Assembly: GCA_015232015.1 (NCBI GenBank)
Contig: JADGAM010000001.1
Location: forward strand, 27,340 to 91,339
Length of the DNA: 64,000 nucleotides
Direction: 5' to 3'
Origin: Oligoflexia bacterium
Lineage (GTDB): Bacteria > Bdellovibrionota > Bacteriovoracia > Bacteriovoracales > Bacteriovoracaceae
A model generated the notes under the pieces. That model was given only the letters and a program-made list of their open reading frames with translations, was not told the DNA's origin and ran no database searches. Both the position numbers and the translations under genes were made by a program. This document shows, one piece after another, positions 1 through 64,000 of this stretch. How positions within the stretch are numbered: the stretch's first letter is position 1; every line of letters begins with the position of its first letter.

Positions 1-531
1 AATGCAAACACAAGTACAACTACCGCCAGTGCTACGGAATTTTCACATTGTGTGCTTAATCCTCCAAAATATAATTTTAAGAATAAGTTAATTGGTTCCT
101 TTAATGTTTGCCAAAGTAGTGATAAGAGCACTAAAAAAATTATTTTTCAAAATAAAGCTAATATTAGAGACTACAAACTATGTTTTTATCCAATTAATAT
201 TAGCACTAATTCAAATGCTAATTTTGAGTCAAAATCAGTAATGATCGGTGATGAAAAATGTATTTACCCAGTAGTAGCAGAAAAAGTCTTTGAAATAGAA
301 TTTACTATTAATAGAGAGGGATTTACTGATAAAACCTTTAATGGAGTTATGATTATTAAAGATATGCCTTACGGAGAAGTAACTCCATATCACAATAATA
401 TGAAAGAGGTCGAACCAACTTATGTTATAGCTTACAAGGATTGTATGAAGTATCTTGATAAAACAGGTGACGATGTAGCATGCAAGCGTTTCTTGAATAA
501 AAAACAATATATCTTAATTTCATTTTTATAA
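1..531 (+). CDS. Hypothetical secreted/surface protein, 5'-truncated by the window edge
   Basis: Frame of ORF 52..531 is open back to base 1 (NANTSTTTASATEFSHCVLNPPK...), so the listed GTG start is probably internal. Confidence 0.6.
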   Translation, partial: NANTSTTTASATEFSHCVLNPPKYNFKNKLIGSFNVCQSSDKSTKKIIFQNKANIRDYKLCFYPINISTNSNANFESKSVMIGDEKCIYPVVAEKVFEIEFTINREGFTDKTFNGVMIIKDMPYGEVTPYHNNMKEVEPTYVIAYKDCMKYLDKTGDDVACKRFLNKKQYILISFL

Positions 532-538
532 AATAAAT

Positions 539-2653
539 ATGAAATCTATTTTTAATAATAACCTGTTGTACTTAGGTATTCTCTTTTTTTTAATAAACGC
601 ATACGTGAGTTTTATTTTTTATCATGCCAATTCATATAAATTAGTGACTCTTCTTATTGCTAATTTTTGTTTATTATTTTTTATTTTTATAAGTAAAAAA
701 CAAATTTTTTCCTTAAAAACTCTTGCAAAGACTCTGGGCATTTTATTTCTTCCCACACTTGGAGTTCTTCCTGGATTATTAATCTATAGAGGGACATATA
801 ATACTTATTTACCTATAGAATTAGCTACAAATTTATTAGTTATTTTGTGGGCCTATTATATTTACTATTCCCCAATTGATAGTAATGTCGAGGGCCATGG
901 TGATAAAGAAGAAAAAGGAGTTACAATTCTTTTAATCGCAATGGGTATAACGACAATATATACATTTATTTGCCAATATTTTCATATTCCAGAGATTTCG
1001 TCTCGACTTTCTTCAACATTTGGGAATAAGAATTATTTTGCCTGTTTTTTATCTATAATGATTCCCTTATATTTTACCTTATCACTCAATGGATTTTTAA
1101 CTAAGAAAAAAATTGCATATTTTTATCTGTTAGTATTTTTAGCGGCCATTTCGGCCATGTTTACTACTGCCTGTAGAACTGGCATTGTTGCAAGTACAAT
1201 TGCAGTTATGGTGGCCTGTTTTATTTTTTTCTTAAAAAATCCTATTAAAAAAATTGAAAAAACCCAAAAAAAAATTTTGTTAGTATCTATTTTATTAATT
1301 GCAATTGTTTTTATTATGATTGGCCATAAAAATAATTTTTTATTTGCCAAACGTTTTACTGAACTTTTTAGAGATACTGCTACTAGAACTGTAGCATTTA
1401 ATACTGCCATAAAATCAATAAAAGAGGCTCCTCTATTAGGGTATGGAATTGGAAGTTCTTATGATCTTTATTTTAAACATTATGATAAAGAAATAACATT
1501 AAAAGGAGTTCCTGAAGAAACTAGTTATAATCATGTTCATAATGAATTAGTAGAATATATGCAAGAGGGAGGAGTAGTCGGATTAATTATTTTCATATCA
1601 TTTTGGGTTTATATATTTTATCTACTTCATATTAATTTTCATAAGAAAAATAGTAAAAATCAGATCCTCTCTCTGGCATTGGCAGCCGCATTTTTTTCTT
1701 ATCATTTACACAGTCTCTTTGATGTGGCCCCTAGAATGGTGGTGGTTAAACTACCACTATACACGCTTATTGGAATAACTTTACTAATAAGTAGAGATAA
1801 AATGAAAGAGAATAGAGAGTGTGAAGAGAGTAATTTAATTATTAACAAAGGTATTTCATTATTTATTACAACGTTTATTACAATATGTTCTGTAGTATTA
1901 ATACTTCCATGGATGATTCCCCTCTATACTCTCTGTGATTACATGATTACCCAAGAAAAAGATATCCTAATATTAAAAAAAGTAGAAAATACTTTGTACA
2001 AATATCCAAATGTGTATGCTCTATATGAACTTGGAGTTGTGCAACTAAAGCTCGGGCGTTTCAAAGAGGCAACAAAAAGTTTTGAGGCCTCTTTAAATAT
2101 AATTCCTAAATATAAAGATGCTCTTTATTTAGAAGCACTTTCTTATTACTATCAGCAAGATTTTGTTAAGGCCAAAGAGTTTGCTTTGAAATATCAGCAA
2201 CAAGATTTATATGAACAAAAAAATTTAAATTTTTTGATTAAACTTGCTGTAACTTCAAATGATTTTGACTTGTTTTTTGAAGTTATAAAAATATTTTGCA
2301 ACATGTATCTTGTTAATGAAAAAATTAATATTAATGTAAAAACCGATGACCTTACCCCTACTAGTAATGCATTGAAAGCTATGATTTATGTTTATAAAAC
2401 AAATGATAGTGTTACAATTATTTGGGACAAAAAATTTCTCTTTAATTTTTTAAATTTTATTAGAGATGAGTTTGAAATTAAAAAAGTTCAATTATCTTGG
2501 GATAAATCTACAAAAGAAGCACAAAAACGACTTCGTGAATCTTTAGAAAAACAAATTAAAGAACTATTTCCAGATACTGGATTGCTTCAACGTGAAAAAG
2601 ATATTCTTTATGGGATTGTAAGACATATTATTTATTTATATGTTTGGAAGTAA
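539..2653 (+). CDS. O-antigen ligase family (Wzy_C-like) polytopic membrane protein with C-terminal TPR-like region
   Basis: Multiple TM segments; GYGIGSSYDLYF...YNHVHNELVEYMQEGGVVGL is typical of O-antigen ligases; ALYELGVVQLKLGRFKEATKSFEASLNIIPKYKDAL is TPR-like. Confidence 0.85.
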   Translation: MKSIFNNNLLYLGILFFLINAYVSFIFYHANSYKLVTLLIANFCLLFFIFISKKQIFSLKTLAKTLGILFLPTLGVLPGLLIYRGTYNTYLPIELATNLLVILWAYYIYYSPIDSNVEGHGDKEEKGVTILLIAMGITTIYTFICQYFHIPEISSRLSSTFGNKNYFACFLSIMIPLYFTLSLNGFLTKKKIAYFYLLVFLAAISAMFTTACRTGIVASTIAVMVACFIFFLKNPIKKIEKTQKKILLVSILLIAIVFIMIGHKNNFLFAKRFTELFRDTATRTVAFNTAIKSIKEAPLLGYGIGSSYDLYFKHYDKEITLKGVPEETSYNHVHNELVEYMQEGGVVGLIIFISFWVYIFYLLHINFHKKNSKNQILSLALAAAFFSYHLHSLFDVAPRMVVVKLPLYTLIGITLLISRDKMKENRECEESNLIINKGISLFITTFITICSVVLILPWMIPLYTLCDYMITQEKDILILKKVENTLYKYPNVYALYELGVVQLKLGRFKEATKSFEASLNIIPKYKDALYLEALSYYYQQDFVKAKEFALKYQQQDLYEQKNLNFLIKLAVTSNDFDLFFEVIKIFCNMYLVNEKININVKTDDLTPTSNALKAMIYVYKTNDSVTIIWDKKFLFNFLNFIRDEFEIKKVQLSWDKSTKEAQKRLRESLEKQIKELFPDTGLLQREKDILYGIVRHIIYLYVWK

Positions 2654-2681
2654 AAAAAATAAGTAATAGGAGTGAATTTTA

Positions 2682-4709
2682 ATGTTTCTAAATTTTAATT
2701 TTAATTTTAATTCTTGTAAAAAAATAATAGCAAATGATGATTTTGTTTTTAATTATAATTTTTTAACTTTTGTTATTCCCTTCCTAGTAGCACTGCTTAC
2801 TTGTTTAGGTGGGGAACTTTTTATCTACTATTTTTATAATCCCGAGGTGACCAGCATTTTGCAAATTGCAAAAGAATTAACTGTTAAAACTGATTTTACT
2901 CCAGAACCAAAAGAGCGAATGCAGTTTTATTTTGCATTCCTGGGGATTCCCCTCTTTTTTATTATTTATTATTTCAGTCTAAAAAATATATTAAAAAAAA
3001 TCTCATCGCAAAATATTAATCGCATTTCATTCATATTATCACTAATTTTAATTCCCTCAATTATCACTCTGATTTTTATTGATTATAAAGAATATTATAA
3101 AGCTTACTTTGAACATTCATATTTCTATGATCATTATTTAATATATACCTTGGCGATAATTATATTTCTTTTTTCATTAAGATATATTTCTAAAATATTT
3201 ATTAAATACCCCATAATAAAAAAAATAATTTTATTATCAGCATTTATATTTATTATTGTGAGCATAAGAGCTCTTTATAAGAATAATATGTTTTATTATC
3301 CCAATAGTATTTTTCATGTAGATGCTGTATTTTATTCAATCATTCAAGTTGCTAAAGGAACGGCCATGTTAACTGATGGGCTTGTTAATACCTATGGACT
3401 CTATGCTCAGTTTTTAGGTCCGATATTTGCCAATAATATTCATGAAAATTTTGCTAATATAAGCAAAGCATTTGCAATTCTTGTGGCATTCTGCTTTTCA
3501 CTGTTTTTTCTTACTCTTTATTTTGAAATAAAAAATAAGTTAATTCTTTATATTGGAATTATTAGTTCCATTTGGATATATATGTTTGCGAAGATAAGAG
3601 ATAATGATTATTATTTTCAATACTATCCACTAAGAGCACTTTTTCCTGCATTAACGTTTTTTATGGCCTTTCTGTATAAGAAAAACCAATCTAAATTTCT
3701 TTATTTTTTATCATTTCCTCTCTTTGCACTGGGAATATTATGGAATCCCGATCATGGTATAGGGTGTTTTATAACTTGGACTGTATTTGTAATTTATGTA
3801 GATAGAAAAAGAGCACTTTATTCTTCTATATTATGGAATTTAGCATATGCAACTTTATCAATAATAATTATATTTTCCCTCTATGTGCTTACTATAAAAT
3901 ATTTCTACGGAGTAACTCCTGAACTGCTAAAACTTTTTAATCTAGTTACGATTTTTCCAAAATTTGGATACATGATGCTTCCAATGTCTCTTTTTCATCC
4001 TTGGAATATTTATCTATTATTATCATTAACAGGCATTGTTTATGCCATAAAAAAATATTTTGAATATGATAAAAATAGTGATCAAAATGAAAAAAATTTT
4101 TCAGCGGAGATGTTACTTGTTTGGAGTTTACTAAGCATAATTTGCTTGGGTTATTTTCAAGGCAGGAGTCACCCCAATACCTTTATTACGATCTTACCTG
4201 CATATATGATACAAATTACTCTCATAACAAATGCTCTCTGGTATTCACAAAAAAATCTATTTATGAGAGTTGCCTGTTTTATTGGAATGTTTTCTCTTTT
4301 AATGAATACCTATGATATGGGAGATTATATAAAGCGTTACCTAATAAAAGGGGACCCTCTTTACACTTTTTCAGAATTTGATAGCAGTATTCCTGAGCAC
4401 ATATATGCTGAAACAAAATTTATTAGAAAGTATGTTAATGAAAAGGAAAATGAAAAAGTAGTAATTTGGATTGTGAATGCACAAGCATTGCATTTTAGCG
4501 AGCTAAACATTTCTTCTGCAATAAATCCAGCAATAGTGGATTTATTCCTTAAAGAAGATGTTGATAGAATTAATTTAGAAATAGAAAAAAAATTACCCAA
4601 GATATTTATACAAGATAGTGAACATTTTTTTGATAAAGTTATACAAGAAAAATATAAAAAAGTAGACAGCTTAGGTGCCATTACCTTTTATCAAAGAAAA
4701 GACGCTTAG
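2682..4709 (+). CDS. Polytopic membrane protein, possibly glycosyltransferase-like
   Basis: 675 aa, many TM segments; directly follows the ligase-like gene on the same strand. Confidence 0.6.
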   Translation: MFLNFNFNFNSCKKIIANDDFVFNYNFLTFVIPFLVALLTCLGGELFIYYFYNPEVTSILQIAKELTVKTDFTPEPKERMQFYFAFLGIPLFFIIYYFSLKNILKKISSQNINRISFILSLILIPSIITLIFIDYKEYYKAYFEHSYFYDHYLIYTLAIIIFLFSLRYISKIFIKYPIIKKIILLSAFIFIIVSIRALYKNNMFYYPNSIFHVDAVFYSIIQVAKGTAMLTDGLVNTYGLYAQFLGPIFANNIHENFANISKAFAILVAFCFSLFFLTLYFEIKNKLILYIGIISSIWIYMFAKIRDNDYYFQYYPLRALFPALTFFMAFLYKKNQSKFLYFLSFPLFALGILWNPDHGIGCFITWTVFVIYVDRKRALYSSILWNLAYATLSIIIIFSLYVLTIKYFYGVTPELLKLFNLVTIFPKFGYMMLPMSLFHPWNIYLLLSLTGIVYAIKKYFEYDKNSDQNEKNFSAEMLLVWSLLSIICLGYFQGRSHPNTFITILPAYMIQITLITNALWYSQKNLFMRVACFIGMFSLLMNTYDMGDYIKRYLIKGDPLYTFSEFDSSIPEHIYAETKFIRKYVNEKENEKVVIWIVNAQALHFSELNISSAINPAIVDLFLKEDVDRINLEIEKKLPKIFIQDSEHFFDKVIQEKYKKVDSLGAITFYQRKDA

Positions 4710-4904
4710 GGCCCATCGAAAAATAACTGCTCCTTTTTGTATCCACTCTTTATTCTACATTAGGTTAGGCCTCTCCTGATACACTATATTTGCTATATTA
4801 TATATTATGTATGAAAATAATTTGATAAAAATATTCTTAAATAGTAAAATTAATATTAACCTTATCTTTAATACCTTTATAAAAATTTATAATATGGAGT
4901 TACT

Positions 4905-5156
4905 ATGAGTAATGAAGAACAATTAAGAGCTGAACTTGAAAAATTAAAGGCAGAAAACGACAAATTAAAGTCACAACAAGGAAAATCTGCAAAAGGACTT
5001 TCCATGAAAGTCAGTGAGAAGGGTGCCTTATCCATATATGGTCTTGGTCGATTTCCTGTAACCCTCTATAAAGAGCAGTGGGTACGACTTCTTGAAATGA
5101 AAGATGAAATTGCTGATTTTATAAAGGAAAACGACCAACAACTAAAAACTAAATAG
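4905..5156 (+). CDS. Small conserved hypothetical protein (coiled-coil N-term + KVSEKGALSIYGLGRFPVTLYKEQW)
   Basis: 83 aa, leader-less ORF; motif resembles small conserved proteins of several phyla (from memory). Confidence 0.65.
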   Translation: MSNEEQLRAELEKLKAENDKLKSQQGKSAKGLSMKVSEKGALSIYGLGRFPVTLYKEQWVRLLEMKDEIADFIKENDQQLKTK

Positions 5157-5472
5157 TCTTTTATTGTTTTCTATTGATTTTTAATTACGTATATGACCAG
5201 AAAATTTGATCGCTACTAAATAAATTGTTGAGTGTTTTTAGTATAAAAATTGTAGTAGTTGGTTTTTTCTCCTTGAATATTTTCTTCTTCACTTAATTTC
5301 ACAAAAATTAATTTTGGTTGTTAGACTCGTTAGAGAATGCTTGTGAAAAAAATTGTGAGGTAACAACAAAAATTACTAATTACTAAATACTAAATACTAA
5401 ACACTAAACAAAAATAAAATTTCACACGCATACTATAATCTGGAATTGTTCTTGAAAGAATAACTTAAACTA

Positions 5473-5508
5473 AATTAGTCGCTAGAGCGAAAGCGCCGGC
5501 GACTAATT
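5473..5508 (+). repeat. REP-like hairpin copy 1
   Basis: AATTAGTCGCTAGAGCGAAAGCGCCGGCGACTAATT; 10-bp perfect stem. Confidence 0.8.
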
Positions 5509-5754
5509 ATGAGAGATTATTATGGGGACATTTTGAAACCAGCTCTGAAATTTTTCAGATGAGTCTATGATTTTTTTATTTGAAGGTGTGAGAGCTATGT
5601 ATTTATGTAATTATTATTTATAGAATTTACCTCTATAAAAATATTATATTGCTTTTAAAACCAAAATAAGGCAATATCCTGATCTGTTCGATGGAGTTCG
5701 CTAAAGTTCAAAATTCGCCTCAACAAATAATAACAATTTAACAGAAGGAGACAT

Positions 5755-6990
5755 ATGTTTTCCAAATCATCATCATCTGAAGGTAGTACACAAAGACTCG
5801 TTAGTCTTTGTGTTTGGTATTTCCTATTCTATGTATTAACAGGAATCAGTGTTAAATATTTTCAAGGTAATCCAAAAGACGGTTTATTAGGTTTTTCTGG
5901 ATTTGAATTTCTTGTTTATAGTACTATTGGTGGACAGCTTATTTGCTTACTAGTAGTGCTTTTTGGTGGTTGGTATAAATTAGAGGTAACAAAAAAAGTA
6001 AAGTTTTTAGGAATGAATGTTCCAGTTGAACTTTTGTACATCATACCTTCTGGAATTTGTACTGCCGTAGTTATTCCCACAACAACATTAATGTACTCAT
6101 TACCAATCTCAGTTATGGTCGCCATGATCATAATGAGAGGTTCCATCATCATCATAAGTAGAATTATAGATAGCATCCAAATTCACCAAGGACTTCTTAA
6201 GAAGAAAGTCTATGCTGAAGAAAATTTGGGTGTATTTTTCTCAGTATTAGCAATTGGTTCTTACTTATTTTGGGCCAAAGCTGATGGTTTTGATTTCTTA
6301 AAATCAACTGCAGCTTTAACCATATTAGGAAGCTACTTATTTGCTTATTCAATTAGAATTTACATCATGAACTATTTCAAGAACACCGCCAGTAAAGGGG
6401 TTAAAAGAGACAATAAAGTTTATTTTGGTATCGAACAAATTGCTGCCGGATTAACTCTCGCTATTGTAACTCTTTTAATCTATTTTTCACCAACACTTTT
6501 TGGCGTTGATAATCCCCAAATAAATGAAGTAATAAAAGCATTTGATAGTCCTCGTTCAGAGTGGCCAGGAGCAATTCTTGCTGGTATGGCCTTTGGGATG
6601 GTTGCTTTCTTTTCAGTATTTTTATTTATGTTCAAAGGTAGAACAGCTACTTTTGCAGGTCTTGTTAACAGATTAACTTCATTAGTTGCAGGAACTGCTG
6701 CTACCTTAATTTCTTATTTTGTTTTTAATGGAAAATTTCCATCTCAATCAGATTGGATTTCATTAGTATTAATCTTTGTAGCTGTTTGGTTTATTGCTAA
6801 AGCAGAAAAGAAAAGAGCTAAAGAACTTGCGGAAACCAAAGAACTTGAAGGTGCTAGCGATAGAAAAAATGCAGAAAAAGGTGATGTTAGAGTAGAAAAA
6901 AGAGATTATTTAGTAGATCCATCTCTTGTGGCCAACAATCAAAACAAAGCAAATCAAACAGCAACTTCTTTTTCAAACAAAACAATATAA
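5755..6990 (+). CDS. Multi-TM integral membrane protein, DMT/EamA-like
   Basis: About 10 hydrophobic segments; strong RBS agaaggagacat upstream of ATG. Confidence 0.65.
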   Translation: MFSKSSSSEGSTQRLVSLCVWYFLFYVLTGISVKYFQGNPKDGLLGFSGFEFLVYSTIGGQLICLLVVLFGGWYKLEVTKKVKFLGMNVPVELLYIIPSGICTAVVIPTTTLMYSLPISVMVAMIIMRGSIIIISRIIDSIQIHQGLLKKKVYAEENLGVFFSVLAIGSYLFWAKADGFDFLKSTAALTILGSYLFAYSIRIYIMNYFKNTASKGVKRDNKVYFGIEQIAAGLTLAIVTLLIYFSPTLFGVDNPQINEVIKAFDSPRSEWPGAILAGMAFGMVAFFSVFLFMFKGRTATFAGLVNRLTSLVAGTAATLISYFVFNGKFPSQSDWISLVLIFVAVWFIAKAEKKRAKELAETKELEGASDRKNAEKGDVRVEKRDYLVDPSLVANNQNKANQTATSFSNKTI

Positions 6991-7012
6991 TAATCAATAA
7001 AATTTATTCTAT

Positions 7013-7050
7013 AATTCTATATTTATTCTATAATTCTATACTAGAAAACC
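7013..7050 (+). repeat. Two direct copies of about 19 nt (tttattctataattctata)
   Basis: Seen directly after the 5755-6990 gene. Confidence 0.6.
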
Positions 7051-7292
7051 ACACTATACTAAAAAATACTTGTGATAATTAATCAAGCTTCCGATTATAG
7101 TGCTTGCTAGAAGTTATATCTTTGTTAACTTAAATCAAAAGGGAGGGATATGATAACGAAAATTAAAAAAATAAAAAATTTGAAAGTTATTATAGCTTCT
7201 ATAATATTAATTGTGTGGGGAATATTTTATTTAATAGAAGATGGATATACGGCCCAATCTGTAAAAGGTTTATTATTTATCGAGAGAGATTT

Positions 7293-7718
7293 ATGCAACA
7301 ATTCGAAAAATTTAAATATCACACCAAAATTTTAGAGAAGCATTTAGATATTTTAGGTCATGTTAATAATGCAACTTACATTCAATTATTCGAAGAAGCA
7401 CGTTGGGATTTTATTACAGAGAGGGGATTTGGTTCTGATGAAGTTATAAGACGTAAAATAGGGCCCATAATAATTGAAACTGAAGTTAAATACAGAAGAG
7501 AATTAAAAAATAGAGAAAACATTTTAATTGAATCTTTTGTAGTGGAATTGATGGATCGACTTCGTTTTAAATTAAAACAAATTATTTATACTGAAAACGG
7601 TAAGGTGGCCACAGAAGCAGTATTTGTTATGGGATTAATGGATCTTGATAAGAGAAAACTAATAAACATAATGCCTGAATTTATGAAAGCAATGGGTATT
7701 GTTAATAGTGAAAGTTAA
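7293..7718 (+). CDS. Acyl-CoA thioesterase, hotdog fold (4HBT/YbgC-like)
   Basis: HLDILGHVNNATYIQLFEEARWDF motif; ATG at 7293 is a better start than 7215. Confidence 0.85.
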   Translation: MQQFEKFKYHTKILEKHLDILGHVNNATYIQLFEEARWDFITERGFGSDEVIRRKIGPIIIETEVKYRRELKNRENILIESFVVELMDRLRFKLKQIIYTENGKVATEAVFVMGLMDLDKRKLINIMPEFMKAMGIVNSES

Positions 7719-7737
7719 TTCAATATAATTTCAAATT

Positions 7738-7773
7738 AATTAGTCGCCGGCACTTTCGCTCCAGCGATTAATT
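7738..7773 (-). repeat. REP-like hairpin copy 2 (inverted)
   Basis: Reverse complement AATTAATCGCTGGAGCGAAAGTGCCGGCGACTAATT, 33/36 identical to copy 1. Confidence 0.8.
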
Positions 7774-7867
7774 AAACTTAAATTCAAATTATTTGATCTC
7801 TTGTAATAAAAATAATAATCTTTAAATACATATAATTAATCTGCCTTGCGGGGGAGGGGGGAGAAAT

Positions 7868-8485
7868 TTGAAAATTCAAAATAAAAATAAATGTATAGAG
7901 TATTCATTGGGTAAATTTACTATCATTTTTCTTTTTTTTGTTTTCTTTATTTTTACTAATAAAATACATGCTAGTATTTATTATCAACACAGTCTAAGCA
8001 TCTATAATACACAGGATAATGCTGAAAATCTCAACTACAATACAATGAATAACTTCATGTTTTTAGGCGCAACATTAGGTTCAACCAATAGATTTGTTTT
8101 AGGCTGGAGTATTGTATTGTGGAATCGAACATATAAAAGTCCAGAGGGTACAGATTCAAAGATTAATACGACAGAGCTTGGTCCAAGGGTAATGTATTTT
8201 TTAAATCAAGAAAGAAATTTTGGAATCTCTGCCGCTTATCACGTTTATGCAAAAGGATCAAGAACTCTGGCAACCACTGGTATTAAAGAAAATATCTCTG
8301 GTAATAGTTACTTTATTGCTCTTAGTTACCACTTAAGGCTTACATCAACTATCTATGGAGGAGCGGCCTTTGTGTATCAAACTTTAAATATATCTGAAGC
8401 AACAGTGGATGAAACACAATCAAAGGTAAGCCACTCCTATTCAACCTATTATCCAATGTTAGAGTTTAGCTTGCGTTTTAGATGA
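7868..8485 (+). CDS. Predicted outer-membrane beta-barrel protein
   Basis: N-terminal hydrophobic signal, alternating aromatic strands, C-terminal ...EFSLRFR; TTG start after a G-rich RBS. Confidence 0.6.
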   Translation: MKIQNKNKCIEYSLGKFTIIFLFFVFFIFTNKIHASIYYQHSLSIYNTQDNAENLNYNTMNNFMFLGATLGSTNRFVLGWSIVLWNRTYKSPEGTDSKINTTELGPRVMYFLNQERNFGISAAYHVYAKGSRTLATTGIKENISGNSYFIALSYHLRLTSTIYGGAAFVYQTLNISEATVDETQSKVSHSYSTYYPMLEFSLRFR

Positions 8486-8563
8486 GTCATAGTATACTCT
8501 ATTTTTTTTCTATTTTTTTGCTAATTTTTTGATTTATGGATTTGTTGATGGAGGATTTAGAGT

Positions 8564-9520
8564 ATGAATATGAATCGGACAACTGTATTTATTTTGTACT
8601 TTTTTGTTTTGGGCCTTATGCTAACTCAAACATCGATAGTGCTAACTGCTGAGGTAGACAATTTCACTCAGCGATACGATAAGCTTAACGATTCTACTTT
8701 GGCCATTAACAGTTTAATAAATAAGCATTTATTAAAAGCAGTAAATGAAACAAATACCTCTAACAACTTTTGTAACAAAGATATTCTGTTTAAAAAAATT
8801 TACAAGGAACTTGCATATGGAATTTTTTGGTCCAAAATAGAGTATTTAATCGAAGAAGATCCTCATATAGATAAACGTAAAATAGATTTAGATGCCTCTG
8901 TTTACAGAGGCATTAGTTTTTTTCAATCAATTCCAATTCACATTGGTAAATTAGATTCAATAGTAAAAATAGGAGAGCACATTGTGGGAATTGATAAGTT
9001 TGCTCATTTTTTTGCTTTTGGATATGATTCTTATAAAGTGGCATTTATAGATAATAAAGGAGTTATTGAGGCGTTAAAGAAGAGTGAAGATACTGAAAAA
9101 GGTATCTATGGACTTCTGGGTACAGGAGTTTATTCATATGGAGATTTGGTGGCCAATTATCAAGGAATGCTTTTTTGGCATGAATTTGTTTATGATAATA
9201 GCACATTTACTCAAGAGAATTCAAAAACATTAATTAAATGTAAAGATAACAAATGGGTGATAGTTAAAAATTTTGATGTACGTGATTATGTCGATTATGG
9301 TTGGGATGAGGGAATTAATTGTAGTAAATATTGGGATAAAAATTTTACAGGTATAGTGTTATCAAACATTTCAATATTAGAACAAGAAAATGAAGATTAC
9401 AATTACATGTGCCCAATTGATCCATGGGCATGTGAGTTTTTATTGAAAAAATATGCAAGTGAAGGGGAATACTTAATAAGTCCTTATTGTCTACAAGAGG
9501 TTGTTAGAACAAATAATTAA
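8564..9520 (+). CDS. Secreted hypothetical protein
   Basis: Signal-peptide-like N-terminus; GIDKFAHFFAFGY segment; RBS ggaggattt. Confidence 0.6.
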   Translation: MNMNRTTVFILYFFVLGLMLTQTSIVLTAEVDNFTQRYDKLNDSTLAINSLINKHLLKAVNETNTSNNFCNKDILFKKIYKELAYGIFWSKIEYLIEEDPHIDKRKIDLDASVYRGISFFQSIPIHIGKLDSIVKIGEHIVGIDKFAHFFAFGYDSYKVAFIDNKGVIEALKKSEDTEKGIYGLLGTGVYSYGDLVANYQGMLFWHEFVYDNSTFTQENSKTLIKCKDNKWVIVKNFDVRDYVDYGWDEGINCSKYWDKNFTGIVLSNISILEQENEDYNYMCPIDPWACEFLLKKYASEGEYLISPYCLQEVVRTNN

Positions 9521-9564
9521 GAAACAATTAAGAAACAATTAAGAAAATAAATAAAGAGAGGTGA

Positions 9565-11094
9565 ATGATGAAACAACTATGGGCCACCAAATCCATTGAT
9601 AAAATTATGCAAGATACTGGTGAATTGAATGCCATGAAGAGAACTTTAGGTGCGCTTAATCTTACAACTTTAGGGATTGGGGCCATCATTGGTGCAGGAA
9701 TTTTTATTCTAACTGGAAATGCAGCTGCTCAATATGCCGGACCAGCAATTGTTTTGTCTTTTATACTCTCTGGTTTTGCTTGTGCTATGACTGGTCTTTG
9801 TTATGCTGAATTTGCTTCGATGATTCCATTATCAGGTAGTGCTTATACCTATGCATATGCTACTCTTGGTGAGCTAATTGCGTGGACAATAGGTTGGGAT
9901 TTAATTTTAGAGTATTTATTTGCTTCTTCAACGGTGGCCGTTGGTTGGTCTGGATATGTAGTAAGTTTTCTCAAAGATTTTGGTGTAATTATTCCTGCAT
10001 ATTTATCAAATGCTACAGGAACATCTCTTCTCCAACTACCAGACACTGGTCAATGGGTTGTTAGCAGTGCTGCCTTGTTGAGTAAATTATCATCTCAAGG
10101 ATTAAATCCAGATATGCTTCCACATATGACAGCGATTATTAATTTGCCAGCAATGCTTATAATTGGTTTACTTACAATACTGTTAGTTATTGGCATAAGC
10201 GAGTCAGCAAATTTTAATAATATAGTTGTTTTTGTTAAATTAGCTGTTGTTATAACTCTAATCTGTGTTGGATTTGCTTATATTAATAAAGAAAATTGGT
10301 CACCATTTATTCCTGAAAACACTGGAGAATTTGGACACTTTGGATGGAGTGGAATTTTGCGAGGAGCAGGTGTTATCTTTTTTGCTTACATAGGATTTGA
10401 TGCTGTTTCAACCGCTGCTCAAGAGGCAAAAAATCCTCAAAGAGATATGCCTATAGGGATTCTTGCTTCATTAGCAGTTTGTACTATTCTTTATATTTTA
10501 GTTTCTTTAACCATTACAGGAATGGTTGATTATAAATTATTAGCTGTTCCAGATCCAATTGCAGTTGCAGTCGATGCTGCTGGTCCTGAATTATTTTGGT
10601 TACGCCCATTAGTAAAAATTGGTGCTATTGCTGGTCTTAGTTCTGTTATATTGGTAATGTTGTTAGGTCAACCTAGAATTTTTTATTCAATGGCAAAAGA
10701 TGGATTGTTACCAAAAAGTTTTACAAAAATTCATCCTCGCTATAAAACCCCTTTTGTTCCAACTATTGTCACTGGTGTAATTGCAGCTCTAATTGCTGGT
10801 TCATTTCCAATTAACATTTTAGGAGAACTAGTTTCTATTGGAACATTACTTGCTTTTACTATTGTTTGTTTGGGAGTGCTTTTCTTAAGATATAAGAGAC
10901 CAGACATTAAGCGCTCATTTAAAACTCCATGGGTACCAGTCGTTCCAATTTTAGGAGCAGCTTTCTCCATTCTGCAAATGGCAGCATTGCCAGGAGATAC
11001 ATGGATTAGATTAATTATATGGATGGCAATTGGTTTTTTTATTTATTTCTTATATGGTAAGAGAAATAGTTTGTTGAAAAAAGAAAATAAATAA
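9565..11094 (+). CDS. APC-superfamily amino acid permease
   Basis: LNLTTLGIGAIIGAGIFILTGNAAAQYAGPA and FFAYIGFDAVSTAAQEAKNPQRDMPIGI motifs. Confidence 0.93.
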   Translation: MMKQLWATKSIDKIMQDTGELNAMKRTLGALNLTTLGIGAIIGAGIFILTGNAAAQYAGPAIVLSFILSGFACAMTGLCYAEFASMIPLSGSAYTYAYATLGELIAWTIGWDLILEYLFASSTVAVGWSGYVVSFLKDFGVIIPAYLSNATGTSLLQLPDTGQWVVSSAALLSKLSSQGLNPDMLPHMTAIINLPAMLIIGLLTILLVIGISESANFNNIVVFVKLAVVITLICVGFAYINKENWSPFIPENTGEFGHFGWSGILRGAGVIFFAYIGFDAVSTAAQEAKNPQRDMPIGILASLAVCTILYILVSLTITGMVDYKLLAVPDPIAVAVDAAGPELFWLRPLVKIGAIAGLSSVILVMLLGQPRIFYSMAKDGLLPKSFTKIHPRYKTPFVPTIVTGVIAALIAGSFPINILGELVSIGTLLAFTIVCLGVLFLRYKRPDIKRSFKTPWVPVVPILGAAFSILQMAALPGDTWIRLIIWMAIGFFIYFLYGKRNSLLKKENK

Positions 11095-11145
11095 ATAAAT
11101 AAATAAATAAATAAAATATTAAAGTTTATAGGAGGGCCGTTTAGA

Positions 11146-12570
11146 ATGGATGTAGTGCTTTTATCGAGAATTCAATTTGCAATGACTATCGGTTTTCACT
11201 ACATCTTTCCACCTCTTTCAATAGGTCTTGCTTGGATTATTTTTTTCTTTTTAAGCTCATACATTCGCACTAAAGATAATTTTTATTTAGTCATATCAAA
11301 ATTTTGGATAAAATTATTTTCAATTACCTTTGCTATGGGAGTGGCCACTGGAATAACTATGGAATTTCAGTTTGGAACCAATTGGGCCAACTATTCTCGT
11401 TTTGTTGGAGATATTTTTGGAGCACCTCTGGCGGCAGAGGGAATATTTGCCTTTTTTTTAGAATCTAGTTTTCTAGGTGTTTTGTTATACGGGGAAAATA
11501 AGATTTCAAAGAATGTTTATTGCTTTTCCTCATTAATGGTGGCCATTGGTTCAACTCTTTCTGCGTTCTGGATTATAGTTGCAAATTCATGGCAACAGAC
11601 TCCTGCAGGTTTTGAAATAGTTAATGGACGGGCACAGTTAGTAGATTTTATGGCCGCTGTATTCAATCCATCCACTATACCTCGTTATTTTCATACTATT
11701 TCGGCGGCCTTAATCACAGGTGGTTTTTTTGTTATGGGAATATCTGCATACCATTTATTAAAATATAAAAGTGAATCAAATACAAATCAAAACACCAACA
11801 CCAACACAAATCAAAATTCAAGTGTAAATTACAATTATAATTGTGCTAAAAAGTCTTTGAAGGTTGGAATTATATTTGCAGTAATATCTAGTTTTATGAT
11901 TTTATTTTTTGGCCATATTCATGCAGTACAAGTAGCACAAACTCAACCAGCAAAATTAGCGGCCTTTGAAGGATTATGGGAGAGCAAAAAACGTGCTCCT
12001 CTACTATTATTTGGTATTCCAAATGAAGAAAATGAACGTACTGATTTTGAAATATCTATCCCGGGACTTCTAAGCCTTTTAGTCGGAAATGATTTGGAGA
12101 CCAAGGTTACTGGTCTAAAAGATATCGCTTTGGATGAACGACCTCCTGTTAAAATTTCATTTTTTACTTTTCACTTAATGGTGGGACTGGGTTTTTATTT
12201 TATTTCAATTTCACTTATTAGTTTTTATATATTTTATTTTAGAGAAGAAAATAAAAGTAATTTTCTTGTTAATTTTTTTGTTGAGAAAGGTGTTGATAAT
12301 TTAATTTTAAAAATACTTTTCTTTTCTATCCCTCTGCCATTTATTGCCAATGAACTTGGGTGGATGAGTGCAGAGATTGGAAGGCAACCTTGGATAGTTT
12401 ATGGAATTTTAAAAACTAGCAAAGGGATATCAGAAAATATTCCTTCATCCCATATAATTTTTTCAATTATTTTATTTGCAATTATTTACTTACTTATTTT
12501 TGTTTTATGGATTTTTTTGCTCAAACAAAAAATTCATAATTCATATGAAAGTAGAAATGAGAAAGCATGA
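11146..12570 (+). CDS. cydA: Cytochrome bd ubiquinol oxidase subunit I
   Basis: LSRIQFAMTIGFHYIFPPLSIGLA; GVATGITMEFQFGTNWANYSRFVGDIFGAPLAAEG; NELGWMSAEIGRQPWIVYG. Confidence 0.96.
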   Translation: MDVVLLSRIQFAMTIGFHYIFPPLSIGLAWIIFFFLSSYIRTKDNFYLVISKFWIKLFSITFAMGVATGITMEFQFGTNWANYSRFVGDIFGAPLAAEGIFAFFLESSFLGVLLYGENKISKNVYCFSSLMVAIGSTLSAFWIIVANSWQQTPAGFEIVNGRAQLVDFMAAVFNPSTIPRYFHTISAALITGGFFVMGISAYHLLKYKSESNTNQNTNTNTNQNSSVNYNYNCAKKSLKVGIIFAVISSFMILFFGHIHAVQVAQTQPAKLAAFEGLWESKKRAPLLLFGIPNEENERTDFEISIPGLLSLLVGNDLETKVTGLKDIALDERPPVKISFFTFHLMVGLGFYFISISLISFYIFYFREENKSNFLVNFFVEKGVDNLILKILFFSIPLPFIANELGWMSAEIGRQPWIVYGILKTSKGISENIPSSHIIFSIILFAIIYLLIFVLWIFLLKQKIHNSYESRNEKA

Positions 12571-13658
12571 TCTCATCAAGCATATCAAGTACATTAAGCA
12601 CGATTGAATTATTACAAATAAGTTGGTTTTTACTCATAGGTTCATTGCTGGCAGTTTACGCTGTTTTGGATGGGTTTGATTTAGGAGTAGGAATTGTTCA
12701 TCTTGTAAATTCTAATGATAAAGATCGCCATCGTAATTTTAAATTAATTACTCCTTTTTGGGATGGAAATGAGGTGTGGCTTTTAACTGCAGGAGGTGCT
12801 TTGTTTGCCGCTTTCCCTAATGCTTATGCAACAATATTTAGTGCGTTCTACCTTCCTTTTATGTTTCTAATATTTTCTCTTATTTTTAGGGCCATAAGCA
12901 TGGAGTTTAGAGATAAATTTGAAAATAAGGGTTCAAAATATTTTTTAAAATGGAAAAAATTATTTGATTACTCGTTTGCTTATTCAAGTATGCTAGTTAG
13001 TTTTCTTTTTGGAGTAGCAATAGCAAATATAATTAGAGGTTTACCATTAGATAACAATGGTAATTATATTGCAGATATCTTCTTTATGTTAAATCCCTAT
13101 TCTATGTTAGTGGGAATAACTGTAGTATTGATGTTTGCAACTCACGGAGCACTTTATCTTTGTTTTAGAAATGATCATGAGAGTGATAGCAACTTAGATT
13201 ATGTTAAAATAGCAGTAAAAAATAGAATATTAGCCGGATGGTTATGGATTCCTTTTAATATTTTTTATTTTTTAAGTGCGATGATTACTATCTTATATTA
13301 TCAGAGGGAGCATAAGTGGATATCACTACTATTTTTTGCACTTTCAATTCTGTTTATGTTTTTAAATAAATTTTACAATTATAAGAAAAAAGATTTATTA
13401 GCATTTTTATTCTCTTCTTTAACAATCATTTTCGCTTTTCTTTTAGTTTTATCCACACTCTTTCCTTATTTTGTTCCAAATTTTGTCAGCAATGTTGCTA
13501 TTACAACAAATAGTATAACAATATATAACTCATCATCATCAAAAAACACCCTTGCAATTATGTTGCTTTTGGCCTTTATAGGTATGCCTTTGGTTATTGC
13601 CTATACAACATATATATATAAGACATTTATATTCAAAAAAAATTCTTTGAAAATTTGA
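12567..13658 (+). CDS. cydB: Cytochrome bd ubiquinol oxidase subunit II
   Basis: YAVLDGFDLGVGIVH, PFWDGNEVWLLTAGGALFAAFPNAYA; 4-nt overlap with cydA. Confidence 0.96.
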   Translation: MISSSISSTLSTIELLQISWFLLIGSLLAVYAVLDGFDLGVGIVHLVNSNDKDRHRNFKLITPFWDGNEVWLLTAGGALFAAFPNAYATIFSAFYLPFMFLIFSLIFRAISMEFRDKFENKGSKYFLKWKKLFDYSFAYSSMLVSFLFGVAIANIIRGLPLDNNGNYIADIFFMLNPYSMLVGITVVLMFATHGALYLCFRNDHESDSNLDYVKIAVKNRILAGWLWIPFNIFYFLSAMITILYYQREHKWISLLFFALSILFMFLNKFYNYKKKDLLAFLFSSLTIIFAFLLVLSTLFPYFVPNFVSNVAITTNSITIYNSSSSKNTLAIMLLLAFIGMPLVIAYTTYIYKTFIFKKNSLKI

Positions 13659-13795
13659 AAATTTGAAAATTAAGATAATCAGTCTTTTATTATTTTTTAT
13701 TATTTTTACAATTTATATTTTATCTTGATAAGCTAATGCGATTATGATTATGGTTAAATTATAATATTCATAATGAAAACAAAAAAATTAAATTC

Positions 13796-14812
13796 ATGAT
13801 TTTACCAAAATTTCCCTTGAAAATTCAAATTGAGATATGTAATTTCTGCAATGCTGGATGTACGACTTGCCCCGTTCCATCTATGAAACGTAAAAGAGAA
13901 ATAATGAATTTCAATCTATTTAGTAAAATTATCTTAGAGTTAAAAGAAAGAGATTTTGATGGAGAGATATATCCATTTATAAGTGGTGAATCATTATTAG
14001 TAAAGAATTTCGTAGATTATTTGCGTTTAATAAAAAATGAATTACCTAAAGCAAAAACAATTTTATATACGAATGCTTCTAAATTAGATGAAGAATTAAG
14101 TAAGCAAATAATACAACAGAAGCTTTTGCATGAATTGGTAGTTAGCTTTGATGGAGGCACAAAAGAATCATACGAAATTATAAGAAAAAATTTATCCTTT
14201 AAGAGCGTAAAACATAATCTACACACTTTTTTTAAAGTTAGAGATGATCATAGTACTCATAAAGAGCATATCCTTCATAAAGAAAAAGAAAGAACTAAAG
14301 TAACTATTAGAATGACAATGACTAAAGAAAACGCTCATACTAAAAATGATCTCAAGAGAGAGTTTCAAGGATGTGATGAATTTATTTTTCAACGAATGCA
14401 TAATTGGGGCGGGCAAATTGATAGATCATTAAATATCACTAAGGGTCTTGGAAAGGGCCTTGGAATATTTTCTAAAAAGAGTAACTTTTGCTGGGCCATG
14501 CATGATAAAATTTATATCTTAACAAATGGGGATGTTAGCATTTGTTGCCTTGATTATGAGGCCAAAGAGTTAGTTGGTAATGTTGAAAAATCATCAATTG
14601 CGGAGGTATGGGCCGGTAGTAAATTTAATCATAAGAGAGAGTGCTTACATAAAAGAATATTTAGTGAACTGCCACTTTGTAATGATTGTGATATAATAAA
14701 GCAAAATATTGTTGTTCAACAATTTGTAAAATTAAAACCTTTGATAGAATTAAAATTTCCGAAAGCTGCAAAATCTGCAGAGAAAGTTTATAAACTTCTT
14801 TTTATGAGTTAG
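13796..14812 (+). CDS. Radical SAM protein with SPASM-type C-terminal cysteines
   Basis: CNAGCTTC (CxxxCxxC) and C-terminal CCLDYEAKELVGNV...CNDCD. Confidence 0.88.
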   Translation: MILPKFPLKIQIEICNFCNAGCTTCPVPSMKRKREIMNFNLFSKIILELKERDFDGEIYPFISGESLLVKNFVDYLRLIKNELPKAKTILYTNASKLDEELSKQIIQQKLLHELVVSFDGGTKESYEIIRKNLSFKSVKHNLHTFFKVRDDHSTHKEHILHKEKERTKVTIRMTMTKENAHTKNDLKREFQGCDEFIFQRMHNWGGQIDRSLNITKGLGKGLGIFSKKSNFCWAMHDKIYILTNGDVSICCLDYEAKELVGNVEKSSIAEVWAGSKFNHKRECLHKRIFSELPLCNDCDIIKQNIVVQQFVKLKPLIELKFPKAAKSAEKVYKLLFMS

Positions 14813-14822
14813 GATTGAAAAA

Positions 14823-15104
14823 TTGATTAATAATATGCAAAGACTTTTAAAAATATTTTGCTTTGATTTTCTTAAGTGCTCTTTAGTAGAAAAAATTATT
14901 ATTTTTTTGTTTGTGATTAATATTTTAAATGTTGTTACAACATTTACTCGTTATACATTTCACTATAGATATTTTGTCCCTAATTTTTATAAAGAAATTA
15001 TTGTTTCTCACCAACCACAGAAGATGCGTGCGCTGTATTTTGAAGAATCAAGATACGATATTTTTATCCAAGCTAAAGAACCTAAACCTGTTAGTGTTCG
15101 TTAG
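14823..15104 (+). CDS. Small single-TM hypothetical protein
   Basis: 93 aa, immediately downstream of radical SAM gene; 3' end overlaps the convergent gene. Confidence 0.45.
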   Translation: MINNMQRLLKIFCFDFLKCSLVEKIIIFLFVINILNVVTTFTRYTFHYRYFVPNFYKEIIVSHQPQKMRALYFEESRYDIFIQAKEPKPVSVR

Positions 15105-16616
15105 AAAAAGTTGTCCCATCATAAGTAAACTCATAAATAGGAAGGTGGATGACTGAAAATTTAGCCTATATAATACATTGGTTCCAAGACCAAAACCATC
15201 GTTGATGTTACAAACGATTGGTTGGAGAGTAATGTATATTGGCAAAATACTGAACATGAAATTCAAATAAAAGATAGCTAATTGAGTTCGTATTATAGGC
15301 ATCCAATTTGATGGTGAAAACCAGAAGTAAATAATACCAATAAGAGAGAGTGGGATTGACCATAAATAAGAGGTTTTTAATAAACCGTCACTTTTAGTTA
15401 TAGAGTAATAAATGGCCTTGAGGGCGATAGGAAGTTGACTTTTAAGGTGTTGACTGGTTAGTACTATAGAGTCAATGTATTCATTATAATTTCCATTTGT
15501 AGGTGAACCCAGTTTATTTATACCTTTAAACAATAAAATAAAAGCAAACATCCATATATAATTTTTTATAGGAAGTGGCCTTCTATACATAAAGATATGA
15601 AATGGAACAAGCAAAATTATAAATCTATAAAGACCTTCATTCTTAGTGATAGACATTACTCCTGCAGTTATACCAATTAAAATGAAACTTATATTTATTG
15701 ATGAGTTATTAGATTGCCAAGAGTGGCCAGAGCAGCGTAGGGAGGAGCATGTAGAGTAACCAGAGTGTATTGGGGTAATTGCATAGACCAATAGACTAAA
15801 AATTAAAAAAGAGTAGTAATTTAAATTTACTTCAGCATAACCTGAACCAATAAACATAACTAAACCACGTTGTGCAAAGAAAATAAGTGTAGCTGCAATA
15901 AATGCTCTAATGTTTTTCCAAGCAAGGAATTTTAAAAAGAAAAATGCAGTAAAAATAATGGCCAATGAATTTGTAAGATCAGAGAGCTTTATAGATTGTG
16001 CTGGCAGCATTGGTAGTGCAATCACACTTGAAATCATTTCTAGATAATGAAAAAGTGGATAATTTGCAACAATCTCTTTGATGATATTTAATGGATTTTG
16101 CATAAAAAAACCATCTTGAATTTTTTCATTTAAAATCCAATCTACAACTCTACTCCCCCAATGACCATGACCATCTCCCGCACGTATGGGCATAATGGCA
16201 GCATGACTGATAAATTGAATAATACCTAGAACAATAATTATAAAAATAATTTTTGTAAAAGTATTCTCTGCTTTAAAGGAGGAGAGTGAGTTTTTTATTA
16301 GATTTTTAAATGCCAATCTTTCTTTAATTAATAAGATAAGAGAAATTGTAATCCAAGGTAGCAATAAAGAGTGAGAACTAAATGGTATATGAAGAGTATT
16401 TAAAGATATTAGTATTAAAAAAGGTATAATGGAACCAAAGAGAGGTGATAGGGCCAGAGAGAGAGAGTTATGTTGAGGGAGTTTTTTAACTATTGTTTGA
16501 GCTAAAAAATATCCTGTTAGAATGAAAAATATAATATATAAGTAAAACATACTGATTGAGACCTTTTGTTTAGGATAGGTTCTTAATACTTTGTTATCGT
16601 TACCGTATTTTGTCAC
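15048..16616 (-). CDS. Polytopic membrane protein, GT-C glycosyltransferase-like
   Basis: 522 aa, many TM; PIRAGDGHGHWGSRVVDWILNE after TM1-2 resembles GT-C first loop; GTG start. Confidence 0.6.
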   Translation of the reverse strand: MTKYGNDNKVLRTYPKQKVSISMFYLYIIFFILTGYFLAQTIVKKLPQHNSLSLALSPLFGSIIPFLILISLNTLHIPFSSHSLLLPWITISLILLIKERLAFKNLIKNSLSSFKAENTFTKIIFIIIVLGIIQFISHAAIMPIRAGDGHGHWGSRVVDWILNEKIQDGFFMQNPLNIIKEIVANYPLFHYLEMISSVIALPMLPAQSIKLSDLTNSLAIIFTAFFFLKFLAWKNIRAFIAATLIFFAQRGLVMFIGSGYAEVNLNYYSFLIFSLLVYAITPIHSGYSTCSSLRCSGHSWQSNNSSINISFILIGITAGVMSITKNEGLYRFIILLVPFHIFMYRRPLPIKNYIWMFAFILLFKGINKLGSPTNGNYNEYIDSIVLTSQHLKSQLPIALKAIYYSITKSDGLLKTSYLWSIPLSLIGIIYFWFSPSNWMPIIRTQLAIFYLNFMFSILPIYITLQPIVCNINDGFGLGTNVLYRLNFQSSTFLFMSLLMMGQLFLTNTNRFRFFSLDKNIVS

Positions 16617-16636
16617 CGTGTTTTTTTGATGCAGTT

Positions 16637-16717
16637 GAATCTGCTACATCTGCGTCCGTGATCGTGACTTACTGTCGCACGCGCTGACATCGCGATCCTA
16701 TTGACAGCGTTTCGATC
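16637..16717 (-). repeat. Dispersed repeat copy A (non-coding, longer variable centre)
   Basis: Reverse complement GAAACGCTGTCAATAGGATCGCGATGTCAG...GCAGATGTAGCAGATTC matches copy B 27/30 over the first block. Confidence 0.8.
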
Positions 16718-16835
16718 AAAGAATTTTAGTTTATTAAGTTAGATAAAATTTATAAGATTGAATTGGTAGAGTAAAGAAGCGAAGCTAAACAGAAATATAA
16801 AAATATAAAAATATAAAAAAGGAAAATGAATAAGA

Positions 16836-18719
16836 ATGTATTTGCTTGGTAATAAAAATAGTTTTTTAGATGATAAATTTAAAAAAATTGGTAAAAAAAC
16901 ATTTAACTTGCATTTGATGAAACATGCCTTGTTTAATGTTCCTGAAGGAGTTGTAATCACCTATGATCAATGGGCGTTGGAGAGTGGAAAGAATGATTTT
17001 GACTTACTATTAGAACAATATGTGCATCTTATAGGAGGTTTTCCAGTTGTTGTTAGATCTAGTGGTCAACTGGAAGATTTAAACAATGCTAGCTTGGCAG
17101 GACTTTATCAAACATTTTTAGAAGTAAATGGAATAGCAGAATTAAAAGAAACGATAAAGAAATGTTTTAAGTCCGCTACTTATAAAAGAATAAGTGAATG
17201 TCTTAAAAAAATGAAAAATACAGTCACTAATTCAGATTTATCAGAAGTAAATTTATCTGAGGATTTTTTAAAGAAACAAGTGTCTGTGTTAGTGCAAAAG
17301 ATGGTCGATTCTAATATTTCAGGAGTAGCATTCACAGTTGATCCTCTTACAGGAAAAGAGGAACATGTAAGAATTGAAGCAGTCAAAGGATTGGGAAAAA
17401 AATTGCTATCAGGTATTATTACTCCCACAACATTTGTTATAGATAACAAAGATGGAATGTTGATAAATTATTATGAGGGAGATGAGATTATTGAATTAAA
17501 AACAGAGCAGCTATTAGAATTAGTAGATAATGTTTTTAGAATACAAGCATATTTTAAATCACCTCAAGGTGTAAAATGGAGCGTAGATAGTAAAGGAAAA
17601 TTGTGGATATTACAATCAATGCCTATTACTAATATAAAATGGAGAACAGATTTTAATGGATATAGCAAAGTTGATTTAAAAGATGAAGGAGTATCATTTA
17701 AAGTTTGTACTCCAATGATGTTTTCTCTCTATAATATGGCGATGTCTTACGGAATGGATCGCTATTTTAAAAATTTAAATCTTAAAAAAGAAAATATAGA
17801 AAATATAAAAAATATAGTAAATAATAAACCAGGTAAAAAAAGTAGTAGTGATAAGTGGATGATCTATAAGTATGGCAGGGCCTATTGGAATGCTAGACTA
17901 GCAAAGCAATTATTATTCAAAATTCCTGGCTTTAATGAAAAAGCTTTTGATGATAATCTTGGAATAGAAAAAGATTATGGAGCGAAAGGGCCACATAGAA
18001 CACAAATTTGTTTTAAAACCATAATCGAGGCCATATCACTTTTGATTGCTCTAAATAAAGAATATAAAAATTCTTTAAAAATGTCGGAAGATTTTAAAAA
18101 AAAATTTCCTACGATTATTGAAAAATATTTAAAAAAATTAGAAAATATAAAAATAATTTCTTGTGATGATTTTTATAAGGATTTTCAGGATATATTTTTG
18201 AATCTTTTTTTTAATACTGAAACAAGTTATCTTAGAATTGTTTATAATAATATTAATTTTCAGAGTGATTTTGAAAATCGCTTAAAGTTTTCACCGATTA
18301 CAAAAATTAGATTTAGATCATCACTAAAAAAATCACGCCATTTTCTTACGAATAGAGAAAAGATGAGAGAATTTTCAACTATAACTTATTCTTTGATAAT
18401 AAAATATCTGTTGGAGATGGGAAATCGATTAAAAGAATTGGGTTTTATCGAATGTGCGAATGATATTTTCTTTTTTTATATAGATGAACTAATTGAATTT
18501 TGTAGTAAAAAAACTTTTTCATATAATTTTTTCGATGAAAGCAGTTTTGCCTTAGGTGGGGCCGATGAAGGCCGAAATGCTGTCAATAGGATTTCGATGT
18601 CAGTACTTTGTACAGACGTAGCAGATTCTATAAAGAAAGAACTAAAATATAGGAAGATTTTTTATAAAGGAATGACCAATATAAATGCACCTAATAGTCT
18701 TAAAGACTATAATTCATGA
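16836..18719 (+). CDS. PEP/pyruvate-binding (PPDK_N ATP-grasp) domain protein lacking a recognisable phosphohistidine swivel domain
   Basis: KKTFNLHLMKHALFNVPEGVVIT, VVVRSSGQLEDLNNASLAGLYQTFL, VSVLVQKMVDSNISGVAFTVDP, IEAVKGLG motifs. Confidence 0.85.
   Translation: MYLLGNKNSFLDDKFKKIGKKTFNLHLMKHALFNVPEGVVITYDQWALESGKNDFDLLLEQYVHLIGGFPVVVRSSGQLEDLNNASLAGLYQTFLEVNGIAELKETIKKCFKSATYKRISECLKKMKNTVTNSDLSEVNLSEDFLKKQVSVLVQKMVDSNISGVAFTVDPLTGKEEHVRIEAVKGLGKKLLSGIITPTTFVIDNKDGMLINYYEGDEIIELKTEQLLELVDNVFRIQAYFKSPQGVKWSVDSKGKLWILQSMPITNIKWRTDFNGYSKVDLKDEGVSFKVCTPMMFSLYNMAMSYGMDRYFKNLNLKKENIENIKNIVNNKPGKKSSSDKWMIYKYGRAYWNARLAKQLLFKIPGFNEKAFDDNLGIEKDYGAKGPHRTQICFKTIIEAISLLIALNKEYKNSLKMSEDFKKKFPTIIEKYLKKLENIKIISCDDFYKDFQDIFLNLFFNTETSYLRIVYNNINFQSDFENRLKFSPITKIRFRSSLKKSRHFLTNREKMREFSTITYSLIIKYLLEMGNRLKELGFIECANDIFFFYIDELIEFCSKKTFSYNFFDESSFALGGADEGRNAVNRISMSVLCTDVADSIKKELKYRKIFYKGMTNINAPNSLKDYNS
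18537..18628 (+). repeat. Dispersed repeat copy B (in frame in PPDK_N-like CDS)
   Basis: GAAAGCAGTTTTGCCTTAGG...GAAATGCTGTCAATAGGATTTCGATGTCAG...CAGACGTAGCAGATTC. Confidence 0.85.
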
Positions 18720-18971
18720 GCTAAATAACACTTATGAAGTATGAAGTATGAAGCATGAAGATCAATAGATATTACATAACTATATTACTTCAGAATAATT
18801 TGATCAGGAATTTGCTTTTTTATTTATTTTAGTTTTTTGATATACATCTATTTTAAATTAAAAGAAATTTTTTTTTCTTTTCTTTTCTTTTCTCTTATTT
18901 TCACCCATAATAAAGAAAAGCATTTTTATTTTGGCCTTAAAAAAAGGCCCATATCATAAAAGGAGAGGGAG

Positions 18972-19466
18972 ATGAAATTTTCTAGGTTTTTCTTGGTTTT
19001 TTTAATGTTAATTCTTTGTGGAAATGGTTTTGCACTAGAGGTACAAAAGTTTTATTTTAAAAACGTTAGATTGGCCCAACAGTCAGCATTTCAAAATGAT
19101 GGAAGTTATTTTTCAGGTGCTTTGATTTTAAATCCATACTATGTTTTTACAGAAAACTTTGCTCTGGGAATTGATTTAGGTGGTACAATTTTGAAAATCA
19201 AAGATAGAGATACTTTCGTGGCCCCAGAGTACTTACTTAAAGCAAACTTTTACTTTAAACAAAATTATTCTTTTGAACTTGGTGCTGGAGCTCAGACATG
19301 GATAAATAATGGCGGTACATTTTTCGCAGCAGAGGGAAATTTTGTATATATGTTCTCTGAGCCTTTAACTGCATATCTTAGCAATATTTTTCTTGGATAC
19401 AGTTTTATTAATTCAGATAAGAGAAGCACACATATGATTCGTGCAGGACTTGGTTTTTCTTTTTAA
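18972..19466 (+). CDS. Small predicted outer-membrane beta-barrel protein
   Basis: Signal peptide-like MKFSRFFLVFLMLILCGNGFA; C-terminal ...MIRAGLGFSF. Confidence 0.6.
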   Translation: MKFSRFFLVFLMLILCGNGFALEVQKFYFKNVRLAQQSAFQNDGSYFSGALILNPYYVFTENFALGIDLGGTILKIKDRDTFVAPEYLLKANFYFKQNYSFELGAGAQTWINNGGTFFAAEGNFVYMFSEPLTAYLSNIFLGYSFINSDKRSTHMIRAGLGFSF

Positions 19467-19571
19467 GTTAAGTTAAGTTAAGTTTTTTTAAAAAAGAATA
19501 GTTTATTTATTAAAAAATAAGTTTAAGTTTAAAATTTAAAGTTAAAATTAAATAATTACGAGGGTAAATAT

Positions 19572-20699
19572 ATGTTTAAGAGAATTTCGTTTTTGTTTTT
19601 TTTAAGTTTCTTTATGTTAACAATGTTTGCAGGTTGTGGAGACGGACTCTACAAAGAAGAGACTGTGGCGGGAAATAATGTGTATGTCGGGGGTTTTAGT
19701 ATCAATGTCAGCGACGTTAAAGTTCCAGGCTATTGGAAAAATAAAGTTTGGAATTCATTAACTCCAATTGATGTAGCAAGAAACTCACAAGTTAATTCTA
19801 TTTTTGTTACTACAGATAGTAGAGTATATGCCGGTGGTTATAGTACAAGCACAACTAGTATTATGACTCCAGGATATTGGTTTAATGGTACGTGGACAGC
19901 ACTTGTTCCAGGAGTAACTACAAAGGACGCAGCAGTAAGTTCTATGTTTGTTGATTCAAATGGAAAAATCTATGCTGCTGGTTATACCACAAGCGCCATA
20001 GATAAGAAGGTACCTGGTTATTGGTTAGATGGAGTATGGACAGCTCTTACTACTCTAGAAGGTAAAAATTCTGAGGTTTATTCTTTAACTGTTGCTGGCG
20101 GTAATGTGTATGCTGTGGGATATGATACAAAAACTGTAAGTGGAGCAGATGTAAAGGTTCCTACTTATTGGTATAATGGAACAAGAACAGAACTTGCTAG
20201 AATTTATACTGACAAAGTAGGGGAAGCATTTGGTGTTTCTATTGCTGGTGGAGAAGTTTATATTGCTGGTTACAATGTTGATACTGCAACCAATGTAAAA
20301 ACTCCATGCTATTGGAAAAATAATGTTTTAACTCAATTAACTAATGGCTTAAGTTCAACGAAAGATGCTTATGCAAAAGCAATAACTGTAGCTAATGGTC
20401 ATATTTATGTTGCTGGTTATGGTTTAAGCAGTGGTGTAAATGATGCTAGTACAAACAGACCATTTGTTTGGACAGATGGTGTATGGTTGGAATATTCAAG
20501 AATTCAATCAACAACTTCTGGTGGTTTAAATCATACTTATGGTGTTGCAATAGATGTTACTTCTGAAGGAAGAGTTTATGTTGCTGGCTACTCAGATCTT
20601 TATGCAGGTTTTTGGAGAGATTCACTTTTAGAAACTCTACCACCTCTATACACAACAAAAGCAGCTCAAGCACTTTCAATATTCATAACCGCAAACTAA
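19572..20699 (+). CDS. Lipoprotein with about 7 beta-propeller-like repeats
   Basis: Lipobox MFAGC; repeated VYVAGYS...PGYWxNGxWTxL units. Confidence 0.8.
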   Translation: MFKRISFLFFLSFFMLTMFAGCGDGLYKEETVAGNNVYVGGFSINVSDVKVPGYWKNKVWNSLTPIDVARNSQVNSIFVTTDSRVYAGGYSTSTTSIMTPGYWFNGTWTALVPGVTTKDAAVSSMFVDSNGKIYAAGYTTSAIDKKVPGYWLDGVWTALTTLEGKNSEVYSLTVAGGNVYAVGYDTKTVSGADVKVPTYWYNGTRTELARIYTDKVGEAFGVSIAGGEVYIAGYNVDTATNVKTPCYWKNNVLTQLTNGLSSTKDAYAKAITVANGHIYVAGYGLSSGVNDASTNRPFVWTDGVWLEYSRIQSTTSGGLNHTYGVAIDVTSEGRVYVAGYSDLYAGFWRDSLLETLPPLYTTKAAQALSIFITAN

Positions 20700-20732
20700 T
20701 ATTTATCTAATTTTTTTTATCACCACAAATAT

Positions 20733-21656
20733 TTAATCATATTTTAGACCATCAAATAATGCCTTAATTAATGATTGTTGAAGTTTATTATATATAAATG
20801 AACGCCAAAGAATAATGACTGGAGTTTTACGTACTAATCCTAGAGAGAGAAATTCATTTTTTTCTAAAGAGATCTCAGGAGTATAAAAATTACTAGTACA
20901 TTTCTCACCATAAATAGCAAGAAGATGATTTTCTAATTCTTTTCCATCGCAACTAAGGGGTTTTCTCTCGCCCTCTACCAGCATGGTGATTAAATTTTTT
21001 ACTTGTTCATTAGTTCGTTCTTTGTGTGCTTTATTCGTATTATTCGTAGATGATGATAATTGATTGTCGATTGATTCGAATGAATCAGTAGGAGCAACAG
21101 TAGTGGTAGTGACATTAGTGTTGTTAGATACAGGGAGAAGGTCATGGTATATGATACGCATATAAGTTGTTCCTAAATTACTTTTTAGTATCTGCCACAA
21201 TTCTTCGAAAAAACTTGTTCGGTCACTTTCAAGTAGAGAGCGTAAATGTTCCAATACTATAAAAAAATTATCTAGTAGTTTAATGTTATTGCAGATGATC
21301 CATTTGGAATACACCTCTAAAAGTGAGTTGTCGCTTTTGTTAAAATTATTAAAATTGTTGAAATCATAAGAGCTAGTAAAATTATCGAAATCATCTTCAC
21401 TTTTAATGTTGAAACTATTTGCTGGCCAAACTGGGTAATACTTATTTTCTTCCTCTAAAATATGCGCCACATCTTCACTTTGAAGATCACTACTAAAAAG
21501 CAACATATTAAGATTTTCACTTTTAATCTCAGATGCAGAAATTTTAGTTTTTACATTTTGATTTTTATTATTAGCTGCAATGGCGGCCGTATTTGTATTG
21601 ATGATATTGATTAATAGTGATTTCTCAGAACAAAGATATCCAATTTTAAAATTCAT
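20733..21656 (-). CDS. Hypothetical protein with Asn/Thr/Ser-rich linker
   Basis: 307 aa ORF. Confidence 0.5.
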   Translation of the reverse strand: MNFKIGYLCSEKSLLINIINTNTAAIAANNKNQNVKTKISASEIKSENLNMLLFSSDLQSEDVAHILEEENKYYPVWPANSFNIKSEDDFDNFTSSYDFNNFNNFNKSDNSLLEVYSKWIICNNIKLLDNFFIVLEHLRSLLESDRTSFFEELWQILKSNLGTTYMRIIYHDLLPVSNNTNVTTTTVAPTDSFESIDNQLSSSTNNTNKAHKERTNEQVKNLITMLVEGERKPLSCDGKELENHLLAIYGEKCTSNFYTPEISLEKNEFLSLGLVRKTPVIILWRSFIYNKLQQSLIKALFDGLKYD

Positions 21657-21843
21657 TAAATTTCCCTCGTTATAAACTACATAAAAGGATCAATAGACAT
21701 TTGAATAGGCATGTTAACAATTTTTTTTTGTATAATTATAATTTAAATATGTCCATATATATTTACTGTTGATGAAAATGCATCTATTGATAATAATATA
21801 AAAAATATTATTAAAAAAATAGATTTAAAGTGAAACTTAAATT

Positions 21844-22563
21844 GTGAAATCAAAAAATATTTACTCTAAAATTTTACGTTGTCAAAAATGTTTTTTGCAT
21901 AAACCACTATGTATTTGTGAAGATATTCAAAGACTACTGTATGCAAATAAAATAAAATTTCATTTTGTAATACATAGAAAAGAATGGATTACTACTTCTA
22001 ATACTGCAAGAATTGTGGCCATGACTTTATCAAATAAAGAAATTTATACATTTGCAGATGGAAATCCCCATGAGCATTTAGATTTAAATAAGTTACCCAA
22101 TGATCCAAATAAGACTGTAATAATGTTTCCCCTCACTGGTCTTGAAATTGACGTTGATGTTGATAAAAAAAATTTATCAGAAAATGCTAAAATTAATACT
22201 GAAAATATTACTGATATTATCGTTCCTGATGGTAACTGGAATAACACCAAAAGGATGGCCAAAAAACTTCATATTGCAATCAAAGCGCCATTTATTACCC
22301 TAAAAAGTGACCGTTTATCTAAGTATCGTTTGAGAAAACAACCTGACCTTAAATTTCTTTCAACTTTTGAAGCTGTAGTACAAGCAATAAAATTTTTTGA
22401 AGAAGATGTCAGTAAATCTCACATTGAAAATCTCTTTGATCTTTTTGATAAATTTGTTGATAGATCATTGTGGGTAAATGGAAGAATTTTAGAGCAAGAT
22501 TTAAAATACCCACTGGATAAAACAGCAAAGCAATTTTTTCCTAATAAAATAATTCATCTATAA
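21844..22563 (+). CDS. DTW domain protein (TapT/TuaA-like tRNA-uridine aminocarboxypropyltransferase)
   Basis: RCQKCFLHKPLCICEDI, HRKEW..SNTARI, VPDGNWNNTKRM. Confidence 0.85.
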   Translation: MKSKNIYSKILRCQKCFLHKPLCICEDIQRLLYANKIKFHFVIHRKEWITTSNTARIVAMTLSNKEIYTFADGNPHEHLDLNKLPNDPNKTVIMFPLTGLEIDVDVDKKNLSENAKINTENITDIIVPDGNWNNTKRMAKKLHIAIKAPFITLKSDRLSKYRLRKQPDLKFLSTFEAVVQAIKFFEEDVSKSHIENLFDLFDKFVDRSLWVNGRILEQDLKYPLDKTAKQFFPNKIIHL

Positions 22564-22596
22564 TTCATCTATAATTCATATATAAGTAAAGTGATA

Positions 22597-24885
22597 TTAT
22601 TTATGAGACAGGGTAAATACTCCATTCCAGTCTACAGGAGGAGGATTTTCTTTAAAGAGATTACACCTTTCAATATATACCTTTGATGGATTAGTTTTGT
22701 GTTTCAAGTCAGGGTATCTTTTATATTCATATTCAAGAGATTTTTCAAATGTAGCGATGGCCTCATCCCACTTTTTTTCTTTATAAAGTTTTATTCCTTG
22801 ATGGAAAAGATTTTTTAGTGCGATCAAATCCTCATGAGTTTTATCTTTTTCACCCAATAGGTCGTAGGTTGTAACTGGTTCACTCTTACCGACAACTTTC
22901 ATTGTATCTAGCTCTCTCATTTCAAAAGCATCACCTGTTAGCTTTTTTGTATACTCTGAAATTTGAACAAATATTCCATATTGTTTTGCACACTCTTCTA
23001 GACGGGCCGCTAAATTTACGGAGTCACCCATCATAGTATAGTTCATTCTGCTTCGAGACCCCATATTTCCTGTAACAATCTCTCCTGAGTTAATACCAAT
23101 TCTCATTCTCATATCATGAACAACGATAGGCCACTTCTCACCTTCACTTTTCCACTTCTCCCTTAAAGTAAGAAGATTTTCTTGCATTCTTAGTGCAACT
23201 AAACACGCATTTACTGCATGGTCAGCAAGAGGCATAGGAGCGCCAAAAAAAGCAATGATAGCATCACCTTCATACTTATCAAGTGTTCCTTTATGGGCCA
23301 GCAATATATCGGTCATAACGGTTAAATATTCATTTAATAACTCTACTAATTGAGGGGCCGTTAATTTCTCTGAAAACGTGGAAAAACCCTGGATGTCAGT
23401 AAAGTATGCACTAATTAACCCAACTTCACCTCCTAATTTAGGAGGTTCGCCTCGTTTATACATTTCATCAATTAACTCAGGTGAGATGTAACTACCAAAA
23501 GCACTTTTCAAGAATTTTTTATCCTTATTGGCCAGATAAAAATTAAGAAGAATATTCCAAATGAAAGTACCGCCCATAGAAAAGAAAGCAAAAAATAGTG
23601 TAATGTTACATCCTTTAGGTAATAAGTAATAGGTATCGAACAGGAATAACAAAACAAAAAATACTGAAACAATTACTGTATCTAATAGAGCATTACCGAT
23701 CATTGAAAATATTACTACGAAAATTGTACCGAAAATTAGAATTCCCCATGACCAATACATCGATTCAGTATCAGACTTAAAAAACTTTCCTTCATTAAGC
23801 ATACTTACAACATTCATATGGAAATATACTCCAGGAAGTACAGGGTCTACGGGAGTATGTCTAATATCATGAGCTGCAAATGCTGTGGAACCAATAAAAA
23901 CCAATTTATCTTTTAATATTTTTTTAAATTCGATATCGTCATCTTTAGCATCTAAAATTTTGTAAACAGATATGGTATTAAATGCAAAACGATTTCCATA
24001 CCATCTAACCTTTGCTTCACCATCATTGTTTACATCCGCTTCGCCTTTTTTTAATTTTAAAATAAGATTTTGGCCGCTAAACATATTGGTTTTCTTTCTC
24101 ATTCCTAAAACTGTTGAATCACCAGTTAATGCTTGATAAGAGGCCAATGCCAAAGATGGGAAATATGTAGAATCAAAATTTTGTACTAAGGGGTAGTGCC
24201 TAAATATTCCATCAGGATCAGGTTCAGCGTTGATGTATGCAAACATTACATCTACATCCATAAATGCTTTTATGGGAATAGAAGATCCCAGAACCATTTT
24301 TTCATTTAAAGCATTGCTTTTATCAAGAGGTTCATTGTTGATGGCATACATATAAAGATTATCAGGAGGTTTTGGAAGTCCATCAGGATCTCCCATAATA
24401 GTGCTAGCATATCCAAGAATAACTTTTCTATCTGCTGTACTTTGAAATTCTTTAATAGCATTGGCCATATCTTGATCAGGAGATTCTTTAGCACAATATT
24501 TTTCTTCTTCCGGATAGACCGCATCGAATGTTACAACCTTTGCTTCAAATTTATGAAGTTTTTTTATGATTTTCGCAATGATGCTTCTACTCCATGGCCA
24601 ACGACCAATTTTTTTTAATGAATCATCATCAATTGCAAGTAAAACCATTGTGGGTTCAATCTTATTTTTACTAAAGGCCCTTTCTGCTTCAAGATTTTGG
24701 TTCATTCTAAAATCATAAAATCTATCTTCAAAAAAAGAGACAATAGTTGTGATTGTTCTTACAAAAGGATATGTTGCTTGAACATCTTTTAAATCTCTAC
24801 TATATTGGAAAATAAAAATACTAACGATAGAAATACCAATAATAATAATTAATCCAGAAATACGTATTAAGATTTTTGATAACAC
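22597..24885 (-). CDS. CHASE2-domain adenylate/guanylate cyclase (class III)
   Basis: CHASE2 LLAIDDDSLKKIGRWPWSR; cyclase SAYFTDIQGFSTFSEKLT, DKYEGDAIIAFFGAP, GDSVNLAARLE. Confidence 0.93.
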   Translation of the reverse strand: MLSKILIRISGLIIIIGISIVSIFIFQYSRDLKDVQATYPFVRTITTIVSFFEDRFYDFRMNQNLEAERAFSKNKIEPTMVLLAIDDDSLKKIGRWPWSRSIIAKIIKKLHKFEAKVVTFDAVYPEEEKYCAKESPDQDMANAIKEFQSTADRKVILGYASTIMGDPDGLPKPPDNLYMYAINNEPLDKSNALNEKMVLGSSIPIKAFMDVDVMFAYINAEPDPDGIFRHYPLVQNFDSTYFPSLALASYQALTGDSTVLGMRKKTNMFSGQNLILKLKKGEADVNNDGEAKVRWYGNRFAFNTISVYKILDAKDDDIEFKKILKDKLVFIGSTAFAAHDIRHTPVDPVLPGVYFHMNVVSMLNEGKFFKSDTESMYWSWGILIFGTIFVVIFSMIGNALLDTVIVSVFFVLLFLFDTYYLLPKGCNITLFFAFFSMGGTFIWNILLNFYLANKDKKFLKSAFGSYISPELIDEMYKRGEPPKLGGEVGLISAYFTDIQGFSTFSEKLTAPQLVELLNEYLTVMTDILLAHKGTLDKYEGDAIIAFFGAPMPLADHAVNACLVALRMQENLLTLREKWKSEGEKWPIVVHDMRMRIGINSGEIVTGNMGSRSRMNYTMMGDSVNLAARLEECAKQYGIFVQISEYTKKLTGDAFEMRELDTMKVVGKSEPVTTYDLLGEKDKTHEDLIALKNLFHQGIKLYKEKKWDEAIATFEKSLEYEYKRYPDLKHKTNPSKVYIERCNLFKENPPPVDWNGVFTLSHK

Positions 24886-24912
24886 GATTTATCCTTATTG
24901 TAAGAGTAGAAT

Positions 24913-25770
24913 TCACAGATGTTTTAAAATAATTTTTATTTTAGGTAATGAACAACAAGTGTCTACTAATAATGCTATTTTTTGTTTTATCCAAGAATTA
25001 ATATTTTTATCAGGATAATTTATGACCTTATCTTTATAGGCATCAGAATAAATCAGAGGTAGTTCAAAATTTATTAATGAAAGAAGATTTTTAGAATGGA
25101 TTTGTTTATTACTATTTTGATATAGGTTTAATAAGTTAGATGTATTATATATTGCCAGATCGTTATCCAAATCATGTATTCTGAGTGCTTTAAATTTCAA
25201 AATACGGGCAGCTAATTTCATTAGCATATTTGAGTATTTTTTTAATTTCAAAGATGTTAATTCACAATCAGAAAAATTTATTAATTTAGCATCTTTTTCA
25301 AATCGGGAAGTGAAAATTCCACAGATCGTTTCATTGCGTGTTTTTATTGTATTATATATTTCAACTAGTGTAGATGTGTGGTGTGTCCCGGTATAAGGAT
25401 AAAAAACACAATAATTATTTCTTTTATTATCCTTAAACAATTTTTGAATAAAAAGTGATAGCGACAATGGTTGTGGACCGAAATTAAAATCTTCATCTTT
25501 TATTTCAAGAAGATAAATTTTTTGTTCAATTTTTTTTTGAATAAGATCAACTCTTTCTTTAAGAGATATTGGATTGACGACATTACAACTATAATTAGAA
25601 TAAATTATAGTAAAAGTATGTGGTATTGATAAACTAGTTAGAACCTCATTTAAATTTATTATAGTTTGAGACAATGAAGATATAATAGTATGTGAGAGAT
25701 TTAGATTTAAATTCTCATCGATTATGGAATTTAGGTGCACTTGTAAAGGAATAAAAATATTTAAAGACAT
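24913..25770 (-). CDS. Hypothetical protein
   Basis: 285 aa ORF downstream of pepN, same strand. Confidence 0.5.
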   Translation of the reverse strand: MSLNIFIPLQVHLNSIIDENLNLNLSHTIISSLSQTIINLNEVLTSLSIPHTFTIIYSNYSCNVVNPISLKERVDLIQKKIEQKIYLLEIKDEDFNFGPQPLSLSLFIQKLFKDNKRNNYCVFYPYTGTHHTSTLVEIYNTIKTRNETICGIFTSRFEKDAKLINFSDCELTSLKLKKYSNMLMKLAARILKFKALRIHDLDNDLAIYNTSNLLNLYQNSNKQIHSKNLLSLINFELPLIYSDAYKDKVINYPDKNINSWIKQKIALLVDTCCSLPKIKIILKHL

Positions 25771-25804
25771 ATATATTAAAATTAAATGAAGAGTAGAAAG
25801 AAAG

Positions 25805-28459
25805 TCAATTGTTTAAATTTTTATAAACAATTTCATAAACATTTTTTGAAAGAGTTGAGCTAATTAATTTAGTTAATTGTAAGTGGATTAATTCCCGCCT
25901 GTTTTGTTCAAGCCTTTTGTAGTTATTAAATACGCGAATAATAGCAGAAGAGAGCATTGGATTATTTTTGTCAATTTCAAGAACTAGAGAAGTCAAGAAT
26001 TGATAATTCAAATCTGCTTGATGAATATCTTTATGATGAAATGTAACATGATTATTACTCCAAGTTGATATTAATGCTCTTGTAATATTGGGAACTAAAA
26101 TATTAAACTTTGGATCTTTCATCAAGATTTTTACTCTATCAGTAGTATCTGAAAGATCAGAGCTTGCTTGGACAGTAAACCATTTTAATAGAGTAAGTTG
26201 GTCTTCTTTAAAAAGATCATAGAAAAATTGATAAGCATGAAATCTATCTTCCGTATTAATGTTTGATAATTCAATCATAGCGTATAATCTATCAGTCATA
26301 TTGGTGGCATCGTAGAATTGTTTAGTACAAAGCTTGATCTTATTTGCATCTGGATTTGTATAAAGACCAGCATCGATCATTAAATAATGAAGGGCCACAT
26401 TTTTTAATGCTCTCTGAGAAGCAGAGTATTTATTAAGAATATCCTTACTATTTTTTAAAGTATCATTTAATTTATGATAGATTTCTTCAAATTTATTATA
26501 ATAAGTTTTACTTAATTCTCTTTCAAGGAATTGTCGTGCTTGATAAATTAAATGATAGTCAATAAGATTTAAATCATTTGTAATGATAGAAATAGTAGGT
26601 ACTGTTAGAATCATCGATTTGAAAGTGTTATCTAATAATTGATCATCAAGCAATCTTCCGTAAGCGCGCAAATAACCTTCATGTAACTTAAGTTCAATAT
26701 TATTTTTTTGATCGCTCATTAGATCTTTGATTATTCTAATGGTAAGCGTTTGCATGGCCTCAAAGCGATTAAAAGCATCAGAATCGTTTGCCATTAAAAA
26801 AATCAATTCATCGGTTGAGTAGGGTATATTTAATTTTATAGGTGCTGAAAAGCCTCTATTAATGGAAGGAATTACTTTGCTCTTGATGTTTTTAAATACA
26901 AAAGAATTCTCTTCAGAATTTAAAGATAATATTTTTGAGTGCTTCTTATCCTCAGTTCCATTTTCATCGATTAATCCAATAGCAAGAGGAATTAAAAGTG
27001 GTCCTTTTTTATCATCATCTTTGGTTTGTTGTTTCGTTTTTATAGTGAAAGTTTGTTTTTGCTCATCATAATGATAGTCAATTGTTACTGTTGGAGTTCC
27101 TGCTCTCTCATACCAAAGCTTAAATTGTGATAAGTTGATATTGGATGCTTTTTCCATGGCAAAAATAAAATCTTCAGTGGTGACTGCTTTGCCATCAAAA
27201 AGTTCAAAGTATTTTGTGATTCCCTTTTTGAAATTATCCATTCCAATAAGTGTGGCAATCATTCTGATAACTTCGGCACCTTTGTTGTAAACAGTGGCGG
27301 TGTAAAAATTATTTATCTCAATATAAGAAGGTGGTCTTATAGGATGAGACATGGGACCCGCATCTTCTGCAAATTGGGAGGTACGCAAATCTTTCACGTT
27401 GGAGATTCGCTTCTCAGAGCGAGAGTTTAAATCACTAGAAAATTCTTGATCTCTAAAAACTGTCAGGCCCTCTTTAAGAGTTAATTGAAACCAATCTCTA
27501 CATGTTACACGATTCCCTGTCCAATTATGAAAATATTCATGACCAATAACCGATTCAATGCCTAAAAAATCTTGATCAGTAGCAGTTTTAACATCAGCAA
27601 GTACATACTTGCTGTTAAAAATATTAAGACCTTTATTTTCCATTGCACCCATATTGAATGAGTCTACTGCAACTATCATATAAATGGATAAGTCATACTC
27701 CAGTCCAAATACCTCCTCATCCCAGCTCATGGCCCGCTTTAGTGCCTCCATTGCAGAATAACAGCGAGATTCATTACCCTTGTCACAATAGATTCTCAAA
27801 TCAATATTTTTATTTGAACGAGAGATATATCGATCTTTAATGATGCCTAAATCGCCGGCCACTAAAGCAAAAAGATAGCAAGGTTTTGGGAAGGGATCTT
27901 TCCACGTCACATAATGACGGTGGCCATCGTTTATATCACCCTTGGCCACTTGATTACCATTGGAGAGTAGAATTGGATAAAGCTCTTTGTTAGCAATAAT
28001 CATAGTAGTAAAACTAGACATGATATCAGGGCGATCAATAAAGTAGGTAATCTTTCTCATTCCTTCTGGTTCATTTTGAGTACAAAAAATATTTCCTGAT
28101 TTATATAATCCTTCCAAAGTTTTATTATTGCTGGGATCTATTTCTGTAATTGTTTCTAAAATAAATTTCGATTTATTTAAGGGTAGATTTTTGCTATCAA
28201 TAATTAATTTTTCATTATCAATTTTATATTTACTCTCATTTAATTTTTTACCATTGAGAGATATTTTCTGTAGTTTAAGATTTTGCCCGTTAAGAATTAA
28301 AGGCCTATTGTTTTTATTATTTTTTACAATCTTTAATCTTGCATGTACTAATGTTTTATTTTCATCTAGTTCAAAACACAAATCAACTTTGGGAATAAGA
28401 TACTCTGGTGGTTTATAGTCTTTTAAGTAAATAGATTGAGGATTTGAAATATTATCCAT
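25805..28459 (-). CDS. pepN: Aminopeptidase N (M1 metallopeptidase)
   Basis: SFNMGAMENKGLNIF, VIGHEYFHNWTGNRVTCRDWFQLTLKEGLT; start chosen at ATG 28459 with ggagt RBS (28537 start adds a non-conserved leader). Confidence 0.95.
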   Translation of the reverse strand: MDNISNPQSIYLKDYKPPEYLIPKVDLCFELDENKTLVHARLKIVKNNKNNRPLILNGQNLKLQKISLNGKKLNESKYKIDNEKLIIDSKNLPLNKSKFILETITEIDPSNNKTLEGLYKSGNIFCTQNEPEGMRKITYFIDRPDIMSSFTTMIIANKELYPILLSNGNQVAKGDINDGHRHYVTWKDPFPKPCYLFALVAGDLGIIKDRYISRSNKNIDLRIYCDKGNESRCYSAMEALKRAMSWDEEVFGLEYDLSIYMIVAVDSFNMGAMENKGLNIFNSKYVLADVKTATDQDFLGIESVIGHEYFHNWTGNRVTCRDWFQLTLKEGLTVFRDQEFSSDLNSRSEKRISNVKDLRTSQFAEDAGPMSHPIRPPSYIEINNFYTATVYNKGAEVIRMIATLIGMDNFKKGITKYFELFDGKAVTTEDFIFAMEKASNINLSQFKLWYERAGTPTVTIDYHYDEQKQTFTIKTKQQTKDDDKKGPLLIPLAIGLIDENGTEDKKHSKILSLNSEENSFVFKNIKSKVIPSINRGFSAPIKLNIPYSTDELIFLMANDSDAFNRFEAMQTLTIRIIKDLMSDQKNNIELKLHEGYLRAYGRLLDDQLLDNTFKSMILTVPTISIITNDLNLIDYHLIYQARQFLERELSKTYYNKFEEIYHKLNDTLKNSKDILNKYSASQRALKNVALHYLMIDAGLYTNPDANKIKLCTKQFYDATNMTDRLYAMIELSNINTEDRFHAYQFFYDLFKEDQLTLLKWFTVQASSDLSDTTDRVKILMKDPKFNILVPNITRALISTWSNNHVTFHHKDIHQADLNYQFLTSLVLEIDKNNPMLSSAIIRVFNNYKRLEQNRRELIHLQLTKLISSTLSKNVYEIVYKNLNN

Positions 28460-28494
28460 AAATATAACTCCTTTATTAATTAATTTACTTAAAT

Positions 28495-29451
28495 TTAAGA
28501 TATTCTTTCTAAAACAGCAATGAAAAGTGGGCCCCAACCACTATTATCTGGTAAAATTATTTTTCCATACTTAGTGTTTTCTGCAATATTAGAAAGGAGT
28601 TTATGAGAAGAAGAAGACGATGATGAAGAATAAGATAATATATTAAAACGCTCTTTTCTACGATGGTCATTAATTAATTTATCTATTAAGAAGTCATTTT
28701 CTAGAGGAGAAATTGAGCAAGTACAATATGCTATTTTGCCTCCTACTTTTAAGCACTGTAGTGCCGAACAAAGCATACTATACTGCATTTTAGAGAGGTA
28801 TTTAGTTCTATTTACCTTCCATTGTGCTATCAAATCAGTTGATTTTAATAGATGTCCCTCTGATGAACAAGGAGCATCTAATAATATCTTATCATATTTA
28901 TTTTTTTCATTTGAAAGAAGGCACCATTTAGAGGCATCAAAACCTTTTATTTTAATTTTCTCATTAATTAGTTCAGAGGGAAGGTAATTTTTTAATGTTC
29001 TAATTAATCTCATTCGACGATTATTAGACAATTCATTGGCCACAAGTTTTCCTTGACTTGGACTTTGATTTTGACTTTGTAGATAATCAACAATACAAAG
29101 AGTTTTTCCTCCTGGTGCTGCACACATATCGAGTACTAAATCATTTTCTTTTATATCAAGTAACGACACAGCTAAAATAGATGCCAAATCTAAGAGATAA
29201 TAATTGAAAAGACCATTAGTAGTTGCGGCGGGAGATGGAACTTGTATATTTTCTATCTGGTAACAAAATTTTAAATCAATGGGAGCTATAGCTGAAGAAA
29301 TAAGTGAAACATTAGTATTATCATTATCAAAATCAGCAAATTTATTTATTTTTAAAATATATTTGTTTTTAGGAGCGACTAAAGCATCTCGTAATTTAAT
29401 CCATCTATCGCCATAAAGATTTTGATAATAGTTTTCAAAGTCATTAATCAT
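28495..29451 (-). CDS. RsmB/NOP2/Sun-family RNA m5C methyltransferase
   Basis: VLDMCAAPGGKTLCI, DKILLDAPCSSEGHL, GGKIAYCTCSISPLEND. Confidence 0.92.
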   Translation of the reverse strand: MINDFENYYQNLYGDRWIKLRDALVAPKNKYILKINKFADFDNDNTNVSLISSAIAPIDLKFCYQIENIQVPSPAATTNGLFNYYLLDLASILAVSLLDIKENDLVLDMCAAPGGKTLCIVDYLQSQNQSPSQGKLVANELSNNRRMRLIRTLKNYLPSELINEKIKIKGFDASKWCLLSNEKNKYDKILLDAPCSSEGHLLKSTDLIAQWKVNRTKYLSKMQYSMLCSALQCLKVGGKIAYCTCSISPLENDFLIDKLINDHRRKERFNILSYSSSSSSSSHKLLSNIAENTKYGKIILPDNSGWGPLFIAVLERIS

Positions 29452-29557
29452 TTGTTACTTATTTTGTTTATTTGCTTTTATTGTGGTGAATTAGCATAAT
29501 TTTATTAACCCATTCTAAAATCCATACATAGAATTAAAGTTATTAAGTTCCCATTTC

Positions 29558-29821
29558 TTACTTTCTCAAACGAAATCTCTGAAAATCTCCCCCCATAGTT
29601 CTATTTCCAGTAACATTAGCGATTATTTTACAAAAATATGAATCATTTGGGCAATCTCCCTCACCTACCAAAAACATTTTTAATTTGTTAGCTATGGAAA
29701 AACATAAAGAACCAATCACCGCAAACATTAGTAAATACTCAACAGCTGTTTGCCCTCGTTTGCCTATTTTAGAAAATACTCTACAAATATGCTTTATTAT
29801 TTTCGCTATAAATATGTTCAT
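29558..29821 (-). CDS. Flp/class III prepilin-like small protein
   Basis: KIGKRGQTAVEYLLMFAVI prepilin-type motif followed by hydrophobic segment. Confidence 0.65.
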   Translation of the reverse strand: MNIFIAKIIKHICRVFSKIGKRGQTAVEYLLMFAVIGSLCFSIANKLKMFLVGEGDCPNDSYFCKIIANVTGNRTMGGDFQRFRLRK

Positions 29822-29829
29822 ATTTTATA

Positions 29830-31224
29830 TTATAACAGATGATGATTGATTTTTAGCAAGATAGGTATTAAACCGCACCCTTCGACAATTATTTTTTCAT
29901 TTGAATAATTATTTATTGTTTTAGCAATCTTTTTGTACTTTTTAATATTATTTAAGCTAACTGTTTGTTCTATTAAATTTGGTAAATTTGATAAACTTGG
30001 TAAAGTTGATATTTTTGATAAATTATGTAGATTTGAATCTGCGACGTCTGCGTGAAAAGCTGAGATCGCCATCTTATTGACAGTGTTTCCGCTAAGACCG
30101 AAACTGCTTTCACATGAATTTAATATTTTATTTTTGTAATAGTTGTGACTAAATCCCTCTTTTTTAATATATGGGACGAAGTAATCGCCAGATGATTTAA
30201 TTTCAATATATGGTATGTCTTCTAAAATAGAGTTAATACTAGAGATAATCAAATTGTTAGATAACCTTAAAGGATAAGGATTATTTTGAGTGAATTGAAG
30301 ATATGAATAAGTAAAATTTGTATCAACACCATAATCACCATAATCATAATAATCACATAATTTTATATTTTTTTCTTTTTGGTCTTGTTTTTGTTCGTGC
30401 TCTTGAGCAAGAACGCCCCCTCTTCTAATAAACATTTCATTTAATTCTTTATTTAATTTTTTTACATTTAAATTATAACTTGGCGAAAGTAGAGAAACAA
30501 ATAGTTCAAATATAGTAAAATTATTAGAATGGTTACCTATGTAATGAATGGTTATTAATTGTAAAAGATCGTTGAAAGTTTTTAAGAATAATTTTTCAGT
30601 AGATAGTACTTTAGCTTTTTGAATATTAAAAATTGTTGTAATGAAACTTTGTAATATTTTAAAATAATTTTGTTGATTATTTTCTAAACCGCAATTACAT
30701 AGATCACACTTAAATGTAAAATATTTTTCATCGATCTTTCGAAAGTTAGTTTTACCTTCTTCTAATAACAGAGAGCAGATATTTTCTATATGTTTATAAA
30801 AATGCTCCTCAATTAAGGGTAGATCTTCATTAGTTATTTCAGTTGGATCCATAAATAAAAAAGGAAATTTTCTAAGTATCTCCTTTAAATTTCTTTGAAC
30901 ACTATTTCCAAGCAGTATTTGTTTACCCTCGAAAACGATAGTGTATGTATCCTTATTGATGTAATTATCTAAATATTTCAAAGGAACAATATTGTATTTA
31001 TTTGCAATTTTTTTTATGAGAGACAATTCTAAGAGATTAATCTTTTCTATTATATTTCGGGGTATGTTAATTTGTGGATTATCAATTATTAAAACTTTAT
31101 GCCCAATATTTAGTAAATGTATACCAATTATATAAGAGATAAAATTTTCTGCCTTTAAAATATAATCATAAACATTATTCATATTTTTTTTCAGGCCCTT
31201 AAATTTTTTGCATAAAATTTTCAA
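29830..31224 (-). CDS. Hypothetical protein (possibly Rossmann/FAD-like N-terminus) carrying an in-frame copy of the dispersed repeat
   Basis: 464 aa; ISYIIGIHLLNIGHKVLIIDN; repeat peptide CESSFGLSGNTVNKMAISAFHADVADS. Confidence 0.55.
   Translation of the reverse strand: MKILCKKFKGLKKNMNNVYDYILKAENFISYIIGIHLLNIGHKVLIIDNPQINIPRNIIEKINLLELSLIKKIANKYNIVPLKYLDNYINKDTYTIVFEGKQILLGNSVQRNLKEILRKFPFLFMDPTEITNEDLPLIEEHFYKHIENICSLLLEEGKTNFRKIDEKYFTFKCDLCNCGLENNQQNYFKILQSFITTIFNIQKAKVLSTEKLFLKTFNDLLQLITIHYIGNHSNNFTIFELFVSLLSPSYNLNVKKLNKELNEMFIRRGGVLAQEHEQKQDQKEKNIKLCDYYDYGDYGVDTNFTYSYLQFTQNNPYPLRLSNNLIISSINSILEDIPYIEIKSSGDYFVPYIKKEGFSHNYYKNKILNSCESSFGLSGNTVNKMAISAFHADVADSNLHNLSKISTLPSLSNLPNLIEQTVSLNNIKKYKKIAKTINNYSNEKIIVEGCGLIPILLKINHHLL
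30035..30111 (-). repeat. Dispersed repeat copy C (in frame in 464-aa CDS)
   Basis: Reverse complement GAAAGCAGTTTCGGTCTTAGCGGAAACACTGTCAATAAGATGGCGATCTCAGCTTTTCACGCAGACGTCGCAGATTC. Confidence 0.85.
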
Positions 31225-32602
31225 AAGGAATTTTCATGCTAGCAATTAACTTTTCTCTCGTGCTGGTATTTATGTTAATGCTTTTATCACAGTTTGTATT
31301 TGTAGATACAACATCATAAAAAGTTGATAATTCATTAATAATAAATATCTCATTTTTTGAAATTTCTTTTACTAACTCATACTCAGTTGAACGAAAAACT
31401 TTTGGTCCAACATAAGTCAAGCAGTTGGATAAATAGGGTTCAATAACAGAGTGTATAGATCTACCATGTCCCCCTCCCACAAATGCATGAGCATAAAGAG
31501 AATATAATTCGCAAAGGATGCCTTTGATAGCAAAAATAATGATTCCATTTGTTTTAGCAATTTTTTCAAAGATCTCTTCTTTTGATTCATTTATTTCATT
31601 AATTACATAAACAGGTAATTGACTCTCATAGGAAATTGTATTTATAATTTTTTGCAAAGAATTTTCATCTAATAAGTGAGGCACAATAGCGACATGGATA
31701 TCTTTGCTAATAATTGCTTCAATTAAACGTTTATTATCAAATATTTTTGCTTCAATTTCCCAAAAACTACCTAAGATAATGGTATTATCTTTAGGAAAAG
31801 AACTAATAAATTTTTGAAGTTGATTAAAAAATGAAAGAGAATTAAGTTTTGTTAAGCGATTTTTTACTCTCTCTGCAACTTGAAGAATGCGAATATCCAT
31901 GGTCGATGTATCGATTTTAAAATGTTTTTTAAAACGCTCTTCATCTAAGGGAGTAGGAGTAATAATTTGATCGAAAGAATTATAAATAAATTTATAATAG
32001 TAGTAATTAATAATATTTTTTTTAATTTTATTTAATTTGTCTTTAAGAGTTGCGGATAAGAGTACAAAATAAATATCTGCTCTTCTACCAAAAAGCATCA
32101 ACTCAGGAAAAAAATCATAACGACAAAGTATTAAAGTTGAGGCACTAATCCATTTGCTCACAGATGTAGTATGGTAATCAATACCAGCACAATTAACATA
32201 ATTAACATAAGGGAAATATGTGACTAGAGGTAATCTTAATATTCTAAGGTTGTCAGGATATTTTTCATATAAATTAATTACATTTTTTTCAACACTCTCT
32301 GAACAAAATATAATTTCTAGTAATTGATTGTCATTAAGCAATTTATTAATTAATGGACGAATTTGTTCTAATTCTCCTTCGCTAGAGATTTCAAATGCTA
32401 CTTTTGCTTTTTTGTTATCTAATTTAAAAGAACGAGAAGATAGAGAGGAAGGCAAAGAGAAAGAATTTTTATTTTCAAAAGATTTTCTTTGTTTAATAAA
32501 AGGAATGAATTTTACTAAAATAAAATTAGTTAACGGATATAACAGCATAGGCCATAAAATATAGAGAAAAAATCTGTAAGATAATGTAAAAAACATTTTC
32601 AT
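31199..32602 (-). CDS. waaA: 3-deoxy-D-manno-octulosonic acid (Kdo) transferase family
   Basis: VAFEISSEGELEQIRPLI, RYDFFPELMLFGRRADIYFVLLSATLKDKL, GSFWEIEAKIF, AFVGGGHGRSIHSVIEP. Confidence 0.8.
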   Translation of the reverse strand: MKMFFTLSYRFFLYILWPMLLYPLTNFILVKFIPFIKQRKSFENKNSFSLPSSLSSRSFKLDNKKAKVAFEISSEGELEQIRPLINKLLNDNQLLEIIFCSESVEKNVINLYEKYPDNLRILRLPLVTYFPYVNYVNCAGIDYHTTSVSKWISASTLILCRYDFFPELMLFGRRADIYFVLLSATLKDKLNKIKKNIINYYYYKFIYNSFDQIITPTPLDEERFKKHFKIDTSTMDIRILQVAERVKNRLTKLNSLSFFNQLQKFISSFPKDNTIILGSFWEIEAKIFDNKRLIEAIISKDIHVAIVPHLLDENSLQKIINTISYESQLPVYVINEINESKEEIFEKIAKTNGIIIFAIKGILCELYSLYAHAFVGGGHGRSIHSVIEPYLSNCLTYVGPKVFRSTEYELVKEISKNEIFIINELSTFYDVVSTNTNCDKSININTSTREKLIASMKIPFENFMQKI

Positions 32603-33795
32603 TAATCACCTTTGATTAAATTGCTAACCTCAAACATACTACGAATAACTTCATCAACAGAAATTTCAGTTAGACAGTAACGTTTCTTACGAATACAAAA
32701 ACCTTGACCATTAGTAGTGCATGGCCTACAAATAAGTTTTTTTGCCACCATTTTTGATTTTTTAAGATGAGGGTAAAATCCAAACTCCTCTCCAGTAGGC
32801 CCTAAAATAAATATACTTGGAGTACCAACTGACTCTGCAATATGAGGCAAACCAGTATCATTACCCACAACCATAAATGCTTTTTTTAAAAAGATGGTGG
32901 ATTCAACTAAACTACATTTTCCTTGTAGATTGAAAATTTGCTGAGGATATTTGGCCATTAATGGATTAAAAATATCGCAAAATGTATCATCCTTACCTGC
33001 TAAAATTACATATAAAAAATCGAAATCAAAATTATCATGTGCATGTTGACTATATTGTTTTTGTAAAAGTTTTTCTAATAAATGGTAAAATTTTTCAGCA
33101 GGCCATCTTTTTTTTGGATAGGAAGCAGATGGAACAATTGCAATAAATTTTTTATGCTCTAAAATATTTAATTGCCATTTATCTAGAGAAAATTTAAGTG
33201 CTTTTTCATCGCAAAAGGTGACGGCTGTAGAAGATAGTTGATTACAATTGCTTGCTGTAGTTACAAATTTTGACAGATCATCAAAAAAGGCCTCATTTGG
33301 GTTCATTTTATTTATTTTATTTTGATGAAAAATAGGAAGTAGATCTATAACATTTCTTTTTAAGAGTAATTCTCCAAATTTTGGAAAATTATTTTTTTCT
33401 TTATTTTTAACTAAAATATTTATTTTAAAAGTTGTTAATAACACTCTTTCAAATGTTCTTTTATCAATACTTATTCTAGGAATGAAAAAGAAAAAAAAAC
33501 GAACAAAGAGTGAGCGTAAACTTCCATGCATATCTATGATGAGATCAATTTTGTGTTTGCAGTTTATTTCTCTCACCAATTTGATCAATTCAAATAACCC
33601 TTTAAGACCACCACGTCTGGAAAAACCATATACCTGATCTATATGCGGGTGATTTACAAGAAGAGGAACAAACATAGAGGAGGTAAGATAACTAAGCGAA
33701 ACCTTATTTCCAAGATATTTTTTTATTGCACTTACAGTGGAGGTAGTTAGTACAATATCTCCTAAACTTGAAAAACGTATAATTAATATATGCAT
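32602..33795 (-). CDS. ADP-heptose:LPS heptosyltransferase family (GT9)
   Basis: MHILIIRFSSLGDIVLTTSTVSAI; PSASYPKKRWPAEKF; VVGNDTGLPHIAESVGTPSIFILGPT. Confidence 0.93.
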   Translation of the reverse strand: MHILIIRFSSLGDIVLTTSTVSAIKKYLGNKVSLSYLTSSMFVPLLVNHPHIDQVYGFSRRGGLKGLFELIKLVREINCKHKIDLIIDMHGSLRSLFVRFFFFFIPRISIDKRTFERVLLTTFKINILVKNKEKNNFPKFGELLLKRNVIDLLPIFHQNKINKMNPNEAFFDDLSKFVTTASNCNQLSSTAVTFCDEKALKFSLDKWQLNILEHKKFIAIVPSASYPKKRWPAEKFYHLLEKLLQKQYSQHAHDNFDFDFLYVILAGKDDTFCDIFNPLMAKYPQQIFNLQGKCSLVESTIFLKKAFMVVGNDTGLPHIAESVGTPSIFILGPTGEEFGFYPHLKKSKMVAKKLICRPCTTNGQGFCIRKKRYCLTEISVDEVIRSMFEVSNLIKGD

Positions 33796-33855
33796 AATTT
33801 AACAGCTACATTTTTTACATTCTTTGAATTTTTTGCATTATGAAGGAAGATTTAT

Positions 33856-34638
33856 TTATTTCTTGTTTATGTTGGTTAAGATGCTTTGGATGAAATCTAC
33901 TGGAATTGGAAAAAATGTTGTAGTTTTTCCTTCTCCGGAAGATATCTCTTTCATAGTATCTAAGTATCTAAGTATGATTGCCCCATTTTCAGAACTCAAA
34001 TTACGAGCGGCCGCTGCTAACTTAATTGAAGCATCAAGTTCTCCTTCTGCAGAGATAACTTTTGCACGTTTATTTCTTTCTGCTTCTGCTTGCTTGGCCA
34101 TTGCTCTTTGCATTTCAATTGGCAGATCGATTGCTTTAACTTCTACTGCAGAAACTTTAATTCCCCACGATTCCGTTTGTTCATCTAAAATTATTTGTAA
34201 TTTTTGATTTATCTTATCTCTTTGAGAGAGTAATTCATCTAATTCAAATTGACCGATAATAGATCTTAATGTTGTTTGAGCAATTTGTCCGGTGGCCATT
34301 AAATAGTCTTCAATATTAATGATGGCCATCTCAGGGTTATTTACTCTGAAGTATACTACCCCATTTACTTTTAGTGTTACGTTGTCACGAGTTATAATAT
34401 CTTGAGACGGGATATCCATAGTAACAGTTCTTAAGTCAACCCGACGCATTTTTTCTATCCCAGGAATTAAAATAATTAAACCAGGGCCTCTTATTCCAGT
34501 GAAGCGACCAAGTCTAAATACAACTGCTCTCTCATACTCATTTAAAATCTTAACAGTATTAAAAATTAAAATAACGGCGATAATTATAAACGGTAGTGAA
34601 GTGAATAGCATATGATACTCCTTTTTATCTTGTTTCAT
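33856..34638 (-). CDS. Stomatin/slipin-like SPFH (band 7) protein
   Basis: [57 protein letters not shown]. Confidence 0.94.
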
Positions 34639-34824
34639 ATATTATTAGATTTATAAATAAATCCCACTTTACCAGTGAATATATCAATTAAAAATATTTT
34701 AGTAAAATATTTGAGGAAGAAAATATTTTTAGTGTTGTAAGAAAATTGATTTATAATGTTAGTAATAACATTATTAAAAAAAGCACATTAAAAAGTTATA
34801 AAGTTATAGAGAGATCTAAAAATA

Positions 34825-35856
34825 ATGAAGAAATTTTTTCAAAGTTTAAATTTTATATTTAAAAAAATAGTAATCTTCATAACTGGATCTACTATTTTAA
34901 TTCAAATTTTATTAATTTTATTACTTACATTTGTAATTGCATTCACATCTACATCTATATTTGCATTTGCAAAAGATGATAATTTACAAAAATATCCTTC
35001 TGCTAATACTGGTGATAGTGGAAAAAGTGAGGGAATTGCTGGTGATACTGTTGCTGTTAATAATGATGAAAAAAAGAGTAATGCTAATGCCTTGCCTTTA
35101 TTTGAATTGGGAGCAGGTTTCTTATATTTGAATATGAATCACTATCGCGGATCTGATCAGACTGCTAGTTATCTTTGGCCACTTCCTTTTTTTATATATC
35201 GTGGAGAAAATGTTTACGCTAAAAACTCTATGGTTCAAGGTAATATTTATGAAAAGGGAGATTTTAGTCTAGGACTAAGTATGATGGCATCGTTAAGAGT
35301 CAGTAGTGCTGAAAACCATGCCAGAGAGGGAATGCCTACTCTTGATCCAACCTTAGAGATTGGTCCTGTAGCAGAGTGGACATTTTGGCGTGATAAAAAT
35401 AATTTAAATACATTGAGCGTTTCTTTTCCAATAAGAGCAGTAAATGCTGTAGATTTTTTCTATGCCAAATATGAGGGTTGTTTTTCCGTTCCATTCGTTT
35501 CACTTTCAAGCTACCCTCAAGATTATACTTTAGGTTTTTTTAGTGAAATTACTATGGCAGTTATGTGGGGGTCAGCAAGATATCACAATTATTTTTACGG
35601 AGTTTCTGAAGAGTATGTAAGAGAAAATCGTCCTAAATATAATGCTAGTGCAGGATATAGTGGAGCTCATGCGACATGGTGGTTAAGTAAAAAATTTGAT
35701 CCATTTTATCTTTATGGGTTTTATCGATATGATCGTTTAAATAGAGCAGTCTTTATCGATAGCCCTCTAGTTAAACAAAAAGATTATCATGTTATGGGTG
35801 TTGGTCTTATATGGTATTTTTATCAAACTAAGGCAATGTCGGCCCGTCGTCAATAG
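34825..35856 (+). CDS. MipA/OmpV-like outer-membrane protein
   Basis: LGAGFLYLNMNHYRGSDQTASYLWPLPFFIYRGENVYA pattern; C-terminal barrel strands. Confidence 0.75.
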   Translation: MKKFFQSLNFIFKKIVIFITGSTILIQILLILLLTFVIAFTSTSIFAFAKDDNLQKYPSANTGDSGKSEGIAGDTVAVNNDEKKSNANALPLFELGAGFLYLNMNHYRGSDQTASYLWPLPFFIYRGENVYAKNSMVQGNIYEKGDFSLGLSMMASLRVSSAENHAREGMPTLDPTLEIGPVAEWTFWRDKNNLNTLSVSFPIRAVNAVDFFYAKYEGCFSVPFVSLSSYPQDYTLGFFSEITMAVMWGSARYHNYFYGVSEEYVRENRPKYNASAGYSGAHATWWLSKKFDPFYLYGFYRYDRLNRAVFIDSPLVKQKDYHVMGVGLIWYFYQTKAMSARRQ

Positions 35857-35898
35857 ACCTACCTAGGCTTAAACTTAGGGCACATTCTAATCTTAATC

Positions 35899-36294
35899 CT
35901 AATTTGTTTCCATCTCTTCTTCGAATGGAGAGTTAGAATTTATGTTGGAGGTTGTATTTACATTTGAGTTGTTAACATTGTCTACAGAAGGAAAGGATGC
36001 AGTTTCAGTAGTTATCTCTTCTGCATTTAGACCAGCAGTAGTAGTATTTGTATTGTCATTGATATTAATGTTTGTGCTGGTAGGAGGAATATAATTTGAC
36101 AAGCTACTTGGATTTGCATCTATGTTGTTACTAATGTTGTTAGTGTCGTTAGTATCACTTTGATTTTGAATATCATAAGTAGGATCGTCTTCAGAGAAGC
36201 ATTTAGAAATAGGAAAGGAAGATAAAAGTAAGATGGTGTTTATAGATAATAAATATAAAAATATTTTAAATTTAACATTCATATGAATATACAT
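35899..36294 (-). CDS. Secreted Asn/Ser/Thr-rich hypothetical protein
   Basis: Signal-like N-terminus, low-complexity N/T/S. Confidence 0.45.
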   Translation of the reverse strand: MYIHMNVKFKIFLYLLSINTILLLSSFPISKCFSEDDPTYDIQNQSDTNDTNNISNNIDANPSSLSNYIPPTSTNININDNTNTTTAGLNAEEITTETASFPSVDNVNNSNVNTTSNINSNSPFEEEMETN

Positions 36295-36316
36295 AGTAAT
36301 CTCCAGTTTTTAAGAA

Positions 36317-37393
36317 TTATACATTAAAAAGGAAGTTGCATATATCTCCGTCTTCGATAATATAGTCTTGCCCTTTTACCATAAACTTACCTAAAGTTCT
36401 AATTTTTTGCTCATTTCCACAAAACATTAAATCATTATATTTAATAACTTCTACTCTAATAAAACCTCGCTCTATATCACTATGAATTTTACCTGCTGCT
36501 TTTGGAGCACTTGTTCCTTTTCTTATAGTCCAAGCACGAACCTCATCTTTTCCCATAGTATAAAAGGACATTAAACCTAGTAAATCATAAGCTGCAATAT
36601 TTAATCTATCACTTCCAAGTGAACTTATATTTAAATCCTTTAAATATTCGGTCCTCTCCTCTAAATTATCAATTGCAAGAATCTCTTTTTCAATTTGAGC
36701 TGAAACTATAAATACATCATCATGAGATTTTGTTGTTTGTTGCGGTTGCTGCTGTTGTTCTCTAAGTTTATCTTCATCAACGTTATAACACCAGATAATA
36801 GGTTTTATTGTAAGAAAATTTAAGCTATTAATTGATGCTTCTTCCTCTGCAGAAAGAGTTAGTGTGTTTAATTTTTCATTACTTTCGAGAGTTTTTTTAA
36901 ATTTTAAAATTGTTTCTTCTTCTAGATTTTGAATGGCGGTTGTTTTGACTTTCTTTTTATCTTTATCAATTCGATCAAGCCTTTTTTCAACTAGATCTAG
37001 ATCTGCAAAAATTAATTCTGCTTCTAAATTTTCTTTATCTCTATTAGCATTTACTGATCCAGCAGGATGATAGACTTCTTCAGAGGTAAAACCCCTCACC
37101 ACAATACAGAGAAGATCAGAAGTTTTTGCTTCTTGTATCCAACTATTTGCAAGCTGTCCGCCGCCTCCTCCAGAATTATCAATATCTGAACATAAAACAA
37201 AATCAGTTTGAGCGTAAGTAATTTTAGCAGGTTTTGCAATTTTTGAAATATCATCAACTCGTTTATCCCAAACATTGGCCTTGCCAGAAATTACTTCTCC
37301 TGCTCTCTTTGGGCCTAAAACATCACGAGCAGTTAATAATCCAAAGAGAGTTTTTTTTCCCGCCATGGGCAGACCTAAAATTGCAATTTTCAT
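36317..37393 (-). CDS. ychF: YchF/OLA1-like GTPase/ATPase
   Basis: MKIAILGLPMAGKKTLFGLLT P-loop; C-terminal TGS KAAGKIHSDIERGFIRVEVI; ATG at 37393 preferred. Confidence 0.85.
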   Translation of the reverse strand: MKIAILGLPMAGKKTLFGLLTARDVLGPKRAGEVISGKANVWDKRVDDISKIAKPAKITYAQTDFVLCSDIDNSGGGGGQLANSWIQEAKTSDLLCIVVRGFTSEEVYHPAGSVNANRDKENLEAELIFADLDLVEKRLDRIDKDKKKVKTTAIQNLEEETILKFKKTLESNEKLNTLTLSAEEEASINSLNFLTIKPIIWCYNVDEDKLREQQQQPQQTTKSHDDVFIVSAQIEKEILAIDNLEERTEYLKDLNISSLGSDRLNIAAYDLLGLMSFYTMGKDEVRAWTIRKGTSAPKAAGKIHSDIERGFIRVEVIKYNDLMFCGNEQKIRTLGKFMVKGQDYIIEDGDICNFLFNV

Positions 37394-37457
37394 AAAGTAA
37401 AGCTCCTTAAATAACAATTAACTTATCATTTTATAAATTTAATTATAAGTACAAAGT

Positions 37458-39185
37458 ATGTTTATACCAACTACAAAAGAAGAACTAGAAAAATTAAAGT
37501 GGAAAGAGCTAGATGTAATTTTAGTATCTGGAGATACCTACATAGATAGTTCATATATTGGTGTCTCAGTTATTGGTCAAATATTAATTGCTGCTGGTTT
37601 CAAGGTAGGAATTATTGCCCAGCCTGCAGTGGATAGCGAAAAAGATATCACTAGACTTGGAGAACCAAAACTTTTTTGGGGAGTAAGTTCGGGATCGATG
37701 GATTCCCTGGTGGCCAATTACACCGCTAGTTTAAAAAAACGCAAACAAGATGATTTTACTCCCGGAACAATTAATAATAAAAGACCGGATAGAGCATTAA
37801 TTGCTTATAGTAATCTTATAAAAAAATATTTTAAAAAGAGTAAATGTGAAGGTGAAACGAGTGCTCCTATTATTTTAGGAGGAGTAGAGGCAACACTGAG
37901 ACGATTTTCCCATTATGATTACTGGAGTAATAAAGTCAGAAGATCGATTTTGCTTGACTCAAAAGCTGATATTTTAGTTTATGGAATGGGAGAGAGGGCA
38001 ATTGTAGAGATAGCTAATTGTTTAAAAAATAAATTAAAACTAAAAAATATTAGAGGAATTATGTATGTAGGAAGAAGTTCTGATATTTTTGAGGAATATT
38101 TAGAATTGCCCTCTTTGCAACAAGTAAACGAGGATCCAAAAGCATTGGCCCAGATGTTTGCTATTTTTTATAACAATAATGATCCTTTAAATGCCAAAGG
38201 TTTATATCAGGCCTGTGATAAGGATAGATTTATCATTCAAAATCCTCCAGCATTACATTTATCTACCAATGAATTAGATAATATTTATGAATTACCATAT
38301 CAAAGAGATGTTCATCCATACTACAAAAAAGATGGAGAGGTTCGTGCATTAAATACTATTCGTTTTGCAATAACTACTCATAGGGGTTGTTATGGTGAAT
38401 GTAATTTTTGTTCTGTGGCCATACATCAGGGAAGAACTATTCTTAGTCGCTCTAAAGAATCAATATTAAGAGAGATAAAAAAAGTCGCAACTCACGAGCA
38501 GTTTAAAGGATATATTTTAGATTTGGGAGGTCCAACTGCCAACATGTATGGTGGAGATTGTGAGATCAAATTAACTAAAGGTGCCTGTATAAATAAGAGA
38601 TGCTTGTTTCCTAAAAGGTGTGAAAATCTTCCTTATACTCATGACATTCAATTAGATTTATTAGGAAAAGTTTCTGAAGAAATAGATAACAATAACAATA
38701 ATAATAAAATCAAAAAGGCATTTATCGCGTCTGGTATTCGTTTTGATATTATTCTTGAAGATGAAAAATTTGGAATAAAATATTTAGAAAAAATTATTAA
38801 AGATCACACTTCAGGACAAATGAAATTAGCACCTGAACACATTGATGAGAATGTGTTGCAATTAATGGGTAAGCCGCCACTTGCAGCTGGAGCTATAAAA
38901 TTAAGTGAATTTATAAAAATTTTCGAAAGTATAAATAGAAAATTAGGATTGAAACAATTTTTAACTTATTATTTTATGGTAGCATACCCAGGATGTAATA
39001 ACGAGAACACATTAGAATTGAAAAAATATTTGAGAAAAAATATTAAATTTACACCTGAACAAATACAGATTTTTACGCCATTACCATCAACATATGCTTC
39101 TTTAATTTATTTTCTTGAAAAAAATATTTTTGTGGAAAAAAACTTGAAGGCCAAGGAAAAACAAAAAGAATTGTTATTAGATTAG
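37458..39185 (+). CDS. YgiQ-family radical SAM protein
   Basis: DVILVSGDTYIDSSYIGVSVIGQIL, THRGCYGECNFCSVAIHQGR, GGPTANMYG. Confidence 0.95.
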   Translation: MFIPTTKEELEKLKWKELDVILVSGDTYIDSSYIGVSVIGQILIAAGFKVGIIAQPAVDSEKDITRLGEPKLFWGVSSGSMDSLVANYTASLKKRKQDDFTPGTINNKRPDRALIAYSNLIKKYFKKSKCEGETSAPIILGGVEATLRRFSHYDYWSNKVRRSILLDSKADILVYGMGERAIVEIANCLKNKLKLKNIRGIMYVGRSSDIFEEYLELPSLQQVNEDPKALAQMFAIFYNNNDPLNAKGLYQACDKDRFIIQNPPALHLSTNELDNIYELPYQRDVHPYYKKDGEVRALNTIRFAITTHRGCYGECNFCSVAIHQGRTILSRSKESILREIKKVATHEQFKGYILDLGGPTANMYGGDCEIKLTKGACINKRCLFPKRCENLPYTHDIQLDLLGKVSEEIDNNNNNNKIKKAFIASGIRFDIILEDEKFGIKYLEKIIKDHTSGQMKLAPEHIDENVLQLMGKPPLAAGAIKLSEFIKIFESINRKLGLKQFLTYYFMVAYPGCNNENTLELKKYLRKNIKFTPEQIQIFTPLPSTYASLIYFLEKNIFVEKNLKAKEKQKELLLD

Positions 39186-39231
39186 TTTTTGTTGAGTTTT
39201 TTATTGATTTAAATTGCTTTAGATTATTTTT

Positions 39232-39456
39232 TTATATTCTTTCGCCTGAATACTTTTGTTTCATGTAGGCCTTTTTTCTTCTCTTGTCAGCGGCCTTACG
39301 CTTTTCTTTTAAACAAACCGAGGGTTTCGAATAGGATTGACGTCTTTTATACTCTCGCACGATGCCGTAACTTTCACACAGTCTTTTGAATTTTTTTAAA
39401 ATTCTATCTACATTTTGCTGATCTTCAACCTTAACTTTGATTGTTTCATTAGTCAT
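39232..39456 (-). CDS. rpsU: 30S ribosomal protein S21
   Basis: RILKKFKRLCESYGIVREYKRRQSYSKPSVCLKEKRKAADKRRKK. Confidence 0.93.
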   Translation of the reverse strand: MTNETIKVKVEDQQNVDRILKKFKRLCESYGIVREYKRRQSYSKPSVCLKEKRKAADKRRKKAYMKQKYSGERI

Positions 39457-39703
39457 AATTCCTACCCTTTTCTCCTTTCTTTCCTTTAAATTTAATTTTA
39501 AAAATTTTTAAGCTTTTTCTAAATAGATATTACAGCGCATCTTTTTTCAATATTGTCAAATATAACTAAACAATATCCTAAAGTCTATATCAATTATTTT
39601 TAGCCTATTTTTTTTTATTTGAATATAATAACTCCTACAATTTTCTTACAATGCAAAGAATGGGTCAAGAGATTTAAAAAATATAAGAGGCAATAGTTAG
39701 GTC

Positions 39704-40774
39704 TTAGTGGTTTCTCATTTGAACGTATTCGGATAATGCCTTCATTGACTCAATTATTTCTATTTTAAAGAGTTGCTGTTGCTCTTGTCGTTGCTGATAA
39801 TGCCGATGTTGATGTTTTTCTAACTCAATAACAATCTGGTCAAGACATTTATTTGCGGTTGTTTTTTTTATATCAATAAGTTTTTTAATATTATCTTTAG
39901 AAAATTGTAAAAATTTATTAACTTCTGTTTTCTTTATCTCGCTATTAAAATCAAATTCATTATTTATCCAGCGTTGCCAATAAATTGGATGAAGATTAAA
40001 AAAATCTACAATTACGGAATTTAACGTACCATTTTCTAGATCATTAAATGAATTTTTACCAGTTTGATCTTCACTAGAAAAATCCAATAAATCGTCTGAG
40101 AGTTGAAATGCAATTCCAAAAGCATGACCAAAGGAGCGAGAAAGGTCAATTAAATTTTCAGAGATGTTTGCAAGAATTGCAGGGATGGTTGTACAAAAAC
40201 TAATTACGCTGGCAGTTTTTTTCTTAGCAATGTTTTCGATTTGATCTATATGAGGAGGTTTAATATCCAAATTTTTTTTATCATTAAGGTTATCATGAAG
40301 ATTACTATGTTGAAGTAGATTTAATTGAAGCCATTCTCCTAGAGCTAAATCTTTTATAGCTACTGAAAGCTCTTGGAGAATTCTAATATTATCATGTTTA
40401 CATAGATCAAAAACAGTATGGGCCAATAGGTAGTCACCAACTAATACTGCTCGTTTATTGGATGCTAGAATATTTATGGAAGGCATGCCTCTCCGAGTAG
40501 TGGCATTATCAACCACATCATCATGAGAAAGTGTTGCTAAATGAATTAGTTCTGCAGATAGCGCATAAGGTGAAATAGTTTTGAGGGGGATATTATATAG
40601 TTCGGAAAACATAAACATTAAAAGAGGCCGTAAGCGTTTCCCACCAATAAACATAGATCGCTTTAATAAATCTCTAATTTCTATGTTTTCCTGATCAAGT
40701 GAAATTTCTAATTTTAGAGTGGTGGCAGCATCAATGATGTGTTTTGGAATAAACTGTTCAAGCATGAAGTTCAC
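39704..40774 (-). CDS. Polyprenyl diphosphate synthase
   Basis: GGKRLRPLLMFM, LATLSHDDVVDNATTRRGMPSIN (DDxxD variant), FQLSDDLLDFSSE. Confidence 0.92.
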   Translation of the reverse strand: MNFMLEQFIPKHIIDAATTLKLEISLDQENIEIRDLLKRSMFIGGKRLRPLLMFMFSELYNIPLKTISPYALSAELIHLATLSHDDVVDNATTRRGMPSINILASNKRAVLVGDYLLAHTVFDLCKHDNIRILQELSVAIKDLALGEWLQLNLLQHSNLHDNLNDKKNLDIKPPHIDQIENIAKKKTASVISFCTTIPAILANISENLIDLSRSFGHAFGIAFQLSDDLLDFSSEDQTGKNSFNDLENGTLNSVIVDFFNLHPIYWQRWINNEFDFNSEIKKTEVNKFLQFSKDNIKKLIDIKKTTANKCLDQIVIELEKHQHRHYQQRQEQQQLFKIEIIESMKALSEYVQMRNH

Positions 40775-41603
40775 TGCCTGACATCTCCTTTGTATTTTGA
40801 AACATGGGTCGATGAGTATGATTATTGATAATATGCTTACTAAGGACGAATGGACTTAAATCGTTATTATTTAAAAATTTTTCAAATTCTTCTAAAGATA
40901 CAGTTTGATCACGGTCACTTAAAGACTCATTTGGAGTTGGGTGAACTTCAATCATGGCCCCGTCAAAGCCCATGGCAATTGTTGCTTTAAGCATTGGTAA
41001 TACCAAATTGGCATCACGTGTACCATGACTAGGGTCAATTATTACTTTGTAAGTGGTTGCATTTTTCACCCTATAGGCCAAACCAAAATCAATTGTAACA
41101 CCTTTTGGTGCTACATGATTTCTTGTACCTCTCTCACATAAAATTATTTTTGACCGAGGAACTCCATATGCTTCTAAGTAACTGGCAGCAGCTAGCCATT
41201 CTTCCTCTGTATTAGATGGGCCTCTTTTTAAAAGAACAAATGGTGATATAGTTTGATTGTGACTATCGCGTCGCTTGTGAACTAAGGGGCCAATTTTTTT
41301 TAGTAGTTCGAAATTTTGCATGCTTCTAGCGCCAATTTGAATAATAGAGGCAAATTCACGAATAATTATTAATTGTTCTATAGAAAGTGCTTCACTTACA
41401 ATGGAGAAATTTTTGGATTTTAAATAATTGATAATCTCCATACCTTCAGCATCAGCGCCTAGTCCTTGAAAAGAGGAGTGGTGTGTTCTTGGTTTAAAAA
41501 GTTGAGAGCGAAAATATTTTATGCCATATCGTTCGCATAAAGAAGCAATTGGTTTGACTTGAGTTAATGACTCTAAGGCACATGGCCCGACGATAAAAAA
41601 CAC
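40758..41603 (-). CDS. 3-deoxy-7-phosphoheptulonate (DAHP) synthase, KDO8PS-like type
   Basis: FIVGPCALES, RSQLFKPRTHHSSFQGLG, IIDPSHGTRDANLVLPM, GAMIEVHPTPNESLSD. Confidence 0.92.
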   Translation of the reverse strand: MFFIVGPCALESLTQVKPIASLCERYGIKYFRSQLFKPRTHHSSFQGLGADAEGMEIINYLKSKNFSIVSEALSIEQLIIIREFASIIQIGARSMQNFELLKKIGPLVHKRRDSHNQTISPFVLLKRGPSNTEEEWLAAASYLEAYGVPRSKIILCERGTRNHVAPKGVTIDFGLAYRVKNATTYKVIIDPSHGTRDANLVLPMLKATIAMGFDGAMIEVHPTPNESLSDRDQTVSLEEFEKFLNNNDLSPFVLSKHIINNHTHRPMFQNTKEMSGSELHA

Positions 41604-41745
41604 TTTTTATTATTCCTGGAGTAATAAAATTATTTGTAAAGATCTTTAACATTTGTGGCCGTTAAAGTAAATATTTAAAACATATTTAAACCTTTATTCA
41701 AACTTTATTCAAGCTTTATTCAAGCTTTATAAAAAAGGCAAAGTT

Positions 41746-42498
41746 GTGTTCAATAGAATTAGTAAGACATATGATCTTATAAATAGAGTTCTCTCATTTG
41801 GAATTGATAGAAGATGGAGAAAGATCTCTGCTAATATAGTAGCAGACTATCTACAAAAAAAATTACATTCAAATAATGTAAACAAAGAATTTTCCCTTTT
41901 GGATGTTGCAACAGGAACAGGGGATTTTCTTTTTGCCATTTTAAATAAATTAAAAAATTTAAAAAAATGGAGAGGGAATGCTTTAAAAATAACTGCTATT
42001 GATATTGAAGAACATATGTTGTGTTTAGCTAGAGAAAAAATGAAAAAGAGGGAAAGAAGATGTGTGTATTTGCATGGTTTGTGTACAGATGTAGATTTTC
42101 AACATGCTGATGCTATTAATGTCAATTATCCAGATAATAATTTTGATGTCATAACTTCAGCATTTGGAGTGAGAAATTTTTATGATTTAGAAACAGGACT
42201 TGCAAATGTTCATCGTATGTTAAAAAAAGAGGGACTACTTGTAATTTTAGAATTTTCTGCAGAAGAAATAAATCTACTATTAAAACCATTTTTTATTCCT
42301 TATTTAAAATTTGTAGTGCCTATTTTAGGAGGAATTATTTCTCGAGATTTTAAAGCATACGATTATTTAAATGAATCTGCTCGTGCTTTTCCATCTGGAG
42401 AAAGATTTAAAAAAATATTATGTGGTGTTGGTTTTTCAAAAATTAAGATACTACCTTTAACTTTTGGATTAGTGACTATTTATATTGGACATAAATAA
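41746..42498 (+). CDS. ubiE: UbiE/MenG methyltransferase (quinone biosynthesis)
   Basis: MFNRISKTYDLINRVLSFGIDRRWRK; LDVATGTGDFLFAIL; VITSAFGVRNFYD; GTG start uncertain, frame open further upstream. Confidence 0.9.
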   Translation: MFNRISKTYDLINRVLSFGIDRRWRKISANIVADYLQKKLHSNNVNKEFSLLDVATGTGDFLFAILNKLKNLKKWRGNALKITAIDIEEHMLCLAREKMKKRERRCVYLHGLCTDVDFQHADAINVNYPDNNFDVITSAFGVRNFYDLETGLANVHRMLKKEGLLVILEFSAEEINLLLKPFFIPYLKFVVPILGGIISRDFKAYDYLNESARAFPSGERFKKILCGVGFSKIKILPLTFGLVTIYIGHK

Positions 42499-42509
42499 GA
42501 AATAAAAAA

Positions 42510-42558
42510 GGGCCATCATTACTTATACTCAAAGTATAATTCATGATGCCCCTTATTT
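42510..42558. terminator. Bidirectional intrinsic terminator between convergent ubiE and DUF4360-like gene
   Basis: GGGCCATCAT (42510-42519) / ATGATGCCCC (42543-42552) stem with inner TATACT-caa-AGTATA; A- and T-rich flanks. Confidence 0.75.
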
Positions 42559-42668
42559 TTGTTATGTAAAAAGACCCAAGCAGTTTTTAGTTTTTATCTT
42601 TTAGCTTTTAGCTTTTTTAGACTTATCTTTAATCTGTTAGGTCTGTTACTCTTAATACTACTTTTAAA

Positions 42669-43268
42669 CTATCTACACTCTCTCCACTGAATGTGGTAAA
42701 TCATTCCAGCTTTAATATCTATTGAATCAACTGTTGCCATTGCATCTTCGAAAGCACTGTTGCTTTTTACAAGCATAGCAGAGTTTACTCTTAAGTTTAC
42801 ATCTTGGCCGCAAGGTGACCAAACTAAAGCTCTACCAATTAAGTCATTTGATAAAGTATATTCACTGTCATATCCACCCTGGAAAGTTTTAACAGCTCTT
42901 GGGCCACGAACACCAGCGAAGAAATACTCAACATTGAAGTTACCATTTCCACCAACTGGAACATTTACATATCCTCTGTAATCTACTTTGAAAACTGAAA
43001 TGCTGTATCCTTGTGGGACGTGTACAGGAACTGCTAAGTTACAAGTTTTTCTATCTAATGATTTACCGGTAGAACCGCCAGCATTAGCAACATATTGATC
43101 AAAAAGAATGCTTAATGATTTTCTATCTGGAGAAAGAGTGATAGAAGCGCTTCCTGCTGGACAACCGTTACCAGCGTATCCTGGTGTACCTAAACTAATA
43201 TCTTGGGGACCTAAAGCGAAAACTGAAAGAGATGATAAAAGAGCAACTAGAGCGATTAATTTTTTCAT
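42669..43268 (-). CDS. Secreted DUF4360-like protein
   Basis: Signal peptide MKKLIALVALLSSLSVFA; GTPGYAGNGCPAGSASITLSPDRKSLSILFDQY. Confidence 0.8.
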   Translation of the reverse strand: MKKLIALVALLSSLSVFALGPQDISLGTPGYAGNGCPAGSASITLSPDRKSLSILFDQYVANAGGSTGKSLDRKTCNLAVPVHVPQGYSISVFKVDYRGYVNVPVGGNGNFNVEYFFAGVRGPRAVKTFQGGYDSEYTLSNDLIGRALVWSPCGQDVNLRVNSAMLVKSNSAFEDAMATVDSIDIKAGMIYHIQWRECR

Positions 43269-43681
43269 ACAAAAAACTCCTAAAAAGACTGGTTAATAAA
43301 AAATGAGTGAAAGTCGTATCTTAAATTATTTGTTAGAAGATCCATGTTTATTTGTTTTCAAGGACCTTCTAGACAATATTTATATAAGCAAGTTGGATGC
43401 CAAAATAATTGTCTAAAAAACTATGACATATTTTAAATAATGGAAATATTTATAAATAGCAACTTAAAACTCTCTTAATAATTTTTTTTACGAAGATAAA
43501 ATTTAATTTTTTTAAAAAAATCAAATGGAGCGACGGTGTTGATGTGACCCTCAAAGAAAGTTATTTATGGGTATTTTTTGGCGTTTTATAGAGAATTGAT
43601 GGTTGCAATTATTCACTTTAAAAGCAGATTAAGAAGATAAAATAAAGATGTGGCCATAACTTTCTCTTAAATATAGTTTTT

Positions 43682-44497
43682 ATGAAAGGAAAAATATTTT
43701 TAGTTTTAAAGAGTTTTAAGAGTAGGAGTGACTACATGCACGCATTATATATTGATGATAGTAATAAAGATAAAGTAGTGGCCATAGATGGTCCTTCGGG
43801 AAGTGGAAAATCAACAGTGGCAAAATTAGTAGCAAAAAAAATGAATGTTACTCATATTGATACTGGAGCAATGTTTAGAGCAGTGGCGTACTATCTAAAT
43901 AATAAAAGATTTTTTTTACCAGAATATAAAATCGATTCTGTTAGAGGGGAATTAGAAGATAAAGAAAAAAATTTAATGTGTAGGATTGCTTTAGAAGATA
44001 TTTCTAAATTTAAATTAGACTATGAGTACCAAAATGGAAACCTACTTCTTAGTGTTAATGAAGAAGATATATCTTTAAAAATTAGGGAACACAATATCTC
44101 TGATCTAGCTTCAAAAGTTTCAAAATTATCATATGTGAGAACATTGTTGCTTAATTTTCAGAGAGAATTAGTGAAAAATGTTGTTGCAGTTATGGAAGGA
44201 AGAGATATAGGAACTGTAGTTTTTCCAAATGCTTCTTGTAAGATTTTTCTTACTGCTTCTCTCGAGGTGAGGGCCCAAAGACGTCTTAATGATTTAAGAA
44301 GTACAGGCAATAATATAATTACTTTAGAAGAACTTTATCAAGATGTTAAATTAAGAGATGAGGAAGATTCAAAACGTGCAATAGCGCCGCTCAAAAAAGC
44401 AGATGATGCTTTTTTACTTGATAGTTCACAGATGAGTTTAGATCAGGTAGTAAATACTATTGTTGATCATGCTACAATTTCTTTAAATAAAAATTAG
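43682..44497 (+). CDS. cmk: Cytidylate kinase
   Basis: VVAIDGPSGSGKSTVAKLVAKKMNVTHIDTGAMFRAVAYY; EGRDIGTVVFPNASCKIFLTAS. Confidence 0.94.
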   Translation: MKGKIFLVLKSFKSRSDYMHALYIDDSNKDKVVAIDGPSGSGKSTVAKLVAKKMNVTHIDTGAMFRAVAYYLNNKRFFLPEYKIDSVRGELEDKEKNLMCRIALEDISKFKLDYEYQNGNLLLSVNEEDISLKIREHNISDLASKVSKLSYVRTLLLNFQRELVKNVVAVMEGRDIGTVVFPNASCKIFLTASLEVRAQRRLNDLRSTGNNIITLEELYQDVKLRDEEDSKRAIAPLKKADDAFLLDSSQMSLDQVVNTIVDHATISLNKN

Positions 44498-44512
44498 GTT
44501 TAAGTTAATATT

Positions 44513-45682
44513 ATGAATGTGCTTATTAATCGAAGCGATGCCATTGGGGATACCATTCTCACACTGCCCTTGGCCCAACTTATAAAAGAAATTTACCCTA
44601 ATTCTAAAGTATATTTTTTACTTCAAAAAAATAATGAAGCACTTTTGCTACATAATCCATTTGTCGATAAGATTTTAGTTTACAATAGGAATGAATCTCT
44701 TCTAATTCGTTTTAAGAAACTTATTAATACATTTAAAGCATTATCAATTGACCATTATCTATACGTGGGTGGAGATAATCTTCCATCACTATTAGCATTT
44801 TTTTATAGAGTGAAATTTAGAGGGGGACTAAGAAAAAAATTAAACCATTTTTTGTTTTTAAATAAAGGAGTATGGCAGAGACGTTCGCGGGTGAAGATGC
44901 ATGAGGGTATGTACAATATAAAATTATTGGAATCCATTGGTACTCCCATTCCTTCCAAAATGATTGCAAAAATTTCACTTCCATTAAAGCTTTGTAGAGT
45001 GGAGGTGGAGAAAGGAGCAGAGAAATTAAAGAGTATGCTAGAGGTAGAAGTAAAAAAGAGAGGTTTCAATCTAGCAACTGAGTATATTGTAATTCATCCT
45101 GGAATGAAGGGTAGCGCTCTAAATTGGCCATCTGAATTTTATTTACAACTAATTTCTTATATCGAACAAAAAATTCCTAGTAGATTTAATTACATTATTT
45201 CGTTTACAACATCAGATTTGCCATATGTTGTGCCTATAAGAAAGTTGTTGGAAAGTGGAAATACGAGTGAGAATACAAATGAAAATGGTAAGATTAAGGA
45301 TAAGATCTTTTTTTTAAATGGGGAAGATGTAGGAACTAGAGGATATATGGCAATTTTATCTAACTCTAAATTATTCATTGGTCCCAGTACTGGCACTACC
45401 CATATGGCCAATGCTCTAGGTGTAGATTTAGTCGCTATTTATTCACCGGTTAAGGTTCAATCTTTTAAACGCTGGGGTCCCTTTTTTAATTCCAAAATTG
45501 GTACTAATAATAGTAGTGGTAAGGTGAAGGTGCTAGTTCCTTTAGTTAATTGTCAATCTCATTTTAAGTGTGATCCAGAGTGTATTCACAAAGGAAACTG
45601 TATGTCGCTACTTAAAGTAGAGAGTGTTGGGCAGCAGGTTTTGATAATGTTAAAAGAACAAGGCAATTTTAGTAAGGTATAA
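44513..45682 (+). CDS. Glycosyltransferase family 9 (heptosyltransferase-like)
   Basis: MNVLINRSDAIGDTILTLPLAQLIKEIYP; FIGPSTGTTHMANALGVDLVAIYSP. Confidence 0.93.
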   Translation: MNVLINRSDAIGDTILTLPLAQLIKEIYPNSKVYFLLQKNNEALLLHNPFVDKILVYNRNESLLIRFKKLINTFKALSIDHYLYVGGDNLPSLLAFFYRVKFRGGLRKKLNHFLFLNKGVWQRRSRVKMHEGMYNIKLLESIGTPIPSKMIAKISLPLKLCRVEVEKGAEKLKSMLEVEVKKRGFNLATEYIVIHPGMKGSALNWPSEFYLQLISYIEQKIPSRFNYIISFTTSDLPYVVPIRKLLESGNTSENTNENGKIKDKIFFLNGEDVGTRGYMAILSNSKLFIGPSTGTTHMANALGVDLVAIYSPVKVQSFKRWGPFFNSKIGTNNSSGKVKVLVPLVNCQSHFKCDPECIHKGNCMSLLKVESVGQQVLIMLKEQGNFSKV

Positions 45683-45722
45683 ATATTAATTAATATTAGT
45701 AAGGATTGATGAGTATTTAGGA

Positions 45723-46850
45723 GTGATAATGATCATATCTAAAATAAATGAAGAGAATAATAGTAATAACAATATTGATGAAATTTCTTCGAATAAAACA
45801 ATTGATATAGGATCTCAAACAATCCCTTTATCAGAGAGAAGATTTAAGGAAATTATTGATAATTTTTCTTTAATCTCTCCAATACTTGTTTTTGGTGATG
45901 TTGGTTTAGATAAATATACTTTTGGAAATGTTTCAAGGATTTCTCCAGAGGCGCCAGTTGCAGTCTTAGAGGTAAGCAAAGAGTGGTATAAATTAGGGTT
46001 GGCCGCCAATGTAATTGATAATCTTAGAAGCTTGAAAGTTCCATCCACTCTTCTTTCAGTAATTGGGGATGATAAAAATGGATTTGAATTTGAAAAGTTG
46101 CTAAGAGAATTGGGATTAGATTCGACAAATGTTTTAAAAGTAAAAGAAAGAGTAACTACCCTAAAAGAGCGTGTAATTACTAACACTCAACAAATTTGTA
46201 GAATTGATTATGAAAATAAAAATGAACTCTCTACTGCCACCTATGATCAAATAGTAGATTTAGTTAGAAACGCAAGTTCAGAGCATTCGGCGCTCATTAT
46301 TGAAGATTACGGCAAAGGTATTGTGGAAGAAAAATCATTAAACAGCATAATAAATATTTTTAGAGAGAGTGGTAAGTTAATAACAGTAGATCCAAGTAGA
46401 AGTACAAATCCTTATTGTTATAAAAATGCTCATCTTTTAAAACCTAATTTTGAAGAAGCAAGCATAATGGTAAAGGCCCTAGGTTTTACCAGAGAAAAAA
46501 ATTTAGAAATGATGGCCAATATTTTAGTAGATAAACTTAATCTTGATATGTTGGTAATTACTCTAGGAGCAAATGGGATGGGACTTATCGATAAAAAGAG
46601 AGACGGAAAATTTCAACTGATCCCAACAGTTGCTAAAGAGGTTTTTGATGTATCAGGTGCAGGAGATACTGCAATTAGTGTGATAACTTCTTCATTGGTT
46701 GCAAAGGCCACGCTAGAAGAATCTTGTTGGATTGCTAATTGTGCTTCTGGAATTGTAGTTGCGAAAAGAGGGACAGCAACCGTTTCTATTGATGAACTCA
46801 GTAAATTCTATCGAGAGTTAGAGTATGAAATTTCTCAAAGATTTCAATAG
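45723..46850 (+). CDS. PfkB-family kinase, RfaE/HldE kinase-domain-like
   Basis: VFGDVGLDKYTFGNVSRISPEAPVAVLEV; DVSGAGDTAISVITS. Confidence 0.9.
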   Translation: MIMIISKINEENNSNNNIDEISSNKTIDIGSQTIPLSERRFKEIIDNFSLISPILVFGDVGLDKYTFGNVSRISPEAPVAVLEVSKEWYKLGLAANVIDNLRSLKVPSTLLSVIGDDKNGFEFEKLLRELGLDSTNVLKVKERVTTLKERVITNTQQICRIDYENKNELSTATYDQIVDLVRNASSEHSALIIEDYGKGIVEEKSLNSIINIFRESGKLITVDPSRSTNPYCYKNAHLLKPNFEEASIMVKALGFTREKNLEMMANILVDKLNLDMLVITLGANGMGLIDKKRDGKFQLIPTVAKEVFDVSGAGDTAISVITSSLVAKATLEESCWIANCASGIVVAKRGTATVSIDELSKFYRELEYEISQRFQ

Positions 46851-46876
46851 GAAACAGTAATAGCACAAAATTTTCA

Positions 46877-46905
46877 TTGATTATTTTTTAATATTGATTC
46901 ATAAT
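46877..46905 (+). promoter_or_regulatory. Sigma70-like promoter for candidate ncRNA
   Basis: TTGATT - 17 nt - CATAAT just upstream of the structured element. Confidence 0.5.
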
Positions 46906-46911
46906 CTAAAG

Positions 46912-47062
46912 ATTAAACCCGACGATAAAGGTGACCGACTTCGAAAGTATCGGGAACAAAGTTTCGCCCTAAGGATCACCCAGCGTGATTTATGGGTTTG
47001 AAATTGCCGAAACGAGGTAAAGGATCAGGTTTTTAAAGAGGGTTTTAAAATCTGGTCTTTTT
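46912..47062 (+). ncRNA. Candidate structured, pseudoknotted ncRNA with intrinsic terminator
   Basis: AAACCC(46915-46920)/GGGTTT(46994-46999), GGTGA(46930-)/TCACC(46976-), CCGACTT..AAG.TA.TCGG hairpin, GTTTCG(46961-)/CGAAAC(47008-) pseudoknot, then ATCAGGTTTTTAAA/TTTTAAAATCTGGT hairpin + CTTTTT. Confidence 0.65.
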
Positions 47063-47178
47063 GGGAGGTACAAAAATATCTTTCTTATGATTTAGTGTCA
47101 TTAAATTTGTTACATTTTCTTATAATTTTCCCTCAGTTAATCTTACAGCTTTTTTTGATGCTAAATTGAACATATTTT

Positions 47179-47350
47179 AAGAGATCCATCGGTTCCTTTT
47201 CTTTTTTTATTTTATTTTTCATGGACGATATTTTTTTCTATGTAAGGATATAGAAGATACAAAGCACGGGTCTCTTAATGATTATTATTTAACCATCGCA
47301 ATCTGATAAATAGATGGATTATAATTCGGCATATACGCCGACTATTTTTT
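47179..47350 (+). ncRNA. Second possible small RNA region
   Basis: AAGAGATCC(47179-47187)/GGGTCTCTT(47268-47276) stem; TATAAT at 47121; TCGGC-atatac-GCCGA hairpin followed by CTATTTTTT. Confidence 0.35.
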
Positions 47351-47368
47351 AAATAAAAAAATATTATT

Positions 47369-47406
47369 CCCCTCTTTATGATTAAATTTGTAAAGAGGGG
47401 TTTTTT
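47369..47406. terminator. Strong intrinsic terminator, probably bidirectional (serves gpsA on the minus strand)
   Basis: CCCCTCTTTA / TAAAGAGGGG perfect 10-bp stem with T6 downstream and A-rich upstream. Confidence 0.85.
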
Positions 47407-47458
47407 ATTTTAGGAATGGGAACTTAAGCGGATGAACTACTTCTTGTTTGACGGCCTC

Positions 47459-48502
47459 TTAGAAAAGAGTTTTTACTCTAGAAGAAAATTCCATGAGATT
47501 ATTTATAACTGATTTAGGGTTAGCATTTTCATATAACACATCATATACACCATTAAATATTTTACATTTAATATCGTATTTTTCAGATAGTAATTGGGCG
47601 GCCTTAGTGGTTTGATAACCTTCAATTACAGTGTGTTGCTTTTTAAAAATTTCTTCTATTGATATACCTTTTGCAATTTGCATTCCAAAAATTTTATTTC
47701 TACTTAAGTTTCCTGTGGTAGTAAGAATTAAATCACCCATGCCACTAAATCCATAAAAGCTCTCTGATCTAGCATTAAAAACCACACCAAAACGTAACAT
47801 ATCTGCAATACCTGCGGTAATAAGCGCGGCCCTGGTATTGTGATTATATCCAAGCTCTTCTATAATTCCTCCAGCGATGGCCAACACATTTTTCAAAGCA
47901 CCTCCAAGCAACACTCCTTTAATATCGTAAGTGGGAAATAATTTAAAAAAGGAGGTGTTTAGCATATTAGATACAAGGTTTAATGTTTTAAGCGATTTTC
48001 CTGCTAGAGAAACTAAAGTAATTTGTTGTTGTAAAATCTCCTCTGCAAAAGATGGCCCTGATAAAAAAGTGATGAGATCTTGATGTTCATGAAAATAATC
48101 GAAAATAACATCGTCTGAAAGTTTAAGATCGCTATGATCAATTCCTTTGGTTAAAGAAACAAAAGGAATGTTTGCATTTAAGTAGTAAGCAATATTTTGA
48201 TTATAAGTAGAATAATAACTTTTAATTGCACCAGAAGGTAATCCTGAAACAATAATTTCTACCTCTGAAATTGCAGAGATTGTATCAACTTCTTGCCATT
48301 CAAGTGCAGGAATAACATTTGTTGGTAATTTTATACCAGGAAGATATTCGGAATTTTCACCACGCTTAAACATCTCATAGATTTCTTTACGCCGTACTTT
48401 GATTATTACTTTTTTAAAGTTGTTAGCGAGAACTGATGCCATGGATGTTGCAAACATTCCAGCGCCAATAATTATTGCGGTATTATATTTTTTAGTTGTC
48501 AT
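47459..48502 (-). CDS. gpsA: NAD(P)-dependent glycerol-3-phosphate dehydrogenase
   Basis: IIGAGMFATSMASVLANN, LSGPSFAEEIL, GALKNVLAIAGGI, GFSGMGDLILTTTGNLSRN. Confidence 0.94.
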   Translation of the reverse strand: MTTKKYNTAIIIGAGMFATSMASVLANNFKKVIIKVRRKEIYEMFKRGENSEYLPGIKLPTNVIPALEWQEVDTISAISEVEIIVSGLPSGAIKSYYSTYNQNIAYYLNANIPFVSLTKGIDHSDLKLSDDVIFDYFHEHQDLITFLSGPSFAEEILQQQITLVSLAGKSLKTLNLVSNMLNTSFFKLFPTYDIKGVLLGGALKNVLAIAGGIIEELGYNHNTRAALITAGIADMLRFGVVFNARSESFYGFSGMGDLILTTTGNLSRNKIFGMQIAKGISIEEIFKKQHTVIEGYQTTKAAQLLSEKYDIKCKIFNGVYDVLYENANPKSVINNLMEFSSRVKTLF

Positions 48503-48510
48503 GTTTTTAT

Positions 48511-49086
48511 TTAAAAATCTTCTATTTCAGGGTGAAGTCCTTGGGCATATCTAATTAAATCTGCAACTTCACGAACAGCGCCCTCACCTGCTTTTCTTTT
48601 TGTAATATAAGTTGCAAATGCTTTTACCTCTGCTGGAGCATCTGGTACGGTTGCTGAAAAACCTGCACGATTTAAGAGCGGAATATCATAAAGTTCATCT
48701 CCCATATAACAAATTTCTTTATCACTTAAATTTGCAATTTTTTTTATTTCTAAATAAGCTTTACGTTTATCTTCATTTCCTAAAAAAACATACTGAGGAT
48801 CAATTTTAAGATATTCAATTCGTTTACATAGTCCCACACTATTTCCACCTGAAATGATTCCAACTTTTATACCTAACTTCATAAGTGTTTTTAAAATGTA
48901 ACCATCAAAGGTATGAAAGTAGCGATTGAATTCTATTTCACTACCAGAATAATAAATTATCCCATTGGTTAATATTCCATCTACATCTAAAATTAACATT
49001 TTTATAGGCGTAAGTTGCTTTTTAAATTTTTTAGATGTCAATTTTAGTGGCGATGAAATATTACTTATTTTAATTATTTTTTTCAT
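48511..49086 (-). CDS. kdsC: 3-deoxy-D-manno-octulosonate 8-phosphate phosphatase
   Basis: MLILDVDGILTNGIIYYSGSEIEFNRYFHTFDG; CYMGDELYDIPLLNRAGFSATVPDA. Confidence 0.93.
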   Translation of the reverse strand: MKKIIKISNISSPLKLTSKKFKKQLTPIKMLILDVDGILTNGIIYYSGSEIEFNRYFHTFDGYILKTLMKLGIKVGIISGGNSVGLCKRIEYLKIDPQYVFLGNEDKRKAYLEIKKIANLSDKEICYMGDELYDIPLLNRAGFSATVPDAPAEVKAFATYITKRKAGEGAVREVADLIRYAQGLHPEIEDF

Positions 49087-49154
49087 TTCTTTTATTCTCT
49101 ACTTTATTTTGTGTTTTTTACTTTTTACTTTTTACTTTTTACTTTTTTTACTTT

Positions 49155-49994
49155 TTAAGAACATCGATATATTTTTAATAATGTTTCAATAAGCGGTTTA
49201 ACCTTATGAAGTGGCCATGAGGTAAATGGGTCTGAGAATGCCTTATCTGGGTTAGGGTGGGTTTCTAAAAAAATTCCTTGCGCTCCGGCCGCTAAGGCGG
49301 CCTTGGCCAAAACCTCAATAAATTCCCTTTTTCCTCCAGTAAGTTGTCCCATTCCTCCAGGGCATTGTACGCTATGAGTGGCATCGTAAACAGTCTTTAC
49401 TCCAAAGCCTTTTATTATTTGAAAAGAAGTCATGTCTACAATTAAATTATTATAGCCAAAGGAAATTCCTCGCTCTGTTATAATGATTTTATCTTTTGGT
49501 AATAGTGTTGTCGCTTTATCAATAATATTCTTTGTATCTTCAGGTGCGAGAAATTGTCCCTTTTTAATTTTAAGAATTCGATTAAATTCCTTCGCAGCGT
49601 GAGCTCCCGCCAAGATCATGTCAGTTTGACGACACAAAAAAGCAGGAACTTGGATTACATCTGCATATTTGGCCACTAGCGAGGCCTCCTCTGCACTATG
49701 AAAATCAGTTAATATCGGGAGTTTATAAACATCTTTTATTTTTTGTAAAATTTTGAGGCCTTTATTTATACCAGGTCCCCTAAATGAATTAATAGAGGTT
49801 CTATTGGCCTTATCATAGCTGGCCTTAAAGGTAATACTTATTTCAGATTCAAATTCCTTAAGCTCTTTGGTTATGTGATCTGCAATTTCTATGGCCAAAG
49901 TTTCGCTTTCTAAAACACAAGGACCTATAAACAAATCTAGTTTGTCTTTTTTATTTGTACTATTTGTATTGTTTGTATTGTTTGTATTGTTCAT
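49155..49994 (-). CDS. kdsA: 3-deoxy-8-phosphooctulonate synthase
   Basis: LFIGPCVLESE, FKASYDKANRTSINSFRGPG, PAFLCRQTD, FLETHPNPDKAFSD. Confidence 0.95.
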   Translation of the reverse strand: MNNTNNTNNTNSTNKKDKLDLFIGPCVLESETLAIEIADHITKELKEFESEISITFKASYDKANRTSINSFRGPGINKGLKILQKIKDVYKLPILTDFHSAEEASLVAKYADVIQVPAFLCRQTDMILAGAHAAKEFNRILKIKKGQFLAPEDTKNIIDKATTLLPKDKIIITERGISFGYNNLIVDMTSFQIIKGFGVKTVYDATHSVQCPGGMGQLTGGKREFIEVLAKAALAAGAQGIFLETHPNPDKAFSDPFTSWPLHKVKPLIETLLKIYRCS

Positions 49995-50021
49995 GATTGA
50001 TGTTGCCTTGATTGATGCTGT

Positions 50022-51707
50022 TTATAGTTGTGTGTAATTGATTATAGCATTTAAGAAATTTTTAAATAATGGATGAGAGTCAAATGGTTTTGATTTAAAT
50101 TCAGGATGAAATTGACATGCAATAAAGAAAGGGTGCTTTTGATTATCAATTTCAATAATTTCTACTAACCCATACTCTTCATTGATACCTGATACTATCA
50201 GGCCTGCTGATTTTATTTGTTGTAAATACTCATTATTTACCTCTAAGCGATGGCGGTGTCTCTCTGAAATATTTTGTTTTTGATATATGGAATAGGCCAA
50301 AGTGTTTGGAGTTATAGAGCAGGAAAAAGCACCTAAGCGCATATTTCCACCTTTGGGTCCATTTTTAATTTGACCTTTTAGATAGTGAACTACAGCAGTA
50401 CCACTATTTTTTCCTTCCTCTGTAAACTCCTCTGAGACAGCATCTTTTATATTGGCCAGATTGCGGGCAATTTCAATTACAGCTAATTGTAAACCTAAAC
50501 ATATTCCAAAAAATGGAAGTTTGTTTGTACGTGCATATTGAATGGCCAAAATTTTTCCTTCAGTGCCTCGTTCTCCAAAACCTCCTGGAATTAAAATTCC
50601 ATCAACATTTTTTAGTTTTTCTAGGGATTCTGCCTTTAAATTTGCATCACTACTTTCTAACTCTTCTGCGTCTATGTATTGTAGGTCGGCCAAAACTTGA
50701 TGATGAATGGCCGCATGTCTTAGCGCCTCATCTAAAGATTTGTAGGATTCAGTAAGTTCTGTATATTTTCCAACTATACCTACACGAATTTTTTTCAGTG
50801 GGTGTTCGTAATTATATACTACTTTTTCTAGGTCACTAATGTTAGGTCTTGCAGACCAAATATTAAGTAACTCAGTAATCTTTGTATCAAGACCTTGACG
50901 ATAAAATTCTAGAGGTAATTTATAGATAGTATCAACATCAATTGATTGAAAGACATTACTTTCAGGAACATCACAAAAAAGTGAAATCTTATTTATTATT
51001 GATGGATCAACCACTCTATCTGCTCTACAAATCATAATATCTGGAAATAATCCAATTTCACGCAGCTCTTTTACAGAGTGCTGAGCAGGCTTTGACTTAA
51101 GCTCTTTTGCCGCTTCAATGTAGGGGATTAAAACTAAGTGAATAAATAGTGCATGGTCTTTTCCTACAGAAGATGCAAATTGCCTGATGGCCTCTAAAAA
51201 TGGCAAAGACTCAATATCTCCAACTGTACCACCTATCTCTGCAATTAAAAGATCTGCATCCTCAGATGCTAAATGAATTCTTCTCTTAATTTCATCAGTG
51301 ATATGAGGAACAACTTGTACCGTTTTTCCTAGATACTTTCCTTCGCGTTCATTTTCAATAACTTTTAAATAAACTTGCCCGCTTGTGAAATTATTTTTCT
51401 TTAAGAGATTTAGGGAGGTAAATCGCTCATAATGACCAAGATCTAAATCAGTTTCAGCTCCATCATCAGTTACAAAAACCTCTCCATGTTGAATGGGACT
51501 CATTGTTCCTGGATCGATGTTTATGTATGGATCCATCTTGAGCATGCTGACTTTCATTCCTCTTCGTTCCAAAAGAGATGCAATAGAGGCAGCTGCCAAT
51601 CCTTTTCCTAATGAACTTGTTACCCCACCAGTAATAAAAATATATTTTTTTATCATTCTACTGGGATTATTACTGTTGTTGTAGTTGCTGTGACCATTAT
51701 AGTTCAT
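50022..51707 (-). CDS. pyrG: CTP synthase
   Basis: KYIFITGGVTSSLGKGLAAASIASLLERRGMKVSMLKMDPYINIDPGTMSPIQHGEVFVTDDGAETDLDLGHYERF; GAT domain FFGICLGLQ. Confidence 0.98.
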   Translation of the reverse strand: MNYNGHSNYNNSNNPSRMIKKYIFITGGVTSSLGKGLAAASIASLLERRGMKVSMLKMDPYINIDPGTMSPIQHGEVFVTDDGAETDLDLGHYERFTSLNLLKKNNFTSGQVYLKVIENEREGKYLGKTVQVVPHITDEIKRRIHLASEDADLLIAEIGGTVGDIESLPFLEAIRQFASSVGKDHALFIHLVLIPYIEAAKELKSKPAQHSVKELREIGLFPDIMICRADRVVDPSIINKISLFCDVPESNVFQSIDVDTIYKLPLEFYRQGLDTKITELLNIWSARPNISDLEKVVYNYEHPLKKIRVGIVGKYTELTESYKSLDEALRHAAIHHQVLADLQYIDAEELESSDANLKAESLEKLKNVDGILIPGGFGERGTEGKILAIQYARTNKLPFFGICLGLQLAVIEIARNLANIKDAVSEEFTEEGKNSGTAVVHYLKGQIKNGPKGGNMRLGAFSCSITPNTLAYSIYQKQNISERHRHRLEVNNEYLQQIKSAGLIVSGINEEYGLVEIIEIDNQKHPFFIACQFHPEFKSKPFDSHPLFKNFLNAIINYTQL

Positions 51708-52593
51708 AGCTTAAATGCTCCTTCGATACTTCTGATACTTTCTTAAATAATTTCTCAACTTTGATAATATCTTCGGGGGTATCGACACTAATTAATTCGT
51801 TTTCAGTTACAAGTGCTCCAATATTCATTCCAATAGAAAGTGCACGAAGTTGTTCTAGTTTTTCAACTTGCTCTAAGTAAGTGGCGTTGGACTTAACAAA
51901 TGTTTCCAATATGTGGGGGCGGTACGAATATATTCCAACATGTTGATGCCAGATTAGATTTTCATTATTTTTATCTGTTTCATTATTGTTATCTGATAAT
52001 GGTAAGTGAGGTATGGGTGAACGAGAAAAATATAAACAACGTCCTGCTTTGCTGGAATTTAAATTATCAGCGACGAAAACTGCCTTAACAACATTTGGGC
52101 CTAAATATTTTTCTCTTAATTGGGGAGTAGTAGGAGTAGCAGGAGTAGTAACAGAGAAAGTATGCCTTTTTACAAGAGTAGTAATATCATATTTAGAATT
52201 TAAGTGCCATTCGCCTAGGGCCTTCAATTCTGATCCTTTAAGCAAAGGTTCATCACCTTGTAGATTAATTATTAGAGAATAAGAAGAGCAATTATTAGAT
52301 TCTGATTTATTAAGGAAACGACTATAGGCCAAATGAATTCTATCAGTACCACAATTAACTTCATCATCAACTCGTAAAACTTTACCTCCAAAACTTAAAA
52401 CATGCTCTTCGATAAGATTGTTATCTGTTACTACATAAGTATCAAAGGAAGATGAGATAGCATTGTTGTAAACAATATTAATCATACTTTTTCCAGCAAT
52501 GGTGGCCAAAGGTTTTCCTGGAAAACGAGATGATTGGTACCTTGCAGGAATAAGAATTACTATTTTAGAGGTAGAGTTGTTTGAATATGGCAT
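51697..52593 (-). CDS. kdsB: 3-deoxy-manno-octulosonate cytidylyltransferase
   Basis: VILIPARYQSSRFPGKPLATIAGKSMI; INLQGDEPLL; HVGIYSYR; LEQLRALSIGM. Confidence 0.96.
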   Translation of the reverse strand: MPYSNNSTSKIVILIPARYQSSRFPGKPLATIAGKSMINIVYNNAISSSFDTYVVTDNNLIEEHVLSFGGKVLRVDDEVNCGTDRIHLAYSRFLNKSESNNCSSYSLIINLQGDEPLLKGSELKALGEWHLNSKYDITTLVKRHTFSVTTPATPTTPQLREKYLGPNVVKAVFVADNLNSSKAGRCLYFSRSPIPHLPLSDNNNETDKNNENLIWHQHVGIYSYRPHILETFVKSNATYLEQVEKLEQLRALSIGMNIGALVTENELISVDTPEDIIKVEKLFKKVSEVSKEHLSYEL

Positions 52594-52803
52594 ATTTTTT
52601 AAAATTTTTTAATAAAGCTTTTTAATAATTCAATTTAAAGAGAGAAAGTTACCACATTGAAAGGAATTTTTGAAATTATGTTATAATAAAAGATAAAAAA
52701 TAACAATTTGCTTGCTTTTAATAACTTTTAATTTGCTAGGTCATAGTTTAAAAGCTTCTTAGATAATATAAAAATGATTAAATGACACAAAAAGGATTTA
52801 AAT

Positions 52804-53193
52804 GTGATAGGAAAATCACACTGTTTTACTTGGTTTTATTTTGTATTCATTTTGTCAATATTGTTTTTTCTAGCGTTGGTGGTGATTGGAATTGATGACA
52901 CTACACTATTAGCTGCAGAAGAAGATGTTATAATTAATCCCAAAATTAGCTCCAGATGTGATGAATTAATAAAAACTAGAGACAATAGAATAATGTTAAA
53001 ACAAAAGGCAGTTTCTCTATCTCAAAGAATCGAAAAATTAAAACAACAAGTTCCTATTAATAAAAAAACTTTAGTTAAAAAATTAGAATATATATCAAAC
53101 AGAGTTAGTCAACAAATCCAATTAATGAATTTACAAGCAAAGAATTTAGAAGAGGATATTGTTCGCAGAGGATGCCCAGGAATTAGTTTGTAA
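52804..53193 (+). CDS. Small hypothetical, signal-anchor and coiled-coil
   Basis: N-terminal hydrophobic segment, helical Lys/Gln-rich remainder. Confidence 0.45.
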   Translation: MIGKSHCFTWFYFVFILSILFFLALVVIGIDDTTLLAAEEDVIINPKISSRCDELIKTRDNRIMLKQKAVSLSQRIEKLKQQVPINKKTLVKKLEYISNRVSQQIQLMNLQAKNLEEDIVRRGCPGISL

Positions 53194-53305
53194 TTTGCTA
53201 TAAGTTTAAGTTCTTATCTTTTCACTCTGTAATTATTAATGCTATCGTTTTTTGATAGGATAGAAAAAAATAAAAAACAAACATTAATAACGCGAAAAAG
53301 AACCA

Positions 53306-54949
53306 ATGAAAAAAATAAATTTATTAATACTTTTATTTGCCTTTTTAGGTATAACACCTTTCAACTTTTCTTTTACTTTTGCTTGGGCCCAACAAGATCA
53401 GAATCGAAATTTGAACCAAGAGAGTGATGATTTAAATGAACAACCTATAACTACAAATTTAAACATGATAAAAAATAAAAGTAAAAATAAGAGTAAAAAT
53501 AAGATCGATAACAGTACAAAAGGTGATATCGATTTAGAGAATTTAGAAAGCATTGAAGAGGGTGGCGTGAAGGAACGGGCCCAAGATTCCTATGTTTTAG
53601 GACTATCAAAAAATGTTACTTTGAGAGGTATGTTAGAACAAGGTCTTCGAGAAAATCCTCAAGAAAAAATTCGTCAATATCAAAAATACATTGTAGAAAT
53701 TGCCAGTGCGAGAAATAATGATAAATTTTGGTATCCCCAAATTGGCCTTGTAATGAAGACTGAAAATCAAAGAATTGCTAGGTTATTATCAAAGGATAAT
53801 TTAAGCACCTCTAGAAGCACTCCAGATGGTTATATAGGGTTGGAGTTTGGAGAATATACTGTATTTAATTGGGGAAAAGATTATGCAAAATATTTAAATG
53901 TCAAAGAGGAAAATCAAAGAAAATCAGAAAACCTTTTCGATCAAAGACGTAATTTAAAATTAAATCTTATATCGCTTTATTTTGAATTAATAAAATTAAA
54001 ACTCTTTGAAAGAATAGCTCAAGATTATGTTCGTAATTCTACTTTCGTATATCGGATTGGAAGAGAAAAAGTTACATTAAAAAAAATTAGCGAGCAACAA
54101 TATTATCAGTCGCGCACACAATACCTTATAGCTCAACAACAATACAACGAGGCCAGAGTTAATACTAAAAATTTTGAAAAAACACTCTCTTATATTTTAG
54201 GAGAAGAGCCTTTTACTACCTATAAACCAGAAGAATATTTACGTTATAAAAAAATCAATATGACTTTAGATCAAGCAGTAAATCTCTATCAAGAAAATAG
54301 TGCTTTAATTAAAGATAAAATGCAGGCACTAACGGCCGCACATAGAAATTTTGAGATTGCATTTAAAGAAAATTTACCACTACCAAAATTTTCTATAAAT
54401 TTTGGAAGCTATTTGCATACTTTTAGCAGCAGTGGAGCAAAAACTATGCATACTACTTCCGAATATAGATCTGATGGAACATTATTGAATAATCCAGGAG
54501 GATCCAATATTGAATTGAGGGCCAGTATAAATATGAGTTGGGATATCTTAGGTACAGAAGGTCTATTTAATGGTCGCAAGAGATCTGAAGCATTCTATGA
54601 AAAAACTATTGCTAAAATTGATTATGATAATTCAAAAAAATATGTAGATACCAATATTAGAAAATTATTAGAAGTTATAGTTGAATTAGAAAAAGAAATG
54701 ACAATTGTAACCTCATATGTAGCAAATGCACGTAAAGAATTTAATCAAACACTTGAAAATTATTTAGCACAAAAAACATCGTTTCTAGAGATAAAAGATG
54801 CTTTATTAACCTTGAAAAACGCTGAAGAACTTATGGAAGGAACAAAATTCCGCCATTTAAAGGCAAAATTAGATTTGGCCGAGGAAATGGGAGTGGAAGA
54901 TTTTCCTGGGGATAATTTTGAAATTTTAGCAGTAAGGGAGGAGAAATAA
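53306..54949 (+). CDS. TolC-family outer-membrane efflux protein
   Basis: Signal peptide; LRGMLEQGLRENPQEKIRQYQKYIVEIASARNNDKFWYPQIGL typical OEP repeat. Confidence 0.85.
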   Translation: MKKINLLILLFAFLGITPFNFSFTFAWAQQDQNRNLNQESDDLNEQPITTNLNMIKNKSKNKSKNKIDNSTKGDIDLENLESIEEGGVKERAQDSYVLGLSKNVTLRGMLEQGLRENPQEKIRQYQKYIVEIASARNNDKFWYPQIGLVMKTENQRIARLLSKDNLSTSRSTPDGYIGLEFGEYTVFNWGKDYAKYLNVKEENQRKSENLFDQRRNLKLNLISLYFELIKLKLFERIAQDYVRNSTFVYRIGREKVTLKKISEQQYYQSRTQYLIAQQQYNEARVNTKNFEKTLSYILGEEPFTTYKPEEYLRYKKINMTLDQAVNLYQENSALIKDKMQALTAAHRNFEIAFKENLPLPKFSINFGSYLHTFSSSGAKTMHTTSEYRSDGTLLNNPGGSNIELRASINMSWDILGTEGLFNGRKRSEAFYEKTIAKIDYDNSKKYVDTNIRKLLEVIVELEKEMTIVTSYVANARKEFNQTLENYLAQKTSFLEIKDALLTLKNAEELMEGTKFRHLKAKLDLAEEMGVEDFPGDNFEILAVREEK

Positions 54950-56122
54950 GTGATTTTTTTAAGGAAAATATTAATTTTTATTTTTATATATTTTGCTTTT
55001 TGTATTGGCATTAGTATTAGTTGGGCCCAAGCTTCAGAAGCTGATTCAGCAATTGATTCAGCACCTGAATCAGCTTCTGAATCGAGCGCTGATTCAAGTT
55101 CTGCATTACCTCCTGCAGATTCAGATTCGGATAAAGATTCGACTAAAGATTTGGATAAAGATGATAGTGTTTTTAAGAGCGCAGAAAAGAATGATGATGC
55201 CTCAATGAATAATGATAAACAAGAAGAAGGTAAAATTTCAAATGTAAATGTTGATGAAGAAAAAAATGAGGATAAGATCAGGGATGAGAGTAAGAACCAG
55301 AATGAGGATAAAAACAAGAGTGAGAAAATAAGTAAAAAGAAAAACAGTGATGATAATGATGATAATAAGGATAAAAAAGCAGAAATAGATAAAGATACAG
55401 ATAAGGATGATATTGATGATATTAATGTTGCAGAAAATATTTTAGAAGAGAAGAATGATTCAAAAGGAAAGATATTTAGTTTAGAAGACGAACTATATAT
55501 TACCGATAAAAATGAGTATACTGGAATCTATGATCGTTATTATTCATTAAATAAAGATTCTAATCGCTATAGTATGTCTGCAAGCACTGATATTGATGTT
55601 TTAAAATTTAAAAAAATTTATGGTGGTGATTTTGGGTATGCGAGAAATTTGGATGTATTTTGGTTAGAAACACTTCTTTCATTGGATATAGTTAATTTTA
55701 ATGAAGTTACCAATACTGCCTCTAGAAGTTCAATAAATCCTTCAGCAGAAGAAAATAATAAAAGAAGTAGTGATATAAAACAAAGTATTATCTCAGTAGG
55801 GCTTGGGATTTCTTATCGCTTTATGTTTCCATATCAAATCAATATTTTTAATGTTGATAATTTATTTCATACGACTACTTGTTATATAAACTATAGTCAA
55901 GTTGGTGAAGATAGAAATTCAAGTAAATATCTTGGACCTGGTTTGCGCGCTGATTATGGAATACATAAAAGAGTAAGTTCTAAAATGCACCTTGGATTAA
56001 AGTTTACCTATCGATTTTCTGAAGTTATAAGAAAAGAGAAATTTCAAGATGAAAATAATAATGATCGCAGACTTTTTATGAGTTGGGGTACATTTGGTTT
56101 TGATTTGGCCTATTATTTTTAG
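54950..56122 (+). CDS. Protein with long acidic/low-complexity N-terminal region and C-terminal beta-barrel-like domain
   Basis: Start abuts the TolC-like stop; S/E/D/K-rich tract, then aromatic beta-strand region ending ...FGFDLAYYF. Confidence 0.65.
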   Translation: MIFLRKILIFIFIYFAFCIGISISWAQASEADSAIDSAPESASESSADSSSALPPADSDSDKDSTKDLDKDDSVFKSAEKNDDASMNNDKQEEGKISNVNVDEEKNEDKIRDESKNQNEDKNKSEKISKKKNSDDNDDNKDKKAEIDKDTDKDDIDDINVAENILEEKNDSKGKIFSLEDELYITDKNEYTGIYDRYYSLNKDSNRYSMSASTDIDVLKFKKIYGGDFGYARNLDVFWLETLLSLDIVNFNEVTNTASRSSINPSAEENNKRSSDIKQSIISVGLGISYRFMFPYQINIFNVDNLFHTTTCYINYSQVGEDRNSSKYLGPGLRADYGIHKRVSSKMHLGLKFTYRFSEVIRKEKFQDENNNDRRLFMSWGTFGFDLAYYF

Positions 56123-56151
56123 GCGGCCTTTTTTTATTAAGCAGCTTAATT

Positions 56152-56955
56152 TTAAGCAGCTTGTAGAATACTTAAATCATCTGCATTTTCAAAGATATTT
56201 TTAAGCAAATCCTTAAGCAAATTTATTGCCTTAACATGCAATTGAGACACTCTAGCTGAAGTAATATTTAATTTATCACTAATTTCTCTAATTTTTAAAC
56301 CTTCATAATAATACATCTTAAGTATACTCTGCTCTAGCTCTGGTAGGGCAGTAATTGAATTAAAAATTATTTTACTAGAATGCTTATAATTAACAATAAA
56401 AAAAGGATTACCACTTATTCTTTCATCAGATAAGTATGTTTGCTCACAAGGATTGTGTTCTTCAATATAATTATAGATAATATCATCAATATTAACCATG
56501 TGTACGGTTTTAATACTATCTAAAATCATTTGATACTCCTCTAAATTAATAGCAAGTGTATCCGCCATCTCTCTCTCAGATGGAATCCTTCCTAAATTTT
56601 TTTCTAATTCTTTTTTGATCTTTTCAATCAATTTAAATTTGTCTCTAATAGATCTCGGAACAAAATCTAAATTACGTAATTCATCTAAGATCGCGCCTCT
56701 AATCCTGAATTCTGCATAAGTCTTAAATTTATTTTTTCTTTCAGGATCATATTTTTTTATTGCATCAATAAGTCCCATAACACCACAAGAAATTAAATCA
56801 TCTAATTCAATGTGGTTTGGAATTTTTGATAAAAACTTCCTTGCAATAAATCTTATAAATGGCGTGTATTCTTTAACAACATCTTCCTGCTCTCTGGCCC
56901 CTAATTTAATGTTGTAATCCGGTAACGTGCTAATATTGTTTAGGCCATTTTTCAT
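56152..56955 (-). CDS. fliA: FliA/WhiG-type RNA polymerase sigma factor
   Basis: YTPFIRFIARKF, ELDDLISCGVMGLIDAIKKYDPERKNKFKTYAEFRIRGAILDELRNLDFVPRSIRDK; sigma4 HTH; ATG at 56955 preferred. Confidence 0.88.
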   Translation of the reverse strand: MKNGLNNISTLPDYNIKLGAREQEDVVKEYTPFIRFIARKFLSKIPNHIELDDLISCGVMGLIDAIKKYDPERKNKFKTYAEFRIRGAILDELRNLDFVPRSIRDKFKLIEKIKKELEKNLGRIPSEREMADTLAINLEEYQMILDSIKTVHMVNIDDIIYNYIEEHNPCEQTYLSDERISGNPFFIVNYKHSSKIIFNSITALPELEQSILKMYYYEGLKIREISDKLNITSARVSQLHVKAINLLKDLLKNIFENADDLSILQAA

Positions 56956-57337
56956 TTGGAACCTCCCAAAAAATTTAAAATGTTTAATATAAAAAACGTT
57001 CAAAATAATTCATATTTAATTTTTCGTAGTACCAATATCCCTAGAAACATTTTGAAAGATGAAAAGAGTACAAAAGTTTTTTAATGCCCTCCTTCTTTTA
57101 AAAATTAAATTTGTTTATGTAACAAAAGCATTTTCTAATAGAGCAATTTCGATTATCTTAATATTAATTATTTTATTATTGATTTTATGAATCATTATAA
57201 TTAAATTCATAAATACTTTGATTTGTGAGCGATAATAAAATTTATTGTGCCTATTTATTGTGTGGTAACTACTCACGGCCCTTAGGAAATTTACAAGGGA
57301 CCTAGTATTTACATTGTGTGTATTACGATATATTAAG

Positions 57338-57787
57338 ATGATAACTATGGACGATGATAAGAACAAAAAACCAGTAGGTCGTCCTTCTAAGCAAGAAAGA
57401 GACAAGGCCTTGCTTTGCTCTATTAGAATGGAAACTGAACTTAAAAATTCTATATCCTCATTGGCATATGGACTTACAACAGGTATACGCTTTTTATATA
57501 AATTTTATTTAAAATGGAAAAATATTGATGTTGAGATTAAAACAAATTTAAAAATTTTAAGTTTAGAATTTTCTCAAACAGCGGATGTTTTTTTAAAGGC
57601 CAAAGAGGCAGAGAAGATCACTGAGAGCAATTTGTATTATCAAATGATGGTTATACAGAGTCAGCAAATAAAACGTTTATACAAGATAATTGAAAGCGAA
57701 GATAAAGATGGATCTTTTATTGAATCATTATTTCTTGATAAAAAATATTTAGAGTATTTAAAATTTATTTGGAAAAAACATATTTGA
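57338..57787 (+). CDS. Small hypothetical protein, GRPSKQERD N-terminus (possible DNA-binding)
   Basis: AT-hook-like GRPS motif followed by helical region. Confidence 0.45.
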   Translation: MITMDDDKNKKPVGRPSKQERDKALLCSIRMETELKNSISSLAYGLTTGIRFLYKFYLKWKNIDVEIKTNLKILSLEFSQTADVFLKAKEAEKITESNLYYQMMVIQSQQIKRLYKIIESEDKDGSFIESLFLDKKYLEYLKFIWKKHI

Positions 57788-57811
57788 CCCTAAGGCCATA
57801 AACTGCCTTCA

Positions 57812-60523
57812 CTATTCATAAGAAAGGTTTAAGAATTTAGAAACATCAGTACTTTTATCTTTTGAAGTCTCTACTGCCGCTTTTTCAATCTTTTCGGTTT
57901 GTTCAGTTTTATTTTCTTTTTCAACTTTTACAGAAACTGCAACAGGAGCAGTAACAACAGGAGCAGTAACAGAAGAATTAGAAGTAGAACCGTTTTTTTC
58001 ATCTGATTCATGATGTTTTTTAATTATATTAAAGAAGTTAAAAATATTTGCATCTTTTCCACCTGCAGATATATTTTTATGAAAATAACCTCCATAATAT
58101 TTACCTTGTGAAATTAATGTCTCTAAATTAGAGATATCATTTTTATTTGGATTAAGTTTACTTCCATTAGAGGTAATTTCTGCTATGGTTTTTCCACAAA
58201 TTATACCTTTTTCAACATACTCTTTTTCAATTTGATCATATATCTGCTTAAAGTTTTTAATTATACGACATTGATATTTACCAAAATCAGTTGGGGCAGA
58301 ATCTTCATCAGCTAAAAAAGGAATTGGTATTCCCATGTTTTCAGAAGACTCTTTAGTATCACAAAAGAATGGTTTACATGCTTGCAAATATGTTTCTGGT
58401 AATCTCTCAATTGTTAAATTTGCATCAGTTTGATCTTTAGAAAAACAAGTGTTATACCATGTTAATTTTTTTCTTTTCATAAAGAAAATACCTTGAGTAG
58501 ATAAACAATCTTTTATGGTATTTCTTAAACGTCCAAAAGTATTTCTTCTAGCAGCTCTAATTTCATTAATTTGAGAATAATCTTTAACTTTATCTAGATG
58601 CTTTAGACTTAATTTACTATCAAGGGCATCTTTCATTAATTTTTCAGTTAATGGGTTATTTTTAGTGTCAATTTGTACGCCATTTTTTGCTAAAATTTGT
58701 ATAGCTTCTTCATTGGTAATTTTAGGAGAAATTTTATTTTTATAATGAGAAGTTATATCTATTTCCGCCCTATAAGCATTCGCAAAGCTTTCTTTGTATC
58801 TGGTCACAAGTCGTTCTTCAAAAGGTGTACGAAAGTTTTCTACCATAGCGCTAGTTAAATCACTGAGCCTTCTAATATCACCTTCATTTCTAATTTTTGT
58901 TTTATCTAAATTTTCTACAATTCTTCTGGCCAAATCTTCAGCGATGATTCTATTTATTCCTGAATTTTTTAGTACTTGAGATCTTACATAATCTTTTATG
59001 TAATTAAGATATTCTTTATCACCTGTTAAAGTTGTAAGATTTTTTGCTAAAAGAGCATCTACTGTTTGCAATTTATATAAAATGCTTGAATCGTCATCAT
59101 CTTTATCAACATTTTCAAGTATTCTTGCGCTAATTCGTGAATAACGTTTTATATATTTTTCAGATTCTTCTATTGCAACTTTAACCTTAGTTAATGCAGC
59201 TAATTTTTTTAAATCCCTTGCATCGTCATATGCTTTCATAGCATCAGTTAAAATATCTTTTAATGCTCTTTCTTCTCCTGAAGATAAAGTTGTCTTCATA
59301 TTATATCCTTCCAAAACTTTTTTAAGTAAAACTACTCCCTCTGGGCCGGCCTTAACTCCAAAATCAGTTTCTTTAGCGTAGTTATCAATTATTTTAAAAA
59401 TATTTTTTGTACCTTTTGCTAATTTATCTTCTTCTTCTAATTCTTCTTTGGTTTTTTGTTTACAGATTGGTTCGACTGATTCCACATTGTATTTATTGTC
59501 ACAGTCGGCATCTTGCACATTAATAAACATACATGCTGCATTTTCGAAGTTATCACTTTTTTCCATGTCACCAAGTTTTGAAAGCTCTTGTGCTTTTCTA
59601 TCCATGAAATCTACAAATTGTAAAATAACTTCACTGCCGATAGAAGATAAAGTAGCAGCAGCTTGCCCACCTACGCTTCCACCAAAAATTGTTCCAGCAA
59701 CGTTTGCGCCTAAAACGACAGTACTTTTAAATGCTTCTTTTAAAATAGCATCTTTTTCTACACAGTCTTTACTGGTAACATTTTTTAAAACACTTTGTAA
59801 TCCTTGGTAAACATTTTTAGCGGTAGTCTCAACTATTGCTACATTTTTTTGATACTTTTTAGTAAGATCATCCATACTTACAATTTGTGATGAAATTTCA
59901 CATTTGGTTTTCATTTCATATAATCTTTTGGCCAAAGCATCTTCAATACAACTTTGAAAGCTTTGTCCTTCGCTAGCAGAATTGCTATAAATATAATCTC
60001 CATCACTTTCTAAAATTATAAGTTTTTTACAATTAGGCCAAGAGGTATTAGTGTCGGTATTCATGGCGGCAGGATCTGAATAAAAATTATCTGCTGGAAT
60101 TATTTGATTTTTTGAAACATAAATCATTGCATTTTTATATTCCATTTCAAATAAATATGGATAATTTTCACAATTTACTTTTAGTACTTCACCGGAAGCA
60201 TCCGGAATACCCATTTTATCTTTATATGTTGCAAATATTTTTGCTAAATTATCTTGAACATCTTGTGCTCCTTGAGAAACTCCAGCACAACCAGTTGATA
60301 GATTTTGAATTTTTTGTAGAGAAGAAGTAGTGGCCTTAGATAATTCCATAACATTTTTACTGGTGTCTTCATATGGACAATTTGTTCTAGGAATAACTAT
60401 TTCACTAAATCCCTTCATCTGATCATATGACCATAATAAATTAGGATTTATTATGAATAAAATGAATAAGAGATGAATTCTGTTTTTTAAAATAAATTGT
60501 TTAATATTCTGTTTAGTATTCAT
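57812..60523 (-). CDS. Large secreted hypothetical protein
   Basis: 903 aa, signal peptide, glycine-rich GANVAGTIFGGSVGGQAAATLSSIGSE, many Cys, low-complexity C-term. Confidence 0.6.
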   Translation of the reverse strand: MNTKQNIKQFILKNRIHLLFILFIINPNLLWSYDQMKGFSEIVIPRTNCPYEDTSKNVMELSKATTSSLQKIQNLSTGCAGVSQGAQDVQDNLAKIFATYKDKMGIPDASGEVLKVNCENYPYLFEMEYKNAMIYVSKNQIIPADNFYSDPAAMNTDTNTSWPNCKKLIILESDGDYIYSNSASEGQSFQSCIEDALAKRLYEMKTKCEISSQIVSMDDLTKKYQKNVAIVETTAKNVYQGLQSVLKNVTSKDCVEKDAILKEAFKSTVVLGANVAGTIFGGSVGGQAAATLSSIGSEVILQFVDFMDRKAQELSKLGDMEKSDNFENAACMFINVQDADCDNKYNVESVEPICKQKTKEELEEEDKLAKGTKNIFKIIDNYAKETDFGVKAGPEGVVLLKKVLEGYNMKTTLSSGEERALKDILTDAMKAYDDARDLKKLAALTKVKVAIEESEKYIKRYSRISARILENVDKDDDDSSILYKLQTVDALLAKNLTTLTGDKEYLNYIKDYVRSQVLKNSGINRIIAEDLARRIVENLDKTKIRNEGDIRRLSDLTSAMVENFRTPFEERLVTRYKESFANAYRAEIDITSHYKNKISPKITNEEAIQILAKNGVQIDTKNNPLTEKLMKDALDSKLSLKHLDKVKDYSQINEIRAARRNTFGRLRNTIKDCLSTQGIFFMKRKKLTWYNTCFSKDQTDANLTIERLPETYLQACKPFFCDTKESSENMGIPIPFLADEDSAPTDFGKYQCRIIKNFKQIYDQIEKEYVEKGIICGKTIAEITSNGSKLNPNKNDISNLETLISQGKYYGGYFHKNISAGGKDANIFNFFNIIKKHHESDEKNGSTSNSSVTAPVVTAPVAVSVKVEKENKTEQTEKIEKAAVETSKDKSTDVSKFLNLSYE

Positions 60524-60560
60524 TGTCGTTTGTTCCTTTAATTTTTTTTAAAATAAATGT

Positions 60561-61220
60561 TTATTTATACTGAAATTTAATAATATCGCTAAATTTTTTC
60601 ATCTCCATTTGTGCCTTTTCTTTAATTGCTTGGGGATAATTAAAAGTAATATTATGAAAGTTATAACTATATTTTCCAGTATCACCATTTCTTTTTGTGA
60701 TAAAGAAAATGGATGTTCTAAGTTTCAGGCCATCATCAACATTTAAAATACAAAGAGGTAATTGATTTACATTACTAATTAAATCAGCATCAGCAGTTAT
60801 GTTATGTTCATTTTTAGTTTTAGATAATTCAAGATATGCACTTTTCATTAAAAAACATTTTTGTTTCATAATATTCATTTCATTAACACTCTCGTTTTTA
60901 CCTACAACTTCGATGTTAGAATTGATAACTCCCGTTAAATCCATATAATGTTTGTTTTGTAAAAGTTTCACAGGGTATTTATAACGATCGGTTAATACAT
61001 AATTCCATTCTGATCTTGATAAGTTCATATAAGTTTTTTGACCAAGTGGAATTTTATGAGAGTTCAATTTTGTTTTTGATAGAAAATAAGGGCCATCACT
61101 GTTTTTTGCTATAGTGATATTAGTATTAAGAGTGAAAAAAAATGTTAATAAAAACATTGTAAAAATATTTTTTTTTGTAAAAGAAATATTTTTTATTAAA
61201 TAACTAAAATTAAATTTCAT
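60561..61220 (-). CDS. Secreted hypothetical protein
   Basis: 219 aa with signal-like N-terminus; directly upstream of the 903-aa gene. Confidence 0.55.
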   Translation of the reverse strand: MKFNFSYLIKNISFTKKNIFTMFLLTFFFTLNTNITIAKNSDGPYFLSKTKLNSHKIPLGQKTYMNLSRSEWNYVLTDRYKYPVKLLQNKHYMDLTGVINSNIEVVGKNESVNEMNIMKQKCFLMKSAYLELSKTKNEHNITADADLISNVNQLPLCILNVDDGLKLRTSIFFITKRNGDTGKYSYNFHNITFNYPQAIKEKAQMEMKKFSDIIKFQYK

Positions 61221-61535
61221 TTCCTACACCTTGTTTTTTTGTTTAATATACATTCAAATATTTTTTAATTATAAATTTTAAATAAAAAAACACATAAACA
61301 TTTATTTAAATGTAATTGGTATTTTGTAATTTCAAGAAGATAACAGAGAAAATATTTTTTATTTACTGACAATAAATATTGTAAGAATAAAAACCACTTG
61401 TAACTACAACTCTTGAGTATTTAATAAACATATTTTATTTATGGCCTATTCTAATATAAAAATAATTAATGATTTCTTGATCACATGTCGAAATAAAAAA
61501 CATATTGCAGACATAAAGAGAGTTTAGAATATAAA

Positions 61536-62213
61536 ATGTTTAAAATAACTAAGATTATAAATTATATTTTAATAATTTTTTTAATTTTCATAGTGAATAT
61601 AATCGCTTCAGAGGAATTGATTCCTAAAGATGATTATGAAAAATATATCTTAAACTATATGGGGCCTGAAAAATTAAGAGAACATAGAGAAACTCAAAAG
61701 AATAAGAAAACTGATAATGTTGCTATCACTAATGTTGCTACCACTGATGTATCATCTCAAATAAATGCTTCGGGCATGCCTAGTGCAAATATTATGGATA
61801 ATTTTAAGACTGGCCTTGCAATGATGGACAAGATCTCAGAAGAAGACTTAGTAAAGTCTATGAATGAAAAAGTTTCTAAATCTGCGCTTGGGTTTATCTT
61901 AATAAATAACCCTAAGTTAATGCTTTTTTTTGTTCGTTCAATGAAAGATAAAAATGTAATTCAAGAATTAATGGCATCTTTTACGAATAAGGAAAAGTAT
62001 AAGCAATACATATTAATAATGGGAAGTACTGCCTTATTCTTTTTTATATTATCTTTTATAATTTGTAGAAATTCAAATCTAATTGAAAAGATGTTTAAAA
62101 AAATACTTTTAACAATTTGTATGTTAGGAACTCAACTTTTAATTTTATCATTATTATTTCCGAAATCAGCAAGTGCTATGAGTAAGATATTTTATAAAAC
62201 ATTTATTGTTTGA
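61536..62213 (+). CDS. Membrane hypothetical protein
   Basis: N-terminal signal and two C-terminal TM segments. Confidence 0.5.
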   Translation: MFKITKIINYILIIFLIFIVNIIASEELIPKDDYEKYILNYMGPEKLREHRETQKNKKTDNVAITNVATTDVSSQINASGMPSANIMDNFKTGLAMMDKISEEDLVKSMNEKVSKSALGFILINNPKLMLFFVRSMKDKNVIQELMASFTNKEKYKQYILIMGSTALFFFILSFIICRNSNLIEKMFKKILLTICMLGTQLLILSLLFPKSASAMSKIFYKTFIV

Positions 62214-62231
62214 CGGCCCCTTAATTGATGA

Positions 62232-63434
62232 TTAATTATATTTTTCCACTAAACCAATCCAATATTTTGCGACAATGGACATAATTTCATCAGTAGGAAC
62301 GAAGTAAGGATTATGGAGAGCAAATTCACCTCCCACTCCTAATTTAATCATATGACCAGGAATTTTTTGTAAAAAATATGCAAAATCCTCACCTCCAAGA
62401 CTGGCGGCCAATGGGTAATGAATTTTTTTATCAGGGAAAAGTTCACTAACTAACTCTAAACAAAAATTAGTTTCTTTAGGGGTATTAATCATTGCTGGAT
62501 AACCATAATGAAAATCAAGTTCGATTTTACTATCAAATGTATTAGCAACTCCGTTTATTATTTGATTAATTTTTTCTATCAGCTTATTTTGAGTTTCAGT
62601 AGATAAAGTTCTTAATGTACCGGTGATTGTAACATCTTCAGGAATTATATTATGAGTTGTACCTGAATGAATTTGAGTTATCGACAATACAGCTGGGGAT
62701 AAGGGATCATTCATTCTACTAATTATATTTTGTAGTGCCAGAATCAGGTGAGAAGCAGTTATAATTGGATCTTTTGTCTTATGAGGAAAAGCACCGTGAC
62801 CTCCATAACCTTTAATTTTTATTGTAAACATATCACTGTTGGCCATCGCCGATCCTTCAGTTATTCCCCATTCTCCATAAGGTAGATCGGGCCAAATGTG
62901 AAGTGCAAATATAGCATCGATACTTATTTTAGAGAGTAATCCCTCTTCAATCATTAATTTAGCTCCGTAAAACCCCTCTTCTCCTGGTTGAAAGATAAAC
63001 ACTACTTTACCAAAAAAATTCTTATGTTCGTTTAAGTATTTTGCAGCTCCAAGAAGTGATGCCATATGTATATCATGTGCACATGCGTGCATTGTGTTTT
63101 CATAGATAGATTTATAAGGCATACCCTTTTTGTCTAGAGGAGAAGCTTTTTCTTTCAATGGAAGTGCGTCCATATCTGCTCGTAAAGCGATAGTTTTTTG
63201 TTTTGTTGAATTTTTGTTTTTGCTATTACCTTCGATAACGGCCACTACTGCTGTTTTTGCATATCCCAGATATATCTCATCAATCTTTGCTTCTTCTTTT
63301 AAAACTTTATAAATATACTCTGAAGTTACTTTTTCATTTAACCCTATTTCAGGATGTGAATGGAGAAAATGTCTCCATTCACACATTTTTTCTATTAAGT
63401 TATGATTTAACTCGATATGAAATAAATTTTTCAT
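62232..63434 (-). CDS. M20-family amidohydrolase (hippurate hydrolase-like)
   Basis: WRHFLHSHPEIGLNEKVTSEYI, ALRADMDALPL, MHACAHDIHMASLLGAA, FQPGEEGFYGAKLMIEEG, SLGGEDFAYF. Confidence 0.94.
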   Translation of the reverse strand: MKNLFHIELNHNLIEKMCEWRHFLHSHPEIGLNEKVTSEYIYKVLKEEAKIDEIYLGYAKTAVVAVIEGNSKNKNSTKQKTIALRADMDALPLKEKASPLDKKGMPYKSIYENTMHACAHDIHMASLLGAAKYLNEHKNFFGKVVFIFQPGEEGFYGAKLMIEEGLLSKISIDAIFALHIWPDLPYGEWGITEGSAMANSDMFTIKIKGYGGHGAFPHKTKDPIITASHLILALQNIISRMNDPLSPAVLSITQIHSGTTHNIIPEDVTITGTLRTLSTETQNKLIEKINQIINGVANTFDSKIELDFHYGYPAMINTPKETNFCLELVSELFPDKKIHYPLAASLGGEDFAYFLQKIPGHMIKLGVGGEFALHNPYFVPTDEIMSIVAKYWIGLVEKYN

Positions 63435-63560
63435 ACAATTCTTTATCCTTTCTTTATAAAAAAGTTGAAATAAAAATGAAATAAAAAGTAATATAAAAGA
63501 TATATCAACTTTTTTGTGAATTTTAAAATAATATTTTAAAATGATATTCTAAAGATTTTT

Positions 63561-63948
63561 TTAATTAGATAGCTTACTTTTAAGCATGTTCTCTAAATCA
63601 TTAAGAAAATTTTTTTCATTTTCATTATTATTAGAGTGTAAAATTTCTTTGTTGTTTTTGTTATTATAATTTTCTAGCATACGCTCTATGAAATTTATTA
63701 ATTGATCTGCAACAAATGGTTTTGACATATAATTGACTTTTTTTATTGTTCCTTGATATTGAGTTTCCTCTAAGTATCCACTTAATACTAAAATATGTTC
63801 TGGATGTAACTCCTTAGATAATTGAGAAATATTTTCTAACATGCGAAGTCCGTTCATGAGGGGCATATTAAGATCAGTTATCACCAGACAATAATTTTTT
63901 TCTTTTATTAAATTTAGTGCTTCAATAGATGACCTTAGTGATAGAAAT
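63561..63948 (-). pseudogene. N-terminally truncated response-regulator receiver domain
   Basis: SSIEALNLIKEKNYCLVITDLNMPLMNGLRML...LSGY...KPF; frame hits TAA upstream before the acidic-pocket DD motif. Confidence 0.55.
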
Positions 63949-64000
63949 TATACAACTAAATTTAGTGGCACCTCTGCTTCTACTCCAATTGTTGCAGGTA
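63895..64000 (+). CDS. Subtilase (S8) fragment, runs off window; true start not visible
   Basis: DDLSDRNYTTKFSGTSASTPIVAG: S8 catalytic-Ser motif GTSxxxP. Confidence 0.55.

Follow-up and report, generated by a model that had tools for sequence, protein, structure and literature searches.

The window analysed here (the whole stretch of DNA, 64,000 nucleotides) has a gap bounded by a kinase gene at 45723-46850 and by gpsA at 47459-48502 on the minus strand, and the question arises of which RNA, if any, this gap encodes. The original prediction placed there a candidate orphan structured RNA of about 150 nt, of no known class, with a promoter, a pseudoknot and a terminator of its own; all the strings that it quoted are indeed present between the two genes. 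In our analysis, positions 46915-47023 quite likely encode an aptamer of a divergent c-di-GMP-I (GEMM-I) sub-type, which would make up the 5' portion of an independent transcript, about 500 nt long and related to merRNA. The features of the locus are collected in Table 1.

Table 1. Features of the RNA locus, in window coordinates.
Feature	Position	Strand	Basis
Promoter-like site TTGATT-N17-CATAAT	46877..46905	+	9/12 matches; equivalent layout in L024
Aptamer, variant of c-di-GMP-I (P1; P2 ending in the GAAA tetraloop; P3 containing the 11-nt receptor)	46915..47023	+	R1 111.7 bits; covariation, 53 sequences
Equivalent of ligand contact G20	46930	+	G in 40/40
GAAA tetraloop of P2	46943..46946	+	sequence, alignment
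A at the C44 position, one side of the interhelical pair	46955	+	A in 40/40 family members
Equivalent of ligand contact A47	46958	+	A in 40/40
P3 stem: AGTTTCG 46960-46966 with TGAAATT 46999-47005; CCC 46967-46969 with GGG 46994-46996; distal hairpin between	46960..47005	+	
11-nt tetraloop receptor: CCTAAG 46968-46973 and TATGG 46991-46995	46968..46995	+	sequence, alignment
T at the G83 position, other side of the interhelical pair	46998	+	T in 38/40 family members
Equivalent of ligand contact C92	47007	+	C in 39/40
Domain-closing hairpin, 3' of the aptamer and 5' of the Shine-Dalgarno motif	47019..47061	+	15-bp helix; equivalent position in relatives without T-run
Shine-Dalgarno-like GGGAGG	47063..47068	+	GGAGG common to relatives
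ATG-ATT-TAG, possible degenerate mini-gene	47087..47095	+	18 nt after Shine-Dalgarno; weak, long spacing; TTG-ATT-TAG there in L024
Long-range 11-bp helix, TTAAGAGATCC 47177-47187 with GGGTCTCTTAA 47268-47278	47177..47278	+	sequence reading; in computed fold
Intrinsic terminator CCCCTCTTTA..TAAAGAGGGG-TTTTTTATTTT, likely 3' end	47369..47410	+	hairpin 47369-47400 and T-run; homologs have one too

Identity and fold of the aptamer

No Rfam family reached its cut-off anywhere in the 64-kb window. The c-di-GMP-I model RF01051 (gathering cut-off 35 bits) did not report the window copy even when searched leniently, the other Rfam classes gave nothing relevant for this copy in an equally lenient search, and no RF01051 copy was found elsewhere in the same genome. 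While the window copy lies below any Rfam cut-off, its relatives reach RF01051, with scores above the threshold in G067 (38.5 bits) and G007 (locus L006, 36.5 bits) and below it at L003, L007 and L005 (34.5, 33.4 and 30.9 bits). L003 is 92% identical to the window copy; at the DNA level, the one other genome of the window's genus has a 92% identical copy, and weaker copies occur in the family. The window copy differs from the sister copy in two non-standard pairs beside the tetraloop. A covariance model built from four family sequences only (R1; its refined version is R2) also finds ordinary c-di-GMP-I loci, namely L010 (35.4 bits) and L013 (23.6 bits). The exclusion of c-di-GMP-I, made by eye in the original prediction, was thus mistaken, and the RNA is no orphan: we consider it nearly certain that it is a relative of the c-di-GMP-I aptamer. 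A covariance model is now available for this sub-type, which Rfam misses.

The P1/P2/P3 layout, the GAAA tetraloop and the 11-nt receptor of c-di-GMP-I are all recognisable, together with the positions G20, A47 and C92, which contact the ligand (PMC4744006). Both the tetraloop and its receptor are present in the window sequence, and their docking is predicted. In an alignment of 53 sequences, the P1, P2 and P3 helices were paired in 90.8% of cells and showed 394 doubly changed cells, as compared to 111.5 in shuffles, with changes on both sides in 23 of the 27 pairs. The covariation score was 0.714 vs. 0.209 in shuffles, and the signal disappeared when the partners were slid. The alignment had been fitted to the structure, which biases these counts; the effect is, however, much larger than such a bias would explain.

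Of the helices that had been proposed, the hairpin CCGACTT..AAG..TCGG is real; the others were assessed by pair counts in 40 family members. The loop GTTTCG, which was thought to form a pseudoknot with CGAAAC (60% paired, seven doubly changed cells), pairs with TGAAATT in P3; there, AGTTTCG/TGAAATT is 94.6% paired with 82 doubly changed cells and CCC/GGG is 100% paired with 29. Neither the closing stem AAACCC/GGGTTT (74% paired, two double changes) nor the nested GGTGA/TCACC (57%, one double change) was borne out.

The RNA departs from canonical c-di-GMP-I aptamers in the interhelical Watson-Crick pair C44-G83, which has been called universal among GEMM riboswitches (PMC4744006). In the window's family this pair is A44-U83 almost throughout (Table 1), whereas in the aligned rows from other families position 83 is G in 10 out of 10 and the pair is C-G, two of these rows being insertion-shifted. 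Position 23 is also different, being G and not A. Judged from the alignment, the change from C-G to A-U seems to be compensatory, affecting both sides of a tertiary pair, and it defines a new aptamer sub-type. Further differences from RF01051 are that the window copy goes unreported by Rfam and that it does not lie in the leader of a sense gene. The aptamer would very likely bind c-di-GMP, a ligand that is plausible in this organism because its genome encodes at least two GGDEF proteins.

Extent of the transcript

The promoter-like site TTGATT-N17-CATAAT was found where it had been proposed, with 9 matches out of 12. Its support does not come from the count of such sites, which is 3 as compared to 2.8 in shuffles, but from L024, the sister locus in the window's genus, which keeps TTGATT-N18-GATAAT at the equivalent place.

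The hairpin with CTTTTT at 47019-47061 had been taken for the terminator. It is probably an internal hairpin, since relatives have it without the T-run, followed by GGAGG and by terminators farther downstream; moreover, the sequence conserved with L024 continues beyond it. In the window's genus it may serve for attenuation. The inner sub-hairpins bearing ACGGGTC and GTGGYGAGC, which most relatives keep, have been lost from it in this genus. A possible switch of ACCCGU in P1 to the conserved downstream ACGGGUC was considered as well; the motif recurs, but tests on single sequences fell short of significance (median p 0.44), and we regard it as a lead only.

The RNA probably extends from about 46910 to 47410, because a strong terminator (a hairpin with a T-run) is found at 47369-47410; its predicted length is therefore about 500 nt and not 150 nt. 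Recognisable terminators are located 174-397 nt 3' of the aptamer in the homologs. The fold of the originally proposed interval (46877-47062) was no more stable than that of shuffled sequences (z -1.22, 28 of 200 as good), while the interval 46910-47410 gave a z of -4.92, with none of 100 shuffles as good. Fold energies calculated region by region gave no consistent signal. In the comparison of the window with L024, the long-range 11-bp helix is kept and its spacer has diverged. With its own promoter-like site and terminator, no long sense ORF downstream and the next gene on the opposite strand, the locus agrees with the free-standing structured RNA originally proposed, and we hold with high confidence that the RNA is a free-standing transcript.

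A Shine-Dalgarno motif and a three-codon mini-gene

A GGAGG motif occurs within 400 nt after the aptamer in 40 out of 40 loci, with 76 occurrences as compared to 9.7 expected and 2 on the other strand. Of 43 loci, 32 carry a three-codon ORF right behind it, as compared to a mean of 0.78 and a maximum of 4 in shuffles; the number rises to 33 if L136 is counted, whose site is GGGGGTG. In 27 loci the ORF ends in Pro-stop (shuffle mean 0.075, maximum 2), the usual form being fMet-Gly/Asp-Pro-stop. It was found in about 15 genera, as counted from the locus labels, and in 21 distinct versions, which vary chiefly in the initial base of the start codon (T/A), the third codon bases and the final base of the stop codon (A/G). 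Variation of this kind, largely at degenerate positions, speaks against the mini-gene being a mere sequence motif. In the window's genus the Shine-Dalgarno motif is retained, but a tidy mini-gene is lacking. A helix before the Shine-Dalgarno motif was also considered as a common feature and rejected, being significant (p ≤ 0.05) in no more than 18 of the 43 loci.

Termination at Pro-stop is poor, and ribosomes or peptidyl-tRNA can become trapped on mini-genes (for reviews and references, see PMC8012679). The bar mini-genes of phage lambda (PMC8012679 and references therein) likewise consist of a start, one or two codons and a stop behind a ribosome site, a likeness of layout rather than of demonstrated inhibition. 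Here, by contrast, the predicted ORF is part of a folded RNA that carries an aptamer for a second messenger, and it mostly has Pro-stop in place of Met-Ile-stop.

Relation to merRNA and possible function

R1 matched 51 of 374 genomes of the phylum and R2 matched 44 of 130 genomes of the family, with one copy in each except G078; the genome of the window has a single R1/R2 match. Absence of a match elsewhere means little, because these scans scored only the best few candidates per genome. G078 is the sole genome with two strong copies (L039 and L054), and its contamination estimate is 9%. A search with a DNA pattern matched records of Bacteriovoracales/Halobacteriovoraceae (L125, L127 and L132), besides a few likely chance matches. 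In a member of the family (G105), a different c-di-GMP-I match of 45 bits (L114) immediately precedes a protein gene, as in a classical riboswitch. In families f8 and f12 the c-di-GMP-I RNA is compact (L059, L062, L068, L010 and L013) and frequently precedes queE, from which a terminator separates it. There, GAAGAGG and CCCCCTTT on the 5' side of the aptamer have their complements, CCTCTTC and AAAGGGGG, on its 3' side, which might form a switch.

The merRNA of B. bacteriovorus HD100 (1,073,741-1,074,185, minus strand) is massively expressed in attack phase, at a level equal to all protein-coding reads, and was reported as restricted to Bdellovibrio and devoid of a conserved downstream ORF (PMC3627812). 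An RF01051 match in HD100 (G155:C1:1073868-1073951, minus strand) falls inside this span; with RF01051, 144 genomes of the phylum, HD100 among them, gave exactly one match each. Because the phylum has one such aptamer per genome, merRNA among them, merRNA-like RNAs, as judged from these matches, occur across the phylum and are not restricted to Bdellovibrio.

The RNA of the window is likely a homologue of merRNA rather than a free aptamer that arose by convergence. Both are free-standing, single-copy RNAs of similar length (445 nt for merRNA, about 500 nt for the window RNA), with one c-di-GMP-I aptamer, Shine-Dalgarno motifs and no long ORF downstream. They differ in the position of the aptamer, near the 5' end in the window and about 230 nt in for merRNA, and in their neighbours. 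Orthology rests on copy number and anatomy, because the genomic contexts of the RNAs of the window's family (f1) and of merRNA are different. Outside the aptamer, both kinds of RNA carry GGAGG motifs and micro-ORFs, which are of different kinds: the three-codon mini-gene in the window's family, and micro-ORFs of the MEG..DWFHSP and ..DHHDEPPK types in merRNA.

The two micro-ORFs are conserved in the merRNAs of Bdellovibrionaceae (L104, which is HD100, L105-L108, L011, L116, L141-L147 and L160-L167). The 5' one (..DHHDEPPK*/..NHNDKSPK*) has a Shine-Dalgarno motif and changes mostly in a synonymous or conservative way, with minor letters distributed 28/8/39 over the codon positions. The 3' one (MEG..DWFHSP*) varies in length in steps of three. 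The candidate peptides of HD100 are MRTHEHHDDELK and MEGTNTYKDWFHSP. Constraint on the nearly invariant GATTGGTTTCATTCCCCT may act at the RNA level and not on its codons; translation of this region is favoured because the length changes before GATTGGTTTCATTCCCCT stay in-frame. As far as these patterns of change indicate, merRNA may be translated. Loci of other families and genera (L112, L117, L118, L119, L140, L155 and L157) have a micro-ORF on the 5' side of the aptamer with the tail DPPPE, DPPPK, DPKPK, DPAPE or DPGYE; these tails differ from that of Bdellovibrionaceae and yet look related to it. The micro-ORFs and the occurrence across the phylum go beyond the published description of merRNA; the latter, together with the A-U interhelical pair and the three-codon mini-gene, is what this analysis adds.

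As a mechanism we tentatively propose ribosome loading, a possibility that falls short of probable. The RNA would bind c-di-GMP, and binding would stabilise P1 and the docking of P2 with P3 and so alter the access of ribosomes to the Shine-Dalgarno motif. Ribosomes starting at the mini-gene would then terminate slowly after fMet-Gly/Asp-Pro. Such a c-di-GMP-gated ribosome-loading RNA would control its own stability or hold ribosomes, and might take part in switching between hunting and growth.

A reservoir role was proposed for merRNA (PMC3627812), in which an abundant RNA absorbs c-di-GMP and later releases it, with the 3' part serving only to stabilise the RNA. The extreme abundance of merRNA in attack phase, the conservation of the ligand-contacting residues and the free-standing nature of the RNA with its own terminator agree with this explanation, but a pure sponge needs neither a Shine-Dalgarno motif and a three-codon ORF under codon-like selection nor the two micro-ORFs of the Bdellovibrionaceae merRNAs, and we consider it rather unlikely.

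The RNA could also be an ordinary cis riboswitch, controlling the downstream gene by attenuation or read-through, with the mini-gene as a leader ORF. In most loci of the family the kinase gene lies upstream on the same strand and pheS, also on the same strand, downstream, with a terminator before it. However, gpsA is antisense in the window and in L024, L032 is divergent from pheS and L025 is without pheS at that place; the terminators show no visible overlap with the aptamer, and pheS is, to our knowledge, no known target of c-di-GMP. We consider control in cis improbable.

CsrB-type RNAs sequester a CsrA/RsmA-type protein via GGA motifs, and the recurring GGA-rich motifs of our RNAs could do the same, the aptamer gating release; we find this very improbable, as the enriched motif is the full GGAGG, located at start-codon distance from an NTG codon, and the variation is codon-like. 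Equally improbable is that the A44-U83 sub-type, with its unusual pair and the G at position 23, senses another cyclic dinucleotide: the determinants of base specificity, G20 and C92, are kept (cGAMP is accepted after G20A and c-di-AMP after G20A/C92U; PMC7288161), and GGDEF proteins are encoded in the same genome.

Ribosome loading, the reading that we tentatively prefer, can be extended to all merRNA-type RNAs of this phylum of predators, which would then be abundant c-di-GMP-gated ribosome traps, made of a strong Shine-Dalgarno motif and a mini-gene or micro-ORF, often with Pro-stop, and acting through slow recycling or stalling; as a general statement this is doubtful. If true, such traps would couple the capacity for translation to c-di-GMP during the hunting phase. 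With a phylum-wide merRNA, a swapped interhelical pair and conserved, putatively translated elements, the role of merRNA, a puzzle since 2013, becomes testable.
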